Assembly: GCF_000384115.1 (NCBI RefSeq) | Contig: NZ_KB913029.1 | Location: 2,703,057-2,767,056, forward strand | Source: Sporichthya polymorpha DSM 43042 | GTDB taxonomy: Bacteria; Actinomycetota; Actinomycetes; Sporichthyales; Sporichthyaceae | Direction of reading: 5' to 3' | DNA length: 64,000 nt | Part shown: one piece after another, positions 1 to 64,000 of the stretch | How positions within the stretch are numbered: the stretch's first letter is position 1 | Layout: the number at the start of each line of letters is the position of its first letter | The notes under the pieces: generated by a model | The model's input: the letters and a program-made list of their open reading frames with translations, nothing else | Databases searched by the model: none | What the model was told of the DNA's origin: nothing | Translations under genes and position numbers: made by a program

Positions 1-2
1 CG

Positions 3-806
3 CGCGCCGCGCTGACGGTGGCCGTCGGTGAAGCCGTGCGACGGGGTCGGACGCTGCTGATCGTCCACGCGGAGGAGGAGGGCTGGGACCTCGTCCGCGC
101 CGGCCAGGAGGGCCGGGACCCGCTCGCCGAGGCAGTCGAACTTGTCGGGTCCGCACTCCCGCACGGACGGGTGACGGTGCTCGACCGTCTCGGGCCGGCC
201 GCGTCCGTGCTGTGCGAGCAGGCCGAGAACGCCGAGCTGCTCGTGGTCGGTCGTGGGAACGTCGGCCTGCTGGCGCGCGTCGCGGGCTCGGTCGCCCTCG
301 AGGTGGCCACCCACGCCCCTTGTCCCGTGCTGGTGGTCGGCGAAAGCGGCTCCGCTGCCCCGATCGACGGCCCGGTCGTCGCCGGCGTGGACCGCGACCA
401 CGCCGAGGAGGTGCTCGAGGCTGCCTTCCGCGAGGCGTCGCTGCGTGAGGCCCCGCTCCTGGTCGTGCACAGCTGGAGCAGCCTGCACTGGCTGGGCCCG
501 GACGGCCTCATGACCTTCGATGCCGACGAGGAACTGGTGCGGGAGCACCATCTCGACTGGCTCCACGAGCTGGTCGACCGGTTCGCCGAGAAGCATCCCG
601 GCGTCGAGGCCGTCCAGGCCCCGCGCGAGGGCCGCGCGGCCGAGGTGCTCATCGCGGCCAGTGGGGGAGCCGGCCTCATCGTCGTCGGCACCCGCGGACG
701 TGGTCCGGTCGCCGGGCTGCTGCTCGGTTCGGTCGGGCAGAAGCTCATCCGGCACGCCCGGTGTCCGGTGATGGTCGTGCGCGCCCCGGATCCGAACCGG
801 CCGTGA
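3..806 (+). CDS. Universal stress protein (UspA family), 5' end outside window
   Basis: Two consecutive Usp-type alpha/beta domains are visible. The first ends near LLVVGRGNVGLLARVAGS and the second carries the ATP-binding-type signature GTRGRGPVAGLLLGSVG close to the C-terminus. The reading frame stays open to the left window edge, and the usual first strand (VVGVDGS-like) is missing, so the true start lies upstream; the GTG at 18 would fall inside helix 1. Usp proteins bind ATP and support survival under hypoxia and other stresses in actinobacteria. It converges on a second Usp gene and sits next to nitrate respiration genes, which fits a low-oxygen role by inference. Confidence 0.88.
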   Translation, partial: RAALTVAVGEAVRRGRTLLIVHAEEEGWDLVRAGQEGRDPLAEAVELVGSALPHGRVTVLDRLGPAASVLCEQAENAELLVVGRGNVGLLARVAGSVALEVATHAPCPVLVVGESGSAAPIDGPVVAGVDRDHAEEVLEAAFREASLREAPLLVVHSWSSLHWLGPDGLMTFDADEELVREHHLDWLHELVDRFAEKHPGVEAVQAPREGRAAEVLIAASGGAGLIVVGTRGRGPVAGLLLGSVGQKLIRHARCPVMVVRAPDPNRP

Positions 807-838
807 ATCCGGTCGGCGCAGCTCCGACGACCCCGTGC

Positions 839-1726
839 CTACTCGGGAATGGGTACGACGAGGACGGGTCGGTGGGCGTGGTGGGCGGTGGCCATCGCGA
901 CGCTGCCGAGGAGGATCTCGCTGACCGCCGAGCGACCTCGCGATCCGACGACCAGGACGCTCGCCCGGTGGTCACGGGCGCTGGCCGTGAGTTCGGCGGC
1001 GACGCCGCGGGCGAGGACCGACCGGCGGCGCACCCGGCGCTCGCGGGTCAGATCGCGCCCCGGGACGTCAGCCTTCTCCAGGTCGAGCGGCTCGTCCTCG
1101 GCTCCGACCGCCGTGCAGATCAAGTCGCGGTCCGGGAACAGGGCGGCCGCTCCCGACAGGGCGGCGGCCGCGCCGGCCGAGCCGTCCCAACCGACGACGA
1201 CGGGACCCGCGGCGAGGGCTTCGTACTCGGCGATCATCAACGGATAGGGCACGACCAGGACCGGGCTCGTGCTGTGGTGAACGACCGCGTCCGAGACGCT
1301 GCCGAGGGCGGCGCGGGTGCCGCTCAGACCGCGGGACCCGATCACGATCAGGTCCGCGTCGACCTCCTTCCCGACCGCCGCCAGTGCCAGACCTTCCGCG
1401 CTGAAGGTTCGTCGGGCCAGGACGTCGGCCGCCCAGCCCGCGGCCTGCGCCACCGCCGCTCCGGTCCGGGCGTCGCGTTCGGCCTGATGCCCGCCCTCGC
1501 GTTCGATCGCCGCGGTGAGTTCGGCCAGGTTGGCGGACTCACGGCTCAGGCGCTGCCGGGCACCGGTGTCGGTGAAGGGCATCGCCCAGAAGTGACAGAT
1601 CAGGGCGTGGGCACGCGGCAGCACCGCGGTCGCGACGTCGATCGCGGCGTTCGCCCCCAACGACCCGTCGTAGCCGACCAGCACCCGGGTCCCTGCTCCG
1701 GCCGGCCAGACGAACCCCTCGCTCAC
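839..1726 (-). CDS. Tandem-domain universal stress protein
   Basis: This 295-residue protein has two Usp domains, at about residues 12-145 and 163-295. Each begins with a strand ending in a conserved Asp (VLVGYDGS, VVVGWDGS). Each ends with the G-x2-G-x9-G-S nucleotide-binding pattern (GSRGLSGTRAALGSVS and GSRGRSAVSEILLGSVA), so ATP binding is expected. The start is GTG, preceded on its strand by GGGGAGG about 5 nt away. It is divergent from narK, so the two may share a control region. Two-domain Usp proteins of this type belong to the hypoxia/dormancy regulon in mycobacteria; membership here is an inference. Confidence 0.92.
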   Translation of the reverse strand: MSEGFVWPAGAGTRVLVGYDGSLGANAAIDVATAVLPRAHALICHFWAMPFTDTGARQRLSRESANLAELTAAIEREGGHQAERDARTGAAVAQAAGWAADVLARRTFSAEGLALAAVGKEVDADLIVIGSRGLSGTRAALGSVSDAVVHHSTSPVLVVPYPLMIAEYEALAAGPVVVGWDGSAGAAAALSGAAALFPDRDLICTAVGAEDEPLDLEKADVPGRDLTRERRVRRRSVLARGVAAELTASARDHRASVLVVGSRGRSAVSEILLGSVAMATAHHAHRPVLVVPIPE

Positions 1727-1871
1727 TGCTGCCTCCCCGCGATCCGGTGGTCCTCATGCAATCACCCTTTCCCAGGGAACTTGCTGAGAGTGTCCAGCTT
1801 GCCGACGCGCGTGTTGGGGTACGTGCGTCGGGAGCCGGAACGGGCCAAGGTGGGACGCGGAGGCGAGGGCG
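1727..1871. promoter_or_regulatory. Divergent control region between usp and narK
   Basis: This 145-bp gap separates the divergent starts of the Usp gene (1726) and narK (1872), so it must hold both promoters. A Shine-Dalgarno sequence (GGAGGCGAGGG) stands directly before the narK ATG. I looked for a DosR-type palindrome here and found none that is convincing. Confidence 0.6.
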
Positions 1872-3119
1872 ATGACGCAGCTGAGCGCGGCAGCAGCGGA
1901 CACCGACCGACGAGGTTCGCCGGCGTTGATGCTGACGCTGGCGACGGTCGGGTTCGCGGTGAACTTCTGGGCGTGGGCTCTGATCAGCCCCCTGGGGCCG
2001 GCGTGGCGTGACTCGGGGGCGCTCGGCGATCTGAGCGAGTCCGACGTGGCGCTGCTGGTCGCGGTGCCGGTCATCGTCGGGTCGTTGGGGCGCATCGTCG
2101 TGGGCGCGCTCACCGACGTCCACGGCGGGCGGGTGATGTTCCCGCTGGTCTCGGCGCTGACGATCGTCCCCGTCCTGTTCCTCGCGTTCTTCGCCCTGGA
2201 CTCCTACGCGCTCGTGCTGGTCGGAGGTTTCTTCCTCGGCATCGGGGGGACGGTCTTCGCGGTGGGGGTGCCGTTCGTCAACGCCTGGTTCCCGCCCGAA
2301 CGACGAGGCCTGGCGATCGGGATCTTCGGGGCCGGCATGGGCGGCACCGCCATCTCGGCGCTGACCACGGTCAAGCTCACCGACAACGTCGGGGAGCGGG
2401 CGCCGTTCCTTCTCACCGCGGCCGCGCTGGCGGTGTACGCGATCGTCGCCTGGCTGATCCTGCGCGACGCGCCGGGCCGGACGGCACCCACCACTTCCCT
2501 GGTGACGCGCGTCGTGTCCAACGCGAAGCTGCCCATCACCTGGCAGGCGTGTGCTCTCTACGCGGTGGCGTTCGGCGGGTACGTGGCCTTCTCCGTGTAC
2601 CTGCCGGCTTATCTGAAGACGGCTCACGATCTCACCGCCGCGGACGCCGCGAACCGCATGGCGGGCTTCGTCGTCATTGCGGTCGTGATGCGCCCGGCCG
2701 GGGGATGGCTCTCGGACCGCCTCGGGGCCGTTCCGGTGCTGACCGGGGTGTTCGCGATCGTGACGGTCTGCGCCGCGATCGCGGCCGGCAACCCGCCGCT
2801 CGCGGGCCTCGGCACGGTCGTCTTCCTCGCGATGGCGGCGGCCCTCGGTGCCGGCAGTGGTGCTGTGTTTGCCCTGATCGCGCAGGCGACCGAGCCGAGT
2901 CGGGTCGGAGGCGTGACCGGTCTCGTCGGCGCGGCCGGTGGGCTCGGCGGGTTCGCGCCGCCGCTGCTCATGGGCTACGTCTACGGCCGCACCGATTCCT
3001 ACGCGATCGGTCTCGGTCTCCTCGCCGCCACGTCGGCGGTGATGCTGCTGCTCACCCTGACCGTCGTCCGCCACACCGCGGCGACGAGGACCGCAACGCC
3101 CACGGAGGTGAGCGCGTGA
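1872..3119 (+). CDS. narK: Nitrate/nitrite transporter, MFS family (NarK-like)
   Basis: This 415-residue, 12-helix major facilitator protein moves nitrate in and/or nitrite out across the membrane. The nitrate-nitrite porter hallmarks are present: NAWFPPERRGLAIG after helix 4, and Gly-rich helices (GIFGAGMGGTAISAL; GAAGGLGGFAPPLLMG) that line the anion path in the NarK family. Its stop codon overlaps the GTG start of narG by 4 nt, so it is translationally coupled to the reductase whose substrate it supplies. It could be a nitrate/proton symporter or a nitrate/nitrite antiporter; the sequence alone does not decide. Confidence 0.93.
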   Translation: MTQLSAAAADTDRRGSPALMLTLATVGFAVNFWAWALISPLGPAWRDSGALGDLSESDVALLVAVPVIVGSLGRIVVGALTDVHGGRVMFPLVSALTIVPVLFLAFFALDSYALVLVGGFFLGIGGTVFAVGVPFVNAWFPPERRGLAIGIFGAGMGGTAISALTTVKLTDNVGERAPFLLTAAALAVYAIVAWLILRDAPGRTAPTTSLVTRVVSNAKLPITWQACALYAVAFGGYVAFSVYLPAYLKTAHDLTAADAANRMAGFVVIAVVMRPAGGWLSDRLGAVPVLTGVFAIVTVCAAIAAGNPPLAGLGTVVFLAMAAALGAGSGAVFALIAQATEPSRVGGVTGLVGAAGGLGGFAPPLLMGYVYGRTDSYAIGLGLLAATSAVMLLLTLTVVRHTAATRTATPTEVSA

Positions 3120-6100
3120 AGCGCGTCGACGAGCCCGGGTTGGACGGGGCACTGGCCGATCTGCTGGTCGGCAGCCGCCGGTTCTTCACCAAAGGAACCG
3201 TGTCGGCGGACCGGCGGACGCTGAGCAAGCGCGGCGGCCGGGCCGCCGACGACTTCTACCGGGACCGGTGGAGCCACGACAAGGTCGTGCGCTCGACCCA
3301 CGGCGTGAACTGCACCGGTTCCTGCTCCTGGAAGGTGTACGTCAAGGACGGCATCATCACGTGGGAGACCCAGCAGACTGACTATCCGTCAGCGGGTGCG
3401 GACCGTCCCGAGTACGAGCCCCGTGGCTGTCCGCGAGGCGCGGCCTTCTCCTGGTACACCTACTCGCCCACGCGCATCCGCTATCCCTACGTCCGCGGCA
3501 CGTTGCTTCAGATGTACCGGGAGGCGAAGTCTCGACTCGGCGACCCGGTGCTGGCCTGGGCCGAGATCGCCGACGATCCCGAGCGCGCCCGCGCGTACAA
3601 GTCGGCCCGCGGCAAGGGCGGCATGGTCCGCGTGTCCTGGGACGAGGCCACCGAGATCGTGGCGGCCGCGTACGTGCACACGATCCGCCGCTGGGGTCCG
3701 GACCGGGTCGCCGGATTCTCGCCGATTCCCGCGATGTCGATGGTCTCGCACGCCTCCGGCGCGCGGTTCACCTCGCTGATCGGCGGGGCGATGCTCTCCT
3801 TCTACGACTGGTACGCCGACCTTCCCGTCGCCTCGCCCCAGGTGTTCGGCGATCAGACCGACGTGCCCGAATCCGGCGACTGGTGGGATGCCGGCTACCT
3901 CGTGATGTGGGGCTCGAACGTCCCGGTCACACGGACGCCCGACGCGCACTGGATGGCCGAGGCGCGGTACCGCGGGCAGAAGGTGGTCGTCGTCGCGCCC
4001 GACTACGCCGACAACGTCAAGTTCGCCGACGAGTGGCTCGCACCCGCGCCGGGCACCGACGGCGCGCTGGCGATGGCCATGGGCCACGTGATCCTCCGGG
4101 AGTTCTTCGTCGACCGGGCGGTGCCGTACTTCGCGGACTACACGCGCCGGTTCACTGACCTGCCGCACCTGGTCCGGCTCGAACCGGCCCCCGGCGGCGG
4201 GTACCGCCCGACCAAGTTCCTCACGGCGGCCGACCTGCCTGAGCACGCGGGCACCGAGAACGCCGCCTTCAAGACCGTGGTCGTCGACGAGGTCACCGGG
4301 GCCCCCGCGGTACCGACCGGGTCGCTGGGCTTCCGCTTCGGCCCGGAGGGCGCGGGCCGCTGGAACCTCGAGCTGGGCGACCTGCAACCACGGCTCTCGC
4401 TGCTGGAGGACGGGGCGGAGGCGGTCGAGGTCCGGTTGCCGCGCTTCGACACCGGGGCGCCGGGCGACCTGGTCCGAGGAGTACCGGTGCGCCGGGTCGG
4501 CGACCACCTCGTGACCACGGTGTTCGACCTGATGCTCGCGCAGTACGGGGTGAGCCGGACCGTCGCCGGGCAGGCGCTGCCCGGGACGTGGCCGGCCGGG
4601 TACGACGACCCGCAGCCGTACACCCCGGCCTGGCAGGAGGCGATCACCGGTGTGCCGGCGGTCGCCGCGGCTCGCATCGCCCGCGAGTTCGCCCGCAACG
4701 CCGAAGAGTCGCGCGGCCGGTCGATGATCCTCATGGGGGCCGGCACCAACCACTGGTTCCACTCGGACACGATCTACCGCGGATTCCTGGCCCTCACGAC
4801 GCTGACGGGGTGTCAGGGTGTCAACGGCGGCGGGTGGGCGCATTACGTCGGGCAGGAGAAATGCCGGCCGGTCACTGGCTGGGCGCACCTCGCGTTCGCG
4901 ACGGACTGGGTCCGACCGCCGCGCCAGATGATCCAGACCGCCTACTGGTACCTCCACACCGACCAGTTCCGCTACGACCAGGTGGACGCCGGGACGCTGA
5001 GCGCCGCCTCCGGGCCGGGAGGGTTCGCGAACCGCAGCACGGCGGACCTCATCGCGCTCAGCGCGCGGATGGGATGGATGCCCTCGCACCCGACGTTCAA
5101 CCGCAACCCGCTCGACCTGGCCGACGAGGTGCGGGCCAGCGGGCGACCAGTGGGGGAGTACGTCGTCGACCAGTTGCGCTCCGGCGCGCTGCGGTTCGCC
5201 TGCGAGGACCCGGACGCACCGGAGAACTTCCCGCGCGTCCTCGCGGTGTGGCGTGCGAACCTCCTGGGTTCTTCCGCGAAGGGGAACGAGTACTTCCTGC
5301 GCCACCTGCTGGGGGCGGACAGCTCGCTGCGCGCCACGGAGGCGGCGCCGGACCGGCGGCCCCGCGAGATCGAGTGGCACGACACGGCGCCCAGCGGCAA
5401 GCTCGACCTGCTGCTCTCGCTGGACTTCCGGCAGACCAGCACGACGCTGTTCTCCGACGTGGTGCTGCCGGCCGCCACCTGGTACGAGAAGCACGACCTG
5501 AACACGACGGACATGCATCCGTACATCCATTCCTTCAACCCGGCCATCGCCCCGCCGTGGCAGACCCGCACCGACTGGGACGCCTGGCAGACGATCGCCA
5601 CGCGGTTCAGCGAGCTGGCGCGCGACCACCTGGGCACCCGCACGGACGTGGTCGCGGCTCCGCTCCTGCACGACACCCCGGACGCGATGGCCAACCCGCA
5701 CGGCGTGGTACGGGACTGGAAGGCCGGGGACTGCGAGCCCGAGCCTGGGCGCACGATGCCGAAGCTGGTGACGGTCGAGCGGGACTACGGGGCCGTCGGT
5801 GACCAGATGCGTGCCCTCGGCCCGCTCCTCGACACCCTGGGTACGACGACGAAGGGCATCACGTACGACGTCGGTACGGCGGTCGAGTACCTACGGTCGA
5901 AGAACGGTGCGATCCGGGGCGGCCCGGCCGCCGGCCGCCCGTCGCTGCAGCGTGACGTCCACGCGTGCGAGGCGATCCTCGCGCTGTCCGGCACGACGAA
6001 CGGCCACCTCGCCACCCAGGGCTTTCGGACCCTCGAGCAACGCACCGGAACCCGGTTGCACGACCTCGCGGCCGAGCACGAGGGCAAGCAGATCACCTTC

Positions 6101-6814
6101 GCCGACACCCAGGCGGCGCCGGTGCCGGTCATCACCTCGCCCGAGTGGTCGGGGTCGGAGACCGGCGGCCGCCGGTACTCACCGTTCACGATCAACGTCG
6201 AACGCAGCAAACCGTGGCACACCCTGACGGGACGTCAGCACTTCTTCCTCGACCACGACTGGATGACCGAGCTCGGGGAGAACCTGCCCGTGTACCGGCC
6301 GCCGCTGGACATGGGCGCGGTCTTCGGGGAACCGGCGATCGGGACGGTCGGGGAGCTCGGGGTGACCGTGCGCTACCTGACCCCGCACAACAAGTGGTCG
6401 ATCCACTCCGAGTACCAGGACAACCTGTTCATGCTCTCCCTCTCCCGCGGCGGGCAGACGATCTGGATGTCCGACCGGGACGCGGCCAAGGTCGGCATCG
6501 CGGACAACGACTGGATCGAGGCGGTCAACCGCAACGGCGTCGTGGTCGCGCGGGCGATCGTGTCCCACCGGATGCCGGAGGGCACGGTGTACATGCACCA
6601 CGCGCAGGACCGGCTCATCGACGTCCCGCTCGCCGAGACGTCCGGTCGGCGCGGTGGCATCCACAACTCGCTCACCCGGCTGCTGATCAAGCCCAGCCAC
6701 CTCATCGGCGGCTACGCCCAGCTGTCGTTCGCGTTCAACTACCTCGGGCCGACGGGCAACCAACGCGACGAGGTCACGGTGATCCGGAAGCGCTCGCAGG
6801 AGGTGCGGTACTGA
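3116..6814 (+). CDS. narG: Respiratory nitrate reductase, alpha subunit
   Basis: This is the 1,232-residue molybdopterin catalytic subunit that reduces nitrate to nitrite at the inner face of the membrane. The FS0 iron-sulfur ligands are seen as His62, Cys66 and Cys70 (HGVNCTGSC) and Cys105 (EPRGCPRG). The expected molybdenum-ligand Asp lies in FGDQTDVPES at about residue 249. The length matches E. coli NarG. The frame is open far upstream, but the GTG at 3116 is chosen because GGAGGTG lies 5 nt before it, it overlaps the narK stop (GTGA), and the protein then begins like other NarG sequences. There is no Tat leader, consistent with a cytoplasmic active site. Confidence 0.97.
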   Translation: MKRVDEPGLDGALADLLVGSRRFFTKGTVSADRRTLSKRGGRAADDFYRDRWSHDKVVRSTHGVNCTGSCSWKVYVKDGIITWETQQTDYPSAGADRPEYEPRGCPRGAAFSWYTYSPTRIRYPYVRGTLLQMYREAKSRLGDPVLAWAEIADDPERARAYKSARGKGGMVRVSWDEATEIVAAAYVHTIRRWGPDRVAGFSPIPAMSMVSHASGARFTSLIGGAMLSFYDWYADLPVASPQVFGDQTDVPESGDWWDAGYLVMWGSNVPVTRTPDAHWMAEARYRGQKVVVVAPDYADNVKFADEWLAPAPGTDGALAMAMGHVILREFFVDRAVPYFADYTRRFTDLPHLVRLEPAPGGGYRPTKFLTAADLPEHAGTENAAFKTVVVDEVTGAPAVPTGSLGFRFGPEGAGRWNLELGDLQPRLSLLEDGAEAVEVRLPRFDTGAPGDLVRGVPVRRVGDHLVTTVFDLMLAQYGVSRTVAGQALPGTWPAGYDDPQPYTPAWQEAITGVPAVAAARIAREFARNAEESRGRSMILMGAGTNHWFHSDTIYRGFLALTTLTGCQGVNGGGWAHYVGQEKCRPVTGWAHLAFATDWVRPPRQMIQTAYWYLHTDQFRYDQVDAGTLSAASGPGGFANRSTADLIALSARMGWMPSHPTFNRNPLDLADEVRASGRPVGEYVVDQLRSGALRFACEDPDAPENFPRVLAVWRANLLGSSAKGNEYFLRHLLGADSSLRATEAAPDRRPREIEWHDTAPSGKLDLLLSLDFRQTSTTLFSDVVLPAATWYEKHDLNTTDMHPYIHSFNPAIAPPWQTRTDWDAWQTIATRFSELARDHLGTRTDVVAAPLLHDTPDAMANPHGVVRDWKAGDCEPEPGRTMPKLVTVERDYGAVGDQMRALGPLLDTLGTTTKGITYDVGTAVEYLRSKNGAIRGGPAAGRPSLQRDVHACEAILALSGTTNGHLATQGFRTLEQRTGTRLHDLAAEHEGKQITFADTQAAPVPVITSPEWSGSETGGRRYSPFTINVERSKPWHTLTGRQHFFLDHDWMTELGENLPVYRPPLDMGAVFGEPAIGTVGELGVTVRYLTPHNKWSIHSEYQDNLFMLSLSRGGQTIWMSDRDAAKVGIADNDWIEAVNRNGVVVARAIVSHRMPEGTVYMHHAQDRLIDVPLAETSGRRGGIHNSLTRLLIKPSHLIGGYAQLSFAFNYLGPTGNQRDEVTVIRKRSQEVRY

Positions 6815-8481
6815 TGCGCGTGATGGCCCAGATGGCCATGGTGATGAACCTCGACAAGTGCATCGGGTGCCACACCTGTTCGGTGACCTGCAAGCAGGCG
6901 TGGACGAACCGGACCGGCACCGAGTACGTCTGGTTCAACAACGTCGAGACCCGGCCGGGGCAGGGATACCCGCGCCGGTACGAGGACCAGGAGGAGTGGA
7001 AGGGCGGCTGGACGCTGAACAAGCGCGGTCGCCTGGCGCTCAAGGGCGGCGGCCGGTTGAAGAAGCTCGCGACGATCTTCTCCAACCCGAAGATGCCGTC
7101 GATCGACGACTACTACGAGCCCTGGACCTACGACTACGCGACGCTCACGGACGCGCCGGCCCAGGAGCACACCCCGGTCGCGCAGCCGCAGTCGCTGTTG
7201 TCCGGCCGGCCGATGAAGGTCGAGTGGTCGGCGAACTGGGACGACAACCTCGGCGGCTCCGCAGCGACGGCCACGTCGGACCCGGTCCTGGCCCGGATCT
7301 CCGAGCAGGTCCGGATGGAGTTCGAGTCGACGTTCATGTTCTACCTGCCGCGCATCTGCGAGCACTGCCTCAACCCGTCCTGCGCGGCGTCCTGTCCGAG
7401 TGGCGCGATCTACAAGCGCAGCGAGGACGGCATCGTCCTCGTCGACCAGGACCGGTGCCGCGGCTGGCGGATGTGCGTCTCCGGGTGCCCGTACAAGAAG
7501 GTGTACTTCAACCACCGCACCGGCAAGGCCGAGAAGTGCACGTTCTGCTTCCCGCGCGTCGAGGTCGGACTGCCGACGGTGTGCTCGGAGACCTGTGTCG
7601 GCCGGTTGCGGTACATCGGCCTGGTCCTCTACGACGCGGACCGGGTGCTGGAGGCGGCGACGACGCCGGACGAGCACGGTCTCTACGAGGCGCAGCGCTC
7701 GATCTTCCTCGACCCCGACGACCCGGCCGTGGCGCGCGAGGCCGAGCGGGCCGGGATCCCCCGGGACTGGATCGAGGCGGCCCGCCGCTCGCCGGTGTAC
7801 GCGCTGATCTCCCGCTACCGCGTCGCGCTCCCGCTGCACCCGGAGTACCGCACGATGCCGATGGTCTGGTACATCCCGCCACTGTCGCCGGTCGTCGACG
7901 TCGTGCGCGAGACGGGCACCGACGCGGAGCGTGCGGAGAATCTCTTCGCCGCCATCGATGCGCTGCGCATCCCGATCGGCTACCTCGCCGAGCTGTTCAC
8001 GGCCGGCGATCCTGCCCCGGTCGACGCGGTGCTGCGTAAGCTCGCCGCGATGCGCTCGTACATGCGCGACATCAACCTCGGGCGCGAGCCGAACGCCGAG
8101 ATCCCCGCCGCGGTCGGCATGGGCGAGGAGGAGATGTACGACATGTTCCGCCTCCTCGCGCTGGCGAAGTACGACGAGCGCTACGTCATCCCACCGGCGC
8201 ACGCCGAGCAGGCGCACGCGCTGGAGGAGCTGGCGACCGACTGTTCGCTGGACTACGACGGCGGGCCCGGGATGGGCGGCTCCGGCCCGTTCGGCGAGGG
8301 GTCCGGCGCCGTGGCTCCGATCGCCGTGGAGAACTTCCACATGCTGCGGCAGCGGCAGCAGGGCGACACGCTCGTGGAGCCGGGTGACAAACCGAGACGG
8401 GTGAACCTGCTCAACTGGGACGGCAAGGGAGCGCCCGACGGCCTGTTCCCCCCGCGGAACGGCGACGGGGCCGAGAAATGA
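6814..8481 (+). CDS. narH: Respiratory nitrate reductase, beta (iron-sulfur) subunit
   Basis: This 555-residue electron-transfer subunit carries four cysteine groups: CIGCHTCSVTCK from residue 16, CEHCLNPSCAASCP, CRGWRMCVSGCP and the KCTFC...CSETC group. The Trp in CRGW replaces one Cys, the mark of the [3Fe-4S] cluster in NarH, so three [4Fe-4S] clusters and one [3Fe-4S] cluster are expected. It passes electrons from NarI haems to NarG. The ATG overlaps the narG stop by one base. The C-terminal tail is long (about 100 residues after the last cluster region), as is usual for actinobacterial NarH. Confidence 0.97.
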   Translation: MRVMAQMAMVMNLDKCIGCHTCSVTCKQAWTNRTGTEYVWFNNVETRPGQGYPRRYEDQEEWKGGWTLNKRGRLALKGGGRLKKLATIFSNPKMPSIDDYYEPWTYDYATLTDAPAQEHTPVAQPQSLLSGRPMKVEWSANWDDNLGGSAATATSDPVLARISEQVRMEFESTFMFYLPRICEHCLNPSCAASCPSGAIYKRSEDGIVLVDQDRCRGWRMCVSGCPYKKVYFNHRTGKAEKCTFCFPRVEVGLPTVCSETCVGRLRYIGLVLYDADRVLEAATTPDEHGLYEAQRSIFLDPDDPAVAREAERAGIPRDWIEAARRSPVYALISRYRVALPLHPEYRTMPMVWYIPPLSPVVDVVRETGTDAERAENLFAAIDALRIPIGYLAELFTAGDPAPVDAVLRKLAAMRSYMRDINLGREPNAEIPAAVGMGEEEMYDMFRLLALAKYDERYVIPPAHAEQAHALEELATDCSLDYDGGPGMGGSGPFGEGSGAVAPIAVENFHMLRQRQQGDTLVEPGDKPRRVNLLNWDGKGAPDGLFPPRNGDGAEK

Positions 8482-9197
8482 TGAGGACACTGCTGCGCCG
8501 CCGGACCGCGATCGGCGACCTGACCGACGATCAGCGACGGATCACCTGGCAGGCGGCCTCGCTCCTGCTGGACTACCCCGACGACGACCTGGTCTCTCGG
8601 TTGGACCTGGTGCACCGCGGTTCCGACGCCCTGCCGTCGGTGCTCGCCGAACCGCTGCGTCGCACGGTCGCCGAGCTGGCCTCGGCGCCGTTGTCGGAGC
8701 TGCAGGCCGAGTACGTCGAGACCTTCGACCGCCGTCGGCAGCATGCGTTGTTCCTCACCTACTTCACGCACGGGGACACGCGCCGGCGGGGGATGGCGCT
8801 GCTGCGGTTCGCCGAGGCCTACGCGGCGTCCGGATACGTGCTCACGGCGGCCGAGCTGCCGGACCACCTCTGCGTCGTGCTCGAGTACGGCGCCACCGTC
8901 GACGCCGCCGTGGCCCATCGGCTCCTCTGCGACCACCGGGCGGGGCTGGAGGTGCTGCGCCGTGCCCTGGTCGGGGAAGGTGCCCGCTGGGCGGGTGCCC
9001 TCGAAGCGGTGTGCGCCACCCTCCCGGCGCTGGCCGGGGACGAGGCCGCGGCGGTGGAGGCGCTGATCGCGGCGGGTCCGCCGGAGGAGGAGGTCGGACT
9101 CACGCCCTACGGCACGCCCGGGTTCGACGTCGGCCCGGCGGTGCCGGCGCCGGCCGCGCCCGTCGACCTGCCCATGCCCGGGCTGCGGAGGGGGTGA
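8478..9197 (+). CDS. narJ: Nitrate reductase assembly chaperone (delta subunit)
   Basis: This 239-residue TorD/NarJ-family chaperone binds apo-NarG and is needed for molybdenum cofactor insertion before the NarGH complex docks on NarI; it is not part of the final enzyme. The segment LLDYPDDDL near the N-terminus and ETFDRRRQHALFLTYFTHGDTRRRG are typical of NarJ. The start overlaps the narH stop (ATGA), and a second ATG follows at once, so either of the first two codons may be used. The C-terminus is Pro/Ala-rich and probably flexible. Confidence 0.94.
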   Translation: MMRTLLRRRTAIGDLTDDQRRITWQAASLLLDYPDDDLVSRLDLVHRGSDALPSVLAEPLRRTVAELASAPLSELQAEYVETFDRRRQHALFLTYFTHGDTRRRGMALLRFAEAYAASGYVLTAAELPDHLCVVLEYGATVDAAVAHRLLCDHRAGLEVLRRALVGEGARWAGALEAVCATLPALAGDEAAAVEALIAAGPPEEEVGLTPYGTPGFDVGPAVPAPAAPVDLPMPGLRRG

Positions 9198-9198
9198 C

Positions 9199-9915
9199 GT
9201 GGACGAGTTCCTCTGGGTCGTGGTGCCGTACGTCTGTCTCACGACGTTCGTCGTCGGCCACTACTGGCGGTACCGCTACGACAAGTTCGGCTGGACCACC
9301 CGGTCCTCGCAGCTCTACGAGGACCGGTTGCTGCGGTGGGGAAGCCCGCTGTTCCACATCGGGATCCTGGCCGTCTTCCTCGGCCACGTGATGGGTCTCG
9401 GCGTGCCGAAGTCGTGGACCGAGGAGGTGGGGATCTCCGAGGACCTGTACCACTTCCTCGCGGTGTCCGTCGGCGCGATCGCCGGCGCCGGGACGCTGAT
9501 CGGTATGGCGATCCTGATCTATCGCCGTCGCACGGTCGGGCCCGTCTTCTCCGCGACGACGGTGATGGACAAGGTGATGTACCTGGTCCTGGGGACCGTC
9601 ATCGTGCTCGGGCTCGCCAATACCGTCGGAGCGAACATCATCGACCACTACGACTACCGCGAGGGCGTCTCGGTCTGGTTCCGCGGCATCTTCCGTTTCG
9701 ACACCCACCCCGAGCTGATGGCGGAGGCCCCGCTGGGCTTCCAGCTGCACGGTCTGGCCGCGATGCTGCTGTTCGCGCTCTGGCCGTTCACCCGGCTCGT
9801 GCACGTGTTCAGTGCCCCCGTGGGTTACCTGACCCGCCCCTACATCGTCTACCGCAGCCGCGACGAGCAACTCGGCTCCCACCGTCCGCGTCGCGGATGG
9901 GAGCGTGTGGGGTGA
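9199..9915 (+). CDS. narI: Respiratory nitrate reductase, gamma subunit (cytochrome b)
   Basis: This 238-residue integral membrane protein with five predicted helices oxidises menaquinol and anchors NarGH. The haem-ligand histidines can be placed in GSPLFHIG and FLGHVMG (helix 2) and in LGFQLHGL...RLVHVFS (helix 5). The GTG start lies one base after the narJ stop and its N-terminus faces the outside, as in known NarI. It ends the narKGHJI run; the cupin gene follows 31 bp later. Confidence 0.95.
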   Translation: MDEFLWVVVPYVCLTTFVVGHYWRYRYDKFGWTTRSSQLYEDRLLRWGSPLFHIGILAVFLGHVMGLGVPKSWTEEVGISEDLYHFLAVSVGAIAGAGTLIGMAILIYRRRTVGPVFSATTVMDKVMYLVLGTVIVLGLANTVGANIIDHYDYREGVSVWFRGIFRFDTHPELMAEAPLGFQLHGLAAMLLFALWPFTRLVHVFSAPVGYLTRPYIVYRSRDEQLGSHRPRRGWERVG

Positions 9916-9946
9916 CCAACCGTTCCGACCACTCCGGAGGACGTTC

Positions 9947-10279
9947 ATGCAGAGCCAGTCGCTGACCGAGATCGCTGCGCAGCAGCTCGCGGCCGCCCGC
10001 ACCGCCGCGAGTGGGCGCGCGGCCCACACCGTCTACGGCGGCCGCGCCCACGACCTCCGCCAGACGCTGATCGCCATCGCGGCGGGCAAGGCGCTCGGCG
10101 AGCACGAGGCACCCGGGGAGGCAACCCTGCAGGTCCTGCAGGGAACGGTGCAGATGCACGCCGGGGACGAGACGTGGACCGGTCACGCCGGCGACCACCT
10201 GCCGATCCCGCCGGTCCGTCACGACCTCGTGGCCGAGACCGACGCCGTCGTCCTGTTGACGGTCGCGACCCGCGCCTGA
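9947..10279 (+). CDS. Small cupin-domain protein
   Basis: This 110-residue protein is a single cupin beta-barrel. The segment GKALGEHEAPGEATLQVLQGTVQMHAGDE and the later GDHLPIPPVRHDLVAETDAVVLLTV correspond to cupin motifs 1 and 2, and His residues suitable for metal binding are present. The ATG at 9947 is preceded by GGAGG with 6-nt spacing; an upstream in-frame GTG-type start overlapping narI lacks such a site. Cupins of this kind often lie beside nar and usp genes in actinobacteria. Its ligand or substrate cannot be told from sequence. Confidence 0.85.
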   Translation: MQSQSLTEIAAQQLAAARTAASGRAAHTVYGGRAHDLRQTLIAIAAGKALGEHEAPGEATLQVLQGTVQMHAGDETWTGHAGDHLPIPPVRHDLVAETDAVVLLTVATRA

Positions 10280-10367
10280 GGTCAGGCCGCCCCGGCGACG
10301 GACTCGACCGCGCGGCGGACCTCGTCGAGGCGGTCCCACTCCGCCGGGGGCCGATCGTCGGGGATCG

Positions 10368-10387
10368 TTCGGGACCTTCGTCACCGG
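10368..10387 (+). promoter_or_regulatory. DosR/DevR-like box upstream of the PAS gene (tentative)
   Basis: TTCGGGACCTTCGTCACCGG matches the mycobacterial DosR consensus TTSGGGACTWWAGTCCCSAA at 15 of 20 positions, with the left half intact. It lies 86 bp before the PAS gene, inside the otherwise empty gap 10280-10472. A match of this level can arise by chance in GC-rich DNA. The gap also holds a minus-strand open stretch of about 30 codons, without a start codon, that ends at 10282; it may be a gene remnant. Confidence 0.35.
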
Positions 10388-10472
10388 CCCCGCGAAGATC
10401 GCCGGGCGGGCTCACGTCCGGCGCCGGACGGCCGATCAGGACGGTGGAAACCCACCGGAACGAGGGGACTCG

Positions 10473-11027
10473 ATGCGCGCCACCACCATCCGGCCGACCG
10501 GTCAGGAACGCACGTTCGACGAGGACGAGATCATCGTCAGCAAGACTGACCCCAAGGGTCGGATTCTGTACGTCAATGACGTCTTCCTGCGGGTCTCGGC
10601 CTTCGCGGAGGACGAGTTGATCGGGCAGCCGCACAACATCATTCGGCACCCGGACATGCCGCGGTCGGTGTTCCGGCTCCTGTGGGAGACCCTCGGGTCC
10701 GGTCACGAGCTCTTCGCCTACATCGTCAACCTGGCGGGCGACGGCGCGCACTACTGGGTGCTCGCGCACGTCACGCCGACCTTCGACAGCCGCGGACAGA
10801 TCGTCGGGTTCCACTCGAACCGGCGCACCGCCGCGCGGAGCGCGCTGGCACAGGTCGAGCCCGTGTACGCCGAGCTGCTGCGCGAGGAGCGCCGGCACAC
10901 GAACGCGTCCGAGGCCGCCGCGGCGGGCGCGCGCCTGTTCGCCGACAAGCTGGCCGAGCAGGGCCTGAGCTACGACGAATGGGTCTGGTCCCTCGACACC
11001 GAGCGCCTGACGGGAGCCGCCCGATGA
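10473..11027 (+). CDS. Aer-like PAS domain sensor protein
   Basis: This 184-residue protein has one N-terminal PAS domain (about residues 15-120) containing the Aer-type signature PHNIIRHPDMPRSVFRLLW and then GAHYWVLAHVTP. In Aer this domain binds FAD and reports the redox state or oxygen level. The C-terminal third is helical with no membrane segment. The ATG has GAGGGGAC upstream. It overlaps the next gene by ATGA, so it is probably made in step with the soluble methyl-accepting protein and may act as its detachable input module. Cofactor binding is inferred from family resemblance only. Confidence 0.88.
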   Translation: MRATTIRPTGQERTFDEDEIIVSKTDPKGRILYVNDVFLRVSAFAEDELIGQPHNIIRHPDMPRSVFRLLWETLGSGHELFAYIVNLAGDGAHYWVLAHVTPTFDSRGQIVGFHSNRRTAARSALAQVEPVYAELLREERRHTNASEAAAAGARLFADKLAEQGLSYDEWVWSLDTERLTGAAR

Positions 11028-12277
11028 GCACCACCACGGACACGATCACGAGCGCTGCGCTGCCGACGCAGTCCGGGCCCGCCGAAGCGCCCGACCGTCT
11101 CGCGGAGCTGGAGGCCGAGCTCGCGCAGTACCGCAATGCGGTGCGCGCCGTCGCCGACGTCTGCCGCGCGGCCGCGACCGGTGACCTGGAGCCGCGCGTC
11201 GGGAACCTCGGCGAGCAGGACGACCTGGTGACGGTTCGTCAGGCCCTGAACCACATGCTCGACCTGACCGACGCCTTCGTCCGTGAGGCGGGTGCCTCGC
11301 TGGAGTACGCCTCGGACAAGCGCTTCTTCCGGCGCTTCCTCGTCCGCGGCATGCAGGGCTCGTTCCGGGCCGGCGCCGAGACGATCAACCGGGCCACGTC
11401 CGAGATGGCAGGCGCCGAGGAGCGCATCGCCGCCGCCGAGGCCCAGCGCCGGCAGATCGCCACCGACTTCGAGACCGCGATCCTCGGCGTGGCCGAGTCC
11501 GTCGCGGCGGCCTCCGCGGAGCTCGAGTCCACCGCCCGCGGCCTGGCCGGGGCGGCGGAGTCCACCGCGACCCGCGCCGACCGCGTCGCCGCCGGCTCCG
11601 TCGAGGCCTCGCAGGCCGTCACGTCGGTCGCCGCGGGTGTCGAGGAGATGGTCGCGACCGTCGGCGAGATCGAGAAGCAGGCCAACCGCTCCAAGGCCGC
11701 CAGCGACGTCGCCGTCGCCGACGCCGAGCGGGCGGACGAGACCGTGCGCAGCCTCGCCCTCGCGTCGCGCGAGATCGAGACCGTCGTGTCCGTCATCAAC
11801 CACGTCGCCAGCCAGACGCGGCTGCTGGCCCTGAACGCCACCATCGAGGCGGCGCGCGCCGGCGAGGCGGGCAAGGGCTTCGCGGTCGTCGCGAACGAGG
11901 TCAAGGAACTCGCGGCCCGCACCGGCGAGGCGACGAGCCAGATCGCCGCGCAGGTCGAGCAGATCCAGGCGACGACCGAGCGCACCGTCACCGCGATCGA
12001 CGGCATCACCAACGCGATGCGCGACATGGGCTCCAGCGTCGCCGCGATCGCCGGCGCCGTCGGTGAGCAGGAGCAGGCCACGGCGGAGATCAGCCGCAAC
12101 ACCCAGGCCGCGGCCGCGGTGACGGAGACCCTGTCGGTCGACGTGACCGAGATCACGACCAGCACGCGCGAGACCAGCGTCGCCTGCACCGACCTCACCA
12201 CCGCGGCGCTGGAGCTCTCGAAGCTCTCGTCGACGCTGCGCGCGGAGATCGACCGGTTCCTCGCTCAACTCGCCTGA
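11024..12277 (+). CDS. Soluble methyl-accepting chemotaxis protein
   Basis: This 417-residue chemoreceptor signals to CheA/CheW. The kinase-contact hairpin tip is clear at about residues 266-297 (LLALNATIEAARAGEAGKGF followed by AVVANEVKELA). It is flanked by long Ala-rich coiled-coil arms with Thr/Glu/Gln sites suited to methylation. The N-terminal part (about residues 25-140) contains a HAMP-like stretch (AAATGDLEPRVGNLGEQDDL) and KRFFRRFLVRGMQGSF, but no transmembrane helix, so it is cytoplasmic. No sensory domain of its own is evident; the preceding PAS protein, translationally coupled by ATGA, probably supplies it. Confidence 0.93.
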   Translation: MSTTTDTITSAALPTQSGPAEAPDRLAELEAELAQYRNAVRAVADVCRAAATGDLEPRVGNLGEQDDLVTVRQALNHMLDLTDAFVREAGASLEYASDKRFFRRFLVRGMQGSFRAGAETINRATSEMAGAEERIAAAEAQRRQIATDFETAILGVAESVAAASAELESTARGLAGAAESTATRADRVAAGSVEASQAVTSVAAGVEEMVATVGEIEKQANRSKAASDVAVADAERADETVRSLALASREIETVVSVINHVASQTRLLALNATIEAARAGEAGKGFAVVANEVKELAARTGEATSQIAAQVEQIQATTERTVTAIDGITNAMRDMGSSVAAIAGAVGEQEQATAEISRNTQAAAAVTETLSVDVTEITTSTRETSVACTDLTTAALELSKLSSTLRAEIDRFLAQLA

Positions 12278-12285
12278 GGACCGGG

Positions 12286-12320
12286 GACCTGGCCCGGGCG
12301 GGGGGAACCCGGGCCAGGTC
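12286..12320. terminator. Bidirectional terminator after the chemoreceptor gene
   Basis: There is a perfect 13-bp inverted repeat, GACCTGGCCCGGG at 12286-12298 and CCCGGGCCAGGTC at 12308-12320, with a 9-nt loop. It lies between the convergent ends of the chemoreceptor gene (12277) and the small gene on the minus strand (12323). No U-tract follows, which is usual in high-GC actinobacteria. Confidence 0.75.
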
Positions 12321-12322
12321 GC

Positions 12323-12637
12323 TCAGCCGGCGGCCGCGGAGACGAACTCCACGAGGTTGCGGGGCACGCCGAGGACCATGTCGTGGTTCTCGTGGTGGAG
12401 GCGGACACCGCGGGGGTCCCAGGAGACCTCCCAGCCGTGGGTGTCGACGAGGTAGGTGACCGAGGCGATCACGGCCCGCGCGGCTTCGTCGGCGTTGCGC
12501 GGCTCCATGTTGGTCTCCCAGGCGATCTGGCGGGTGAGTGCCGCGGCGTCCAGCTTCGCCATCTGCTCCAGGCGTTCGTCGATCTCGAGGGCGACCGGGG
12601 AGAGCAGCAGGTCCGTCGGGTCGTGTGGCTTCAACAT
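12323..12637 (-). CDS. Conserved small protein of unknown function
   Basis: This 104-residue protein is not recognised. It is soluble, with a helical N-terminal half (SPVALEIDERLEQMAKLDAAALTRQIAWET) and a C-terminal part that looks like a small beta-sheet (GWEVSWDPRGVRLHHENHDM). The ATG is preceded on its strand by AAAGGGA. It diverges from the phosphoketolase gene and converges on the chemoreceptor gene. Because it shares a 160-bp control region with phosphoketolase, a role in the same stress response is possible but unproven. Confidence 0.7.
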   Translation of the reverse strand: MLKPHDPTDLLLSPVALEIDERLEQMAKLDAAALTRQIAWETNMEPRNADEAARAVIASVTYLVDTHGWEVSWDPRGVRLHHENHDMVLGVPRNLVEFVSAAAG

Positions 12638-12800
12638 GGCGAATCCCTTTCGCTGATGTCGTTCTCTGATGTCGTGACTCGATCCTGTTGCTCCGTGAAC
12701 CGCGGACCCAGGGACGAACGACTCGAAAGACCCGGGCCGACCGTCGGTGTCGCGTCGGGACCGGGTTGAAAGTGATCGTTCTCCGGGCAGGATGAGCCCC
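12638..12800. promoter_or_regulatory. Divergent control region with leaderless promoter of xfp
   Basis: This gap carries the promoters of the small unknown gene (minus strand) and of phosphoketolase (plus strand). CAGGAT at 12788-12793 stands 7 nt before the GTG at 12801 and fits an actinobacterial -10 for a leaderless transcript. A near-identical arrangement is found before menG (42853-42867). A direct repeat GATGTCG occurs at both ends of the segment from about 12652 to 12674. Confidence 0.5.
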
Positions 12801-15170
12801 GTGGCGACAACGACGGTGAGCGACGAGGACCTGGACCGGATCGACGCCTACTGGCGGGCGGCGAACTACCTGTCGGTGGGGCAGATCTATCTGCTCGACA
12901 ACCCATTGCTGCGAGAACCGCTGGCGCCCGAACACATCAAGCCGCGCCTGCTCGGGCACTGGGGGACGACACCCGGGCTGAACCTGCTCTACGCGCACCT
13001 CAACCGGGTGATTCGCGAGCGGGACCTCGACGCGATCTTCGTGACGGGCCCCGGGCACGGCGGTCCGGCGCTGGTGGCCAACGCCTACCTCGAGGGCACG
13101 TACTCCGAGGTGCATCCCGCGGTCAGCCAGGACGTCGACGGCCTGCGCCGGCTGTTCCGGCAGTTCTCGTTCCCCGGTGGCATCCCGAGCCACGTCGCGC
13201 CGGAGGTGCCGGGCTCGATCCACGAGGGTGGCGAGCTCGGCTACGCGCTCGTGCACGCCTTCGGGGCCGCGTTCGACAACCCGGACCTGCTGGTCGCCTG
13301 CGTCGTCGGCGACGGCGAGGCCGAGACCGGCCCGCTCGCGGCGAGCTGGCACTCGAACAAGTTCCTCAACCCCGCGCGCGACGGTGCCGTGCTGCCGATC
13401 CTGCACCTGAACGGGTACAAGATCGCCGCCCCGACCGTGCTGGCCCGGCTGCCCGAGTCCGAGCTCGAGGCGCTGTTCGTCGGCCACGGGTACCGGCCGT
13501 ACGTCGTCGCCGGCGACGACCCCGCGACGGTCCACCGCGAGCTCGCGCTGACGCTGGAGACGGTCTGTGACGAGATCGCCGAGATCCAGCGCCGCGCGCG
13601 GACCGGCGGCGACCGCACCCGGCCGAAATGGCCGATGATTATCCTCCGGACGCCGAAGGGCTGGACCGGCCCGGGCGAGGTCGACGGCCGCCGGGTCGAG
13701 GGGACCTGGCGCTCGCACCAGGTTCCGCTGGCCGAGACTCGGTCCGACGAGGGTCACCGCGCGCTGCTGGAGCAGTGGCTGCGGTCCTACCGGCCGGAGG
13801 AACTGTTCGACGAGACCGGCGCCCTGCGCCCGGAGCTCCGCGCGGTCGCCCCGACGGGAACGCGGCGGATGAGCGCGAACCCCGTCGCCAACGGCGGTCT
13901 GCTCCTGAAGGATCTGGCGATCCCCGACTTCCGCTCCTACGCGGTGAAGGTCTCCGCGCCGGGGGAGTCGTTCAGCGAGCCGACGCGCGTCCTCGGTGGC
14001 CTGATCCGCGACGTGATGGCCGCGAACCCGACGAACTTCCGGATGACCAGCCCCGACGAGACCGCGTCCAACCGCCTGGCGGCGGCGTTCGAGGTCACCG
14101 ACCGCACCTGGCTCGCCGAGACCATCGACGGTGACGACCACCTCTCACCCGACGGCCGGGTGATGGAGGTGCTCTCGGAGCACCTGTGCCAGGGCTGGCT
14201 CGAGGGTTACCTGCTGACCGGCCGGCACGGGCTGTTCAACTGCTACGAGGCGTTCATTCACATCGTCGACTCGATGTTCAACCAGCACGCGAAGTGGCTG
14301 AAGGTGACCCGGGACATCCCGTGGCGGCAGCCGATCGCGTCGCTGAACTATCTGCTCTCCAGCCACGTCTGGCGACAGGACCACAACGGCTTCTCCCACC
14401 AGGACCCGGGCTTCATCGACCACGTGGTGAACAAGAAGGCCGACGTCATCCGCGTGTACCTGCCGCCGGACGCGAACTGCCTGCTCTCGGTGATGGATCA
14501 CTGCCTGCGCAGCCGCAACTACGTGAACGTCGTGGTGTCCGGCAAGCAGCCGACGCCCGACTGGCTCGACCTGGAGTCGGCGATCGAACACTGCACCCGC
14601 GGCATCGGCGTGTGGGAGTGGGCGAGCGTGGGCGCCGACGACCCCGAGGTCGTCCTCGGCTGCGCCGGTGACGTGCCGACGCTCGAGGTGGTGGCGGCCG
14701 CCACGCTGCTGCGCAAGCACGTGCCGGACCTGCGGGTGCGGGTCGTCAACGTCGTCGACCTGATGCGGTTGCAGGACGAGCACTCGCACCCGCACGGACT
14801 GTCGTCCCGGGACTTCGACGCCCTGTTCACCACCGACAAGCCCGTCATCTTCGCCTACCACGGCTACCCGTGGCTGATTCACCGGCTGACGTACCGTCAG
14901 ACGAACCACGACAACTTCCACGTCCGCGGCTACGTCGAGGAGGGCACCACCACGACGCCGTTCGACATGGTCATGCTGAACGATCTCGACCGGTTCCAGC
15001 TCGTCGTCGACGTGATCGACCGCGTGCCGCGCCTGGCGGAGAGCTCCGGAGTGCTGCGGCAGCACATGCTCGACCAGCGCATCCGCGCCCGGGCCTGGAC
15101 GCGGGACCACGGGGAGGACCTCCCGGCCGTGCGCAGCTGGCAGGTCCCGGACGACGACGCCACCTCGTGA
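12801..15170 (+). CDS. xfp: Xylulose-5-phosphate/fructose-6-phosphate phosphoketolase
   Basis: This 789-residue thiamine-diphosphate enzyme splits xylulose-5-P or fructose-6-P with phosphate to give acetyl-phosphate plus glyceraldehyde-3-P or erythrose-4-P. Family landmarks are [20 protein letters not shown] at the N-terminus, the cofactor-binding [19 protein letters not shown], and [19 protein letters not shown] in the central part. The length is normal for the family. GTG 12801 is preferred because it sits at the expected distance from a -10 box; ATG 12792 is in frame and possible. The stop overlaps the ackA GTG, so acetyl-phosphate passes directly to acetate kinase, yielding ATP without respiration. 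Confidence 0.95.
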
Positions 15171-16261
15171 CCGCGCGCGTTCTCGTCGTCAACCCCGGCT
15201 CCTCCAGCCTGAAGTTGCGGGTGCTCGCCGGGGCCGAGGTGGTGGCCACGGCCGACCTCAATGCGATCGGCGACCTCGACATCGACGTCCTGCGCGGCCT
15301 GGTGGCGACGGGGGAGATCGACGCCGTCGGGGTCCGGGTCGTCCATGGCGGCGAGCGGTACGTCCAGCCGACGGTGGTGGACGCACAGGTCGAAGCGGGC
15401 CTCGCCGAGCTGACCAGCCTGGCGCCGCTGCACCAGCCGCAGTCGCTGGCGGCGATCGCGATCGTCCGGCAGTTGCTGCCTGCCACCCCGATGGTCGCCT
15501 GCTTCGACACCGCGTTCCACGCGACGATGCCGGCCGCGGCGTCGGTGTACCCGATCCCGCTCGAGTGGCGGGAGAAGTGGGGACTGCGCCGCTACGGCTT
15601 CCATGGCCTGTCGTTCACCTACGCCGCGGAACAGGCGCCGCGGGTGGCCGGCCGGTCGCCGGCGGAGTGCCGCAGCGTGATCTGTCACCTCGGGGCGGGC
15701 GCCTCGCTGTGCGCCGTGCGGGACGGCCGGTCCGTCGACACCACGATGGGCTTCACCCCGCTCGACGGTTTGGTGATGGCGACCCGGTGCGGTGCGCTGG
15801 ACCCGGGACTGTTGCTCTGGCTCCAGGAGAACGGACACCTGACGGAGCGTGAGATCGCCGGAGCCCTGGAGCACCGTTCGGGACTTCTCGCCCTCGCCGG
15901 CACCGCGGACCTGCGCGAGATCTTCGCCGGCGAGGCTGCGGGCGACGAGCGTTGCCGCGTCGCCGTCGAGATCTACGTCCACCGTCTCGTCGGCGGGATC
16001 GCGGCGATGGCCGCCGCCCTCGGCGGGCTGGACGTCCTCGCGTTCACCGCCGGGGTGGGGGAGAACAGCGCCGACCTGCGTGCCCGCGTCGCGGAGCGTC
16101 TCGCGTTCCTCGGCGTCGCCCTCGACGCCGATCGCAACGCCGATGTCCGTGGGGACGTCGACATCTCGGCCGGGGACGCGGCGGTGCGGACCGTCGTCGT
16201 CCGGGCCCGCGAGGATCTCGTGATCGCCGACGGCGTCCGCGCGGCGCTCGGGCTCGCCTGA
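15167..16261 (+). CDS. ackA: Acetate kinase
   Basis: This 364-residue ASKHA-fold kinase converts acetyl-phosphate and ADP to acetate and ATP. Visible motifs are NPGSSSLK (phosphate/acetate site, Asn9), VRVVHGG, FDTAFH (Asp114), [33 protein letters not shown] and FTAGVGENS. It is about 35 residues shorter than the E. coli enzyme, mainly through shorter loops, with no catalytic motif missing. GTG overlaps the phosphoketolase stop by 4 nt. No phosphotransacetylase is present in the window, so the partner for acetyl-phosphate here is phosphoketolase. Confidence 0.95.
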
Positions 16262-16266
16262 CCGAT

Positions 16267-17511
16267 TCAGGGCACGCGTAGACCCAGGGTGCGGCCGGAC
16301 TCGCGCAACCACTCACGGGCGTCGGGGTGCGCCGCGTGCTCGATGATGTGCCGGGCCTGGTCGTTCGCGTCGTGGCCCCAGATCGCGGCGGAACCCTGCT
16401 CGGTGACGATGAAGCTGTGCTGGAACGACGTGACCGAACCCTCCAGCCGCGGCACGATCGTGGACCGGTCGGCTTTGGGGTGCCAGGACGGCAGCGCGAT
16501 CACGGCACGTCCGCCCGGTGAGTGCAGGGCGCCGACGACGAAGTCGGTCTGACCGCCGAAGCCGGAGTAGATCTCTCCGCGCACTCGACTGGCGTTGGCC
16601 TGTCCGTAGAGGTCGACCTCGAGGGCGCCGTTGACGGAGACCAGCGCGGGATGGGAAGCGATCACTCCGGGGTCGTTGGTCTTCTCCGTCCGCAGCAGCA
16701 CGACGCGGGGGTTGCGGTCCACCCACGCGTAGAGCTCCGGGCTGCCGAACACGAAGGACGCGGTCACGGTTCGGGTGTCGTCGAGGGCACCGGCTTCGTG
16801 CAGGCGCAGCACGCCGTCGCTGAACATCTCCGACCACACCGCGAGCCCGCGCCGCGTGAGGAGCGCGCCGAGCACGGCATCCGGAATCGCGCCGATCCCC
16901 AGCTGCAGCGTGGCACCGTCGGGAATCAGGCGGGCGACCCGTCCACCGATCGTCCGCGAGGTGTCCGCGACCGGACGCGGGACGGGCGAGCCGAGCGGTT
17001 CCTCGGCCTCCAGGACGTAATCGATCTCGTCGCAGGCGAGGACGCCGTCGCCGAACACGTACGGCATGTGAGGGTTCACCTGGGCGACGACGAGTGCGCC
17101 GCGCGCCCGGGCCGCCTCGACGGCGGCGGGAAGAATGTTCACCTCCGTGCCCATCGAGACCGTCCCGTCTCGCGGCGTCGAGCAGTGCAGCACGACGAGG
17201 TCGGGGGCCAGGTTCTGCTTGAGCAGGAGCGGGACGAGGGAGAGTCGCGACGGGAAGTACCGCAGCCGCGGGCTCCGCCGCATCCCGGCGCCGACGAACG
17301 GCGTCTCGAGGTCGACGCCGTTCCGGTCGGGCAGGCCGGGCTGCGCGTTCAGCACGAACAACCGGTAGCGGGCCAACGCCTTGTCCACCAAGCCCAGCAG
17401 CGTCCGCGGCGTCGCGAAGTTCCCGCTGGCGACCACACGCGGACACTCGACCGGCAGTCCGCCGAGGATGGACGTCAACTGCTGCTCGGACACGACCCGC
17501 ATGAGACCCAT
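16267..17511 (-). CDS. Acetyl-CoA hydrolase/CoA-transferase family protein
   Basis: This 414-residue protein belongs to the acetyl-CoA hydrolase/transferase family (acetate, 4-hydroxybutyrate or succinyl-CoA:acetate CoA-transferases). The N-terminal half has VVASGNFATPRTLL and LHCSTPRDGTVSMGTEVN. The C-terminal half has GIGAIPDAVL, EMFSDGVL and SVNGALEVDLYGQANAS, where the Glu is the expected CoA-thioester residue, then YSGFGGQTDFVVGA. It converges on ackA with only 5 bp between stops, so it may recycle the acetate made there to acetyl-CoA, or the reverse; the acyl partner is unknown. Starts at 17511 and 17502 are both possible. Confidence 0.88.
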   Translation of the reverse strand: MGLMRVVSEQQLTSILGGLPVECPRVVASGNFATPRTLLGLVDKALARYRLFVLNAQPGLPDRNGVDLETPFVGAGMRRSPRLRYFPSRLSLVPLLLKQNLAPDLVVLHCSTPRDGTVSMGTEVNILPAAVEAARARGALVVAQVNPHMPYVFGDGVLACDEIDYVLEAEEPLGSPVPRPVADTSRTIGGRVARLIPDGATLQLGIGAIPDAVLGALLTRRGLAVWSEMFSDGVLRLHEAGALDDTRTVTASFVFGSPELYAWVDRNPRVVLLRTEKTNDPGVIASHPALVSVNGALEVDLYGQANASRVRGEIYSGFGGQTDFVVGALHSPGGRAVIALPSWHPKADRSTIVPRLEGSVTSFQHSFIVTEQGSAAIWGHDANDQARHIIEHAAHPDAREWLRESGRTLGLRVP

Positions 17512-17540
17512 CTTCCCCGCAGGGGAGGGCGGTGAAGCTA

Positions 17541-19070
17541 CTACCGGCCACGCAGTCCGAGGCGGCGGCGCCAGTCACCCGCGGCCATCATGCGCATGGC
17601 GCGGGCCTGCATCACGGCCTTGCGCTTGGAGATCGGGAACCAGTAGACCTCGGACTTCATCGCAACGCGCTCTGAGATCTGGGCCTGGGGGCGGCAGAAC
17701 TTCAGGACCGCGTTGGAGCCGCCGAGGCGGGTGCCGATGCCCGATTCCTTCCAACCGCCCATGGGGAGGGTCAGCTGGAACAGGTTGCTCAGCACGTTGT
17801 TCATGTTGACCGCGCCGGCCTGGAGCTGGTCGGCCACGCGCTGGGCGCGGTCGGGGTTCGAGCTGAACACGCTGGCCGAGAGGCCGTAGGGCGAGTCGTT
17901 CGCGAGGCGGACGGCCTCGTCCTCGTTCGCGACCTTCATGATCGGCAGCGTCGGGCCGAAGGTCTCGTGGCGCATGCAGTCCATCGAGTGGTTGACGTCG
18001 GCGAGGACGGTGGGCTCGAAGAACTGGCCCGACGACCGGCGCTGGCCGCCGGTGGTGATGCGGGCGCCCTTGGCCTTCGCGTCCTCGACGTGGGTCTCGA
18101 TGATCTGAAGCTGGTCCTCGGTCGCGATCGCGCCGATCTCGGTGGCGAACTCGCCGGGGGAGTCCATGCCGACGCGGATGCCGGCGACCTTCTCGGTCAC
18201 CCTGCGGACGAACTCGTCGTAGATGGGTGCCTCGACGTACACGCGCTCGACGGAGATGCAGGCCTGACCCGCATTCAGGAAACCGCCCCACGCGGCGGCG
18301 GAGGTCGCGCGGTCGAGGTCGGCATCCGCGAGGACGATCATCGCGTCCTTGCCGCCGAGCTCGAGGCTGCACGGGATCAGACGCTCGCCGCAGCGGGCCG
18401 CGATGCGCTTCCCGGTGCGCGCGGAGCCGGTGAACATGACCATGTCGACGGCGTCGACGACCGCGGCGCCGGTCTCACCCGCGCCGGTGACGACCTCGAG
18501 CACCTGCGGGGCGCCGAGATCCTCGCGCCAGCCGCGCACGACCTCGATCCACGACAGCGGCGTGAACTCCGACGGCTTGGTGAGCACGGTCGTGCCGGCG
18601 AGCAGGGCGCCGACCACGTCGAGCAGCGGGTTGCCGATCGGGCCGTTCCACGGGGTGATCAGGCCGACGACCGGGTACGGCCGGTAGACGACGCGCATCT
18701 TCTTCGTCGCGCCGGCGGGGCTGTGCGGCGAGACCTTGCGCGGGGCGAGGAACTCGGGGCCGTTCTTCGTCAGGTAGGTGATGATGTCGACGCCGAGGGC
18801 CGTCTCCATCGACGCGTCCGCCCAGCTCTTGCCGGTCTCGGACTGCACGAGCTCGCCGAGGCGCCGCTCGTTGTCGAGCAGCCAGTCGCGCCAGTCGCGC
18901 AGGTGTTTGCCGCGCGCCTCCGGCCCGAGCGCCTCCCACGCGGGCTGGGCCTCGCGCAGCCTCGCGGCGACGGCGGCGACCTCGTCGCGCGTCTGGTTCG
19001 CGACGGTGCCGACGATCCGGCCGTCGGCCGGGCAGCGCACCTCGATCAAGGCGGGAGCGGTGGTGGTCAT
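17541..19070 (-). CDS. NAD(P)-dependent aldehyde dehydrogenase
   Basis: This 509-residue enzyme of the ALDH superfamily oxidises an aldehyde to the acid. It shows the catalytic Glu237 in LELGGKD, the nucleophile Cys271 in NAGQACIS, the cofactor stretch ITPWNGPIGNPL and the late motif ETFGPTLPI. The start ATG is preceded by a near-perfect AGGAGGTTCG. It overlaps the upstream DUF2889-type gene by ATGA, giving a two-gene operon transcribed leftwards. With the neighbouring LLM and SDR genes it fits a pathway for an alicyclic, terpenoid or steroid-like compound, but the substrate cannot be named. Confidence 0.94.
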   Translation of the reverse strand: MTTTAPALIEVRCPADGRIVGTVANQTRDEVAAVAARLREAQPAWEALGPEARGKHLRDWRDWLLDNERRLGELVQSETGKSWADASMETALGVDIITYLTKNGPEFLAPRKVSPHSPAGATKKMRVVYRPYPVVGLITPWNGPIGNPLLDVVGALLAGTTVLTKPSEFTPLSWIEVVRGWREDLGAPQVLEVVTGAGETGAAVVDAVDMVMFTGSARTGKRIAARCGERLIPCSLELGGKDAMIVLADADLDRATSAAAWGGFLNAGQACISVERVYVEAPIYDEFVRRVTEKVAGIRVGMDSPGEFATEIGAIATEDQLQIIETHVEDAKAKGARITTGGQRRSSGQFFEPTVLADVNHSMDCMRHETFGPTLPIMKVANEDEAVRLANDSPYGLSASVFSSNPDRAQRVADQLQAGAVNMNNVLSNLFQLTLPMGGWKESGIGTRLGGSNAVLKFCRPQAQISERVAMKSEVYWFPISKRKAVMQARAMRMMAAGDWRRRLGLRGR

Positions 19071-20068
19071 CGAACCTCCTGGTCGAGAGCCGCGGCGAGG
19101 AGCGGAACCGCGTCGAGCCCGCGGAACGTGTCGTTGAGATGGGTGCAGCCGGCGACGCCGCTCAGGCGCGTCCGGACGGGGGTCTCCAGGTTGCCCAGCG
19201 TCGCGCCGAGCAGGTGTTCCCCGGAATCGGTGACGGAATTGCAGTCGTCCCACGGCAGCGTGTGGGCGTCGACCTGCACGGCCCTGATCTCGAAACTGGC
19301 GCCGTCGGCGCGGGCCGCCAGCGAGTACTCGTGCACGACCTCGGGCTCGCCCTCCACGGGCAGCCACACGTCGCGGAAGTGCGCGTCGATCACGAGGTCG
19401 TCGCCCTCGCGCCGGACGTCGAAGCGCCGGCTGCGGCGGGTGAAATCCGCGCGCGGAGTGTCGGTGACGTGCCAGGCCCAGGGGTCGTCCGGGCGGGAGA
19501 TGTCGGTGGGCGAGGGGCCCGTGGGCTTGGGGAAGCGGCCGGCGTTGATGTCGACCTCCTGCGTCCCGCCGGCGGACCACCCGCGACAGACATTGAGCAG
19601 GAAAAGCAGTTCCTTCGGCTGGTACGGATACACGCCGGCCTCGACGACCGGGATGCCGGCGCCGAGGAACGCACCGGGGAAGTCGTCGAGGATCCGGTGG
19701 GTCAGGCCGTTCCGCCCGTCGGCCGGGATCAGCGGGTGAAGCGCCCGCCGCCAGCCCGCGGGCACCGCCGCCCCGACGAGGGCGTCGTAACCGGCGGGCT
19801 TGCGCACCTCGGCGACCACGCCGTGGAGCGGGGCGAGGACGACCTCGACCTCCGCGGTCGCGAGCACGCGCGGCTCGCCCGCGGCCGGGGTGAACAGGTC
19901 GCGGCCCGAGCCGAGCACGGTGGTCGGACCGGCCGGGCCGTCGAAGCGGAAGGAGTCGATCCAGATCGTTCGGCGCACGGAGTCCGGCGCCCGGTCCGGC
20001 GTCCGCGCACGCTGGTCGTGCACCCCGTGCCGCGGGTGCAGGCGACGAGTCTGCGCAATCTCGACCAC
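19067..20068 (-). CDS. DUF2889-type protein of unknown function
   Basis: This 333-residue soluble protein resembles the DUF2889 family. The supporting features are the segment RRFDVRREGDDLVIDAHFRD and the ending GCTHLNDTFRGLDAVPLL, which places a Cys and His in the motif CTHLND. Members are commonly found in actinobacterial catabolic clusters beside SDR, LLM and ALDH genes; no activity is known to me. The GTG start is supported by a TAAGGT -10 box 5 nt upstream, which implies a leaderless transcript. Its 3' end overlaps the aldehyde dehydrogenase start. Confidence 0.75.
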   Translation of the reverse strand: MVEIAQTRRLHPRHGVHDQRARTPDRAPDSVRRTIWIDSFRFDGPAGPTTVLGSGRDLFTPAAGEPRVLATAEVEVVLAPLHGVVAEVRKPAGYDALVGAAVPAGWRRALHPLIPADGRNGLTHRILDDFPGAFLGAGIPVVEAGVYPYQPKELLFLLNVCRGWSAGGTQEVDINAGRFPKPTGPSPTDISRPDDPWAWHVTDTPRADFTRRSRRFDVRREGDDLVIDAHFRDVWLPVEGEPEVVHEYSLAARADGASFEIRAVQVDAHTLPWDDCNSVTDSGEHLLGATLGNLETPVRTRLSGVAGCTHLNDTFRGLDAVPLLAAALDQEVR

Positions 20069-20073
20069 GATTT

Positions 20074-20098
20074 ACCTTAACCCAATAGGTTGAGTCGT
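20074..20098. promoter_or_regulatory. Shared operator and two divergent leaderless promoters
   Basis: Only 30 bp separate two divergent GTG starts (20068 minus, 20099 plus). An imperfect dyad CTTAACC-CAATA-GGTTGAG (20076-20094; 6 of 7 arm positions pair) covers it. On the plus strand TAGGTT (20086-20091) lies 7 nt before GTG 20099. On the minus strand TAAGGT (20079-20074) lies 5 nt before GTG 20068. A protein on the dyad would block both -10 boxes at once. The TetR gene at 22021 is a candidate regulator. Confidence 0.6.
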
Positions 20099-21025
20099 GT
20101 GAGCGTCTCTCCTCGCCCCTTCCGCTTCGGCGTGATCAGCCTGGGTAACTACGCCCGGCCCGCCTGGGAGGACCTCGCGCGCCGTCTGGAGGCGACCGGT
20201 TTCGACGTTCTGCACGTCCCGCAGCACTTCTCGCTGCCGATCGCGCCGGCGATCCCGGCGCTGGCGCTCGCGGCCGGGGTGACCTCGACCCTGACGCTGA
20301 GCACCCTCGTGCTCGACAACGAGGTGACGCACCCCACGGTCGTCGCGCGGGACGCGTCCTGGCTGGCCACGATGTCGGACGGCCGGTTCGAGCTCGGCCT
20401 CGGTGCCGGCTGGCTGCCCGCGGACCACGAGGTGATCGACGCGCCCTGGCGCACGGGCGCCGAGCGGGTCGACCGGCTCGAGGAGTCGCTCGCGATCCTG
20501 CGCGCGTACGGCGACGGTCCGCTCGACTTCGCCGGGAAGCACTACACGGTCCGCAGCCTCGCGAACGTCCCCGTCCCGCATGCCCATCGGATCCCGTTGC
20601 TGCTCGGCGCCGGCGGCCCGCGCATGCTCCGCCTCGCCGCGGAGCACGCCGACATCGTCGGGATCACCCCGCGCATCCGCTCCGGCCGCGTCGACCGGGC
20701 CGCCGCGCGGTCGATGACCCTCGACGCGGTGCTCGACCGCATCGAGGTCCTGCGCGAGGCCGCCGGGTCCCGCTTCGCCGAACTCGAACTCCATCTGACG
20801 CTGACCGCCGCGATCGACGCCGCCGACACCGCGCGCCTGGAGCGGACCGCCGACGCGTTCGGCACCACCGTCGACGGTCTCCGGGACGTCCCGACCGTCC
20901 TCGTCGGCGACCCCGCCGACATGGCGGACCAGCTCCTGGCCCTCCGGGAGCGGAGCGGAATCTCCTACCTCTCCGCCTTCGAGGACGTCGCCCGCCGCCT
21001 CGAGCCGGTCCTGAACCTGCTCTGA
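20099..21025 (+). CDS. LLM-class (F420-type) oxidoreductase
   Basis: This 308-residue TIM-barrel protein of the luciferase-like monooxygenase class is of the actinobacterial F420-dependent type. Supporting segments are FRFGVISLGNYARPAWEDLARRLE, LDNEVTHPTVVARDASWLATMSDGRFELGLGAGW (a classic LLM core) and PLLLGAGGPRMLRLAAEHADIVG, which would sit near the F420 phosphate site. No membrane segment or signal is present. GTG 20099 is preferred over TTG 20090 because a TAGGTT -10 box lies 7 nt before it and overlaps the TTG. It probably reduces or oxidises an intermediate in the same pathway as the divergent aldehyde dehydrogenase. Confidence 0.88.
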   Translation: MSVSPRPFRFGVISLGNYARPAWEDLARRLEATGFDVLHVPQHFSLPIAPAIPALALAAGVTSTLTLSTLVLDNEVTHPTVVARDASWLATMSDGRFELGLGAGWLPADHEVIDAPWRTGAERVDRLEESLAILRAYGDGPLDFAGKHYTVRSLANVPVPHAHRIPLLLGAGGPRMLRLAAEHADIVGITPRIRSGRVDRAAARSMTLDAVLDRIEVLREAAGSRFAELELHLTLTAAIDAADTARLERTADAFGTTVDGLRDVPTVLVGDPADMADQLLALRERSGISYLSAFEDVARRLEPVLNLL

Positions 21026-21076
21026 CGCACCACACCGCACCCCGCCACCAACCCCGCCAACGAAGGAGAAACAGCA

Positions 21077-21922
21077 ATGGGCAAGCTCGACGGCAAGGTC
21101 GCCTTCATCACCGGCGCCGCCCGCGGCCAGGGCCGGTCGCACGCGATCCGCCTTGCGGAGGAGGGTGCGTCGATCGTCGCCCTCGACATCTGCGAGCAGA
21201 TCCCGACGGTCTTCTACCCGATGGCCACGAAGCAGGACCTCGACGAGACGGTCTCGATGGTCGAGGACGTCGACGGCCGCATCCTCCCCGTCGTCGCCGA
21301 CGTGCGCGATCGCGCCGCGGTCAAGGCCGCCTACGACGCGGGTGTCGCCGAGTTCGGGCAGATCGACATCGTCGTCGCCAACGCCGGGATCATGCCGGTG
21401 ATCAACGAGGGCGAGCAGCTGTAGGCCTGGACCGACGGCATCGAGACCCTGCTGACCGGCGTCTGGAACACCATGGACGCGGCCGTGCCGGACATGATTG
21501 CCCGTCAGAGCGGCTCGATCATCATCACGAGCTCCAGCGCGGGCCTGACCGGCATCGGCCTCAACACCTCGCCGGGGCAGGCGGCGTACGTCGCCGCGAA
21601 GCACGGCGTCGTCGGCCTGATGCGCCTCTACGCCTCGCAGCTCGCGAAGTACAACATCCGCGTCAACACGATCCACCCCACCGGGGTGAACACGCCGATG
21701 GTGGCGAACGAGCAGTACGGCGCGTTCGTCATGGCCAACCTCGAGGTGGCCGCCAGCCCGCTGTATCAGAACCCGATGCCGGTCGACCTGATCGAGCCCG
21801 TCGACATCAGCAACGCGATCGTCTACCTCGCGTCCGACGACGGTCGCTACGTCACCGGCCACACGATGGTGGTCGACGCCGGCTACATCAACCGCGGCGT
21901 GCCGCGGACGCCCCCGGCCTGA
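21077..21922 (+). pseudogene. Mycofactocin-type short-chain dehydrogenase with in-frame TAG
   Basis: One continuous frame encodes a 281-residue SDR, broken only by TAG at 21422-21424 (codon 116). Before it are [20 protein letters not shown] (nucleotide binding, with the insertion typical of mycofactocin-coupled SDRs) and VVANAGIMP. After it are SSSAGLTG, the catalytic AYVAAKHGVVG (Tyr and Lys) and a normal C-terminus. The frame is unchanged across the stop, and the downstream half keeps good codon use, so the lesion is recent or a sequence error. TAG could come from CAG by one transition. AAGGAG precedes the ATG. If the stop is real, the product lacks the active site. Confidence 0.85.
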
Positions 21923-21930
21923 CGACGCGC

Positions 21931-21963
21931 GCGGCCGGTCGCCGGGATCGGGCGGCCGGCCGC
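21931..21963. terminator. GC-rich hairpin after the SDR gene
   Basis: GCGGCCGG at 21931-21938 pairs perfectly with CCGGCCGC at 21956-21963 around a 17-nt loop, 9 bp after the SDR stop. There is no U-tract, and the arms are short, so termination is only probable. Confidence 0.35.
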
Positions 21964-22020
21964 CTCCGGGCTAACATCCCCGGCAAGGAAGGACTGTCGG
22001 CGGCGGCATCGGGAGGACGA

Positions 22021-22665
22021 GTGGCACGGCCTTCGTCGCCGATGATCTCGCGTGAGCTCGCGATCAAGACGACGCTGGAGCTGATCGACGAGGAGGGCTA
22101 CGACGGCTTCTCGCTGTCGAAGCTCGCGCGCCGGATGGGTGTACGCACGCCCTCGCTCTACTACTACTTCGAGAACCGCGACGACGTCCTGCAGGAAGCG
22201 GCCCGCGAGCTGCTCAAGGAGGCGCCGGTCCCGCCGTACCCCGCGGACGGGGACTGGCAGCAGTGGTTCGTCGACCTCTGCGTCGAGACGTACCGGCTGA
22301 TCCTGCGCCACCCCCGCGCCGCCGGGCTGGTCTTCGCGTACTTCCCGAACACCGTCATCGTCCCGTCGCACGAACGCGGCGCGCAGCTGCTGACCGAGGC
22401 CGGCGTCCCGGTCGAGGACCAGTGGCCGGTCATGCGCGGCATGGAGAAGCTGATCTTCGGTCTCGCGTTCGGCGACGCCCAGGCCGAGGTCAGCGGCCGC
22501 CCGAGCGCCCCCAACGGCGGCCAGCGCGAGCAGTTCCCCTCGTTCAGCGCCGCCGTCGACGCGAGCCCCACCGGCGAGGAGCTGATGGTCCGCGCCCTCC
22601 GCCTCTACCTCAGCGGCGTCGCCACCGCCGCCGGCTCCACCCCGTCCAAGCCTCGCAAGCGCTGA
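22021..22665 (+). CDS. TetR-family transcriptional regulator
   Basis: This 214-residue repressor-type protein has an N-terminal helix-turn-helix (about residues 10-55: ELIDEEGYDGFSLSKLARRMGV then RTPSLYYYFENRDDVL) and a helical ligand-binding domain with a TetR_C-like pattern around ETYRLILRHPRAAGLVFAYFP. The GTG start follows GGGAGGACGA. The C-terminus ends in a basic tail. It lies downstream of the LLM and SDR genes and is the nearest candidate for the dyad between 20068 and 20099. Its inducer is unknown. Confidence 0.9.
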   Translation: MARPSSPMISRELAIKTTLELIDEEGYDGFSLSKLARRMGVRTPSLYYYFENRDDVLQEAARELLKEAPVPPYPADGDWQQWFVDLCVETYRLILRHPRAAGLVFAYFPNTVIVPSHERGAQLLTEAGVPVEDQWPVMRGMEKLIFGLAFGDAQAEVSGRPSAPNGGQREQFPSFSAAVDASPTGEELMVRALRLYLSGVATAAGSTPSKPRKR

Positions 22666-22857
22666 CGCCCTCCGTCCCGCCCCGCCTCGCCGCTTCCCCC
22701 GCCACAAGGCAGCCTCCCTCGCCCGGTCCCGGGAGGGAAGCGGGGTTCTGCCGAGGGAAGTGGTGCCCGGGCGTCAGCTTCACCGGCTGAACCCCTGCTT
22801 CACCAGCCACGCAGGGCCGGTGAAGCAGGGCTCAGCTGGTGAAGCCGCACCGGCGCG

Positions 22858-22917
22858 CCGCCCGCTCGCGCGTCGCACCGCCTGCTCGCGCGTCGCACCG
22901 CCTGCTCGCGCGTCGCA
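22858..22917. repeat. 20-bp tandem repeat, three units
   Basis: There are three consecutive copies of CCGCCTGCTCGCGCGTCGCA at 22858-22877, 22878-22897 and 22898-22917. The first differs by one base (CCGCCCG). A partial fourth unit then runs into the element GCTTCCCTCGC. Confidence 0.95.
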
Positions 22918-23078
22918 CCGCTTCCCTCGCTCCGTCGCGCACTTCCCTCGCCGCAACGCGGCCTCCCTCGCCGGATCGCGCGAGGGAAGGGGGTTCCGCC
23001 GAGGGAAGTGGCCGGGCGGGGACGGCTTCACTCGCTGGGAACAGGCTTTACTCGCCCGACCTGGCGAGTGAGGGCCGG

Positions 23079-23155
23079 CCCCGGCGAGTGAAGCGCAGAG
23101 GCCCCGGCGAGTGAAGCGCAGAGGCCCCGGCGAGTGAAACGCAGAGGCCCCGGCG
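23079..23155. repeat. 23-bp tandem repeat, three and one-third units
   Basis: Units start at 23079, 23102 and 23125, each beginning CCCCGGCGAGTGAAGCGCAG and ending AGG. The third has AAACGC for AAGCGC, and an 8-bp partial unit follows at 23148. The array ends 5 bp before the stop of the LuxR-type gene. Confidence 0.95.
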
Positions 23156-23159
23156 GGAT

Positions 23160-24017
23160 CTAGGGCAGCAGGCCCAGCCGCCGGGCGTTGGCGACGGCTT
23201 CGACGCGGTTGCCGGCGTCGAGCTTGCGGGAGGCGGTCTGGAGATAGGACTTCGTGGTCGCCTCGGTGAGGCCGAGGCGGTCGGCGACCACGGCGTTGCT
23301 GGCCCCGGTGGCGACCTGGATCAGGACGTCGCGCTCACGGCGCGTCAGGCGGACCGGCGGGGGAGCGGCCGGGTCGGGCGACATCGCGTGGGCGATGCGG
23401 GTCAGCAGGGCGTCAACGCGGTCCCGCTGGGCGGCGGGGACGTCGTCGCGGAGCAGCATCAGCTCGGCGTGGGCGTCGCGCAGGCACTGGTCGCGACGGC
23501 CGGGGTCGGCACTCGCGCCGGGGACGAGCTCGGCCAGGCGCCGGTCGACCTCCGCGGAGACGCGGGCGTCGGTCTCCAGACGCCGGGTCACGTCGACGAC
23601 GCGGTCGAGGACGCGGTCGCCCACCGCCATCGCCTTGCGCATGCTCGCGTACAGCACGCCCTCGAGGCCGCCCGGCAGCGAGAACGGCACTGCGACCATC
23701 GCGCGCAACCCCTCGGCGCGCACGGGCTCGTCGTAGTGGTGGGTGATGCCCTTCGCGGTCCAGTAGTCCGCGACCCACACCGGCCGGGAGAGCGCGAGCG
23801 CCTTGCCGCCGAGGCCCTGGCCCTTGCGGACGTCGAGGAACTTCAGCCCGTCGGAGCGGACGCCCACCAGCGTCGTGAGCGTCATCTGCGGACCGCCGTC
23901 GCAGATCCCGCCGGCGGCGATGTCGGTGCCCGCCGCCGCGCGCAGCGCGGTGACGTAGGGCGCGAGGTCGAGCGGTGCGGCCGGACCGGGGACGTCGGAA
24001 GGCATCCGCGTGTACAT
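23160..24017 (-). CDS. GAF-domain LuxR-type transcriptional regulator
   Basis: This 285-residue protein has an N-terminal GAF-like sensor (about residues 20-165, including GGICDGGPQMTLTTLVGVRS and KGQGLGGKALALSRPVWVADY), a helical linker, and a C-terminal LuxR helix-turn-helix (LTRRERDVLIQVATGASNAV then VADRLGLTEATTKSYL). It lacks a receiver Asp pocket, so it is not a classical response regulator. ATG 24017 is chosen because CAGAAT (24030-24025) lies 7 nt before it as a leaderless -10; the frame is open upstream but without comparable signals. It is divergent from the copper-oxidase-like gene and may regulate it. Confidence 0.88.
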   Translation of the reverse strand: MYTRMPSDVPGPAAPLDLAPYVTALRAAAGTDIAAGGICDGGPQMTLTTLVGVRSDGLKFLDVRKGQGLGGKALALSRPVWVADYWTAKGITHHYDEPVRAEGLRAMVAVPFSLPGGLEGVLYASMRKAMAVGDRVLDRVVDVTRRLETDARVSAEVDRRLAELVPGASADPGRRDQCLRDAHAELMLLRDDVPAAQRDRVDALLTRIAHAMSPDPAAPPPVRLTRRERDVLIQVATGASNAVVADRLGLTEATTKSYLQTASRKLDAGNRVEAVANARRLGLLP

Positions 24018-24168
24018 CCCGCGCATTCTGCCCGAGGGAACCCGACAAATGGAGGGGTTGGGCCGGGTTTGCCCTGGTAAGCGGGCTTTGCACGGTGCAC
24101 CATGAGGCCACGGCGTCCGGCCAGAGGTCAGCCCCCGCGACCGCGGACGCCCGCGTGAGGTGGTTTCC
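24018..24168. promoter_or_regulatory. Divergent control region of the luxR-type and oxidase genes
   Basis: This 151-bp gap carries the leaderless promoter of the regulator on the minus strand (CAGAAT at 24030-24025) and, on the plus strand, the ribosome site GAGGTGG before ATG 24169. A small perfect dyad TGCAC-G-GTGCA lies near 24085-24101. No stronger operator was seen. Confidence 0.45.
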
Positions 24169-26274
24169 ATGCGCAAGCCGATCCTGGCGGCGGGAGCCGC
24201 GGCGCTCGTCGTCCCCCTGACGCCGAGCCTCGGCACGGCGGCTCCGGCCCTGACCGCGGCCGACACCGGCCTGTTCTCCGCCCTGTTCGAGGAGCCGGCG
24301 GGCAAGTACGGCACCGACTGCATCTCGGCGAACGACCCGCGCCCGCGCTGCAAACCCACCGCCAACGCCGTCTCCCAGCTCGCCGACGGGCGCCAGATCT
24401 ACTGGAGCGGCCTGGAGGGCATGGACGAGCCCGAGCTCTCCGTCGTCGCCGAGTTCGGCCACACCGCGCTCAACAGCGGCGCCCGCCTGCTCGACCTGCG
24501 CAGCGGCTCCCCGAAGTGGAAGCCCACCGCGCCCTACGACGCGCTGATCAACGCGAACGGCAACCCCGACAACGAGTACCTGCCGCTCGTCCCGCACAAC
24601 AACGACAAGACCGACAACGACGGCGACCTGTTCTGCGCCGACCTCAACTTCCTCGCCGACGGTCGCCTGCTCACCAACGGCGGGACGGCGTACTACGAGG
24701 AGCCGGGCATCCCCGGGACCAAGTACGGCGTCGTCGAGCTCAATGGCCTGAAGAACACCCGCATCTTCGATCCGCGCACCGACCGGTGGAGCGAGGTCGG
24801 GAAGATGAAGTACGCGCGCTGGTACCCGACGATGGTGACCCAGCCCGACGGCTCGATCCTGACGTTCAGCGGCGTCGCCAAGATGATGAAGCCGTACTAC
24901 CCCGACCGCCCCGCGGACTCGGCGGCGAACGAGCGGCACGTCGAGCGCTTCGACCCGAAGACCGGCACGTGGACGGTGCTGCCGGACTCGGCGAACAAGT
25001 CGCTCCCGCTGTACCCGCGCATGCACCTGCTGCCCGACGGCCGGACGTTCTTCAACTCGCAGGGCCAGGTCGTCAATCCGATGGGCTACGCCTGGGACGA
25101 GGCGACGTGGAGCCTCACGTCGGTCTTCGACCCGAAGACCAACTCCTGGACCGACCTCGGCATCAACGATTTCGGCGGCCTGCCGCTCGGCTTCCGCGGC
25201 TCCGGCTTCTCGATGATGCTGACGCTCAAGCCGGGCGACACCACCGCGAAGTTCCTCTCGGTCGGCGGCGTGCCGTTCGCGTGGCCGGGCGGCTACTTCG
25301 GTGTCCCGTACACGACGATGACCGAGGTCGGGCCGGGCAACAGCTTCAAGTCCTACGCGAGCGGCAACCTGCACAGCCCGCGCTGGTACAACGACGGCGT
25401 CCTGCTCCCGACCGGGCACGTGTGGGTCGTCAACGGCGCCGACCGCGACCACCTCGCGGCGCCCGGCATCGACATCGCGAACCGGACGACCGAGCTGTGG
25501 GACCCGGCGACCGGCCAGTGGACGGTCACCGCCGCGCAGTCGCACGGCCGCACGTACCACCCGACCGCGATGCTGCTGCCCGACGGCCGCGTCCTCGTCG
25601 GCGGCCACGCCCCGGCCGGTTTCCTCTACGGCCGTCCGACCGACGCCGCCGAGCAGAACCTCGGCATGTCCCGCAACTACGCCGACCCGACCTTCCAGAT
25701 CTTCAACCCGCCGTACCTGTACTGGGGCAAGCGGCCGGTGATCACGAAGGTGAACCCGAACTGGTCGACGAACCGGACGATGACGGTGAACGTCGACCGG
25801 CCGAGCGAGATCTCCAGCGTCCGCCTGACGCGCAACCCCACGGTCACCCACCTGATGGACGGCGACCAGCGCAACGTCGAGCTGAAGATCGTCAGCCGGT
25901 CGAAGAACTCGGTCACCGTCGAGGTGCCGAACAGCAACTACCTGCCGGCCGGCCCGTACATGCTGTACGTCCACACGAAGTCGGCCAAGGGCGAGATCCC
26001 CTCGGTGTCCCGGCAGGTCTTCGTCGACGCCAAGCTGACGAAGGCTCAGGTCAAGGACCTGCAGATGCGCGCGTCGGGTCTGGTCCGCGGTGAACTGCTC
26101 GCCGGCGTGCCCGAGGTGCCGGCCGCCGGTGACCTCGGCAGCCCCGGCCCGAGCCAGGGTCCGCTTCGGGACGTGGCCGACCTCGCCGTGCTCCCGGGCA
26201 CGGCGTCCCGCACGGTGTCCGGGCGGCGGCCCGGTCGCCGGCGTTCGGTGACCCTGACCCGACGGGCCCGGTGA
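24169..26274 (+). CDS. Secreted galactose-oxidase-like copper radical oxidase
   Basis: This 701-residue protein has a Sec-type signal peptide (about residues 1-25, ending near GTAAPA), a kelch-type beta-propeller and a C-terminal E-set domain (DUF1929 type). All five positions of the galactose/glyoxal oxidase copper site can be placed: Cys156 in FCADLNF, Tyr219 in RWYPTM, Tyr463-His464 in TYHPTAMLLPDGRV and His561 in TVTHLMDGDQR. The enzyme should therefore be able to form a Tyr-Cys radical cofactor and oxidise a primary alcohol or aldehyde outside the cell, releasing hydrogen peroxide. The substrate is unknown. Its stop overlaps the GTG of the next anchored protein, so they are co-produced. 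Confidence 0.87.
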   Translation: MRKPILAAGAAALVVPLTPSLGTAAPALTAADTGLFSALFEEPAGKYGTDCISANDPRPRCKPTANAVSQLADGRQIYWSGLEGMDEPELSVVAEFGHTALNSGARLLDLRSGSPKWKPTAPYDALINANGNPDNEYLPLVPHNNDKTDNDGDLFCADLNFLADGRLLTNGGTAYYEEPGIPGTKYGVVELNGLKNTRIFDPRTDRWSEVGKMKYARWYPTMVTQPDGSILTFSGVAKMMKPYYPDRPADSAANERHVERFDPKTGTWTVLPDSANKSLPLYPRMHLLPDGRTFFNSQGQVVNPMGYAWDEATWSLTSVFDPKTNSWTDLGINDFGGLPLGFRGSGFSMMLTLKPGDTTAKFLSVGGVPFAWPGGYFGVPYTTMTEVGPGNSFKSYASGNLHSPRWYNDGVLLPTGHVWVVNGADRDHLAAPGIDIANRTTELWDPATGQWTVTAAQSHGRTYHPTAMLLPDGRVLVGGHAPAGFLYGRPTDAAEQNLGMSRNYADPTFQIFNPPYLYWGKRPVITKVNPNWSTNRTMTVNVDRPSEISSVRLTRNPTVTHLMDGDQRNVELKIVSRSKNSVTVEVPNSNYLPAGPYMLYVHTKSAKGEIPSVSRQVFVDAKLTKAQVKDLQMRASGLVRGELLAGVPEVPAAGDLGSPGPSQGPLRDVADLAVLPGTASRTVSGRRPGRRRSVTLTRRAR

Positions 26275-27386
26275 CGTCGGTCCGATCCCGCGCCGGTGCG
26301 GCGGCGGCCGCGGTGCTGCTCGCGGTCGCCCCCGCCCTCGGTGCGGCACCCGCGCACGCCCACGGCGGGGACCCGACGCTGGTCCCGATCGTCCGCGAGA
26401 TCGCCCCGGCGCTGCCGGCGGAGATCGTCGTCCAGGCCCGGACGACGGTCAGCGAGCAGCTGATCGTCGCCAACCCGACGGCCACTCCGCTGCTCGTCCT
26501 CGACCCCGCGGGGCTCCCGTTCCTGCGCATCGCCGGGACGGGGACGCACGGCAACGTGAACAGCCCCTGGTTCCACCGCACGCTGAACCCGCCGGGCGTG
26601 ACTCCCCGCCTGCCGGAGTCGGCGAAGCCGGGCGCGCAGGCGAAGTGGGTGCGCCTGAGCCGCGAGGGCAGCTGGGGCTGGTTCGAGCCCCGCATGCACC
26701 CGTTCGAGCCGGGCCGCGAGCCGGCGACCGGCGCGGACCCGGAACTGACGACCTGGCAGGTCGGGCTGCGGTACGGCGAGCGGCACGTCCGCGTCGAGGG
26801 AGCGCTGGAACGACGGACCGTCACGGGCTCGTTCCTCGCGCAGCCCGACCCGCGCTCCGACGGCCTCACCGCGACCGTCGCGCCGGGGTCGGTCCCGGCG
26901 ATCCTGCTCGTCGCACCGTCGGAGCGACGGGTCGAGATCGCCGGCCGGGACGGCAAGCCGTTCCTGCGGCTGCGGCCCAACGGCGCGTTCGTGAACACCG
27001 ACAGCGTGAGTTTCCGCGACAACCCCGACCTGCTCGACGCCGTGGGCAGGCGGACCGGCTGGGTCCGGGTCGGCGAACCGGGCCGCGTGCGCTGGCTGGA
27101 GCCGCGCCTGCAGTACTCCGCGGACCGCCCGCCTGAGGTCGTCGAACGCGCCGCGCGCCCGGCCGAGCTCGGGCGGTGGGAGGTCCCGCTGACCGTGGAC
27201 GGCACGGCCGCTCCGTTGACCGGCACACTCACGTGGATCCCCGCGAACACGGCGCCGAGCGCCCTGGGCGGGGACGCCGGCAGCAGCTTCCCGTGGCTCC
27301 CGGTGCTGGTCGGGGGAGCGGTGGTGCTCGGGGCCGGCGGCCTGGTCGCGGTCAGTCGAGGCCGAGCTCGACGAGTCGCCGCGTGA
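26271..27386 (+). CDS. Secreted, membrane-anchored protein of unknown function
   Basis: This 371-residue protein has a signal peptide (cleavage near APAHAHGGD), an extracytoplasmic beta-rich region and a single C-terminal helix (LPVLVGGAVVLGAGGLVAV) followed by Arg residues, so it is anchored with its bulk outside. The extracytoplasmic part seems to contain two similar halves: LVLDPAGLPFLRI...WFEPRMHPF and VEIAGRDGKPFLRLRPNG...WLEPRLQYS. It starts with GTG overlapping the oxidase stop (GTGA). It may hold the oxidase at the surface or take part in copper delivery; both are guesses. Its 3' end overlaps the convergent GMC gene by 35 bp. Confidence 0.8.
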   Translation: MTSVRSRAGAAAAAVLLAVAPALGAAPAHAHGGDPTLVPIVREIAPALPAEIVVQARTTVSEQLIVANPTATPLLVLDPAGLPFLRIAGTGTHGNVNSPWFHRTLNPPGVTPRLPESAKPGAQAKWVRLSREGSWGWFEPRMHPFEPGREPATGADPELTTWQVGLRYGERHVRVEGALERRTVTGSFLAQPDPRSDGLTATVAPGSVPAILLVAPSERRVEIAGRDGKPFLRLRPNGAFVNTDSVSFRDNPDLLDAVGRRTGWVRVGEPGRVRWLEPRLQYSADRPPEVVERAARPAELGRWEVPLTVDGTAAPLTGTLTWIPANTAPSALGGDAGSSFPWLPVLVGGAVVLGAGGLVAVSRGRARRVAA

Positions 27387-29130
27387 TGCGCCGGTCGGTC
27401 GAGACCGTCGGGCTCCCGGTCCGCACGTAGGGATCGCCGCCGAAGTACTTGACGAAGATCTGCTCGGCCGTGCGCGTGGCGAGCGCCTGCGTGGTCAGCG
27501 TCGGGTTCGGGCCGCCGATCGCGTTCGGCAGCGCCGAGTTGTCGGCGACGAAGAGCCGCTGTACGAACCGCGCCTCGCCGGTCGGGTCGAGGACCGAGTC
27601 GGCAGGGTCGTGGCCCATCCGCATCGACGACTGCACGTGCAGGATCAGCGGTGGCCAGTCGAGCCGGATCACCTTCTTCGCCCCGGCCGCGCGCAGGACC
27701 TCGGCCGCGCGGTGGGCCAGAAACTCGCGGTTGGCCAGCGTCCGCCGGCTCCGTGCGCGCTTGGCGAAGCTGACCTTCGGGGCGGCGCCGTGCTCGTCGG
27801 CGACCATCGCCGACAGCGAGGTCCGGTTGCCGGGCTCGACGTCGTCGTCGACGAGCGTGACGAAGTTCAGCAGCCGGTCGACGTCGGAGAGGATCTCCTT
27901 GAGCTCGTTGCCGATCGGGCGGCCGGACGGGCCGTCCCACGGGCCCGTGATGCCGCGTCCGTTCGTGTAGGCACCGCGCACGCCCGAGTCGCTGAACGTC
28001 GTCGCGAACGCCTGCAACGCCGGCGGGAGCCCGACGTGCTCGAGGCAGCCGTGGCCGGGGAAGTCGACGCGCGCCGAGGAGCCGGTGCCCTTCGACGAGC
28101 CGGTGTAGAAGTCGCAGACGCCGACGAGCCAGTCGAAGGCGTGGTCGGTGAAGCCGCGCCCCACCCAGTCGTTGGGGTTCGGCAGGCCGGAGTTCAACCA
28201 CAGCCGCGGCGTCTCCACGCACCCGCCGGCGAGGACGACGACCTTCGCGTCCTCGCGGTGGTGCTCGCCGGTCCGGCCGTCGCGCCACGTCACGCCGGTG
28301 GCCACGGTCTCGGACCCGCGCTGCTCGGAGTGCACCTGCGTGACGTAGGAGTCCGCGCGCAGCTCGACGGCCCGGCCGCCGGGTGACCAGGCGTCAGCCG
28401 TGATCGCCATCGGGATGTAGGAGTTGTCCGTCGAGCGCTTGGCCTTGAGGTTGCGCGGCGCCCGTCGCGGCTGGATGCACCCCTGGAAGCAGTAGCCGCA
28501 CATCGTGCAGCCCTTCGCCTGGGGGTAGAGCAGCTTCCGGTCGTCGTTGGTGCGGCCCGCGGTGCCCTCCGGCTGCAGGATCGCGTTGGGCTGCGGACGG
28601 TAGGAGTTCCGCGCGACGTTCCGGCCCCGGTTCAGCGGAAGTCCCAGCTTCTGCGCGCCGCGGAAGATGACCTCCTCCTTGGTGCCCATCGCCGCCGGCG
28701 CGACCGGCAGCGTCTCCTCGACCCACTCGTAGTACGGCAGGAAGTGCCGGTAGGAGAACGGGAACGGGTGCGCGGTGTCGTAGGCCGCGCGGTCGGCCCC
28801 GGTGTACCCGGCGAACACCCCGGGCATCGCGCGCAGCGAGTTCGCGTAGTAGTGCAGCGTGGTCCCGCCGACGCCCGCGACCTGCCAGAGGAACGACGGC
28901 TGCGGCAGCTCCCGGAACCACGGCGGGGCGCCGAAGCGGTCGCTCGGCCCGACGCGGAAGTAGCCGTCGATCAGGTTGTTCGCGTCGTTCTCGTAGTCGG
29001 TCCACTCCGACTCCGGCTTCGCGTGCCGCGGGCCGCCTTCGAGGAGGAGCACGTCGAGCCCCTGTGCCGCGAGCTCCTTCGCCACCACCGGCCCGCCGGC
29101 TCCGGCGCCGACGACGATCACGTCCCTCAT
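27352..29130 (-). CDS. GMC-family FAD oxidoreductase with a four-cysteine motif
   Basis: This 592-residue flavoprotein has the N-terminal Rossmann motif VVGAGAGGPVVAKELAAQG, the substrate-channel segment GVGGTTLHYYANS, and the C-terminal SSMRMGHDPADSVLD and GGPNPTLTTQALATRTAEQI typical of the glucose/gluconate dehydrogenase branch of GMC enzymes. Cys208, 211, 214 and 218 form GCTMCGYCFQGC, a CxxCxxCxxxC pattern able to bind an iron-sulfur cluster. ATG 29130 is chosen because the Rossmann strand starts four residues later; the upstream open frame overlaps the partner gene. It probably oxidises an alcohol or sugar and passes electrons to the chain with the partner encoded 7 bp upstream. Confidence 0.9.
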   Translation of the reverse strand: MRDVIVVGAGAGGPVVAKELAAQGLDVLLLEGGPRHAKPESEWTDYENDANNLIDGYFRVGPSDRFGAPPWFRELPQPSFLWQVAGVGGTTLHYYANSLRAMPGVFAGYTGADRAAYDTAHPFPFSYRHFLPYYEWVEETLPVAPAAMGTKEEVIFRGAQKLGLPLNRGRNVARNSYRPQPNAILQPEGTAGRTNDDRKLLYPQAKGCTMCGYCFQGCIQPRRAPRNLKAKRSTDNSYIPMAITADAWSPGGRAVELRADSYVTQVHSEQRGSETVATGVTWRDGRTGEHHREDAKVVVLAGGCVETPRLWLNSGLPNPNDWVGRGFTDHAFDWLVGVCDFYTGSSKGTGSSARVDFPGHGCLEHVGLPPALQAFATTFSDSGVRGAYTNGRGITGPWDGPSGRPIGNELKEILSDVDRLLNFVTLVDDDVEPGNRTSLSAMVADEHGAAPKVSFAKRARSRRTLANREFLAHRAAEVLRAAGAKKVIRLDWPPLILHVQSSMRMGHDPADSVLDPTGEARFVQRLFVADNSALPNAIGGPNPTLTTQALATRTAEQIFVKYFGGDPYVRTGSPTVSTDRRITRRLVELGLD

Positions 29131-29137
29131 TCCGACA

Positions 29138-30034
29138 TCACCGCAGCCCCCGGTGGTAGCCCCGGAACTCGGCGTGCCCGTTCGGCGGGGTCTTCCGCCC
29201 CGGCGCGAAGTTCGACAGCGTCCAGCCGAGCGGCCGCTCGCGGGCGGTGCGGGTGGCGCGGTCGAAGACGGCGAACTCGCTGTAGACCGCGAAGGCGGCG
29301 AAGTTCGGCAGCGACGCCCCGAGCAGACCGAGGACGCCGGAGAACGCGCTGCGCATCGGCTCGGCGAGGTCGCCGTCGATGCGCTCGGCGATCGCGGGGC
29401 TGTCCTCCTCGAGGCGCCGGAACGCCTCGGTCTTGCCCGCGTGGGAGAGGTTCGCGTACGGCGACGCCGGGAACGGCCCGGCGACCGACGCCGGGTCGAC
29501 CTGGACGGCCAGGCCGTTGAGCAGCATCGCGACGACCAGCGTGATCGGGACCGTCCGATCGCCGGCGAACAGCGCCTGCAGCTCGTCGTCGACGGCGGTG
29601 AACGCCTCGAGTGGGACGGCCGGCAGGGGAGCGGGCGCGGTGCTGCTGACGCCCGTCGCCAGGGCCTGGGCGACCGGGCGCAGCATCTCGTCGGAGGCCG
29701 GGACGTAGCGGTCGAGGCCGTACAGCAGGAACTCGCCGGCGCCCGCCTCGACACCGCCCGGCGTCGGGCTGGTCTCGCCCTGGGCGACCGAGTACGGGTC
29801 CTTCCCCGGGACCACCCAGGCCGCGAGGCCCCGGTAGGTGTCCTGGGAGAGCACGTGCAGCGCGGCCCCGGGGTCGGCCGCCGGCGCGGGAGCCGCGGCG
29901 CGGGGCGCGGTCAGGGCCTCGGTCAGGGAGTCGGCCCGGGCTGCCGTCGGGGCGACCAGCAGACTCGCGCCGAGGACGCCGAACTGCACCAGGAACTGCC
30001 GCCGGCCGAGGAGGCGGCGCTCGAGGTCGGGCAT
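29138..30034 (-). CDS. Tat-exported partner (gluconate dehydrogenase subunit 3-like)
   Basis: This 298-residue protein starts with a twin-arginine leader (RRQFLVQFGVLGASLLVA, cleavage near ARADS) and continues as a helical domain like the small subunits of GMC dehydrogenases (GADH subunit 3 type), which are needed for folding and export of the flavin subunit. Supporting segments are YGLDRYVPASDEMLRP, AFTAVDDELQALFAGDR and FAVYSEFAVFDRATR. It precedes the GMC gene by 7 bp in the same operon, so the GMC subunit, which lacks its own leader, could be exported by hitch-hiking on this Tat substrate. Confidence 0.78.
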   Translation of the reverse strand: MPDLERRLLGRRQFLVQFGVLGASLLVAPTAARADSLTEALTAPRAAAPAPAADPGAALHVLSQDTYRGLAAWVVPGKDPYSVAQGETSPTPGGVEAGAGEFLLYGLDRYVPASDEMLRPVAQALATGVSSTAPAPLPAVPLEAFTAVDDELQALFAGDRTVPITLVVAMLLNGLAVQVDPASVAGPFPASPYANLSHAGKTEAFRRLEEDSPAIAERIDGDLAEPMRSAFSGVLGLLGASLPNFAAFAVYSEFAVFDRATRTARERPLGWTLSNFAPGRKTPPNGHAEFRGYHRGLR

Positions 30035-30213
30035 CGGTATCGGTCACCGCCGTCCGGGGGCGAAACAGGCGAAACGGGCGCGGACTTCGGATTCAAACAT
30101 CGCTCGGGCGGGCTGGCGAGGCCTACGCACGGGTTTGTCCGTTCGTTCGAAGGGCCAGGTTTACCCCCTTTGTGACTACCGAATCGGGGCCATCAGTGAT
30201 CTGATAGAGAGCT

Positions 30214-30891
30214 GTGAAGGTGCGGTGGAACGCTCGGAGCGCCGGCGGCGCGGTCGTGACCGCGGCCGCCGTTGTCGTCCTGGGCGCCAACCCGGCCCTC
30301 GCGGACGCGAGCACGACCGACGGAGAGGCCCCCTCCTTCGCCCACCGCCAGGTCGGCATGCAGGTCGGATCGACCCCCGTCGCGGTCCACGCGGAGTTCG
30401 CGGTCCCGGCCTGGCTGGTGCCGCTCGCGCCCGAGCGCCTCGTGTCGCTGAACGACCCGGCCGGTCGTCCGGTCCTGCGGCTCGACGCCACCCGCGTGCA
30501 CGCGCGCACCCAGACCCAGACCAACACGGTCCGGGACCAGCTCGGCGTCGTCGACCGGGTCGCGCGGCCGACCGCCTCGTCGCTCGGCACGACGGTCGAC
30601 AGCGTCCGCGGCGCCCCGGCCGCGGCCCGGCCGAGCAGCGCCCGGCCGGCGGCCGTCCCGGACGCGGCGGCCACGCCGTCCCGGACCCGCGGGATGCTGT
30701 TCCCGCTCCAGGTCGACACCTCCGCCACCGCGCTCGGCGGCGACTACGCCTGGGTCCCCATGCAGGGCGTCGCCGGTCCGGCGGGCGGGTCGACGGGTCT
30801 GCCCGAGCTGGCGGGCTTCGGGGCCCTGGCTCTCGGGGTGGCCGCGGCCGGCGTCACGGTGGTGCGCCGGCGCGCAACTGCGGCTGGGTAA
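30214..30891 (+). CDS. Small secreted, membrane-anchored protein, function unknown
   Basis: This 225-residue protein has a signal peptide (cleavage near ALADAS), an extracytoplasmic domain, an Ala/Pro-rich linker and a C-terminal helix (LAGFGALALGVAAAGVTVV) followed by RRR. It shares the layout and the short motif NDPAGRPVLRL with the larger anchored protein at 26271-27386 (LDPAGLPFLRI), so the two may be related parts of one surface system. GTG 30214 starts the frame; AGAGAG lies upstream. Nothing in it suggests catalysis. Confidence 0.72.
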   Translation: MKVRWNARSAGGAVVTAAAVVVLGANPALADASTTDGEAPSFAHRQVGMQVGSTPVAVHAEFAVPAWLVPLAPERLVSLNDPAGRPVLRLDATRVHARTQTQTNTVRDQLGVVDRVARPTASSLGTTVDSVRGAPAAARPSSARPAAVPDAAATPSRTRGMLFPLQVDTSATALGGDYAWVPMQGVAGPAGGSTGLPELAGFGALALGVAAAGVTVVRRRATAAG

Positions 30892-30900
30892 CCTCGCCGG
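30889..30900 (+). promoter_or_regulatory. Leaderless promoter inside the end of the previous gene
   Basis: TAACCT at 30889-30894 uses the TAA stop codon of the anchored-protein gene as the start of a -10 box, and the GTG of the acyl-CoA synthetase follows 6 nt later. There is no Shine-Dalgarno sequence, which supports a leaderless message. Confidence 0.5.
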
Positions 30901-32436
30901 GTGTTTCCCGGGGTTCATGCTGCGTCCACGCCGGACAAGCCGGCCGCCGTCCTGGCGGGCACCGGCGAGACGCTGACCTACCGTCAGCTCGACGAGGCCT
31001 CGCTGCGTCTCGCGCACGTGTTCCGCGCCGCCGGGCTGCGCCGCGGCGACGTCGTCGGCATCGTGACCGACAACCGCCTGGAGGCCTTCGAGGTCTACTG
31101 GGCCGCGCTGCGCTCGGGCCTGTACTTCACCGCGATCAACCACCACCTCGCGGCGGAGGAGGTGGAGTACATCCTGCGCGACGCCGACGTGAAGGCGCTC
31201 GTCGTCTCGGCCGGCAAGGCCGAGCTGGCGGCGGCGGTGCGCCCGGCGGCGGACGTCGCGGTCGCGCTGGCGTTCGGCGGGCCCGTCGCAGGTTACGACG
31301 ACTACGCAGAGGTCCTCGCCGCCGCCTCGACGGACCCGCTGCCCGAGCAGCCGCGCGGCATGATGATGCTCTACAGCTCCGGGACGACCGGCCGGCCGAA
31401 GGGTGTCCGTCCGCCGCTGCCGCGGACCTCGGTCGACGAGCCCGGCGACCCGCTGGTGCAGCTCAACCACGACGTCTACGGCGTTGACGCCGACACCGTG
31501 TACCTGTCGCCGGCGCCGATCTACCACTCGGCGCCGGTGAAGTGGTGCCACTCCGTCCACGCCTACGGCGGCACCGTCGTGATGATGGAGCGCTTCGACG
31601 CGGAGGCCACGCTGCGGTCCATCGAGCGCTACCGGGTGACGCATGCTCAGTTCGTCCCGACGATGCTGATCCGCATCCTCAAGCTCGACCCCGGGGTGCG
31701 TGCCCGGTACGACGTCTCGAGCCTGCGCGTCGCGGTCCACGCGGCCGCGCCCTGCCCGGTCGAGGTCAAGGAGGCGATCATCGCCGAGTGGGGCCCGATC
31801 GTCTGGGAGTACTACGGCTCCACCGAGTCGCTCGGGGTCACGATCATCGACAGCGAGCAGGCGCTGGCCCGGCCGGGCTCGGTCGGAAAGCCGGTGCTCG
31901 GGGTCCTGCACATCTGTGACTCCGACGGGCGCGAGCTGCCGGCGGGTGAGGTCGGCACCGTCTACTTCGAGCGGGAGTACCTGCCGTTCCGGTACCACAA
32001 GGACGACGAGCGGACGCGGTCCGCGCAGCACCCCGAGCACCCGAACTGGGGGACGGTCGGGGACCTCGGCTACGTCGACTCCGACGGCTACCTCTACCTG
32101 ACCGACCGCAAGGCGTTTCTGATCATCTCCGGCGGGGTGAACATCTACCCGCAGGAGGTCGAGAACGCCCTCGCGCTGCACCCCAAGGTCGCCGACGTGG
32201 CGGTGGTCGGGGTGCCGGACCCCGAGATGGGGGAGTCGGTCGCCGCCTTCGTCGAGGTGCCGGCGGGGGTCGAGCCGTCCGACGAGCTCGCGACCGAGCT
32301 CCGCGAGTTCGTCCGCGCCCGGATCGCCCACTACAAGGCGCCACGGACGGTCACGTTCGTCGACGCGCTGCCCCGCACCCCCACCGGGAAGCTCGTGAAG
32401 GGCCGGCTGAGAGGCAGCTCGAGCCATAAGTCGTGA
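30901..32436 (+). CDS. Acyl-CoA synthetase (AMP-forming, FadD type)
   Basis: This 511-residue member of the ANL superfamily activates a carboxylic acid with ATP to an acyl-AMP and then to acyl-CoA. Core motifs are the P-loop MLYSSGTTGRPKGV, YYGSTES (A5), GDLGYVDSDGYLYLTDR (A7/A8) and the C-terminal catalytic Lys in PRTPTGKLVKGRL. The beginning MFPGVHAASTPDKPAAVLAG is typical of actinobacterial fatty/sterol side-chain-type ligases. The GTG start is supported by a TAACCT -10 box 6 nt upstream. It lies 106 bp before the membrane/NorE-like operon. The chain length and acid type are not evident. Confidence 0.93.
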   Translation: MFPGVHAASTPDKPAAVLAGTGETLTYRQLDEASLRLAHVFRAAGLRRGDVVGIVTDNRLEAFEVYWAALRSGLYFTAINHHLAAEEVEYILRDADVKALVVSAGKAELAAAVRPAADVAVALAFGGPVAGYDDYAEVLAAASTDPLPEQPRGMMMLYSSGTTGRPKGVRPPLPRTSVDEPGDPLVQLNHDVYGVDADTVYLSPAPIYHSAPVKWCHSVHAYGGTVVMMERFDAEATLRSIERYRVTHAQFVPTMLIRILKLDPGVRARYDVSSLRVAVHAAAPCPVEVKEAIIAEWGPIVWEYYGSTESLGVTIIDSEQALARPGSVGKPVLGVLHICDSDGRELPAGEVGTVYFEREYLPFRYHKDDERTRSAQHPEHPNWGTVGDLGYVDSDGYLYLTDRKAFLIISGGVNIYPQEVENALALHPKVADVAVVGVPDPEMGESVAAFVEVPAGVEPSDELATELREFVRARIAHYKAPRTVTFVDALPRTPTGKLVKGRLRGSSSHKS

Positions 32437-32475
32437 CGATCCGGGGTTGACCCGGCCGTGTGCCGTCCTTCAGGA

Positions 32476-32505
32476 TAGACACTCTGTCCAGTCACTCTGT
32501 ACAGG
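32476..32505. promoter_or_regulatory. Operator-like repeats before the NorEF-like operon
   Basis: A 13-bp direct repeat, CACTCTGTCCAGT (32480-32492) and CACTCTGTACAGG (32493-32505), overlaps two dyads: TAGACA-CTC-TGTCCA (32476-32490, 5 of 6 arm positions) and the perfect CTGTACAG (32497-32504). Such paired sites are usual for TetR-type repressors in lipid catabolism genes. GGATAGAC at the left edge may be part of a -10 element. Confidence 0.5.
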
Positions 32506-32542
32506 CATCCCGCGTCCTCCGAGGGATCGTCAGGAGACGACG

Positions 32543-33277
32543 GTGAGCAAGCAAGTCCAGACCGTGATGGCGTGGAGCGGCGTCGCGTTCGTCGTGGTCT
32601 TCTTCGCGGGCTTCCTGATCAGTGGCTTCTTCCCGCCGATCCAGCCCGACGACACCCCGCAGCAGATCGCCGAGCGCTACGTCGCCGACCAGGACCGGAT
32701 CCGCGCCGGCATGGTCCTGATGATGATCGGCTGCGTCTTCCTGATGCCGTTCGCGGCAATCGTCAGCGCGCAGATGGCGCGCATCGAGGGCCGGTGGACG
32801 CCACTGACCTACCTCAACCTCGTCGCCGGGGCGGTCGGCACGGTCGCCGCTCTGCTGCCGGTCCTGCTCTTTCTCGGGATCGCCTACCGGCCCGAGAACC
32901 GCGACCCGGAACTGCTCCAGGCGCTGAACGACTTCGTCTGGGTGCCGTTCATCATCAACTGGCCGCCGGCGTTCGTCGAGGCGCTCTGCATCGCGGCGGT
33001 GATCTTCACGGACCGGCGGGCGAACCCGGTCTTCCCGCGGTGGATCGCGTACTTCCTGATGTGGACCGCGATCGCGTTCCTGCCGGCCTGCGCCCTGCCG
33101 TTCTTCTACGACGGACCCTTCGCCTGGGACGGCCTGCTCACCTTCTGGCTGGCCGCGGTCTTCTTCGGCTGCTTCTATCTCGTGATGTCCTGGGCCTGCC
33201 TGCGCGCCGTGAAGCAGCAGTTCGCGGCGGGCGGCACCGACACCGACGCCCAGATTCCGGACCTGTTGCCTGCATGA
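32543..33277 (+). CDS. Polytopic membrane protein, paralogue A
   Basis: This 244-residue protein has about six to seven predicted membrane helices and no recognised enzymatic motif. Its last third (VFPRWIAYFLMWTAIAFLP and FAWDGLLTFWLAAVFFGCFY) closely matches the next gene product, so the two arose by duplication. The N-terminal loop SGFFPPIQPDDTPQQIAERY also has a counterpart there. GTG 32543 is chosen because AGGAG lies 7-11 nt upstream, rather than the longer open frame. It overlaps the paralogue by ATGA. The operon setting suggests a membrane complex with the NorE/NorF-like proteins, but the function is unknown. Confidence 0.78.
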   Translation: MSKQVQTVMAWSGVAFVVVFFAGFLISGFFPPIQPDDTPQQIAERYVADQDRIRAGMVLMMIGCVFLMPFAAIVSAQMARIEGRWTPLTYLNLVAGAVGTVAALLPVLLFLGIAYRPENRDPELLQALNDFVWVPFIINWPPAFVEALCIAAVIFTDRRANPVFPRWIAYFLMWTAIAFLPACALPFFYDGPFAWDGLLTFWLAAVFFGCFYLVMSWACLRAVKQQFAAGGTDTDAQIPDLLPA

Positions 33278-34023
33278 ACACACTCTCGACCACCACCCAG
33301 CGGGGGATGACCTACTGCGCCCTCGCGTTCTGCGCCGTCTACGGCACCGGCATCCTGCTCGCGGGTTTCGTCCCGCCGCCGTCGCCGAACGACAGCGCCG
33401 AGGAGATCTCCGACTTCTTCGCCTCGAACACCGGGCGGATCCGCACCGGGACGCTGCTGATGATGCTCGGTGGCGCGCTGATGATCCCGTTCTTCGCCGT
33501 GCTGACGCTGCAGATGCGCCGCATCCGCGGGCGGTTCGACGGACTCGCGCTCGCCCAACTGGTGGCCGGTGGCATCGCGGTGTGGGTCTTCACGCTGCCG
33601 CCGATCGTCTTCGCCGTCGCGGCGTTCCGGCCCGGCCAGAACCCCGATGTCACGCAGATGCTCAACGACCTCGGCTGGTTCCTGTTCGTCTGGAACCTCG
33701 GCACGGTGACGTGCCAGGCGGTCGTCATTGCGATCGCGATCTTCTCCGACCGCGGGGAGCACTCCGGCGACGGTGAGCCCGTCTTCCCGCGCTGGGTCGC
33801 GTATCTGAACGTGTGGGTGGCGATCGGCTTCCTGCCCGGAGCCGCGCTCACGTACTTCAAGACCGGGATCTTTGCCTGGAACGGCGTGCTGGCCTTTTGG
33901 CTCGCGGCCGTGCTGTTCTTCTCCTGGATCCTCGTCCTGTTCTGGTCCACGCTGCGCGCGGTCAACCGTGAGGCGGCGCAGGCCGTTCCCAACCCGCTCG
34001 TCGGAAAGGAAGTGCCCGCATGA
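33274..34023 (+). CDS. Polytopic membrane protein, paralogue B
   Basis: This 249-residue protein has about six to seven helices. It aligns with paralogue A over most of its length: AGFVPPPSPNDSAEEISDFF with the A-protein loop, LLMMLGGALMIPFFAVLTLQMRRI with the central helices, and VFPRWVAYLNVWVAIGFLPG and FAWNGVLAFWLAAVLFF near the end. It starts at an ATG overlapping the previous stop and ends overlapping the NorE-like start, both by ATGA. No haem- or metal-ligand pattern is conserved strongly enough to call. Confidence 0.78.
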   Translation: MNTLSTTTQRGMTYCALAFCAVYGTGILLAGFVPPPSPNDSAEEISDFFASNTGRIRTGTLLMMLGGALMIPFFAVLTLQMRRIRGRFDGLALAQLVAGGIAVWVFTLPPIVFAVAAFRPGQNPDVTQMLNDLGWFLFVWNLGTVTCQAVVIAIAIFSDRGEHSGDGEPVFPRWVAYLNVWVAIGFLPGAALTYFKTGIFAWNGVLAFWLAAVLFFSWILVLFWSTLRAVNREAAQAVPNPLVGKEVPA

Positions 34024-34613
34024 CCGCGGAGGTGGAAGCCCCGCCGGAACGCCCAGCCAGCAAGGGGCATGTCCCGGGTGAACCGGGTCTGTGGGTGTTC
34101 CTGCTCGGGGACATGGTGGTCTTCGGGATCTTCTTCGGCACGATTCTGGTGCTGCGGGGCCGGGAGCCGGAGATGTTCACCTCCTCGGCCGAGACGCTGC
34201 ACCTGGAGTGGGGTGTCGCGAACACGATCGTGCTGCTGACGAGTTCGTTGTTCGTGGTTCTCGGCATGCATCTGGCGCGGGCACGGCACCACCGGGCGCC
34301 GATGTTCTTCCTGGCCGCGATCGCGTGCGGGCTGTTGTTCGCCGGGGTGAAGGCGATCGAGTACACCTCGCTGATCTCCGACGACCACACCGCGTCGGTG
34401 AACGACTTCTACACCTACTACTTCATGTTCACCGGCATCCACCTCGGCCACGTGGTGCTGGGCATGGGTGGTCTGCTGGTCGCGATGCGGATCTCGCGTC
34501 CGACGGCCAGTGGCACTCACCGGATGGCTGCGTTGGAGGGTGTCGCGAGCTTCTGGCACCTGGTCGACCTGCTCTGGATCATGTTGTTCGCGACTCTCTA
34601 CCTGGTGCGCTGA
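34020..34613 (+). CDS. NorE-like cytochrome c oxidase subunit III family protein
   Basis: This 197-residue, five-helix member of the cytochrome c oxidase subunit III family is closest in pattern to NorE: GLWVFLLGDMVVFGIFFGTILVLRGREPEMF in helix 1, then NTIVLLTSSLFVVLGMHLAR and YYFMFTGIHLGHVVLGM, ending FWHLVDLLWIMLFATLYLVR. Subunits III carry no redox centres. There is no oxidase subunit I or II and no norB in the window, so this is not a complete terminal oxidase or nitric-oxide reductase operon. It overlaps both neighbours. Confidence 0.88.
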   Translation: MTAEVEAPPERPASKGHVPGEPGLWVFLLGDMVVFGIFFGTILVLRGREPEMFTSSAETLHLEWGVANTIVLLTSSLFVVLGMHLARARHHRAPMFFLAAIACGLLFAGVKAIEYTSLISDDHTASVNDFYTYYFMFTGIHLGHVVLGMGGLLVAMRISRPTASGTHRMAALEGVASFWHLVDLLWIMLFATLYLVR

Positions 34614-34939
34614 TGACCTCGCCGACTGCGGAATCCCCGATGACTGTCGAATCGATGACCGGCTCTGCGCTGAGGAGCCCGGCCGTGCGGGCCTCGTTCG
34701 TGGTGTGGGCGGCGCTGGTGGTGTTCACGGTCGCCTCCTTCGCCCTGGGTGGGGAGCACCTGATCGAGAACAAGGAACTGGCCGCCGCCGTCGTGATCGG
34801 CATCGGCGCGATCAAGGTCCGCCTGGTCGGGCTGCACTTCATGGAGCTGCGCCATGCCCCGATCGCCCTCCGCCTCGCGTTCGAGGCCTACTGCGTCCTG
34901 ATCTTCGGAGTCCTCATGGGGATCTACCTGTTCGTCTGA
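34613..34939 (+). CDS. NorF/cytochrome oxidase subunit IV-like membrane protein
   Basis: This 108-residue protein has three membrane helices (SFVVWAALVVFTVASFALG; AAAVVIGIGAIKVRLVGLHF; AFEAYCVLIFGVLMGIYLF), which is the layout of the prokaryotic subunit IV/NorF family. The segment IKVRLVGLHFMELRHAP is characteristic. The ATG overlaps the NorE-like stop by one base. The N-terminal 25 residues are polar, and another ATG lies at MTVESM, so the start could be slightly later. Confidence 0.85.
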   Translation: MTSPTAESPMTVESMTGSALRSPAVRASFVVWAALVVFTVASFALGGEHLIENKELAAAVVIGIGAIKVRLVGLHFMELRHAPIALRLAFEAYCVLIFGVLMGIYLFV

Positions 34940-34948
34940 CGGAGAGAA

Positions 34949-36610
34949 ATGCCTGACGCCTCCTCCCGCTGGTCCGCCTCCCGCTTCGTCGGGGGGTCAG
35001 AAGGCCGTGTCGACACGCTCGACAACGCGGACTGCAAGCCCGACGTCTGCTGGACGACGGGCAACGTCGCCGACGCCTTCCCGGGTGTGTTCACCGCCTT
35101 CACCTTCTCCTTCGTGCACGAGCCGATGGAGATCGCGATGCGGCGGATGTTCCACACGCTCGGGGTCTTCACCGCCGACGAGCTCAGCGTCTCGCCGCGG
35201 CTGGAGGACCAGTTCTGGAACGCCTTCGCCGGGCGGGCCGCGGCGAACATCGACCAGTTCCGTCGGGTCGCCGGCCTGCTGCCGGGGACGTCGGCGACGG
35301 CGATCGAGCAGCAGCTGTTCGGCTACGTCCGGCCGGAGACCGTCGACGACAACAGCCTGCACCGGTACCCCGCGATCCTCGCGAAGGCGCCGCGTGCGGT
35401 GACCACGCTGCCGAAGCGGCACGACGCGATGTTCGCCGACCTGCGCGCCTGGCGCCTCGCGTCGCTCGCGCGCGTCCCCGACCTCGACGAGGCGGGTTGT
35501 CTCGAGCTGATCGGCGACGCCAAGCACCGCTTCGGGCGCTTCATGCTCGAGCACCTCATCGTCGCGTTCGTCAGCTCGGGCCTTGCCGACCGGCTGACCG
35601 ACCTCACGACCAAGGCCGGGCTGCCCGGGTTGGAGGCGCGGCTGCTCTCCGGCGTCGGGTCGGACGAGAACGAGGTCGCGAACGACCTGTGGGAGCTTGC
35701 GCACGAGCAGCTCTCGTTGGCGGAGTTCCTCGACCGGCACGGGTACCACGGCCCGAACGAGGGTCAGATCTCCGGCGTCTCCTGGCGTGAGGACCCGTCA
35801 CCGGTGCTGAACCGGCTCGCCGACTACCGCAACATTGCGGCCGACGACCCGCGGGCGCCGCGCAACCGCAGCGCCGCGCAGGCGCGGCTGCGGGCCGAGG
35901 CGGCGGCGGAACTCGGCAGCACGTCGCGGGTCGTGGGCGCGCAGGTCCGGCTCCTGGTGAAACTGACGGCCCGTTTCCTGGCGCTGCGCGAGCAGGGCAA
36001 GGCGGGCTACCTGCTGACCTTCGACGTGACCAAGGCGGCCTGCCGGCGGCTCGGGGCGTTGCTCGTGGAGCGCGGCGTGCTCGCCGACCCGGAGGACGTC
36101 TTCCACCTCACCCACGGCGAGCTCGTCGACGGGCTGACCGACCTGCCGGGCGGGCTCTCGGTGGCCGACCTCGTCGCGACCCGGCGGGCGCTGTACGAGG
36201 AGCGCACGGATCTGCGCCTTCCGCAGGCGTGGCAGGGCGTCCCGGTGCTGACCAAGGTCGAGGAGCCCTCGGCCGAGGGCTCGGCGGTCGGCGCGGTCGT
36301 GAAGGGTCTTGCCGCCAGCAGCGGCGTCGCCGAGGGTCGCGCCCGTGTGGTCCGCGACCCCGCGACCGCGGAGTTCGACGACGGCGACATCCTCGTCTGC
36401 GAGAACACCGACCCGGGCTGGATCTCGCTCTTCCTGGTCGCCGCAGCGGTTGTGACCGACCAGGGCGGCATGCTCAGCCACGGCCCGATCGTGGCCCGCG
36501 AGCTCGGCCTGCCGTGCGTCTGCGGGACCGAGGACGGCAGCCGCCGCATCGCCGACGGCCAGCGGGTGCGGGTCGACGGCGACGCCGGCATCGTCACGGT
36601 GCTGGAGTGA
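34949..36610 (+). CDS. PEP-utilising mobile-domain protein lacking ATP-grasp
   Basis: This 553-residue protein ends in a PEP-utilising phosphohistidine domain (about residues 455-553) with the catalytic His511 in TDQGGMLSHGPIVARELGLP. The central part is helical and resembles the middle region of PEP synthase/rifampin phosphotransferase-like proteins, beginning WTTGNVADAFPGVFTAFTFSF. The ATP-grasp domain that normally precedes this (about 300 residues) is absent, and the start region is short. It may work with a separate nucleotide-binding partner or have a non-phosphotransfer role. It is the last gene of the membrane/NorEF-like operon, 9 bp after the NorF-like stop. Confidence 0.85.
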   Translation: MPDASSRWSASRFVGGSEGRVDTLDNADCKPDVCWTTGNVADAFPGVFTAFTFSFVHEPMEIAMRRMFHTLGVFTADELSVSPRLEDQFWNAFAGRAAANIDQFRRVAGLLPGTSATAIEQQLFGYVRPETVDDNSLHRYPAILAKAPRAVTTLPKRHDAMFADLRAWRLASLARVPDLDEAGCLELIGDAKHRFGRFMLEHLIVAFVSSGLADRLTDLTTKAGLPGLEARLLSGVGSDENEVANDLWELAHEQLSLAEFLDRHGYHGPNEGQISGVSWREDPSPVLNRLADYRNIAADDPRAPRNRSAAQARLRAEAAAELGSTSRVVGAQVRLLVKLTARFLALREQGKAGYLLTFDVTKAACRRLGALLVERGVLADPEDVFHLTHGELVDGLTDLPGGLSVADLVATRRALYEERTDLRLPQAWQGVPVLTKVEEPSAEGSAVGAVVKGLAASSGVAEGRARVVRDPATAEFDDGDILVCENTDPGWISLFLVAAAVVTDQGGMLSHGPIVARELGLPCVCGTEDGSRRIADGQRVRVDGDAGIVTVLE

Positions 36611-36731
36611 TTGTCGGGACTTGAGGGACAAATCGGACAATCCTGGTAATTTCCTCACGTTCGGATGAGCCGGGGTTGGGCGGACCGGCGGAACGATGGG
36701 CACCTGAATTTTTCGCCTGTCGGAGGCCCTC

Positions 36732-37229
36732 ATGCGGAAGCTCACCCGCGCTGCGCTCGTCCTCGGCTCCTCGGCCGCGCTCGTCCTCGGGACCGCGGCC
36801 GCGTCCCCCGCTGCCCGGCCCGCCGACGACGGCGTCCTCGGCGCGATCCTCGGCGGTGCCCACGACCGCGTCGGCGACCGCGACGGCCACGACTGGGACG
36901 AGAACGAGTCCCGGTGGACCGAGGAGGTCGACCGCTGGAAGGACGACGACCGGTGGGACAGCGACCGGTGGGACAGCGACCGGTGGGACTGGGAGAACGA
37001 GGACGAGGACGACGACCGCGACTTCCGCTGGGAGAACGACGACTCCGACTCCGACGACGGCGCCTCTGTCCTCGAGCTCGGCGGCCTCCAGCTGATCACC
37101 GTCACCGAGGGCGTCGAGCTTCTCAACCTTGACCTCGGCGACGAGGACCTCGAGGACCGTCGCTGGAACGATCGCGACGCCGATGACGACGATGACGGCG
37201 GCCTGAACATCGGCGGCCTTCTCGGCTGA
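36732..37229 (+). CDS. Secreted Asp-rich protein with DRWDS repeats
   Basis: This 165-residue protein has a signal peptide (cleavage near ASPAARPAD) and an extremely acidic body. Residues about 70-90 contain DDRWDSDRWDSDRWDWENED, a five-residue DRWDS repeat encoded by a 15-bp DNA repeat (36949-36990). A later uncharged segment, ASVLELGGLQLITVTEGVELL, could form a short beta hairpin. There are no Cys residues and no anchor. GGAGG precedes the ATG. The Asp density suggests calcium binding or a surface coat role, by composition only. Confidence 0.75.
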   Translation: MRKLTRAALVLGSSAALVLGTAAASPAARPADDGVLGAILGGAHDRVGDRDGHDWDENESRWTEEVDRWKDDDRWDSDRWDSDRWDWENEDEDDDRDFRWENDDSDSDDGASVLELGGLQLITVTEGVELLNLDLGDEDLEDRRWNDRDADDDDDGGLNIGGLLG

Positions 37230-37271
37230 CGCCGCGTCAGATCCTGGGCGCACCCGCCTCCGGCGCCCGTA

Positions 37272-37308
37272 CCGGCACGGGGACCCTCACGGGGGGTCCC
37301 CGTGTCGG
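37272..37308. terminator. Terminator after the Asp-rich protein gene
   Basis: CCGGCACGGGGACC (37272-37285) pairs with GGTCCCCGTGTCGG (37295-37308), one G-T pair in 14, around a 9-nt loop. It lies 43 bp after the stop codon. No T-run follows. Confidence 0.75.
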
Positions 37309-37394
37309 CGTGTGCAGCCAAGACCGGGGCTCCGCTTCGCTGACTTAGCGTCAGAAATCTGTGACTACAGGGGCAGGCGAGGTTGCCATAGTAC

Positions 37395-37423
37395 TAGAAC
37401 ATATGTTCGAATACCGGTAAGCT
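37395..37423 (+). promoter_or_regulatory. LexA SOS box and leaderless promoter of the HNH gene
   Basis: TAGAACATATGTTCGA (37395-37410) matches the mycobacterial/actinobacterial SOS consensus TCGAAC-N4-GTTCGA at 11 of 12 positions. It covers the expected -35 region. A -10 box TAAGCT (37418-37423) follows and lies 6 nt before the ATG at 37430, implying a leaderless, LexA-repressed transcript induced by DNA damage. Confidence 0.8.
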
Positions 37424-37429
37424 CTGTCC

Positions 37430-38881
37430 ATGACCGTGGGGGCGGTGGCGGGGACGCATCCGGCAGTGACGCTGCTGGCGGACGCCGCCGAGCTCACTCG
37501 CAAGGCCGTGGCGATGCTCGCTCCGGAAGAGGTCTGGACCCTCACCAGCGCCGACCTGGAGCTGACCCTTCGCGCCCAGTCTGAGCTCGACTCCGCGGTC
37601 GCGGCGGTCGGGGTGCGGGCGGTGCGGGAGGCCGATGTCCGCGGGCTTTCGCTGGCCGACGGGAAGATCTCGACCGCGGTCTGGCTGGGCCAGAAGCTGA
37701 ACCTGCACCCGGTCGAGGCGCGGGCGCGGGTCAAGGACGCCGACATCCTCTCTCGCAAGGGCACCGCCACCGTCGAAGCTCTCGCCGACGGAAAGCTCAA
37801 CCGGGATCAGGCCCGCGCGGTCGCGCGGAGTCTGCGCAAGATCGAACCCATCGGCTCGGCATCGGAACTCGCGAAGGCGGAGACGTTCCTGCTGGCCAAG
37901 TCCCACGGCGTGGACCCCGGGGCGATCCTGCGCCTGGGCAAGCACATCGAAGAGGTCATCGACGAGGACGGCAAACCCCCGGCACCGGACCCGGACGACC
38001 CCACCGGCGACGCCCCGGCGGAGTCCAAGCGAGCGGCCCGCGCGCAGCGGAAGCGGTCGCTGACGATCACGGATCTGGGCAACGGGCTGCACCGCGTCCG
38101 CGGGGAGCTGACTGACGAGGTCGCGGCCCTGGTCAAGGCCGCCCTCGACCCCCTCGCCGCCCCGCGACCCGCCGTGAACGGCCAGCGCGACGAACGATCA
38201 GCTCTGCAGCGCCGGCACGACGCGCTCGGGGACGTGTTCCGCCAGTTCCTGCGCTTCGGGGATCTCCCCCCGTCCCACGGTGTCCGGCCGCACCTGCACG
38301 TGACCGCGTCGGTGGAGACCATGGCCGGGGACACCGGGCACCCGTTCGCCCGCACCGCGACCGGTGAGGACCTGGACATCGCCACCGTGCAGCGGATCGC
38401 CTGCGACGCGGGGATCACCCCGATCGTGGCGAACACCCTCGGGGTGCCGTTGGCGATGGGCCGCGAGGTCCGCACCGCCACCCCGGCCCAGTGGGCGGCG
38501 CTGGTCGCCCGGGACATCGGCTGCATCGGCGACGGCTGTACCCGTCCCGCAGCGTGGTGCGAAGCGCACCATATTGAGTGGTGGGACCGGGACGACGGAC
38601 CGACCGACGTGGACAAGATGGCCCTGGTCTGCTCCCACGAACACTATCTGATCCGATCATCACCGCGCAGAGACCCACCGCAACCACTGACCGCGTTGCA
38701 AGGGAAGGGCTGGGGAGTGCGGATGGCCGCCGACGGCCATCCGGAGATGATCCCTCCGAAGTGGGTGGACCCGGAGCAACGCCCGAGACGTAACGCCCAC
38801 TGGCAACTCATCCGCAACGGCCTCAAGGTTCCGCCGGAGGAACCGCCACGGCCCCCACCGGAAACGCCCCGCCGCGAGTAG
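37430..38881 (+). CDS. HNH endonuclease-domain protein, DUF222/13E12 family
   Basis: This 483-residue protein has an N-terminal DUF222 region (about residues 20-330) of the 13E12 repeat family and a C-terminal HNH nuclease motif: IGCIGDGCTRPAAWCEAHHI, then DVDKMALVCSHEHYLI. The Cys residues (GDGC, AWC) and the His pair fit a metal-stabilised beta-beta-alpha-metal fold. The C-terminal tail is Pro-rich. A LexA box directly upstream indicates DNA-damage control, as reported for several mycobacterial 13E12 genes. The family is multicopy and often considered mobile, but no inverted ends or target duplications were seen here. Biological role unknown. Confidence 0.9.
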   Translation: MTVGAVAGTHPAVTLLADAAELTRKAVAMLAPEEVWTLTSADLELTLRAQSELDSAVAAVGVRAVREADVRGLSLADGKISTAVWLGQKLNLHPVEARARVKDADILSRKGTATVEALADGKLNRDQARAVARSLRKIEPIGSASELAKAETFLLAKSHGVDPGAILRLGKHIEEVIDEDGKPPAPDPDDPTGDAPAESKRAARAQRKRSLTITDLGNGLHRVRGELTDEVAALVKAALDPLAAPRPAVNGQRDERSALQRRHDALGDVFRQFLRFGDLPPSHGVRPHLHVTASVETMAGDTGHPFARTATGEDLDIATVQRIACDAGITPIVANTLGVPLAMGREVRTATPAQWAALVARDIGCIGDGCTRPAAWCEAHHIEWWDRDDGPTDVDKMALVCSHEHYLIRSSPRRDPPQPLTALQGKGWGVRMAADGHPEMIPPKWVDPEQRPRRNAHWQLIRNGLKVPPEEPPRPPPETPRRE

Positions 38882-38889
38882 AACGTTGG

Positions 38890-40206
38890 TCAGTCGAGGG
38901 TGTGGCCGGCGGCTTCGAGCATCCCGGCCCAGGTGTGGACCTTGACGCGGGCGGCGTTGCCGCGCTTCTCGCCGAGGGCTTTCTCGGCGGCGTCGAGGGA
39001 GTTCCAGTTCTCGAGCTCGACGAGCTTGGCGACGCGGGAGCGGACGAGCTCCAGCGCGGCGCCGGGGCTGACCTCGCGCTTCAGGAGCTCGTCGCGGTCG
39101 CCGAGGATCACCTCGACGGTGTGGTCGGCGTCGGAGCGGTTGGTGCCGATGACGCCGGTGGCGCCGCGCTTGACCCAGCCGGCGGCGTACTCGCCGAGCT
39201 CGACCTGACCGCCGATGACGCGGTGGTCCTCGGTCGGGACGACCTTGTTCGCCTCGTCGAACGGGACGCCCGGCACGGGGACACCGAGGTAGCCGATCGA
39301 GCGGAAGACCAGCCCGACCGGGAGGTCCTCGCTGCCGTCGCCGGCCTTGATGCGCAGACCCTCGACGCGGTCGGTGCCGAGCACCTCCTGCGGCGGCGCG
39401 TAGAAGTGCAGGTGCAGGCGACGCTCGGCGCCGGTGCGCTCGCGGGTCGACCACGAGCGCATCTCGTCGACCATCTTCTGCAGGTTCTTCTCGAGCTCGT
39501 CTGGGATGTCCGCGAAGTGCGCGGGGTCGACGATCACGTCGACGCCCTCGAGCTCGCCCATCTCACGCAGTTCCTTGAGCGTGAACTTCACGTGCTCCGG
39601 GCCACGACGGCCGACGATGTGCACGTCGCGGATCTGGGAGGCGCGCAGCGCGTCGAGGACGGTGTCCGGCACGTCGGTGGGGGAGAGCTCCTCGGGGTTG
39701 CGGACGAGGATCCGCGCGACGTCGAGGGCGACGTTCCCCAGGCCGATCACCGCGGCGTGCTGGGAGTCGAGCTGCACCGGCTGGGTCTCGGCGTCGGGGT
39801 GCCCGCAGTACCAGGCGACGAAGTCGGTGGCCGCGATGCTGCCGGGCAGATTCTCGCCGGGGATGCCCATCGGGCGGTCCGTCGAGGCGCCCACCGTGTA
39901 GACCACCGCGTGGTAGTCCGCGAGCAGTTCGGTGGTGGTCAGGTCGCGACCGAGCTCGACGTTGCCGAAGAACCGGACCGTCGGGTTCTCGATGACCTTC
40001 TGCAGCGTCCCGGCCAGGTTCTTCATCTTGAGGTGGTCCGGTGCGACGCCGTAGCGGAGCAGACCGAACGGTGCCGGCAGGCGGTCGTAGATGTCGACCT
40101 CGGTCCCCGGCTCCTTCTTGGTCAGGGAGTCGGCGACGTAGATTCCGGCCGGTCCGGCACCGACCACAGCAACACGGAGCGGGCCACCCGCAGCAGGCGA
40201 AGTCAC
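38890..40206 (-). CDS. Ferredoxin-NADP reductase (adrenodoxin-reductase type, FprA-like)
   Basis: This 438-residue flavoprotein is of the mitochondrial adrenodoxin reductase family. It has an N-terminal FAD Rossmann motif (VAVVGAGPAGIYVADSL), LLRYGVAPDHLKMKN, an NADP-binding motif (AAVIGLGNVALDVARIL), HIVGRRGPEHVKFT, and the late GWVKRGATGVIGTNRSDA near the flavin site. It would reduce a ferredoxin for P450s or other oxygenases. The GTG start is backed by TAGGCT (40218-40213) 6 nt upstream, so its transcript is probably leaderless and starts inside the end of the preceding TetR gene. Confidence 0.93.
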   Translation of the reverse strand: MTSPAAGGPLRVAVVGAGPAGIYVADSLTKKEPGTEVDIYDRLPAPFGLLRYGVAPDHLKMKNLAGTLQKVIENPTVRFFGNVELGRDLTTTELLADYHAVVYTVGASTDRPMGIPGENLPGSIAATDFVAWYCGHPDAETQPVQLDSQHAAVIGLGNVALDVARILVRNPEELSPTDVPDTVLDALRASQIRDVHIVGRRGPEHVKFTLKELREMGELEGVDVIVDPAHFADIPDELEKNLQKMVDEMRSWSTRERTGAERRLHLHFYAPPQEVLGTDRVEGLRIKAGDGSEDLPVGLVFRSIGYLGVPVPGVPFDEANKVVPTEDHRVIGGQVELGEYAAGWVKRGATGVIGTNRSDADHTVEVILGDRDELLKREVSPGAALELVRSRVAKLVELENWNSLDAAEKALGEKRGNAARVKVHTWAGMLEAAGHTLD

Positions 40207-40215
40207 CCGGGCAGC

Positions 40216-40836
40216 CTAGCCAGCCCCGTAGATCGCGCTCTCGATGGTCGCCCCCAGGGCAGCGTTGACATCGAGCAGCAGATGCGGGTTCTCGGCATCG
40301 GCCCCGGCCTCGTACCAGGCGCGTTCCAGGGTCCAGACGAGCGCGCTGCCCAGCGTGGCCGCGGGCACATCGAGCGAGGAGGCCGCGTCCCGATGGGTGT
40401 CCTCGATCAGCTTGGTCACGGCGGCCGCGAGCCGACGTTGCGCCCCGAGATGAACCTCGCGAATGGCGGCGTGCCGGGGCCACTCCTCGATCGCCGTCCG
40501 GAAGACGGCCGCGTCCGCCGGCGTGAAGTTCAGCCACGTCGCGATTGCCTCGCGCAGCGCGGGCGGCCGTCGCGTCGCATCGTTGGCGAACAGGGTCTCG
40601 AACGCCGGCACACCCCGCGCGTAGACCTGGTCCAGCAGCGCGGCGAAGGCGTCCTCCTTGCTCGCGTAGTAGAAGTAGAACGTCCCGCGCGAGACCTTCG
40701 CCGCCTTCAGGATCTCGGCGATCCGCAGCTCGTCGAGCGTCGCCTCCTGGAGCAGCTGCGCGAGGACGTCGAGGATCTCCTGCCGGAACGCGCCGGCGCT
40801 CGCCCCGACCGGGGCGTTGGGAGATTCCTTGGTCAC
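40216..40836 (-). CDS. TetR-family transcriptional regulator
   Basis: This 206-residue protein has the N-terminal helix-turn-helix in LDELRIAEILKAAKVSRGTF followed by YFYYASKEDAFAALL, and a helical effector domain. It starts with GTG overlapping the stop of the upstream TetR gene (GTGA). The frame is open further upstream, but that part is out of frame with the other regulator and has no TetR content. The last codon (TAG) is part of the -10 box of the next gene. Target and ligand are unknown. Confidence 0.9.
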   Translation of the reverse strand: MTKESPNAPVGASAGAFRQEILDVLAQLLQEATLDELRIAEILKAAKVSRGTFYFYYASKEDAFAALLDQVYARGVPAFETLFANDATRRPPALREAIATWLNFTPADAAVFRTAIEEWPRHAAIREVHLGAQRRLAAAVTKLIEDTHRDAASSLDVPAATLGSALVWTLERAWYEAGADAENPHLLLDVNAALGATIESAIYGAG

Positions 40837-41492
40837 GACGTCACCACCGGGCCGCGGGGATCGCCGTAGATGGCGGCCATGCAGATCGCGACGGTCGCGT
40901 CGAGGCGCTGCGCCGCGGTGCGGAGCTTGGGATCGGTCCCGGTCGAACCGACGTAGAAGATGCGCTCGGCCGCGGAGATCAGCATCGCCGCGATGACCGG
41001 GGCGGCCAGGCCCGAGCCCGCGCGGCCGGCGGTGCGCTGCTGCTCGATCTGGGTGGTGAGGGTCTGCCGGAACGGCTCGGACACCGCCGACCAGACCTTC
41101 GCGAGGTCCGGCACCGCGTGCTGGTTCTCCAGCACCGCCGAGATCACGGCGCGGTGCTCGAACCACAGCTCCATCGCGGGGCGCAGACTGGCGCGCAACG
41201 CGGCGGCCGGGTCGGTCCACTCCGCCTCGAGTTCGGTGTGGGTCTCGGCGAACATGTCCTCGAAGATCGTCGTCATCAGCGCCGTGACGACGTCGTGCTT
41301 CGACGAGAAGTAGTGGTAGAAGCTCGCCCGCGAGAGCTCGGCCTCGGCGATGATCTGCGCGACCGAGATCTCGTGCAGCGGCGTGGTGGCCAGCAGCTTC
41401 TCGGTCGCGGCGAAGATCGCCTTCTCGACCGCCTGGTCCCCGGTGTGCGCGCGCGGTCGCCGACGCGGGGGAGGCGCGGCGGTGGGCTTCAC
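40833..41492 (-). CDS. TetR-family transcriptional regulator
   Basis: This 219-residue protein has a basic N-terminal extension (PPPRRRPRAHTGDQAVE), a helix-turn-helix in LHEISVAQIIAEAELSRASF and YHYFSSKHDVV, and a longer helical ligand domain. It starts with GTG overlapping the isochorismate synthase stop (GTGA). It is only distantly similar to the next TetR protein, although the two are encoded back to back and coupled, so they may form a heterodimer or act on different targets. Confidence 0.9.
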   Translation of the reverse strand: MKPTAAPPPRRRPRAHTGDQAVEKAIFAATEKLLATTPLHEISVAQIIAEAELSRASFYHYFSSKHDVVTALMTTIFEDMFAETHTELEAEWTDPAAALRASLRPAMELWFEHRAVISAVLENQHAVPDLAKVWSAVSEPFRQTLTTQIEQQRTAGRAGSGLAAPVIAAMLISAAERIFYVGSTGTDPKLRTAAQRLDATVAICMAAIYGDPRGPVVTS

Positions 41493-42736
41493 CCCTCCAG
41501 CACCTCGCGCACGGCGACGAACTTCGCCTGCGCCTCGGCGAACTCCGACTCGGGGTCGGAGCCGGCGACGATGCCGCACCCGGCGAACAGACGCAGCCGC
41601 GCACCGTCGACCTCGGCGCACCGCAGCGCGATGCCCCACTCGCCGTCGCCGCGGGCGTCCATCCAGCCGACGGGGCCGGCGTAGCGGCCGCGGTCCATGC
41701 CCTCGAGTTGGGCGATCGCGCGGCCGGCCCGGCCGGTCGGGGTCCCGCACACCGCCGCGGTGGGGTGCAGCAGCCCGGCGAGGCTGAGGGCGTCGGTCGG
41801 GGTGCCGTTGAGGCTGGCGCGGGTGCGCAGGGTCCCGGTCACCTCGCTGGCCAGGTGCGAGACGTTCGCGAGCTCCATCACGCTCGGCTGCTGGGGAACG
41901 CGCAGCTCGGTGCAGTAGGGAGCGATCGCGTCGAAGGCCGACCGCACCGCGTACTCGTGCTCCTCGCGGTCCTTGTCCGAGGCCAGCAGTCGGGCGGCGG
42001 CGTCGGCCGCCCACGCCGTTCCGGCCAGGACGCGGGAGACGACGTGATCGCCCTCGCGCCGCACCAGCAGCTCGGGGGTCGCGCCGACCAGCCCGTCGAC
42101 GGAGAACGTGTAGCAGGCGGGGAAGCGCTGGTTCAGGCGGCGCACCAGGTGGCGGACGTCGACGGGGGCGTCGGCGCGCGCGATCAGGTCGCGGGCCAGG
42201 ACGACCTTCGACAGCTGCCCGGCGCGGATGCGCTCGACCGCGGTCGCCACCGCTCGGCGCCACTCGTCCGCGTCCAGCGCGCCGTCGGTGAACTCGACGT
42301 TCTGCGGACCGGACGCGGCGGGGACCGGACGGTCCAGCTCCGGCTCGCCGCTGCCGATCACGGTCAGCCAGCTGCGGCCGTCGCGGCGGCCGAGCACGAC
42401 CTGCGGGACGACGAGCACGGACGAGGTCGGACCGTCGGCGAAGGTGAAGCTACCGAAGGCGACCGGCCCGGTGCCCGGCAGCTGCACCTGGTCGGAGACG
42501 ACCGCGTCGAGGTGCAGGGCGCGCCACCACTCCACCGCCGAGGCGAACCGGTCGGGACCGGAGACCACCAGACGGGTCGCCTCGCCCCAGCCGATCAGGC
42601 CCTCGCCGTCGTGCACCCAGGCGAGCGGCCGGCCGGGTGGGACGAGATCCACCAGCGCCGCGGTCGCCCGCGGGTCGGACGTGTTCAGCTCGACCGTGCG
42701 GACCACCAGCGGCTCGAGGGAGGTCGCAGTGGTCAA
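41489..42736 (-). CDS. menF: Isochorismate synthase (menaquinone pathway type)
   Basis: This is a chorismate-utilising enzyme of 415 residues if TTG 42736 is used. It isomerises chorismate to isochorismate, the entry to menaquinone (or to a siderophore). Motifs include LSKVVLARDL, FPACYTFSVDGLVGATPELL, HPTAAVCGTPTGRA, YAGPVGWMDARGDGEW and AGCGIVAGSDPESEFAEAQ. TTG 42736 is preceded by AGAGGGGGG; a GTG at 42769 is an alternative. Because menG is divergent next door and no siderophore genes are seen, menaquinone synthesis is the better reading, hence menF rather than entC. Two TetR genes follow, coupled by GTGA overlaps. Confidence 0.87.
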   Translation of the reverse strand: MTTATSLEPLVVRTVELNTSDPRATAALVDLVPPGRPLAWVHDGEGLIGWGEATRLVVSGPDRFASAVEWWRALHLDAVVSDQVQLPGTGPVAFGSFTFADGPTSSVLVVPQVVLGRRDGRSWLTVIGSGEPELDRPVPAASGPQNVEFTDGALDADEWRRAVATAVERIRAGQLSKVVLARDLIARADAPVDVRHLVRRLNQRFPACYTFSVDGLVGATPELLVRREGDHVVSRVLAGTAWAADAAARLLASDKDREEHEYAVRSAFDAIAPYCTELRVPQQPSVMELANVSHLASEVTGTLRTRASLNGTPTDALSLAGLLHPTAAVCGTPTGRAGRAIAQLEGMDRGRYAGPVGWMDARGDGEWGIALRCAEVDGARLRLFAGCGIVAGSDPESEFAEAQAKFVAVREVLEG

Positions 42737-42852
42737 CGGACGCCCCCCTCTGCGCGAGTGTCTGAACACGGTGTCGACGGCGCTCCAGCCTACGCGGGGG
42801 CCGTCCGCGGGGGTGGTGCCAGGTCAGTGAGGTTGCTCGCCCGTCGTGTTGG

Positions 42853-42875
42853 CAGGATGAGCCCGTGACGTGCGC
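42853..42875 (+). promoter_or_regulatory. Promoter of menG with possible four-codon leader
   Basis: CAGGAT (42853-42858) is a likely -10 box. GTG at 42865, 6 nt later, would begin a tiny leaderless frame GTG-ACG-TGC-GCA-TGA whose stop overlaps the menG ATG at 42876 (ATGA). The same CAGGATGAGCCC sequence precedes phosphoketolase (12788-12799). No Shine-Dalgarno sequence is present. Coupled initiation is possible but untested. Confidence 0.4.
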
Positions 42876-43571
42876 ATGAGCAGAGCCGCCCTGGACAAGA
42901 AGCCGGCCGAGGTGCAGGCGATGTTCGACGGCGTCGCGCGCCGGTACGACCTGACCAACGACGTCCTCTCCCTCGGCCAGGACCGGCGCTGGCGGAAGGC
43001 CGTGACGACGGCGGTCGACGCCCGCCCCGGCGACAAGGTCCTCGACCTCGCGGCCGGCACCGGGACCTCCTCGCTCCCGTTCACCGAGGCCGGCGCGCTC
43101 GCGGTCCCGTGCGACTTCTCCCTGGGGATGCTGCGCGTCGGCAAGGCCCGGCTGCCGCACCTGAACTTCACCGCCGGCGACGCGATGCGGCTGCCGTTCG
43201 CGGACGGCGTCTTCGACGCGGTGACGATCTCCTTCGGCCTGCGCAACGTCGCGGACCCCGCCGTCGCCCTCGCGGAGATGCTGCGCGTCACCCGCCCGGG
43301 CGGCCGTCTCGTGGTCTGCGAGTTCTCGCACCCGACCTGGGCGCCGTTCCGCACCGTCTACACCGAGTACCTGATGAAGGCGCTGCCGGCGATCGCCCGT
43401 CGCGTGGCGACGAACCCGGACGCCTACGTCTACCTCGCCGAGTCGATCCGGGCCTGGCCCGACCAGCGCGAGCTCGCCGGGGTGATCGGCAAGGCGGGCT
43501 GGGAACGCGTCGGGTGGCGGAACCTCTCGGGCGGCATCGTGACCCTGCACCGGGCCCGCCGGGCCGGCTGA
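42876..43571 (+). CDS. menG: Demethylmenaquinone methyltransferase
   Basis: This 231-residue SAM-dependent methyltransferase of the UbiE/MenG family catalyses the last ring methylation to menaquinone. Landmarks are [20 protein letters not shown], the SAM motif [35 protein letters not shown] and [19 protein letters not shown] 42876 is taken as start; GTG 42870 in the same frame is also possible. It is divergent from isochorismate synthase, which supports assignment to menaquinone, the quinone used by NarI and NDH-1 in this organism. Confidence 0.94.
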
Positions 43572-43606
43572 ACTTCCGACCGACGACTCCCGAGCCGGGG
43601 CGCGCG

Positions 43607-44830
43607 ATGAGCTACGACGACGACCAGGTCGCGGAGTGCCTGCGCAAGACCGCCCTGGAGGTGCTCCCGCTCGCCAACGGCATCTCCGAGGTCGTGCTCG
43701 GCCGGATCCTGGAGAAGGTCCCGGCGCTCGCCCCGCAGCACACGCCGGAGGAGATCGAGGTCCTCCGCGTCGCGGTCGAACAGAACGTCGGCGGCATCCT
43801 CGCGATGCTGGCGTTCGGCATCGAGGCCGACCTGATCGAGCCGCTCGTCGGCACCGTCGCCCTGCTCCGCCAGACCGCGGCCGAGGGCGGGGACGTCACC
43901 ACCGTCCTGCGCGGGTACCGGGTCGGGCACGCCCGGCTGTGGCAGGCGTGGGCCGAGGAGGTCGAGGCCCGGGTGGCGGATCCGGCGCTGCAGAACCGGG
44001 TGCTCGCGTCGTCGTCCAACAACATGTTCGCCTTCATCGACAGCGCCTGCGAGCGGCTCGTCGAGCTCAGCCGGGAGCTGTTCGGCTCGCTGCCCGGCGG
44101 GGGTCGGCCCTCGGGGCGGGACATCCTCGACCTGCTCCGCAGCGACGAGCCCGCCGACCTGGTCGAGGCGAGCCGCGGGCTCGGGTACGAGGTGCGCGAC
44201 CACCACGTCGCCCTCGCGGCCGTCCCGTTGCGGCCGGACGCGGACGCCCGTGCCGCCGTCCGCCAGCTCGCCGAGGCCGCGCCGGGCTGCGCGCTGCTGA
44301 CCCGGGCGATCGGCGACGGCTCGTGGTGGGCTTGGCTGGGCTGGCCGGCGCCGCCGGGGGAGGACGTCCTCGACGCCCTGACGCGGCTCGACGTGCGGGA
44401 CGTCCTGGTCGGCGTGGGGGAGCCGGGCCAGGGCCGGGAGGGCTTCCGCCGCTCCCACGAGCAGGCGGTCGAGGCCGAGCGGACGTCGCGCACCGCCCGA
44501 TCCCCGTTCGGCGGGGTCGTCCGGCACCGGGACATCGAGGTCGCCGCGGTGCTGTGCGCGGACCCGGAGCGGGCGCGCCGGTTCGCCGCCGAACGGCTGG
44601 GCGCGCTCGCCCGGCGTGACGAGGCGACCTCCCGGCTGCGGGCGACGGTCCGCGCGTACCTGGCCAACGGGCGCAACCTCGCCCGCACCGCCGAGGCGCT
44701 GCACGTCCATCACAAGACGGTCAGCTACCGGCTAACCCGCGCCTCGGAGCTGGTCGGCCGGAGCCTGGTCGACACCCCGTACGACCTGGAGGCCGCGCTG
44801 ATCATCGACCGCACGCTGAGCGGGGAGTAG
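43607..44830 (+). CDS. PucR/CdaR-type transcriptional regulator
   Basis: This 407-residue protein ends in a PucR-type helix-turn-helix (ATVRAYLANGRNLARTAEAL then HVHHKTVSYRLTRASELVG), with a central GGDEF-like/CdaR region and an N-terminal helical RsbRD-like segment (about residues 10-150; LLRQTAAEGGDVTTVLRGYR). No DNA-binding domain is at the N-terminus. ATG 43607 lies 35 bp after menG. The divergent or downstream target is unknown; the next gene on the same strand, the desaturase fusion, has a dyad in its promoter and could be controlled by it. Confidence 0.87.
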   Translation: MSYDDDQVAECLRKTALEVLPLANGISEVVLGRILEKVPALAPQHTPEEIEVLRVAVEQNVGGILAMLAFGIEADLIEPLVGTVALLRQTAAEGGDVTTVLRGYRVGHARLWQAWAEEVEARVADPALQNRVLASSSNNMFAFIDSACERLVELSRELFGSLPGGGRPSGRDILDLLRSDEPADLVEASRGLGYEVRDHHVALAAVPLRPDADARAAVRQLAEAAPGCALLTRAIGDGSWWAWLGWPAPPGEDVLDALTRLDVRDVLVGVGEPGQGREGFRRSHEQAVEAERTSRTARSPFGGVVRHRDIEVAAVLCADPERARRFAAERLGALARRDEATSRLRATVRAYLANGRNLARTAEALHVHHKTVSYRLTRASELVGRSLVDTPYDLEAALIIDRTLSGE

Positions 44831-44839
44831 CGCACAGCT

Positions 44840-44873
44840 TTATCCGGGACGGATAATCGAACTGGCGTTATCC
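44840..44873. promoter_or_regulatory. TTATCC dyad plus third half-site before the desaturase fusion
   Basis: TTATCC-GGGAC-GGATAA (44840-44856) is a perfect 6-bp-arm dyad, followed by another TTATCC at 44868-44873. It lies in the 181-bp gap before the desaturase-reductase gene and just after the PucR-type gene. Repeated TTATCC suggests a repressor or activator site. Confidence 0.5.
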
Positions 44874-45011
44874 CCATCGGGGCACGGTTCTTGTCCGTTC
44901 GGGGCGATTCGGGGCCCGGTGGGCTATCGGCCGGGCACCTTGTCCGGGTTCGTCGGCCCCGACAGGCTGACTCCAGGCTCAGCGCAGCAGCTTCGTCCCG
45001 GGAGCGTTCGC

Positions 45012-46856
45012 ATGACGATCACCGCCAACCCCTCCGTCCGTCAGGTCCTCGCGCAGGTCGTGCGCGACCCCGACTACGAGGCCATCGCCCACCGCCCCAC
45101 GTGGCAGTGGCCGCACCTCGCGCTGACCGCCGGGTCCTGGGCGCTGTTCGTCGGGAGCACGTGGGCCTACCTCGCCGGCAACCTGCCGCTGATCGCGATG
45201 CTCCTGCTGAACCAACTGGCGTTCTACGCGTGCTTCACCCCGCTGCACGACGCGGTCCACAACGCGGCGTCCGGGAACCAGCGGGTGAACGACTGGATCG
45301 GCACGATCTCCGGGACGCTGCTGCTTCCCGGCGTCACGACCGCCGAGTACCGCGTTCTGCACATGGAGCACCACCGGTGGGTGGGGGACCGGCAGCGCGA
45401 CCCCGACCACTGGTTCGTCCACGCACCGAAGCCGCTGCTGCCGGTCGTCTTCGCCGGCCCGGAGTGGGTCTGGACGTACTGGTGGCTGCGCAAGCTGTGG
45501 CCGACGCACAGCCTGAAGGAGAACCTGAAGTTCGTCCGTCTGCTCGTCATCTACGTCGGCATGCACGTCGGGTTCCTGGCGTCGCCGTATTGGAAGGAAT
45601 TCCTCCTCTGCTGGCTGATCCCGCACTGGATGGCTTTTCTCGTGCTGGTCTACGTGTTCGCGCACATCCAGCACCCGGAGGAGTCGACCTGGCAGGTCGC
45701 GCCGTTCCAGTCCACGGTCGAGCTGCGCGGGACGAAGGCGGGCAAGGTCTACTGGCTCGGGCAGACCGACCACTGCATCCACCACGCGCTGCCCCATGTG
45801 CCGTTCCACAAGTACCACCGGGTCTGGGACCTGTCGGAGGGGATCCTGCGCAAGCAGGGCATTCCGGAACGAGGCCTGTTCCGCGGCCCGGAGCCGTTCG
45901 AGATCCCGCGGCGGGCCTACGACACGACGGTCGCGGCCCGGGTGGTCGCGGCCCGGGACGTCGCCCCCAGCGTGCGGACCTTCGAGCTCGAGGGCGTCGA
46001 CGGCGACCTGCCGGCGTTCACCCCCGGCGCGCACGTCGACGTGCACCTGCCGTCCGGGCGCGTGCGTCAGTACTCGCTGTGCGGACCGGTCGGTCCGCGG
46101 TACCGGATCGCCGTCAAGGCCCTGCCCGACGGCCGCGGCGGTTCGCTCGAGGTGCACGAGACCCTGACGGTCGGTTCGGTCGTCACGGTCTCTGCGCCGC
46201 GCAACAACTTCGCCCTCGTCGAGGCGCAGCGGTACGACCTGATCGCGGCCGGCATCGGCATCACCCCGATGCTGTCGTTCGCCCACCACCTGCACGCCGA
46301 GGGCAAGCAGTTCACGCTGCATGTGTGCGCATCCGACGAGGCGTCAGTTCCGTTCGGCGCCGAGCTGTCGGCGCTGCCGTTCGCGGACGCGATCGAGCTG
46401 CACGTCCCCGGCCGGCAATTCAGCCTGGAGCGCTCGGTCGGCCGCTGGGCCGGCGTCTCCGCGATCTACGTCTGCGGCCCGGCCGGGTTCATGGACATGG
46501 TCGGCGAGGAGGCGGCCCGGCTCGACTACCCGATCGACGCCGTCCACCGTGAGTCCTTCACCGCCGCCGTGATCGACCTGACCGACACCAAGCCGTTCGA
46601 GGTCGTCCTCGCCCGCAGTGGCCGGACGTTCACGGTCCCGGCCGAGCGCCAGTGCCTCGACGTCCTCCTCGAGCACGACGTCGACGTCCCGTGGTCCTGC
46701 TCGCAGGGCGTCTGCGGCTCCTGCGTCACCCCGGTCCTCGAGGGCGAGGTCGAGCACCGCGACGCCGTCCTGAACGCCGAGGTGAAGGCCTCGAACTGCG
46801 CGATGACGATCTGCGTCTCCCGCGCCAAGGGGGATCGCGTCGTCCTCGACCTCTGA
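45012..46856 (+). CDS. Fatty-acid desaturase fused to reductase and [2Fe-2S] ferredoxin
   Basis: This 614-residue protein joins three parts. Residues 1 to about 300 are a membrane di-iron desaturase/hydroxylase with His boxes H79DAVH, H117MEHH and H254CIHH. About 310-520 is a ferredoxin-reductase-type flavin/NAD module (RQYSLCGP flavin site, AAGIGITPMLSF, VCGPAGFMD). About 530-614 is a plant-type [2Fe-2S] domain with CSQGVCGSC and a fourth Cys in NCAMTIC. Such a chain could carry electrons from NAD(P)H to the di-iron site by itself. The substrate (fatty acid, terpene or alkane-like) is unknown. ATG 45012 follows GGGAG. Confidence 0.92.
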   Translation: MTITANPSVRQVLAQVVRDPDYEAIAHRPTWQWPHLALTAGSWALFVGSTWAYLAGNLPLIAMLLLNQLAFYACFTPLHDAVHNAASGNQRVNDWIGTISGTLLLPGVTTAEYRVLHMEHHRWVGDRQRDPDHWFVHAPKPLLPVVFAGPEWVWTYWWLRKLWPTHSLKENLKFVRLLVIYVGMHVGFLASPYWKEFLLCWLIPHWMAFLVLVYVFAHIQHPEESTWQVAPFQSTVELRGTKAGKVYWLGQTDHCIHHALPHVPFHKYHRVWDLSEGILRKQGIPERGLFRGPEPFEIPRRAYDTTVAARVVAARDVAPSVRTFELEGVDGDLPAFTPGAHVDVHLPSGRVRQYSLCGPVGPRYRIAVKALPDGRGGSLEVHETLTVGSVVTVSAPRNNFALVEAQRYDLIAAGIGITPMLSFAHHLHAEGKQFTLHVCASDEASVPFGAELSALPFADAIELHVPGRQFSLERSVGRWAGVSAIYVCGPAGFMDMVGEEAARLDYPIDAVHRESFTAAVIDLTDTKPFEVVLARSGRTFTVPAERQCLDVLLEHDVDVPWSCSQGVCGSCVTPVLEGEVEHRDAVLNAEVKASNCAMTICVSRAKGDRVVLDL

Positions 46857-46875
46857 CCCCCCGGATGTCAAGAAA

Positions 46876-46913
46876 GGGTGACACCCCTTACTGCGCAGTA
46901 AGGGGTGTCACCC
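46876..46913. terminator. Bidirectional terminator, 38-bp perfect palindrome
   Basis: GGGTGACACCCCTTACTGC (46876-46894) is followed at once by its exact reverse complement (46895-46913). A hairpin with a GCGC loop would form, followed by CTTCTTTT on the plus strand and TTTCTT on the minus strand. It lies between the convergent ends of the desaturase fusion (46856) and the RibD/DHFR-like gene (46929), so it can serve both. Confidence 0.85.
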
Positions 46914-46928
46914 CTTCTTTTCCACAGA

Positions 46929-47582
46929 TCAGCGGCGGCTGAAGACCAGGTGGGTGACGCCGCTGGGGGAGGGCGTGGCCTCGACGGCGAAGCGTTCGTC
47001 CAGGCCCTCGAGGCCGTCCCAGAGTCGCTGACCGCGGCCGAGGACGATCGGGACCTGGACGAGGTGCATCCAGTCGACGAGGTCGGCGGCGAGGAAGTCG
47101 CGGAGCATGCTCACCCCGCCGCCGATGCGGACGTCGAGGCCGCCGGCGGCCTCCTGGGCGAGCTTGAGCGCCTCGGCCGGCGTGGCGTCGACGAAGTGGA
47201 AGGTCGTCCCGCCCTCCATCTCCAGCGGCGGGCGCGGGTGGTGGGTCAGCACGAACACCGGGGTGTGGAACGGCGGGTTCTCTCCCCACCAGCCCCGCCA
47301 CTCGTCCTCCGCGCCCAGGTCGGTCCACGGGCCGGTCTGGGGGCCGAACTTGCCGCGGCCCATGATCTCGGCCCCGATCCCGGGGCTGTGGCGCTCGGCG
47401 AAGGCGTTGTCGACGCCCTGAGTGCCCTCGGCCCGGCCCACGATCGCCGCCCCGAACCGGGTCGCGATCATCCATTCGTGCAGGCGGTGGCCCGCAGAAC
47501 CGAAGGGTGCGTCGAACGTCAGCCCCTCCCCGGTACCGAAGCCGTCGAGGGAGATCGAGAAATTGTGAACCCGCGTGGTCAT
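46929..47582 (-). CDS. Dihydrofolate reductase/RibD C-terminal-like protein
   Basis: This 217-residue protein is of the RibD C-terminal/dihydrofolate reductase-like fold, common as a stand-alone protein in actinobacteria. Segments are VHNFSISLDGFGTGEGLTFD, MGRGKFGP, PVFVLTHHPRPPLEMEGGTTFHFV and the cofactor-type GGLDVRIGGGVSMLRDFLAADLVDWMHLVQVP. It probably binds NADPH, but is not the folate or riboflavin enzyme. The ATG at 47582 lies 6 nt after a CAGGAT box (47594-47589 on its strand), supporting a leaderless start; the GTG-type extension to 47618 crosses the operator and is rejected. Confidence 0.88.
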   Translation of the reverse strand: MTTRVHNFSISLDGFGTGEGLTFDAPFGSAGHRLHEWMIATRFGAAIVGRAEGTQGVDNAFAERHSPGIGAEIMGRGKFGPQTGPWTDLGAEDEWRGWWGENPPFHTPVFVLTHHPRPPLEMEGGTTFHFVDATPAEALKLAQEAAGGLDVRIGGGVSMLRDFLAADLVDWMHLVQVPIVLGRGQRLWDGLEGLDERFAVEATPSPSGVTHLVFSRR

Positions 47583-47600
47583 GCCGCGATCCTGCCGTCC

Positions 47601-47645
47601 GTCAACCTTGGTTGACAAGAGTGCGCTGTGTCAACTACGGTTGAC
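47601..47645. promoter_or_regulatory. Twin operators between the RibD-like and HTH genes
   Basis: Two similar dyads, GTCAACCTTGGTTGAC (47601-47616) and GTCAACTACGGTTGAC (47630-47645), have centres 29 bp apart. Site 1 lies just upstream of the CAGGAT box of the minus-strand gene. Site 2 contains TACGGT (47636-47641), the likely -10 of the HTH gene starting at 47651. A dimer bound here would shut both promoters, which suggests autoregulation by the small HTH protein. Confidence 0.65.
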
Positions 47646-47650
47646 CGACG

Positions 47651-47851
47651 ATGGTCGAGAAGGTGCCGGACCCCGGCGATCCGGCTCAGGCGCTGCCGGC
47701 GGTCGTCGCGCTCCGCCGGTTGGCTGACCGGCTGGAGGCGGCGGCGGTCCAGTCGGCGATCGACCAGGGCTGGAGCTGGGTGCAGATCGCCGAGGCGCTC
47801 GGCGTCACCAAGCAGGCGGTGCACAAGAAGTACGCGCGGCGCGTCCACTGA
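47651..47851 (+). CDS. Small helix-turn-helix protein
   Basis: This 66-residue protein is almost wholly a DNA-binding module. VVALRRLADRLEAAAVQSAI is a helix, and WSWVQIAEALGVTKQAVHKKYARR is a helix-turn-helix of the type seen with Clp-N proteins in actinobacteria. The ATG lies 9 nt after a TACGGT box inside an operator dyad, so it probably regulates itself and the divergent gene. A Clp-N protein gene follows 29 bp later. Confidence 0.85.
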   Translation: MVEKVPDPGDPAQALPAVVALRRLADRLEAAAVQSAIDQGWSWVQIAEALGVTKQAVHKKYARRVH

Positions 47852-47880
47852 CGTGTGCCGATCCGACCGGAGGGGACCGC

Positions 47881-48375
47881 ATGTTCGGCAAGTTGCGTCG
47901 TGCCAAGGCTGACCTGACGTTGATGAATCACCTGCTCCCGGCCGCCGAGCGGGACGCGCAGGCTGAGGGTGTCGACCGACCCGGCGCCGAGCACCTCGTG
48001 CTCGCGGCGCTGGACCTGCCGGACGGTCGGGCAGCCGCGGCGCTGCGCGCCGTCGGCGTCAGCGCCGAGGACCTGCGCGGCGCGATTCGGGCCGAGCACG
48101 CGGAGGCAGTCGCCGGCGTGGGCCTCGACGTCGACGAGAACGCGATCGACGCCGCCCTGCCGCCCCCGGGGTCGCCGCGCGGCCCCTATCGCTCCGCGGG
48201 GTCGTTGCAGACGGTGTTCCAGCGTGCGGTCGCCCTGGCGAAGGCCGACCGGTCCCCGCTGTGCAGCGGCTTCGTCCTCCGCGCCGCGCTCGAGGGCGAA
48301 CGCGGCACCCTGGCCGGCGCCCTCGAGCGTCTCGGGGTCGACCGCGCCGCTCTGCTCACCGGGCTCCCGGGGTAG
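47881..48375 (+). CDS. Clp N-terminal repeat protein (stand-alone)
   Basis: This 164-residue protein has two Clp-N (Clp R) repeats, at about residues 15-70 (AERDAQAEGVDRPGAEHLVLAAL) and about 108-160 (LQTVFQRAVALAKADRSPLC and LRAALEGERGTLAGALERLG). ClpA/ClpC use this domain for substrate and adaptor binding; here the AAA+ part is absent. It follows the small HTH gene and has GGAGGGGACC before its ATG. Such HTH/Clp-N pairs are frequent in actinobacteria; the Clp-N protein may sense or present a ligand or damaged protein to control the HTH partner, by inference. Confidence 0.87.
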   Translation: MFGKLRRAKADLTLMNHLLPAAERDAQAEGVDRPGAEHLVLAALDLPDGRAAAALRAVGVSAEDLRGAIRAEHAEAVAGVGLDVDENAIDAALPPPGSPRGPYRSAGSLQTVFQRAVALAKADRSPLCSGFVLRAALEGERGTLAGALERLGVDRAALLTGLPG

Positions 48376-48442
48376 TCGCCGGCGCCTGCCGGGCGCTGTC
48401 GGGCGCACTCCGCGGACGCAATAGACTCTGCACCGCACGCAA

Positions 48443-48460
48443 TCGTGAAGACGTTCACAA
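48443..48460 (+). promoter_or_regulatory. Rex (redox) operator upstream of the menJ-like/nuo operon
   Basis: TCGTGAAGACGTTCACAA matches the actinobacterial Rex site TTGTGAA-N4-TTCACAA at 13 of 14 defined positions. It lies 16 bp after a TAGACT -10 box (48422-48427) and is itself flanked by CGCACGC and GCGTGCG arms. Rex represses respiratory genes when the NADH/NAD ratio is low, and nuo operons are known Rex targets in Streptomyces. Confidence 0.8.
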
Positions 48461-48490
48461 GCGTGCGTAGTACGACCCCGGGCGCTGCGC

Positions 48491-48509
48491 GTGACCGATG
48501 TGCGGTCAC
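48491..48509. promoter_or_regulatory. Perfect dyad in the leader of the menJ-like/nuo operon
   Basis: GTGACCG-ATGTG-CGGTCAC has perfect 7-bp arms, and CCCCGGG sequences flank it on both sides. It lies between the Rex site and the ribosome site AGGAG (48526-48530), so it could be a second operator or an mRNA hairpin near the start codon. Confidence 0.5.
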
Positions 48510-48539
48510 CCCGGGGCAGCCAGGCAGGAGACGACTCGC

Positions 48540-49814
48540 ATGAGCGCGCAATCAAGCACGGATCGAGACGCCGACGTTCTCGTCATCGGCGCCGGTCCCG
48601 CCGGGGCCACGGCGGCGTTCCACCTCGCGCAGTCGGGTCTGTCGACGCTCGTGCTGGAGAAGACGCAGTTCCCCCGCGAGAAGGTCTGCGGCGACGGTCT
48701 GACCCCGCGCGCGGTGAAGCAGCTGCTCGCGATGGGTGTGCCGACCGACACCGAGGGCTGGCTCAAGCACAAGGGTCTGCGGATCGTCGGCGGCGGCCAC
48801 ACGCTCGAGCTGCCCTGGCCCGAGCTGGGCTCCTACCCCGACTACGGCTTGATCCGTACGCGAATGGACTTCGACGAGACGCTCGCCCGGCACGCCCAGA
48901 AGGCGGGCGCCCGGCTGCTGGAGCAGACCAACGTCACCGGCCCGGTCTTCGACAAGAACAACCGCGTCGCCGGTGTCGTCGCCAAGCAGGCCGACCGCAG
49001 TGAGGTCACCTACAAGGCCCCGATCGTGCTGGTCTGCGACGGCAACTCGTCGCGCTTCTCGCTCGAGCTCGGCCTGCACAAGCGCGAGGACCGCCCGATG
49101 GGCGTCGCGGTGCGCACCTACTACAAGAGCCCGCGTCACAACGAGGACTGGCTGGAGTCCTGGCTCGAGCTGTGGGACACGTCCCGCGGCGAGCGCAAAC
49201 TTCTGCCGGGCTACGGCTGGATCTTCCCGGTGGGCGACGGCACCTGCAACATCGGCCTCGGGGTCCTGAACAACTCCTGCGCGTTCGGCAAGACCGACTA
49301 CCGCGCGATGCTCAAGGCCTGGATGGCGTCCTGCCCGCCGGAGTGGGGCTTCACCGAAGAGAACCGCACCGGTCAGATCCTCGGTGCCGCGCTGCCGATG
49401 GGCTTCAACCGGCAGCCGCACTACACCCGCGGCGCGCTGCTCGTGGGTGACGCCGGCGGCATGGTGAACCCGTTCAACGGCGAGGGCATCGCCTACGCGA
49501 TGGAGTCCGGTGCGATGGCCGCCGAGGTCGTCGTGCAGGCCCTCGGCCGGACCGGGGCTCAGCGCGAGCGCGTCCTCGAGACGTACCCTTCGGCCCTGCA
49601 GGACGCCTGGGGCGGCTACTACACGCTCGGCCGGGTCTTCGTGAAGATGATCGGCAACCCCCAGTTCATGTCGTTCGCGACGAAGCACGGCCTGCCCCGG
49701 CCGGCGCTGATGCGGTTCACGTTGAAGCTGCTGGCCAACCTGACCGACCCCAAGGGTGGCGACGCGTCGGACCGGGTCATCAACGCCCTGTCCAAGCTCG
49801 CGCCCAGCGCCTGA
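48540..49814 (+). CDS. Geranylgeranyl-reductase family protein (MenJ-like)
   Basis: This 424-residue FAD protein has VLVIGAGPAGATAAFHLAQSG at the N-terminus, KVCGDGLTPRAVKQLL (the substrate-side loop of the family), GDGNSSRFSLELGL-like middle segments and the second FAD contact LLVGDAGGMVNPFNGEGIAYAM. In mycobacteria the close relative MenJ saturates one isoprene unit of menaquinone. Its place directly before nuoA, and menG/menF 6 kb away, supports that role over archaeal-lipid or chlorophyll types. ATG 48540 has CAGGAG 9 nt upstream; a GTG-type extension would cross the dyad. It is probably the first gene of the nuo transcript. Confidence 0.9.
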   Translation: MSAQSSTDRDADVLVIGAGPAGATAAFHLAQSGLSTLVLEKTQFPREKVCGDGLTPRAVKQLLAMGVPTDTEGWLKHKGLRIVGGGHTLELPWPELGSYPDYGLIRTRMDFDETLARHAQKAGARLLEQTNVTGPVFDKNNRVAGVVAKQADRSEVTYKAPIVLVCDGNSSRFSLELGLHKREDRPMGVAVRTYYKSPRHNEDWLESWLELWDTSRGERKLLPGYGWIFPVGDGTCNIGLGVLNNSCAFGKTDYRAMLKAWMASCPPEWGFTEENRTGQILGAALPMGFNRQPHYTRGALLVGDAGGMVNPFNGEGIAYAMESGAMAAEVVVQALGRTGAQRERVLETYPSALQDAWGGYYTLGRVFVKMIGNPQFMSFATKHGLPRPALMRFTLKLLANLTDPKGGDASDRVINALSKLAPSA

Positions 49815-49865
49815 GTTCGCAGTACTGACCGCCCGCACGTACTAGTCCAGGAAGGAGACGGCGAG

Positions 49866-50234
49866 ATGGACGGCAACGTCTACATCCCGATCGCGGTACT
49901 GGCCGCGCTCGGCTTCGGCTTCGCCGCGTTCTCCGTCGTCATGGGCGCGCTCACCGGCCCGCGGCGTTACAACCGCGCCAAGCTCGACGCCTACGAGTGC
50001 GGCATCGACCCGACCCCGCAGCCGATCGGCGGCGGCCGGTTCTCGGTGAAGTACTACACGATCGCGATGCTCTTCATCATCTTCGACATCGAGATCATCT
50101 TCTTGTACCCGTGGGCCGTCTCGTTCGACTCGTTCGGCATCGCGATCCTCGTCGAAATGATGCTGTTCATGGTCACGGTCTTCATCCCACTGGTCTACGT
50201 CTGGAGGCGCGGCGGCCTGGACTGGAACACCTGA
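49866..50234 (+). CDS. nuoA: NADH-quinone oxidoreductase subunit A
   Basis: This 122-residue, three-helix membrane subunit of NDH-1 shows [20 protein letters not shown], with the conserved Cys loop that contacts the quinone site, and [17 protein letters not shown], the acidic second helix (Asp-Ile-Glu). The C-terminus WRRGGLDW is typical. AAGGAGACGGCG precedes the ATG. It opens the 14-gene nuo run, 51 bp after the MenJ-like gene. Confidence 0.97.
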
Positions 50235-50251
50235 GTTCGGCCGTCCGCCAC

Positions 50252-50272
50252 CGGGACCTGCTGCGGGTCCCG
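50252..50272 (+). other. Hairpin between nuoA and nuoB
   Basis: CGGGACC (50252-50258) and GGTCCCG (50266-50272) form a perfect 7-bp stem with a 7-nt loop in the 70-bp nuoA-nuoB gap, the longest gap inside the nuo genes. It may tune message stability or partial termination; no T-run follows. Confidence 0.5.
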
Positions 50273-50304
50273 TTGAACCACACCGCCCGAGAAGGAGTCG
50301 ACGC

Positions 50305-50859
50305 ATGGGGATCGAAGAAAAGCTCCCCAGCGGGTTTCTGCTGAGCACGGTCGAAGGTCTGGCCGGGTACATGCGGAAGAGCTCGCTGTGGCCGGCGACC
50401 TTCGGCCTCGCCTGCTGCGCCATCGAGATGATGGCCACCGGGACGGGTCGTTACGACATCGCGCGGTTCGGCATGGAGGCGTTCCGCGCCTCGCCGCGCC
50501 AGGCCGACCTGATGATCGTCGCCGGTCGCGTGACGCAGAAGATGGCGCCGGTCGTCCGCCAGGTCTGGGACCAGATGCCCAACCCGAAGTGGTGCATCGC
50601 CATGGGTGTGTGCGCCAGCTCCGGCGGCATGTTCAACAACTACGCGGTCGTCCAGGGCGTCGACCACATCGTGCCGGTCGACATCTACCTGCCGGGCTGC
50701 CCGCCGCGGCCGGAGATGCTGCTCGACGCGATCCTCAAGCTGCACGAGCAAGTCGGCTCGACAAAGCTCGGCGCGCACGCCGCCCGCGAGAACGCGGAGC
50801 TCGAGGCCGCCGCCCTGCAGGCGCTCCCGACGTCGGAGATGAAGGGCCTCCTGCGGTGA
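50305..50859 (+). CDS. nuoB: NADH-quinone oxidoreductase subunit B
   Basis: This 184-residue peripheral subunit carries cluster N2, the last [4Fe-4S] centre before quinone. The ligands appear as the tandem Cys pair in [11 protein letters not shown], then [15 protein letters not shown] and [12 protein letters not shown]. The C-terminal 30 residues extend past the usual end, Ala/Glu-rich. GAAGGAG precedes the ATG. It overlaps nuoC by GTGA. Confidence 0.98.
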
Positions 50860-51587
50860 CGGACGACTTCGGCAAGGCCGTCGAGCACCCGGCCCACACC
50901 CAGCCCGAGAACCCCCCGTCGGGGCCGGGCCAGGTCATCGGCGTCCGCAAGGGCATGTTCGGCTCGCGCGGCTCCGGCGACACCTCCGGCTACGGCGGTC
51001 TGGTCCGCCCGATCACGATGCCGGGCGCGGTCTCGGCGCCCTACGGCGGCTGGTTCGACGACGCCGCCGACGCGCTGCGCCGTGCACTGCTGGTCTCCGG
51101 CTCGAGCTGGGAGGAGGCCGTCGAGGCCGTCGTCGTGCACCGCGGCGAGCTGACGCTCCACATCCGGCGCGATGCGATCCTCCAGGTCTGCCAGGTGCTG
51201 CGCGACGACCCGGCGCTGCGCTACGAGATGTTCTCCGGTGTCTCGGGCGTGCACTACCCCGAGCAGACCGGGCGCGAGCTGCACGCGGTCTACCACCTGC
51301 TCTCGATCACGCACAACCGGCGGCTGCGCCTCGAGGTGTCGGTGCCCGACGCCGACCCGCACATCCCGTCGGTGTACTCGGTCTACCCCACCTGTGACTG
51401 GCACGAGCGCGAGACCTACGACTTCTTCGGGATCATCTTCGACGGCCACCCGGCGCTGACGCGGATCATGATGCCGGACGACTGGCCCGGTCACCCGCAG
51501 CGCAAGGACTACCCGCTCGGTGGCATTCCCGTGGAGTACAAGGGCGCCACCATCCCGCCGCCCGACCAGCGGAGGTCGTACAGCTGA
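50856..51587 (+). CDS. nuoC: NADH-quinone oxidoreductase subunit C
   Basis: This 243-residue subunit contains the 30-kDa family core: [40 protein letters not shown] and the signature [20 protein letters not shown], ending [15 protein letters not shown]. An N-terminal extension of about 60 residues, rich in Gly/Pro, precedes the domain, as in other actinobacterial NuoC. The start GTG overlaps the nuoB stop. Confidence 0.97.
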
Positions 51588-52948
51588 TGAGTGATCAGAC
51601 CCAGACTTCAACTTCGGCCTCGAGTGACGCCTACGCCTCGGCGTCCGACACCACCGAGGGCAAGGTCTTCCACGTCAGCGGTGGCGACTGGGACAGCCTC
51701 ATCTCCGAGCTCGGCGAGGCTCCCGAGGAGCGCATCGTCGTCAACATGGGTCCGCAGCACCCGTCGACGCACGGCGTGCTCCGGCTCATCCTCGAGCTCG
51801 AGGGCGAGACCGTCACCGACGTGCGCTGCGGCATCGGGTACCTGCACACCGGTATCGAGAAGAACACCGAGTACCGGACCTTCACCCAGGGCGTCACGTT
51901 CGTGACGCGCATGGACTACCTCTCGCCGATCTTCAACGAGACGGTCTACTGCCTCGCGGTCGAGAAGCTGCTCGGCATCACGGACGACGTGCCCGAGCGG
52001 GCCAACGTGATCCGCGTGCTGATGATGGAGCTCAACCGCATCTCCTCGCACCTGGTCGCCATCGGCACCGGCGGCATGGAGCTCGGCGCGATCACCGGCA
52101 TGATGTTCGGCTTCCGTGAGCGCGAGATGGTCCTCGACATCTTCGAGGAGATCTCTGGCCTCCGGATGAACATGGCCTACGTCCGCCCCGGCGGCGTGAT
52201 CCAGGACGTGCCGGACACGGCGATCGCGAAGATCAAGGAACTGATCGAGGTCTGGCCCTCGCGGCACAAGGACTACGTCAAGCTCCTCAACGGTCAGCCG
52301 ATCTGGAAGGGCCGGACCGTCGGCGTCGGGTACCTCGATCTGACGGGCTGTATGGCTCTCGGCGTCACCGGTCCGATCCTCCGGGCCACGGGCCTCCCGC
52401 ACGACCTGCGCAAGTCGCAGCCGTACTGCGGGTACGAGACCTATGACTTCGACGTCGTCACCGGCGAGAACTGCGACGCCTACGACCGCTACATCATCCG
52501 GCTCAACGAGATGGGCGAGTCGATCAAGATCATCGCCCAGTGCGTGGAGCGGCTGGAGAAGCAGCCGGGCCCGGTGATGGTCGCCGACAAGAAGATCGCG
52601 TGGCCGGCGCAGCTCGCGCTCGGCGGCGACGGCATGGGCAACTCGCTCGAGCACATCAAGAAGATCATGGGCGAGTCGATGGAATCCCTCATCCACCACT
52701 TCAAGCTGGTGACCGAGGGCTTCCGCGTGCCGGCCGGCCAGGTCTACACCGCGATCGAGTCCCCGCGCGGTGAGCTCGCCTGCCACATGGTGTCCGACGG
52801 GGGCACCAAGCCCTGGCGCGTGCACTTCCGCGACCCGGGCTTCGTGAACCTGCAGTCCACCGCGGCGATGAGCAACGGGAGCCTGGTGGCCGACGTCATC
52901 GCTGCGGTCGCGTCGATCGACCCCGTCATGGGTGGAGTGGACCGTTGA
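51587..52948 (+). CDS. nuoD: NADH-quinone oxidoreductase subunit D
   Basis: This 453-residue 49-kDa-type subunit forms the quinone pocket with NuoB. Landmarks are [60 protein letters not shown] and [16 protein letters not shown] near the C-terminus. A Ser/Thr-rich leader of about 45 residues precedes the core. The ATG shares one base with the nuoC stop, and the TTG of nuoE overlaps its end. Confidence 0.98.
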
Positions 52949-53604
52949 GTCTGTCTGAGAAGACGCGCGAGGACATGCGCGCGATCATCGCCCGGTACCC
53001 GGAGCCTCGGTCGGCCCTGCTGCCGATGCTGCACCTGTGCCAGGCGGAGGAGGGCTACGTCAGCCCCGAGGGCGTCGCGATGTGCGCCGAGGAGCTCGGT
53101 CTCACCGTCGCCGAGGTCGGCGCGGTCGCGACGTTCTACACGATGTACAAGCGCCGCCCGATCGGTGACTACCACGTCGGCGTCTGCACGAACACGCTCT
53201 GCGCGGTCATGGGCGGCGACGCCATCTTCTCCGCGCTCAAGGAGCACCTCGGCGTGGGCAACGACGAGACCACCGGCGACGGCAAGGTCACGCTCGAGCA
53301 CATCGAGTGCAACGCGGCCTGCGACTACGCGCCGGTGATGACGGTCAACTGGGAGTTCTTCGACAACCAGACGATCACCTCCGCGAAGGAGCTCGTCGAC
53401 AAGCTGCGTCGCGGCGACCCGGTCGCCCCCACGCGCGGCGCCAACCGCGTCTGCACGTGGAAGGAGGCCTCGCGGGTGCTCGCGGGCTTCCCCGACGGTC
53501 GCGCCGACGAAGGCGTCTCCGCCGGCCCCGCCTCGCTGCTGGGGCTGAAGTACGCCAAGGAACGCGGCGACCGCGCACCCGCCATGCCGGACGGGGGGAT
53601 CTGA
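52945..53604 (+). CDS. nuoE: NADH-quinone oxidoreductase subunit E
   Basis: This 219-residue 24-kDa-type subunit has a [2Fe-2S] site (cluster N1a) with ligands in [12 protein letters not shown] and [12 protein letters not shown]. The N-terminal helical part ([20 protein letters not shown] and [14 protein letters not shown]) is typical. The start is a rare TTG that overlaps the nuoD stop (TTGA). A C-terminal extension of about 45 residues ends in a flexible tail. Confidence 0.97.
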
Positions 53605-53606
53605 GC

Positions 53607-54899
53607 ATGCTGACGCCGGTTCTGTCGGCCCACTGGGACGACGCCGACTCCTGGACGATGGCGGGCTACGAGCGCCGGGGCGGCTACGCGGCCGCGCGCA
53701 CGGCGCTGCAGCTGCAGCCCGACGCCCTGATCACGCTCGTGAAGGACTCCGGCCTCCGCGGTCGCGGCGGCGCCGGGTTCCCCACCGGCATGAAGTGGTC
53801 CTTCATCCCCCAGGGGGACAACAAGCCGCACTACCTCGTCGTCAACGCGGACGAGTCCGAGCCGGGCACGTGCAAGGACATCCCGCTGATGATGGCCAAC
53901 CCGCACGTGCTCGTGGAGGGCGTGATCATCGCGTCCTACGCGATCCGCGCGACCCACGCGTTCATCTACATCCGCGGTGAGGTCCTGCACGTCATCCGCC
54001 GGGTGCAGAAGGCCGTGCAGGAGGCCTACGCCAAGGGCTACGCCGGCAAGAACATCTTCGGCTCCGGCTACGACATCGAGATCGTCGTGCACGCCGGCGC
54101 CGGCGCCTACATCTGCGGCGAGGAGACGGCGCTGCTCGACTCGCTCGAGGGCCGTCGTGGCCAGCCGCGGCTGCGGCCGCCGTTCCCCGCGGTCGCGGGG
54201 CTGTACGGCTGCCCGACCGTCATCAACAACGTCGAGTCGATCGCGTCGGTGCCGTCGATCGTGCTCGGCGGGGCGTCCTGGTTCCAGTCGATGGGGACCG
54301 AGAAGAGCAAGGGCTACACGCTCTACTCGCTCTCCGGCCATGTCGCGAACCCCGGCCAGCTCGAGGCACCCCTCGGCGTGACGCTGCGGGAGCTGCTGGA
54401 CCTGGCCGGCGGCATGCGGGCCGGGCACAAGTTGAAGTTCTGGACGCCCGGCGGCTCGTCGACCCCGCTGCTCACCGACGCCCACCTCGACGTCCCGCTG
54501 GACTACGAGGGTGTCGCCGGCGCCGGGTCGATGCTCGGCACCAAGGCGCTGCAGATCTTCGACGAGACGACCTGCGTGGTGCGTGCCGTGCTGCGCTGGA
54601 CCGAGTTCTACGCGCACGAGTCCTGCGGCAAGTGCACGCCGTGCCGTGAGGGCACCTACTGGCTCGTCCGCCTGCTCAAGCGGTGGGAGGCCGGCCAGGG
54701 GAGCCCGGAGGAGATCGACCAGCTGCTCGACATCTCCGACAACATCCTCGGCCGTTCGTTCTGCGCGCTGGGCGACGGTGCTACCAGCCCGATCACCTCC
54801 TCCATCGAGTACTTCCGGGACGAGTACCTGGCTCACCTGCAGGGTGGCTGTCCGTTCGACCCGGTTGCGTCGACTTTGTTCGCGGGAGCTCCGGCATGA
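53607..54899 (+). CDS. nuoF: NADH-quinone oxidoreductase subunit F
   Basis: This 430-residue flavoprotein subunit is where NADH is oxidised. The NADH/FMN region is [36 protein letters not shown] and [19 protein letters not shown]. The N3 [4Fe-4S] ligands are in [14 protein letters not shown] and SFCALGD. It starts 2 bp after nuoE and overlaps nuoG by ATGA. Confidence 0.98.
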
Positions 54900-57337
54900 C
54901 CGTCACCGTTCCGCCGTCCGGCAACCCGGGCGGCGAGCTCGCCAAGCCCGTCGACCTCGTGACGCTGACGATCGACGGCATCGAGGTCAGCGTTCCCAAG
55001 GGCTCGCTGATCATCCGGGCCGCCGAGCAGATCGGCATCCAGATCCCGCGGTTCTGCGACCACCCGCTGCTCGACCCGGTCGGTGCCTGCCGCCAGTGCC
55101 TGGTCGAGGTCGAGGGCCAGCGCAAGCCGCTCGCGTCCTGCACCACCACCGTCGCGGACGGGATGGTCGTGCAGACCCAGCTCACCTCCCCGGTCGCCGA
55201 CAAGGCGCAGCAGGGCGTGATGGAGCTGCTGCTGATCAACCACCCGCTCGACTGCCCGGTCTGCGACAAGGGCGGCGAGTGCCCGCTGCAGAACCAGGCG
55301 ATGTCGAACGGCCGCGCCGACTCCCGATTCACGGAGCAGAAGCGGACGTTCCCGAAGCCGGTGAACATCTCCGCGCAGGTGCTGCTCGACCGCGAGCGCT
55401 GCGTCCTGTGCGCCCGGTGCACCCGTTTCTCCAAGCAGATCGCGGGCGACCCGTTCATCGACATGTTCGAGCGTGGCGCTCTGCAGCAGGTCTCGATCTA
55501 CGAGAACGCCCCGTTCGAGTCGTACTTCTCGGGCAACACGATCCAGATCTGCCCGGTCGGCGCGCTCACCTCGGCCGCCTATCGGTTCCGGTCGCGTCCG
55601 TTCGACCTGGTCTCGACGCCGAGCGTGTGCGAGCACTGCTCCGGCGGTTGTGCGCTGCGCACCGACCACCGGCGCGGCAAGGTCCTGCGTCGCCTCGCGG
55701 CGGAGGACCCCGAGGTCAACGAGGAGTGGAACTGCGACAAGGGTCGGTTCGCGTTCACCTACGCGACCCGTCCTGACCGTCTGTCCACCCCGCTGATCCG
55801 CGACACCGACGGGGAACTCAAGCCGGCCTCCTGGCGCGAGGCGCTCGCCCTCGTCGCCGAGCGGCTGGAGAACGACCGCGGCCGGGCGGCTGTTCTGACC
55901 GGTGGTCGGCTCACGCTCGAGGACAACTACGCGTACGCCAAGTTCGCGCGGGTCTGCCTCGACACCAACGACATCGACTTCCGCTCCCGCGGCCACTCGG
56001 CCGAGGAGGCGGACTTCCTCGCGACGCACGTCGCCGGCAAGGGTCTGTTCGCCGGGACCCCGAACGCCGTGACGTTCGGTGCGATCGAGGCCGCGCCCGC
56101 CGTCCTGCTCGTCGGCCTGGAGGCCGAGGAGGAGGCCGCGAGCATCTTCCTGCGGCTGCGCAAGGCGCACCTGGCGCGGCGGATGCCGATCTTCTCGATC
56201 GCCCCGTTCGCCTCCAACGGTCTCGCGAAGGCCGGCGGCCGGTTGCTGCCGACCGTGCCCGGCGGCGAGGCCGCGGTGCTGGACTCGCTCGGCTCCGGCG
56301 GGGAGGTCGCCGACCTGCTCCGGCAGCCGGGCGCCGTGATCCTCGCCGGCGAGCGCCTCGCGGTCGCACCGGGCGCGCTGTCCGCGGTGGCCCGCCTTGC
56401 GTCCTCAACCGGGGCACGCGTCGCCTGGATCCCGCGCCGGGCCGGTGACCGCGCTGCGGTCGAGGCCGGTGCGCTGCCCACGCTGCTGCCGGGTGGCCGT
56501 CCGGTCGCCGACCCCGAGGCTCGCGCCCAGGTGGCGGCGGCGTGGGGCGTCGAGTCCCTGCCGAGCCTGGCCGGTCGCGACACCGCCGGGATCCTCGCCG
56601 CGATCTCCGCGCACCAGATCAGCTCGCTGGTCGTGGCCGGCGTCGACGCCGACGACCTGCCCGACCCGTCCAACGCGCTGATCGCGTTCAGCCTCGTCGA
56701 CTTCCTCGTCTCCATCGAGGTCCGCGCGAGCGAGGTCACCGAGCGCGCCCACGTGGTCTTCCCGGTCCCGCCGGTCGCGGAGAAGTCCGGGACGTTCCTG
56801 AACTGGGAGGGCCGCATGCGGTCCTTCGCGCAGGCGCTGCAGGGTGCGTCCCCGATGACGGACCTGCGGGTGCTCGAAGCGATCGCGGACGAGATGGACC
56901 GCTCGCTCGGACTGCGCGACGGCGCGGCGGCGCGGGACGAGCTCGCGGCCCTCGGCCGGTGGAGCGGCCCGGTCGCGGCGTCGAACGTCCCCGCCCCGAA
57001 CGCTCCGGCGCCGCGGCTCGGCGAGGCCGTGCTGGCGAGCTGGAACCTGCTGCTCGACCTCGGTCGCATGCAGGACGGCGAGCCGCACCTGGCCCGCACG
57101 GCCCGCAAGCCGGTCGTCCGGCTCTCCGCCGCCACGGCGGAGGAGATCGGCGCCTCCGACGGCGGCCTGGTCGTCGTCACCACCGACCGCGGCACGGTCA
57201 CGCTGCCGCTGACGGTCACCGACATGCCGGACCGGGTGGTCTGGCTGCCGATGAAGTCCCCGGGCAGCGCGGTCCGCCGCGATCTCGGGGTCGACGCCGG
57301 CGCCGTCGTCCGCATTCACGCGGGAGGTTCCCTGTGA
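54896..57337 (+). CDS. nuoG: NADH-quinone oxidoreductase subunit G
   Basis: This 813-residue 75-kDa-type subunit has an N-terminal ferredoxin-like part with [2Fe-2S] ligands ([20 protein letters not shown]), the His/Cys cluster region ([19 protein letters not shown]), a further cluster ([22 protein letters not shown]) and an extra cluster motif [11 protein letters not shown]. The rest is a molybdopterin-oxidoreductase-like fold without evident cofactor ligands. The stretch after about residue 600 is Ala/Pro-rich and diverged, as is common. It overlaps nuoF and nuoH. Confidence 0.96.
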
Positions 57338-58680
57338 CGGGGCTTCAGTTCGCGCAGCAGGACGTCCTGCTCGCCGACGCGGACGGCTCGCACCTTGCGC
57401 AGTTCGGCCACGACGTGTGGTGGATCATGCTCATCAAGTGCGTGGCCATCTTCGCGTTCCTCATGGTCATCACGCTGTTCAACATCGTCTTCGAGCGGCG
57501 CGCGGTGTCCTGGATGCAGCAACGCGTCGGCCCGAACCGCGTGGGCCCGAACGGCTCGCTGCAGTCGCTGGCCGACGGCATCAAGCTGATGCTGAAGGAG
57601 GACATCATCCCGAAGGCGGCCGACAAGGCCGTGTTCGTGATCGCGCCGGTCATCTCGGCGACGGGTGCGTTCCTCGCCTTCGCGGTGATCCCGATCGGCC
57701 CCGAGGTGTCGATCTTCGGTGAGAAGACCGTCCTGCAGGTGACGGACACCCCGATCGCCGTCCTGTTCATCCTCGCCGCGTCCAGCGCCGCGATCTACGG
57801 CATCGTCCTCGCCGGCTGGTCCTCGGGCTCGACCTACCCGCTGCTCGGTGGTCTGCGCTCGACCGCGCAGATGATCAGCTACGAGCTCGCGATGGCGCTC
57901 TCGTTCGTCGGCGTCTTCCTCTACGCGGGCTCGATGTCGACGTCGGAGATCGTCGCCGCGCAGTCCGACCTCTGGTACGGCATCGCGCTGCTGCCGTCGT
58001 TCATCGTCTTCGTCATCGCGATGGTCGGTGAGACCAACCGCCCGCCGTTCGACCTCCCCGAGGCCGAGGGTGAGCTGGTCGGTGGTTTCCACACCGAGTA
58101 CAGCTCGATCAAGTTCGCGCTGTTCTTCCTGGGTGAGTACATCGCGCTGACCACGGTTTCCGCGCTCGCGGTCACGCTGTTCCTCGGCGGCTGGCAGGCG
58201 CCGTGGCCGCTCGGCGGTCCGATCTGGCCGGGTGCCAACGAGAACTGGTGGCCGGTGCTGTGGTTCATGGGCAAGCTGCTGTGCTTCATCTTCCTGTTCA
58301 TCTGGCTGCGCGGCACGCTGCCCCGGATGCGCTACGACCAGTTCATGGCGCTGGGGTGGAAGGTGCTCATCCCGGTCTCCATCGGCTGGATCCTGCTGAT
58401 CGCGACGATCCAGGCGCTGCGCAACGAGGGCCACGACGTCCAGAACATCGTGCTGGTCGCGGCCGGAGTGCTGGCGGCGCTGCTGCTGCTCACGTGGGTC
58501 TGGGAAGTGGTGCGGGCCAAGCCCGAGGAGGACGAACCCGAGCCGGTGGCCGAGTTCGATCCCTTCGCCGGGGGTTACCCCGTTCCGCCGATGCCGGGTC
58601 AGGTTCCGGTGACAACCAGCGGCGCCGGCCTGCGGTCGAGTACCGGCTTCGAGCCGGAAAGGGGCGAGCTCGATGGCTAA
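57334..58680 (+). CDS. nuoH: NADH-quinone oxidoreductase subunit H
   Basis: This 448-residue, eight-helix membrane subunit couples the quinone site to the membrane arm. Key segments are [21 protein letters not shown], the acidic loop [26 protein letters not shown] near the quinone entrance, and [24 protein letters not shown] cytoplasmic tail of about 65 residues, Pro/Glu-rich, follows the last helix. GTG overlaps the nuoG stop; the last 8 nt overlap nuoI. Confidence 0.98.
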
Positions 58681-59248
58681 GTTGACCGATGCCCTCGCCG
58701 GGTTCGCCGTCACCTTCGGAGCGATGTTCCGGAAGAAGACGACGGAGTTCTACCCGGAGCAGGTGAAGGGTAAGGAGGGCGGACCCCGCATCTCCCCGCG
58801 CTTCCACGGGCGCCACCAGCTGAACCGCCACCCGGACGGGCTGGAGAAGTGCGTCGGCTGCGAGCTGTGCGCATGGGCCTGCCCGGCGGACGCGATCTAC
58901 GTCGAGGGCGCCGACAACGACGACCTCGCCGGCGAGCGCTTCTCGCCGGGGGAGCGGTACGGCCGCGTCTACCAGATCAACTACCTGCGCTGCATCTTCT
59001 GCGGCCTGTGCATCGAGGCCTGCCCGACGCGTGCGCTGACCATGACGACGGAGTTCGAGCTCGCCGACTCCAGCCGCGAGAGCCTGATCTTCACCAAGCA
59101 GGAACTGCTCGCGCCGTTGCTGGAGGGGATGGTCGACGCTCCGCACCCGATGTACCCGGGCACGACGGAGCAGGACTACTACGCCGGCAAGGTCACCGGT
59201 GCGGATCCCTCCCTGTTCCGTCCGCGCGAGGAGGGGTCGGCGCAGTGA
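58673..59248 (+). CDS. nuoI: NADH-quinone oxidoreductase subunit I
   Basis: This 191-residue ferredoxin-like subunit has two [4Fe-4S] motifs, [20 protein letters not shown] and [19 protein letters not shown] (clusters N6a and N6b). It passes electrons from NuoG to NuoB. The start ATG lies within the end of nuoH. The C-terminal extension after the second cluster is typical of actinobacterial proteins. Confidence 0.98.
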
Positions 59249-60054
59249 ACAGCACCTCCACGGGCGAGGCCGTCCTCTTCTGGATCCTCGCTCCCATCAC
59301 CGTGTTCGCCGCGTTGGCGATCGTCGCCTCCAGGAAGGCCGTGCACTCGGCCCTCTGGATGGCGATGGTCATGGTCAACCTGGCGATGTTCTTCGCCGTG
59401 CAGGCCGCTCCGTTCCTCGCGGTCGCCCAGGTGGTCGTGTACACCGGTGCGGTCATGATGCTGTTCCTCTTCGTCCTGATGCTGGTCGGCGTCGACTCGT
59501 CCGACTCGCTCGTCGAGACGTTGAAGGGCCAGCGCATCGCTGCGGTGCTCGCAGGCCTCGGCTTCGGCATCCTCCTGATCGCCGGGTTCGCCAACGCCGA
59601 CGTCGGCGGGTTCGTCGGCCTCGAGGCCGCGAACAACGCGCGCGGCGGGAACGTCGAGGGCCTCGCGGAGCTGATCTTCACCCGCTACGTCTTCGCCTTC
59701 GAGGTCGTCGGCGCGCTGCTCATCACCGCCGCGCTCGGCGCGATGGTGCTGGCGCACCGCGAGCAGATCGGCCAGAAGCTGACACAGAGGGAGCGCTCGA
59801 TCCAGCGCTTCAAGGAAGGCGGCATCGTCACCCAGCTGCCGCCGCCCGGTGTCTACGCCCGCAGCAACGCGGTCGACATGCCGGCGCTGCTGCCGGACGG
59901 CACGCCGTCGGACCTGTCGGTGTCGACCACGCTGCGCGAGCGCGGCGACATGCGCACCCCGGACGAGGTCGTCACGCCGGAGGAACTTCTCGCGGGTGAG
60001 GACGTGGAAGAGTCCCGCACGGCACGGCCGCTGGGGAGAGGCGGTACGGAGTGA
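59245..60054 (+). CDS. nuoJ: NADH-quinone oxidoreductase subunit J
   Basis: This 269-residue subunit has five membrane helices (starting [19 protein letters not shown]) with the pi-bulge-type helix [20 protein letters not shown], and a long cytoplasmic C-terminal tail of about 90 residues rich in Arg/Glu/Pro that is not needed for the fold. The GTG overlaps the nuoI stop and its own end overlaps nuoK by GTGA. Confidence 0.95.
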
Positions 60055-60350
60055 ACCCGGCGAACTACCTCTACCTCTCGGCGCTGCTGTTCACCATCGG
60101 CGCCGCCGGGGTTCTGACGCGGCGTAACGCGATCATCGTGTTCATGTGCGTCGAGCTCATGCTCAACGCCGCGAACCTCGCCTTCGTCACCTTCGCCCGC
60201 CAGCACGGAACGCTGGAGGGCCAGGTGATCGCGCTGTTCGTGATGGTCGTTGCGGCGGCCGAGGTCGTGGTCGGCCTCGCGATCATCGTGACGATGCAGC
60301 GGACGCGCCGCTCCGCCTCCGTCGACGACGCGAACCTCCTGAAGTACTAG
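60051..60350 (+). CDS. nuoK: NADH-quinone oxidoreductase subunit K
   Basis: This 99-residue, three-helix subunit carries the two conserved membrane glutamates: Glu in [16 protein letters not shown] (helix 2) and Glu in [16 protein letters not shown] (helix 3), both part of the proton path. The GTG overlaps the nuoJ stop. The length is normal. Confidence 0.97.
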
Positions 60351-60359
60351 GGGCCCGAG

Positions 60360-62288
60360 ATGATCTACACGTCCGAGGGCGCCGAGCACGTCCAAGAACT
60401 TCAGCAGGTCGCCGACGCGACCGGCGTCTTCAACCTGACCTGGGTGCTGATCGCGCTGCCGCTGTTCGGTGCGCTGGTCCTGCTCTGCGGGGGCAGGCGC
60501 ACCGACTCCTGGGGCCACCTGCTCGGGTGCGCCACCGTGTTCGGCTCGTTCGTCATCGGCTTCATCCAGTTCCTGACCCTGCTGGGCAAGGACTCGAACG
60601 AGCGCGGCTACAACCAGCACCTGTACGACTGGATCGACACCGGGGCCCTTCAGCTCGGCGTCGGGCTGCAGGTCGACCAGCTGTCGATCTGCTTCGTCCT
60701 GCTGATCACCTTCGTCGGCTTCCTGATCCACGTGTACTCGGTCGAGTACATGGCGCACGACGCGCGCCGCCGGCGGTTCTTCGGCTACCTGAACCTGTTC
60801 GTCGCGGCGATGCTGCTGCTGGTCCTCGCCGACTCCTACCTGATGCTGTTCGTCGGGTGGGAAGGCGTCGGTCTCGCGTCGTACCTGCTGATCGGGTTCT
60901 GGCAGCACGTGCCGGACTACGCGACGGCGGCCAAGAAGGCCTTCGTCATGAACCGCGTCGGTGACATCGGCCTGCTGGTCGCGATGTTCCTCATGTTCGA
61001 CCAGTTCGGTTCGCTGGCCTTCGACGAGGTCTTCGAGGCGGTGCCGGGCGCGAGCGACGGTTGGGTCACCGCGATCGGCCTGATGCTGCTGCTCGGCGCG
61101 GTCGGCAAGTCGGCGCAGTTCCCGTTGCAGGCCTGGCTGCTCGACGCCATGGCCGGCCCGACGCCGGTCTCCGCGCTGATCCACGCCGCGACCATGGTCA
61201 CCGCGGGCGTGTACCTGATCGTGCGGTCGGCGCCGGTCTACAACCTGTCCGACACCGCGCAGCTGGTGGTCGCCCTCGTCGGTGCGATCACGCTGCTGAT
61301 GGGCGCGATCATCGGTACCGCGAAGGACGACATCAAGAAGGCGCTCGCCGCCTCGACGATGAGTCAGATCGGGTACATGGTCCTCGCCGCGGGCCTCGGC
61401 CCGGCGGGCTACGCGTTCGCGATCTTCCACCTGCTGACCCACGGCTTCTTCAAGGCCGGACTGTTCCTCTCGGCCGGGTCGGTCATGCACGGCATGAACG
61501 ACGACACCGACATGCGCAGGTACGGCGCGCTCAGATCGGCGATGCCGATCACCTATGCGTGCTTCGGCCTGGGCTTCCTGGCGATCATCGGCGTCCCGCC
61601 GTTCGCCGGGTTCTGGTCGAAGGACAAGATCATCGAGGCCGCGTTCGCGGACAACGTCGGGCTCGGGATCTGCGCTCTGCTCGGCGCCGCGATCACCGCG
61701 TTCTACATGTCCCGCGTCATGCTGATGACGTTCTTCGGCGACAAGCGCTGGGACGACGACGTGCACCCGCACGAGTCGCCGAAGCTGATGACGGTGCCGC
61801 TGATCGTGCTCGCCGGCGGTGCCGTCCTCGGTGGTCTGCTGCTGATCAACGACGGCATCGTCACCTGGCTCGCGCCGGTCGTCGGCGAGGAGCACCACGA
61901 GCTGCCGCTGCCGGTCCTCGCCTACACGGGCATGACGCTGACCGCGGTCATCCTCGGGTTCGCGCTCGCGTACTCGATGTACGCGGCACGTGAGGTTCCC
62001 AAGACCCAGCCCGTCGGTGGCGTCCTCGTCAACGCCGCCCGGTCGGACCTGTACCAGGACGCGATCAACGAGACCGTCCTCATGCGTCCCGGCCAGTGGG
62101 TCACCCGGTTCCTGGTCTGGCTCGACAACCGCGGCCTCGACAACGTCGTCAACGGCATCGCGGCCCTGCTCGGCGGTACGGCCGGGCGGGTCCGGCGGGT
62201 GCAGGCCGGTTACGTGCGCTCCTACGCCTTGACGATCTTCGGAGGCGCGGGCCTCGTCGTCCTCGGTGTTCTGGTGGTGAGGCTCTGA
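60360..62288 (+). CDS. nuoL: NADH-quinone oxidoreductase subunit L
   Basis: This 642-residue antiporter-like proton-pumping subunit shows [16 protein letters not shown] with the Glu of helix 5, [30 protein letters not shown] with the conserved Lys and the His-containing helix 8 region, and [17 protein letters not shown]. The long C-terminal lateral helix region (after about residue 520) is present. GGGGCCCGAG is the only weak ribosome site before the ATG. The stop shares one base with the nuoM start. Confidence 0.97.
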
Positions 62289-63877
62289 TGGACGACTTCC
62301 CCTTCATGACCGTGGCGATGGTCGTCCCCCTCGTGGGTGCGGCGATCGCCGGTCTGACGCCCCGTTCGCAGGGCGAGCTCGCGCGGCGCGTCGCGCTGAT
62401 CGCGTCGCTCGTGACGCTCGGCGTCGTCATCGTCGCGGCCTTCCAGTTCGACCCGGACGGGTCGCGCTACCAGATGGTCGAGAACCACAACTGGATCCCC
62501 GAGTTCGGCGTCAGCTACGCGCTCGGCGTCGACGGCATCGGCTTCACGATGGTGCTGCTCACCGCGGCCCTCATGCCGATCCTGCTGCTCGCCTCGTGGC
62601 GCGACCTGGACGAGGGCGAGCACGCGCAGACCGGCCCGGGCGGCGGCACCCCGCAGCTGTACGTGTCGATGATGCTCGTGCTCGAGGCGATGGCCATCGG
62701 TCAGTTCGCCGCCCTGGACGTGTTCCTCTTCTACGTCCTGTTCGAGGCGATGCTGATCCCGATGTACATCCTGATCGGGCGCTTCGGCGGCCCGCAGCGG
62801 CAGTACGCGGCGGTCAAGTTCCTGCTCTACAACCTGTTCGGCGGCCTGCTCATGCTGGTCGCGGTCGTGTGGATCAACTTCGCCGGCCCGGGTGGGGAGA
62901 AGGCCTACTACCTGCCGAACCTCATCGGCTACGACTTCGGCACCGAGACCGCCCGCTGGATGTTCCTCGGCTTCTTCGTCGCGTTCGCCATCAAGGCACC
63001 GCTGTGGCCGTTCCACACCTGGCTGCCCGACGCGATGGCCGAGGCGACGCCGTCCAACGGCGTGCTGCTCTCAGGCATCCTCGACAAGGTGGGCGTCTTC
63101 GCGATGCTGCACCTGTGCCTGCCGCTGTTCCCGGAGGCCGCGCGCTGGTTCGCGCCGACGATCGTCGTGCTCGCGCTGATCAGCATCCTGTACGGCGCGG
63201 TCGTTGCGATCGGTCAGGTCGACCTGAAGCGCCTGATCGCCTACGCGTCCGTGTCGCACTTCGGCTTCATCGTCCTGGGCATCTTCGTGATGACCAGTCA
63301 GGGCCAGACCGGCGCGACGCTGTACATGGTCAACCACGGCTTCGCGACCGCCGGCCTGCTGCTCGTCGCCGGCTTCCTGATGTCGCGTCGGGGCTCGCGC
63401 CTGATCTCGTCCTACGGCGGGGTGCAGAAGGTGGCGCCGGTCCTGGCCGGGACGTTCCTCTTCGCGGGTCTCGCGAACCTGTCGCTGCCCGGTCTCGCGC
63501 CGTTCGTCAGCGAGTTCATGGTCCTGCTCGGCACGTTCACGCGGTACCCGATCGCGGGCTACTTCGCGGTCCTGGGCGTCCTGCTCGCCGCGCTGTACGT
63601 CCTGATCGCCTACCAGCGGACAATGGCCGGTGAGCTCACCGAGGGCAACGAGGAGACTCCGGATCTGAAGACCCGTGAGTTGGTCGTCGTCACCCCGGTG
63701 ATCGTCGTCATCCTCGCGCTCGGGTTCTTCCCGAAGCCGCTGCTCGATGTCATCGACCCGGCCGTCGACCGCAAGCTCGCCCAAGTCGAACGGGTCGACC
63801 CCGCACCGGAACACCCGGCCGGCACGCCGGCCTCGGTCGCGCACTCGGCGGCCGGTAGCGCAGAGGAGTCCAAGTGA
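62288..63877 (+). CDS. nuoM: NADH-quinone oxidoreductase subunit M
   Basis: This 529-residue antiporter-like subunit has FEAMLIPMYILIGRFGG with the membrane Glu, AIKAPLWPFHTWLPDAMAEA with the pumping Lys, KRLIAYASVSHFGFIVLGIF and GLANLSLPGLAPFVSEFMVL. About fourteen helices are predicted, followed by a short polar tail. It overlaps nuoN by GTGA. Confidence 0.97.
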   Translation: MDDFPFMTVAMVVPLVGAAIAGLTPRSQGELARRVALIASLVTLGVVIVAAFQFDPDGSRYQMVENHNWIPEFGVSYALGVDGIGFTMVLLTAALMPILLLASWRDLDEGEHAQTGPGGGTPQLYVSMMLVLEAMAIGQFAALDVFLFYVLFEAMLIPMYILIGRFGGPQRQYAAVKFLLYNLFGGLLMLVAVVWINFAGPGGEKAYYLPNLIGYDFGTETARWMFLGFFVAFAIKAPLWPFHTWLPDAMAEATPSNGVLLSGILDKVGVFAMLHLCLPLFPEAARWFAPTIVVLALISILYGAVVAIGQVDLKRLIAYASVSHFGFIVLGIFVMTSQGQTGATLYMVNHGFATAGLLLVAGFLMSRRGSRLISSYGGVQKVAPVLAGTFLFAGLANLSLPGLAPFVSEFMVLLGTFTRYPIAGYFAVLGVLLAALYVLIAYQRTMAGELTEGNEETPDLKTRELVVVTPVIVVILALGFFPKPLLDVIDPAVDRKLAQVERVDPAPEHPAGTPASVAHSAAGSAEESK

Positions 63878-64000
63878 TCAGCCTGGCGGCGGCGGAGCCG
63901 CTCATCCCCGCCCCGAAGATCGAGTACTACCAGCTGTCGCCGATCCTCATCGTGTTCGCGGCGGGTGTGCTCGCGGTCGTCATCGAGGCGTTCGTGCCGC
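63874..64000 (+). CDS. nuoN: NADH-quinone oxidoreductase subunit N, cut by window end
   Basis: Only the first 42 residues are in the window. The GTG overlaps the nuoM stop (GTGA), and the visible part holds a polar start (PLIPAPKIEYYQLSP) leading into helix 1 (ILIVFAAGVLAVVIEAFV), as in actinobacterial NuoN. The assignment rests on position after nuoM and on this opening segment. Confidence 0.9.
   Translation, partial: MISLAAAEPLIPAPKIEYYQLSPILIVFAAGVLAVVIEAFVP

Follow-up and report, generated by a model that had tools for sequence, protein, structure and literature searches.

The window, a 64,000-nt stretch of the genome of the soil actinomycete Sporichthya polymorpha DSM 43042, carries on its + strand, at positions 32543-36610, a tightly packed row of five genes for two polytopic membrane proteins (mem1 and mem2), a NorE-like protein, a NorF-like protein and a PEP-mobile-domain protein (hereafter the PEP protein). 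The first gene, mem1 (32543-33277), starts with GTG behind an AGGAG motif at 32532-32536 and encodes a DUF4386-like protein of 244 aa with six transmembrane segments (6-TM). It overlaps by 4 nt the gene of its paralogue mem2 (33274-34023, 249 aa), which in turn overlaps by 4 nt the gene of the NorE-like protein (34020-34613, 197 aa), a member of the haem-copper oxidase subunit III family. The NorF-like gene (34613-34939), of the prokaryotic cytochrome c oxidase subunit IV family, shares 1 nt with the preceding gene and encodes 108 aa from this overlapping start, or possibly 84 aa from an alternative start at 34685. After a gap of 9 bp follows the gene of the PEP protein (34949-36610), which comprises a substrate-binding and a phosphohistidine swivel domain (His511) of the type known from rifampin phosphotransferase (RPH) and HpeH and lacks an ATP-grasp domain. 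The tight packing described in the first-pass annotation was thus confirmed, and the five genes are probably expressed from one transcript.

Between the operon and the upstream acyl-CoA ligase gene lies a gap of 106 bp containing a stretch (32447-32502, +) that, to judge from its sequence, may act as promoter and operator: TTGACC (32447-32452) is separated by 18 nt from CAGGAT (32471-32476), directly followed by two copies of a 13-nt direct repeat (32477-32489 and 32490-32502). A generic sigma-70 scan did not call this stretch; it is mostly conserved in a congener (L165) despite the loss of mem1 there. The suggestion that the operon serves the ligase is not supported, as the intervening gap holds this conserved promoter-like element, and in another congener (L168) the ligase gene is missing upstream and an unrelated membrane protein is encoded in its place. 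The operon itself was present in all three genus genomes examined, save for the species without mem1 (L165), which has kept mem2. The arrangement is more than a chance association, because its first four genes are found side by side in numerous genera and the operon is preserved, apart from the loss of mem1, in the genus genomes examined.

The two mem proteins, correctly described earlier as paralogous and polytopic, each have six transmembrane segments and are 41% identical over 233 aa. With a length and span comparable to those of DUF4386 (PF14329) proteins, mem1 passes the Pfam threshold of this family (30.3 bits, cut-off 27.6), whereas mem2 has no PF14329 match and just 4 of 64 mem relatives match at an E-value of 0.001. 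The conserved residues of mem1 include P31, R116, D130, R166, W167, G191 and G197; a role as haem or metal protein was rejected, since there is no conserved His or Cys. The AlphaFold model of mem1 reached a pLDDT of 94, but no relation to a known fold can be claimed, because the best Foldseek match had an E-value of 0.15 and VIA-align returned Z scores below 10 for unrelated helical bundles. The genome encodes 11 mem genes in total.

The NorE-like and NorF-like proteins resemble CtaE and the prokaryotic subunit IV of aa3 oxidase in their Pfam domains, matching COX3 (PF00510; 41.6 bits, cut-off 23.8) and COX4_pro (PF03626; 48.9 bits, cut-off 28.9), respectively. The NorE-like protein, however, scores far below the NCBIfam cut-offs of CtaE (NF050119; 94.3 versus 190 bits) and CyoC (82.5 versus 223.75), and no subunit I or II gene adjoins. 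In the complete 5.5-Mb genome, the only COX1 match is the canonical CtaD at 4.99 Mb and norB is absent, so that the description of subunit III/IV-like proteins without subunits I and II proved accurate. It is conceivable that these proteins are alternative subunits III and IV exchanging into the aa3 oxidase under induction, with mem as assembly factors, given that CtaD is the sole subunit I of the genome and that the COX3-type motifs TGxHxxH and WHxVDxxW are retained. We regard this as quite improbable: CtaE is encoded by a separate gene in the vicinity of ctaD, the NorE-like proteins split from CtaE with a support of 100/100 in the tree, the genome contains four differing NorE-like copies with mem genes beside each, and a subunit I homologue was found in none of 80 norE loci.

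In comparison with the NorE and NorF of nor operons (norCBQDEF), the present pair shows the same order of adjacent small COX3-like and COX4-like genes with homologous sequences, but norCB is missing, DUF4386-like mem genes precede the pair, and several copies per genome are frequent. In the tree, mem-linked NorE proteins form a separate set (support 96/92) that excludes the nor-operon NorE proteins, the latter being represented by three sequences only, one of them long-branched. NorEF is known to support NO reductase, although we know of no settled mechanism for NorE or NorF, even in denitrifiers.

Comparative analysis established that mem(-mem)-norE-norF is a real unit, found in Actinobacteria and Proteobacteria as well as in Calothrix, and that the mem-norE-norF trio also occurs on plasmids of several genera. 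Among 76 loci, mem lies immediately 5' of NorE in 61, NorF immediately 3' in 65 and both in 54, with spacings that are mostly overlapping or at most 100 bp. The order mem-mem-norE-norF is seen in 9 of the 13 class loci, and a TetR gene (divergent at loci such as L214 and L215) adjoins the module in 8 of these 13, compared with 3.5% TetR genes in random regions; no mem was detected in 37 such regions. The membrane genes are therefore linked in relatives, and they stand beside neither norB nor ctaD, contrary to the two outcomes, missing linkage and a distant norB or coxA partner only, that the first-pass annotation had named as telling against its proposal. No description of an orphan NorE/NorF or DUF4386 module was found in the open-licence literature searched, and the module is probably undescribed.

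Annotated neighbours on plasmids and at many loci look catabolic, but this context was rejected as a general feature of the module: when 10 norE loci were compared with a matched set of 37 random regions drawn from the same genomes, catabolic genes (P450, acyl-CoA dehydrogenase, ligase or similar) were not enriched, with 1.1 versus 1.0 genes per region. Ecdysteroid-kinase-like genes, considered as a recurrent partner, were likewise not enriched. AveC-like genes occurred near norE in 9 of 93 loci and CrtI-like FAD genes in 12 of 93, compared with none in 37 (p = 0.04 and 0.015, respectively), figures that serve as a lead only, as the queries were drawn from the same loci and several loci are orthologous. 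NorQ and NorD were rejected as parts of the module, none of 18 NorD loci containing mem. NorQD clusters usually adjoin AveC-like and P450 genes instead. NorE-like genes were present in all 13 genomes with NorD (against 23 of 197 genomes overall), an association confounded by kinship.

The homology to NorE and NorF also raises the possibility of NO defence, in which the module would shield a membrane enzyme from NO or assemble it, much as NorEF supports NO reductase. The window also carries, at about 3.1-9.9 kb, an apparent nitrate reductase operon; homologues of NorQ and NorD fall within the same 18 kb in Actinomycetospora (L131), and the row AveC-mem-NorD-NorQ is found in Pseudonocardia (L279). 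Such a role nevertheless appears improbable in view of the absence of norB from the genome and from all 80 norE loci, the separation of the NorE set from nor-operon NorE, and the usual company of the NorQD clusters.

As for the fifth gene, the PEP protein matches PEP-utilizers (PF00391) with 83.1 bits, above the Pfam cut-off, and has no PPDK_N match, in agreement with its original description as a PEP-mobile protein without ATP-grasp. Its predicted structure follows the RPH fold across the whole length (Foldseek match to 5fbu, E-value 7.9e-23, TM score 0.67), and its TxxGGxxSH-type motif, TDQGGMLSH at His511, with the His invariant in 15 homologues, matches the phosphohistidine motif of HpeH, T/SXXGGXXXH (PMC12167813). 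Sequence and structural model identify the PEP protein as one half, comprising the substrate-binding and swivel domains, of a two-component small-molecule dikinase of the HpeH/CreH/PpsA type, and hence as a known kind of protein (PMC12167813) rather than the unexplained part it had been taken for. It shares the full substrate-plus-swivel fold with RPH and the two-component phenolic dikinases HpeHI, CreHI and PpsAB, and the Ser preceding the His with PpsA and CreH. Unlike in these systems, no ATP-grasp gene adjoins it in the window, and its neighbours are membrane genes. The operon has no ATP-grasp gene, and the three PPDK_N proteins of the whole genome are all encoded elsewhere. The genome contains 21 PEP-mobile proteins, including about 18 dikinase halves without ATP-grasp. 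In some other genomes, such a protein is encoded close by or fused: a 63%-identical orthologue in L163 overlaps by 4 nt the gene of its partner (L163:6576-8156; PPDK_N plus swivel), L291 encodes a 55%-identical ATP-grasp protein 2.6 kb from a PEP gene, and L164 has a fused 861-aa ATP-grasp-PEP protein amid mem, norE and norF genes.

The order mem-norE-norF-PEP was seen in one genus only, a PEP gene lies within about 9 kb in just 3 of 80 norE loci, and the closest PEP orthologue outside the genus has an adjoining ATP-grasp partner and no mem module. Of the new membrane complex first suggested, a real and probably undescribed linked membrane module stands, whereas a complex of all five proteins is not supported. 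These observations would suit two unrelated functions lying side by side, the module having its own job and the PEP half being a functionally unconnected downstream neighbour in one genus. This reading seems somewhat unlikely, as NorF and PEP genes are spaced by only 9 bp in the window and, within the genome, five of eight mem clusters have a PEP gene no more than 5 kb away, compared with a random mean of 0.27 (none of 20,000 permutations was as high as observed). Similar clusters of mem and PEP genes are present in L164 and L166.

We tentatively propose, as a possible mechanism, that the dikinase phosphorylates, and thereby traps, a lipophilic compound presented to it by a membrane complex with no redox function. 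The conserved module of mem1, mem2, NorE and NorF would form one complex, in which DUF4386-like 6-TM proteins replace the missing catalytic subunits beside a COX3/COX4-type pair, and a lipophilic, hydroxylated compound would partition into or through it. An ATP-grasp protein encoded elsewhere would charge the PEP protein on His511; for this role the best candidate, encoded at about 2816011-2817645 of G000:C1, shows no linkage to the operon (distance 77 kb) and might simply be a PPDK-like enzyme of the ordinary kind. The charged PEP protein would then phosphorylate the same compound and so retain it inside the cell for enzymes acting later, by analogy with the argument made for HpeHI (PMC12167813). 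A broader and rather doubtful scenario is that Nor accessory proteins (NorE and NorF; elsewhere NorQ and NorD) have been co-opted for lipophile metabolism by a non-Nor membrane system of DUF4386-like and AveC-like proteins, in which the mem proteins, devoid of conserved metal ligands, would take the place of NorB as clients or scaffolds, and the operon described here would be a dikinase-coupled form.

The existence of widespread NorE/NorF relatives that were never seen beside a reductase, and whose partner is almost invariably one kind of 6-TM protein, means that their role can be tested without interference from the enzyme. In many genomes these genes bear the misleading label 'cytochrome c oxidase subunit 3'. 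In addition, the ATP-grasp-less dikinase halves of this genome represent a reservoir, so far unexplored, of potential small-molecule kinases.

The five-gene operon described in the first-pass annotation was recovered in full at 32543-36610, where it encodes two paralogous membrane proteins (mem1 and mem2), a NorE-like protein, a NorF-like protein and a PEP-mobile-domain protein lacking ATP-grasp (34949-36610), joined by overlaps of 4, 4 and 1 nt and then a single 9-bp gap. Pfam assigned COX3 to the third gene, COX4_pro to the fourth and PEP-utilizers to the C-terminus of the fifth; mem1 narrowly passed the DUF4386 cut-off, no Pfam family matched mem2 above cut-off, and the two are 41% identical. 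Just 3' of the operon, positions 36732-37229 encode a probably exported, acidic, repeat-rich protein of 165 aa, whose copy in a congener (L168:4839-5573) contains long Asp/Asn runs.

A genome-contig scan with the four NorE-like proteins of the organism's own genome yielded at least 553 relatives, the closest to the window's NorE being an 83% match in a Sporichthya MAG. The best 80 of these were distributed among Mycobacteriaceae, Nocardioidaceae, Pseudonocardiaceae, Streptomyces, Frankia, gammaproteobacteria, sphingomonads and Calothrix. At the 76 loci away from a contig edge within this best 80, a mem gene lies immediately 5' of norE in 61 and norF immediately 3' in 65, with both present in 54, bearing out the expected linkage of the NorE/NorF-like genes in relatives. 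Genes in surveyed loci were called by a simple codon-usage caller, and starts and small genes are approximate. Of 13 further norE loci drawn from a class-wide genome sample, all contain mem, nine have mem-mem immediately before norE, and eight have TetR as the next neighbour (random regions contain 3.5% TetR genes). These neighbour counts indicate that mem-mem-norE-norF, the window's first four genes, is a recurrent unit by itself, and mem-norE-norF very probably constitutes a conserved membrane module. In plasmid copies of mem-norE-norF, the three products are labelled "hypothetical protein", "cytochrome c oxidase subunit 3" and "subunit IV family protein".

The complete 5.5 Mb genome of the organism encodes 11 mem proteins, five COX3 proteins (four of them NorE-like) and 21 PEP-mobile proteins, only three of which carry a PPDK_N ATP-grasp domain. 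All four NorE-like genes adjoin mem genes. Of the eight mem clusters, five have a PEP gene without ATP-grasp no more than 5 kb away, where random placement gives 0.27 on average and none of 20,000 permutations reached the observed number; the window's parts therefore associate beyond this one operon. All parts in one row were found only in the window and its congeners. A DUF7064/DUF7065-type gene occurs within two genes of six other ATP-grasp-less PEP genes of this genome (L007, L034, L039, L040, L047 and L049), unlike the window's PEP gene, which has none within that distance. Three further proteins of 870-885 aa (L036:6332-8944, L037:5394-8015 and L050:6761-9418) appear to place the PEP-mobile domain behind an N-terminus resembling Rossmann/SDR proteins.

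The segment mem2-norE-norF-PEP is common to all three Sporichthya genomes compared. One congener (G053, locus L168) has the order c331-mem1-mem2-norE-norF-PEP, where c331, a membrane protein, replaces the window's acyl-CoA ligase; the other (G012, locus L165) retains the ligase, but mem1 has been lost, though its tail and the upstream stretch can still be recognised. At this deletion site (L165:8798-8963), a promoter-like stretch and the tail ahead of mem2 are kept. Neither ligase nor mem1 is thus obligatory; the absence of the ligase in G053 speaks against the earlier proposal that the operon serves it.

A maximum-likelihood tree of 44 proteins splits the NorE-like proteins from CtaE with support of 100/100, and a 35-row set holding every mem-linked NorE leaves out the NorE of each of three genuine nor operons at 96/92, with a small nor-operon sample (these 3 NorEs) and one row on a long branch. 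No NorB homologue occurs in any of the 80 norE loci (the best 80 of at least 553 relatives), and the only COX1 protein of the organism's genome is CtaD, at 4.99 Mb, so norB is absent. On these grounds, the window-type NorE is not the denitrification NorE. Positions 1929-9915 resemble a nitrate transporter and respiratory nitrate reductase operon, yet the genome lacks norB.

In a conserved gene cluster, homologues of NorD and NorQ, the NO-reductase metal-insertion chaperones, stand with an AveC-like membrane protein (14 of 18 NorD loci versus 0 of 37 random regions) and often with a P450. NorB did not turn up in the 18 loci, where these chaperones apparently serve something else. The actinobacterial order NorD-NorQ-(about 372 aa)-AveC-like-P450 is seen in L284, L281, L292 and L279, and in the organism's own genome at G000:C1:1236000-1255500 (L275). 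Since mem meets both accessory sets, with a tight AveC-like, mem, NorD, NorQ row in Pseudonocardia eucalypti (L279:7529-12036) and NorE/NorF and NorD/NorQ sets within 18 kb in Actinomycetospora (L131), another membrane system might conceivably have taken over NO-reductase accessory proteins; this is nevertheless rated improbable because mem is absent from all 18 sampled NorD loci.

Sequence search with the PEP protein reached rifampin phosphotransferase (RPH) over the last 300 residues at the C-terminus, and the AlphaFold model of the PEP protein (pLDDT 88.6) matches Listeria RPH along its entire length (E 7.9e-23, TM 0.67). The same relation to RPH is reported for one subunit of the two-component dikinase HpeHI: HpeH supplies the substrate and swivel parts, and HpeI, its partner, the ATP-grasp domain (PMC12167813). 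The motif TDQGGMLSH with His511 also fits HpeH, and the Ser ahead of the motif His recalls PpsA and CreH (PMC12167813). The closest relative outside the genus (L163:8153-9763, 63% identity) overlaps by 4 nt the gene for a 526-aa ATP-grasp and swivel protein; a 55%-identical ATP-grasp protein is encoded close to a PEP gene in L291, and L164 encodes an 861-aa fusion of both halves amid mem, norE and norF genes. The PEP protein is probably, with good confidence, one half of a dikinase. The nearest counterpart of the L163 partner in the organism's genome (544 aa, 41% identity), about 77 kb downstream and unlinked to the operon, is a candidate partner. In a genome of the same family (L291:7187-11141), NorQ-NorD adjoin an ATP-grasp and swivel gene, and an HpeH-like PEP gene follows 2.6 kb on.

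The AlphaFold model of mem1 is a confident helical bundle (pLDDT 94), read as six predicted transmembrane helices; structure comparison gave no clear match to solved folds, which does not in itself prove a new fold. The strongest conservation across 64 mem relatives sits in loops (P31, R116, D130, P165, R166, W167, G191 and G197). A haem or metal role is unlikely, as no His or Cys is conserved across these relatives.

Neighbouring gene clusters pointed to lipid or terpenoid catabolism; ten catabolic gene types showed no significant excess at 10 norE loci versus 37 random regions of the same seven genomes, and no general catabolic role is therefore claimed, a role at particular loci, such as plasmid ones, being plausible. 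Two parts of a mechanism are supported: a conserved membrane module in which no catalytic metal sites are evident, and a kinase half with chemistry known from HpeHI, CreHI, PpsAB and RPH. Tentatively, the two may act together to trap a lipophilic compound: the membrane proteins would assemble with one another and hold or pass on the compound, which the kinase, by analogy with HpeHI, would phosphorylate and so keep inside the cell.
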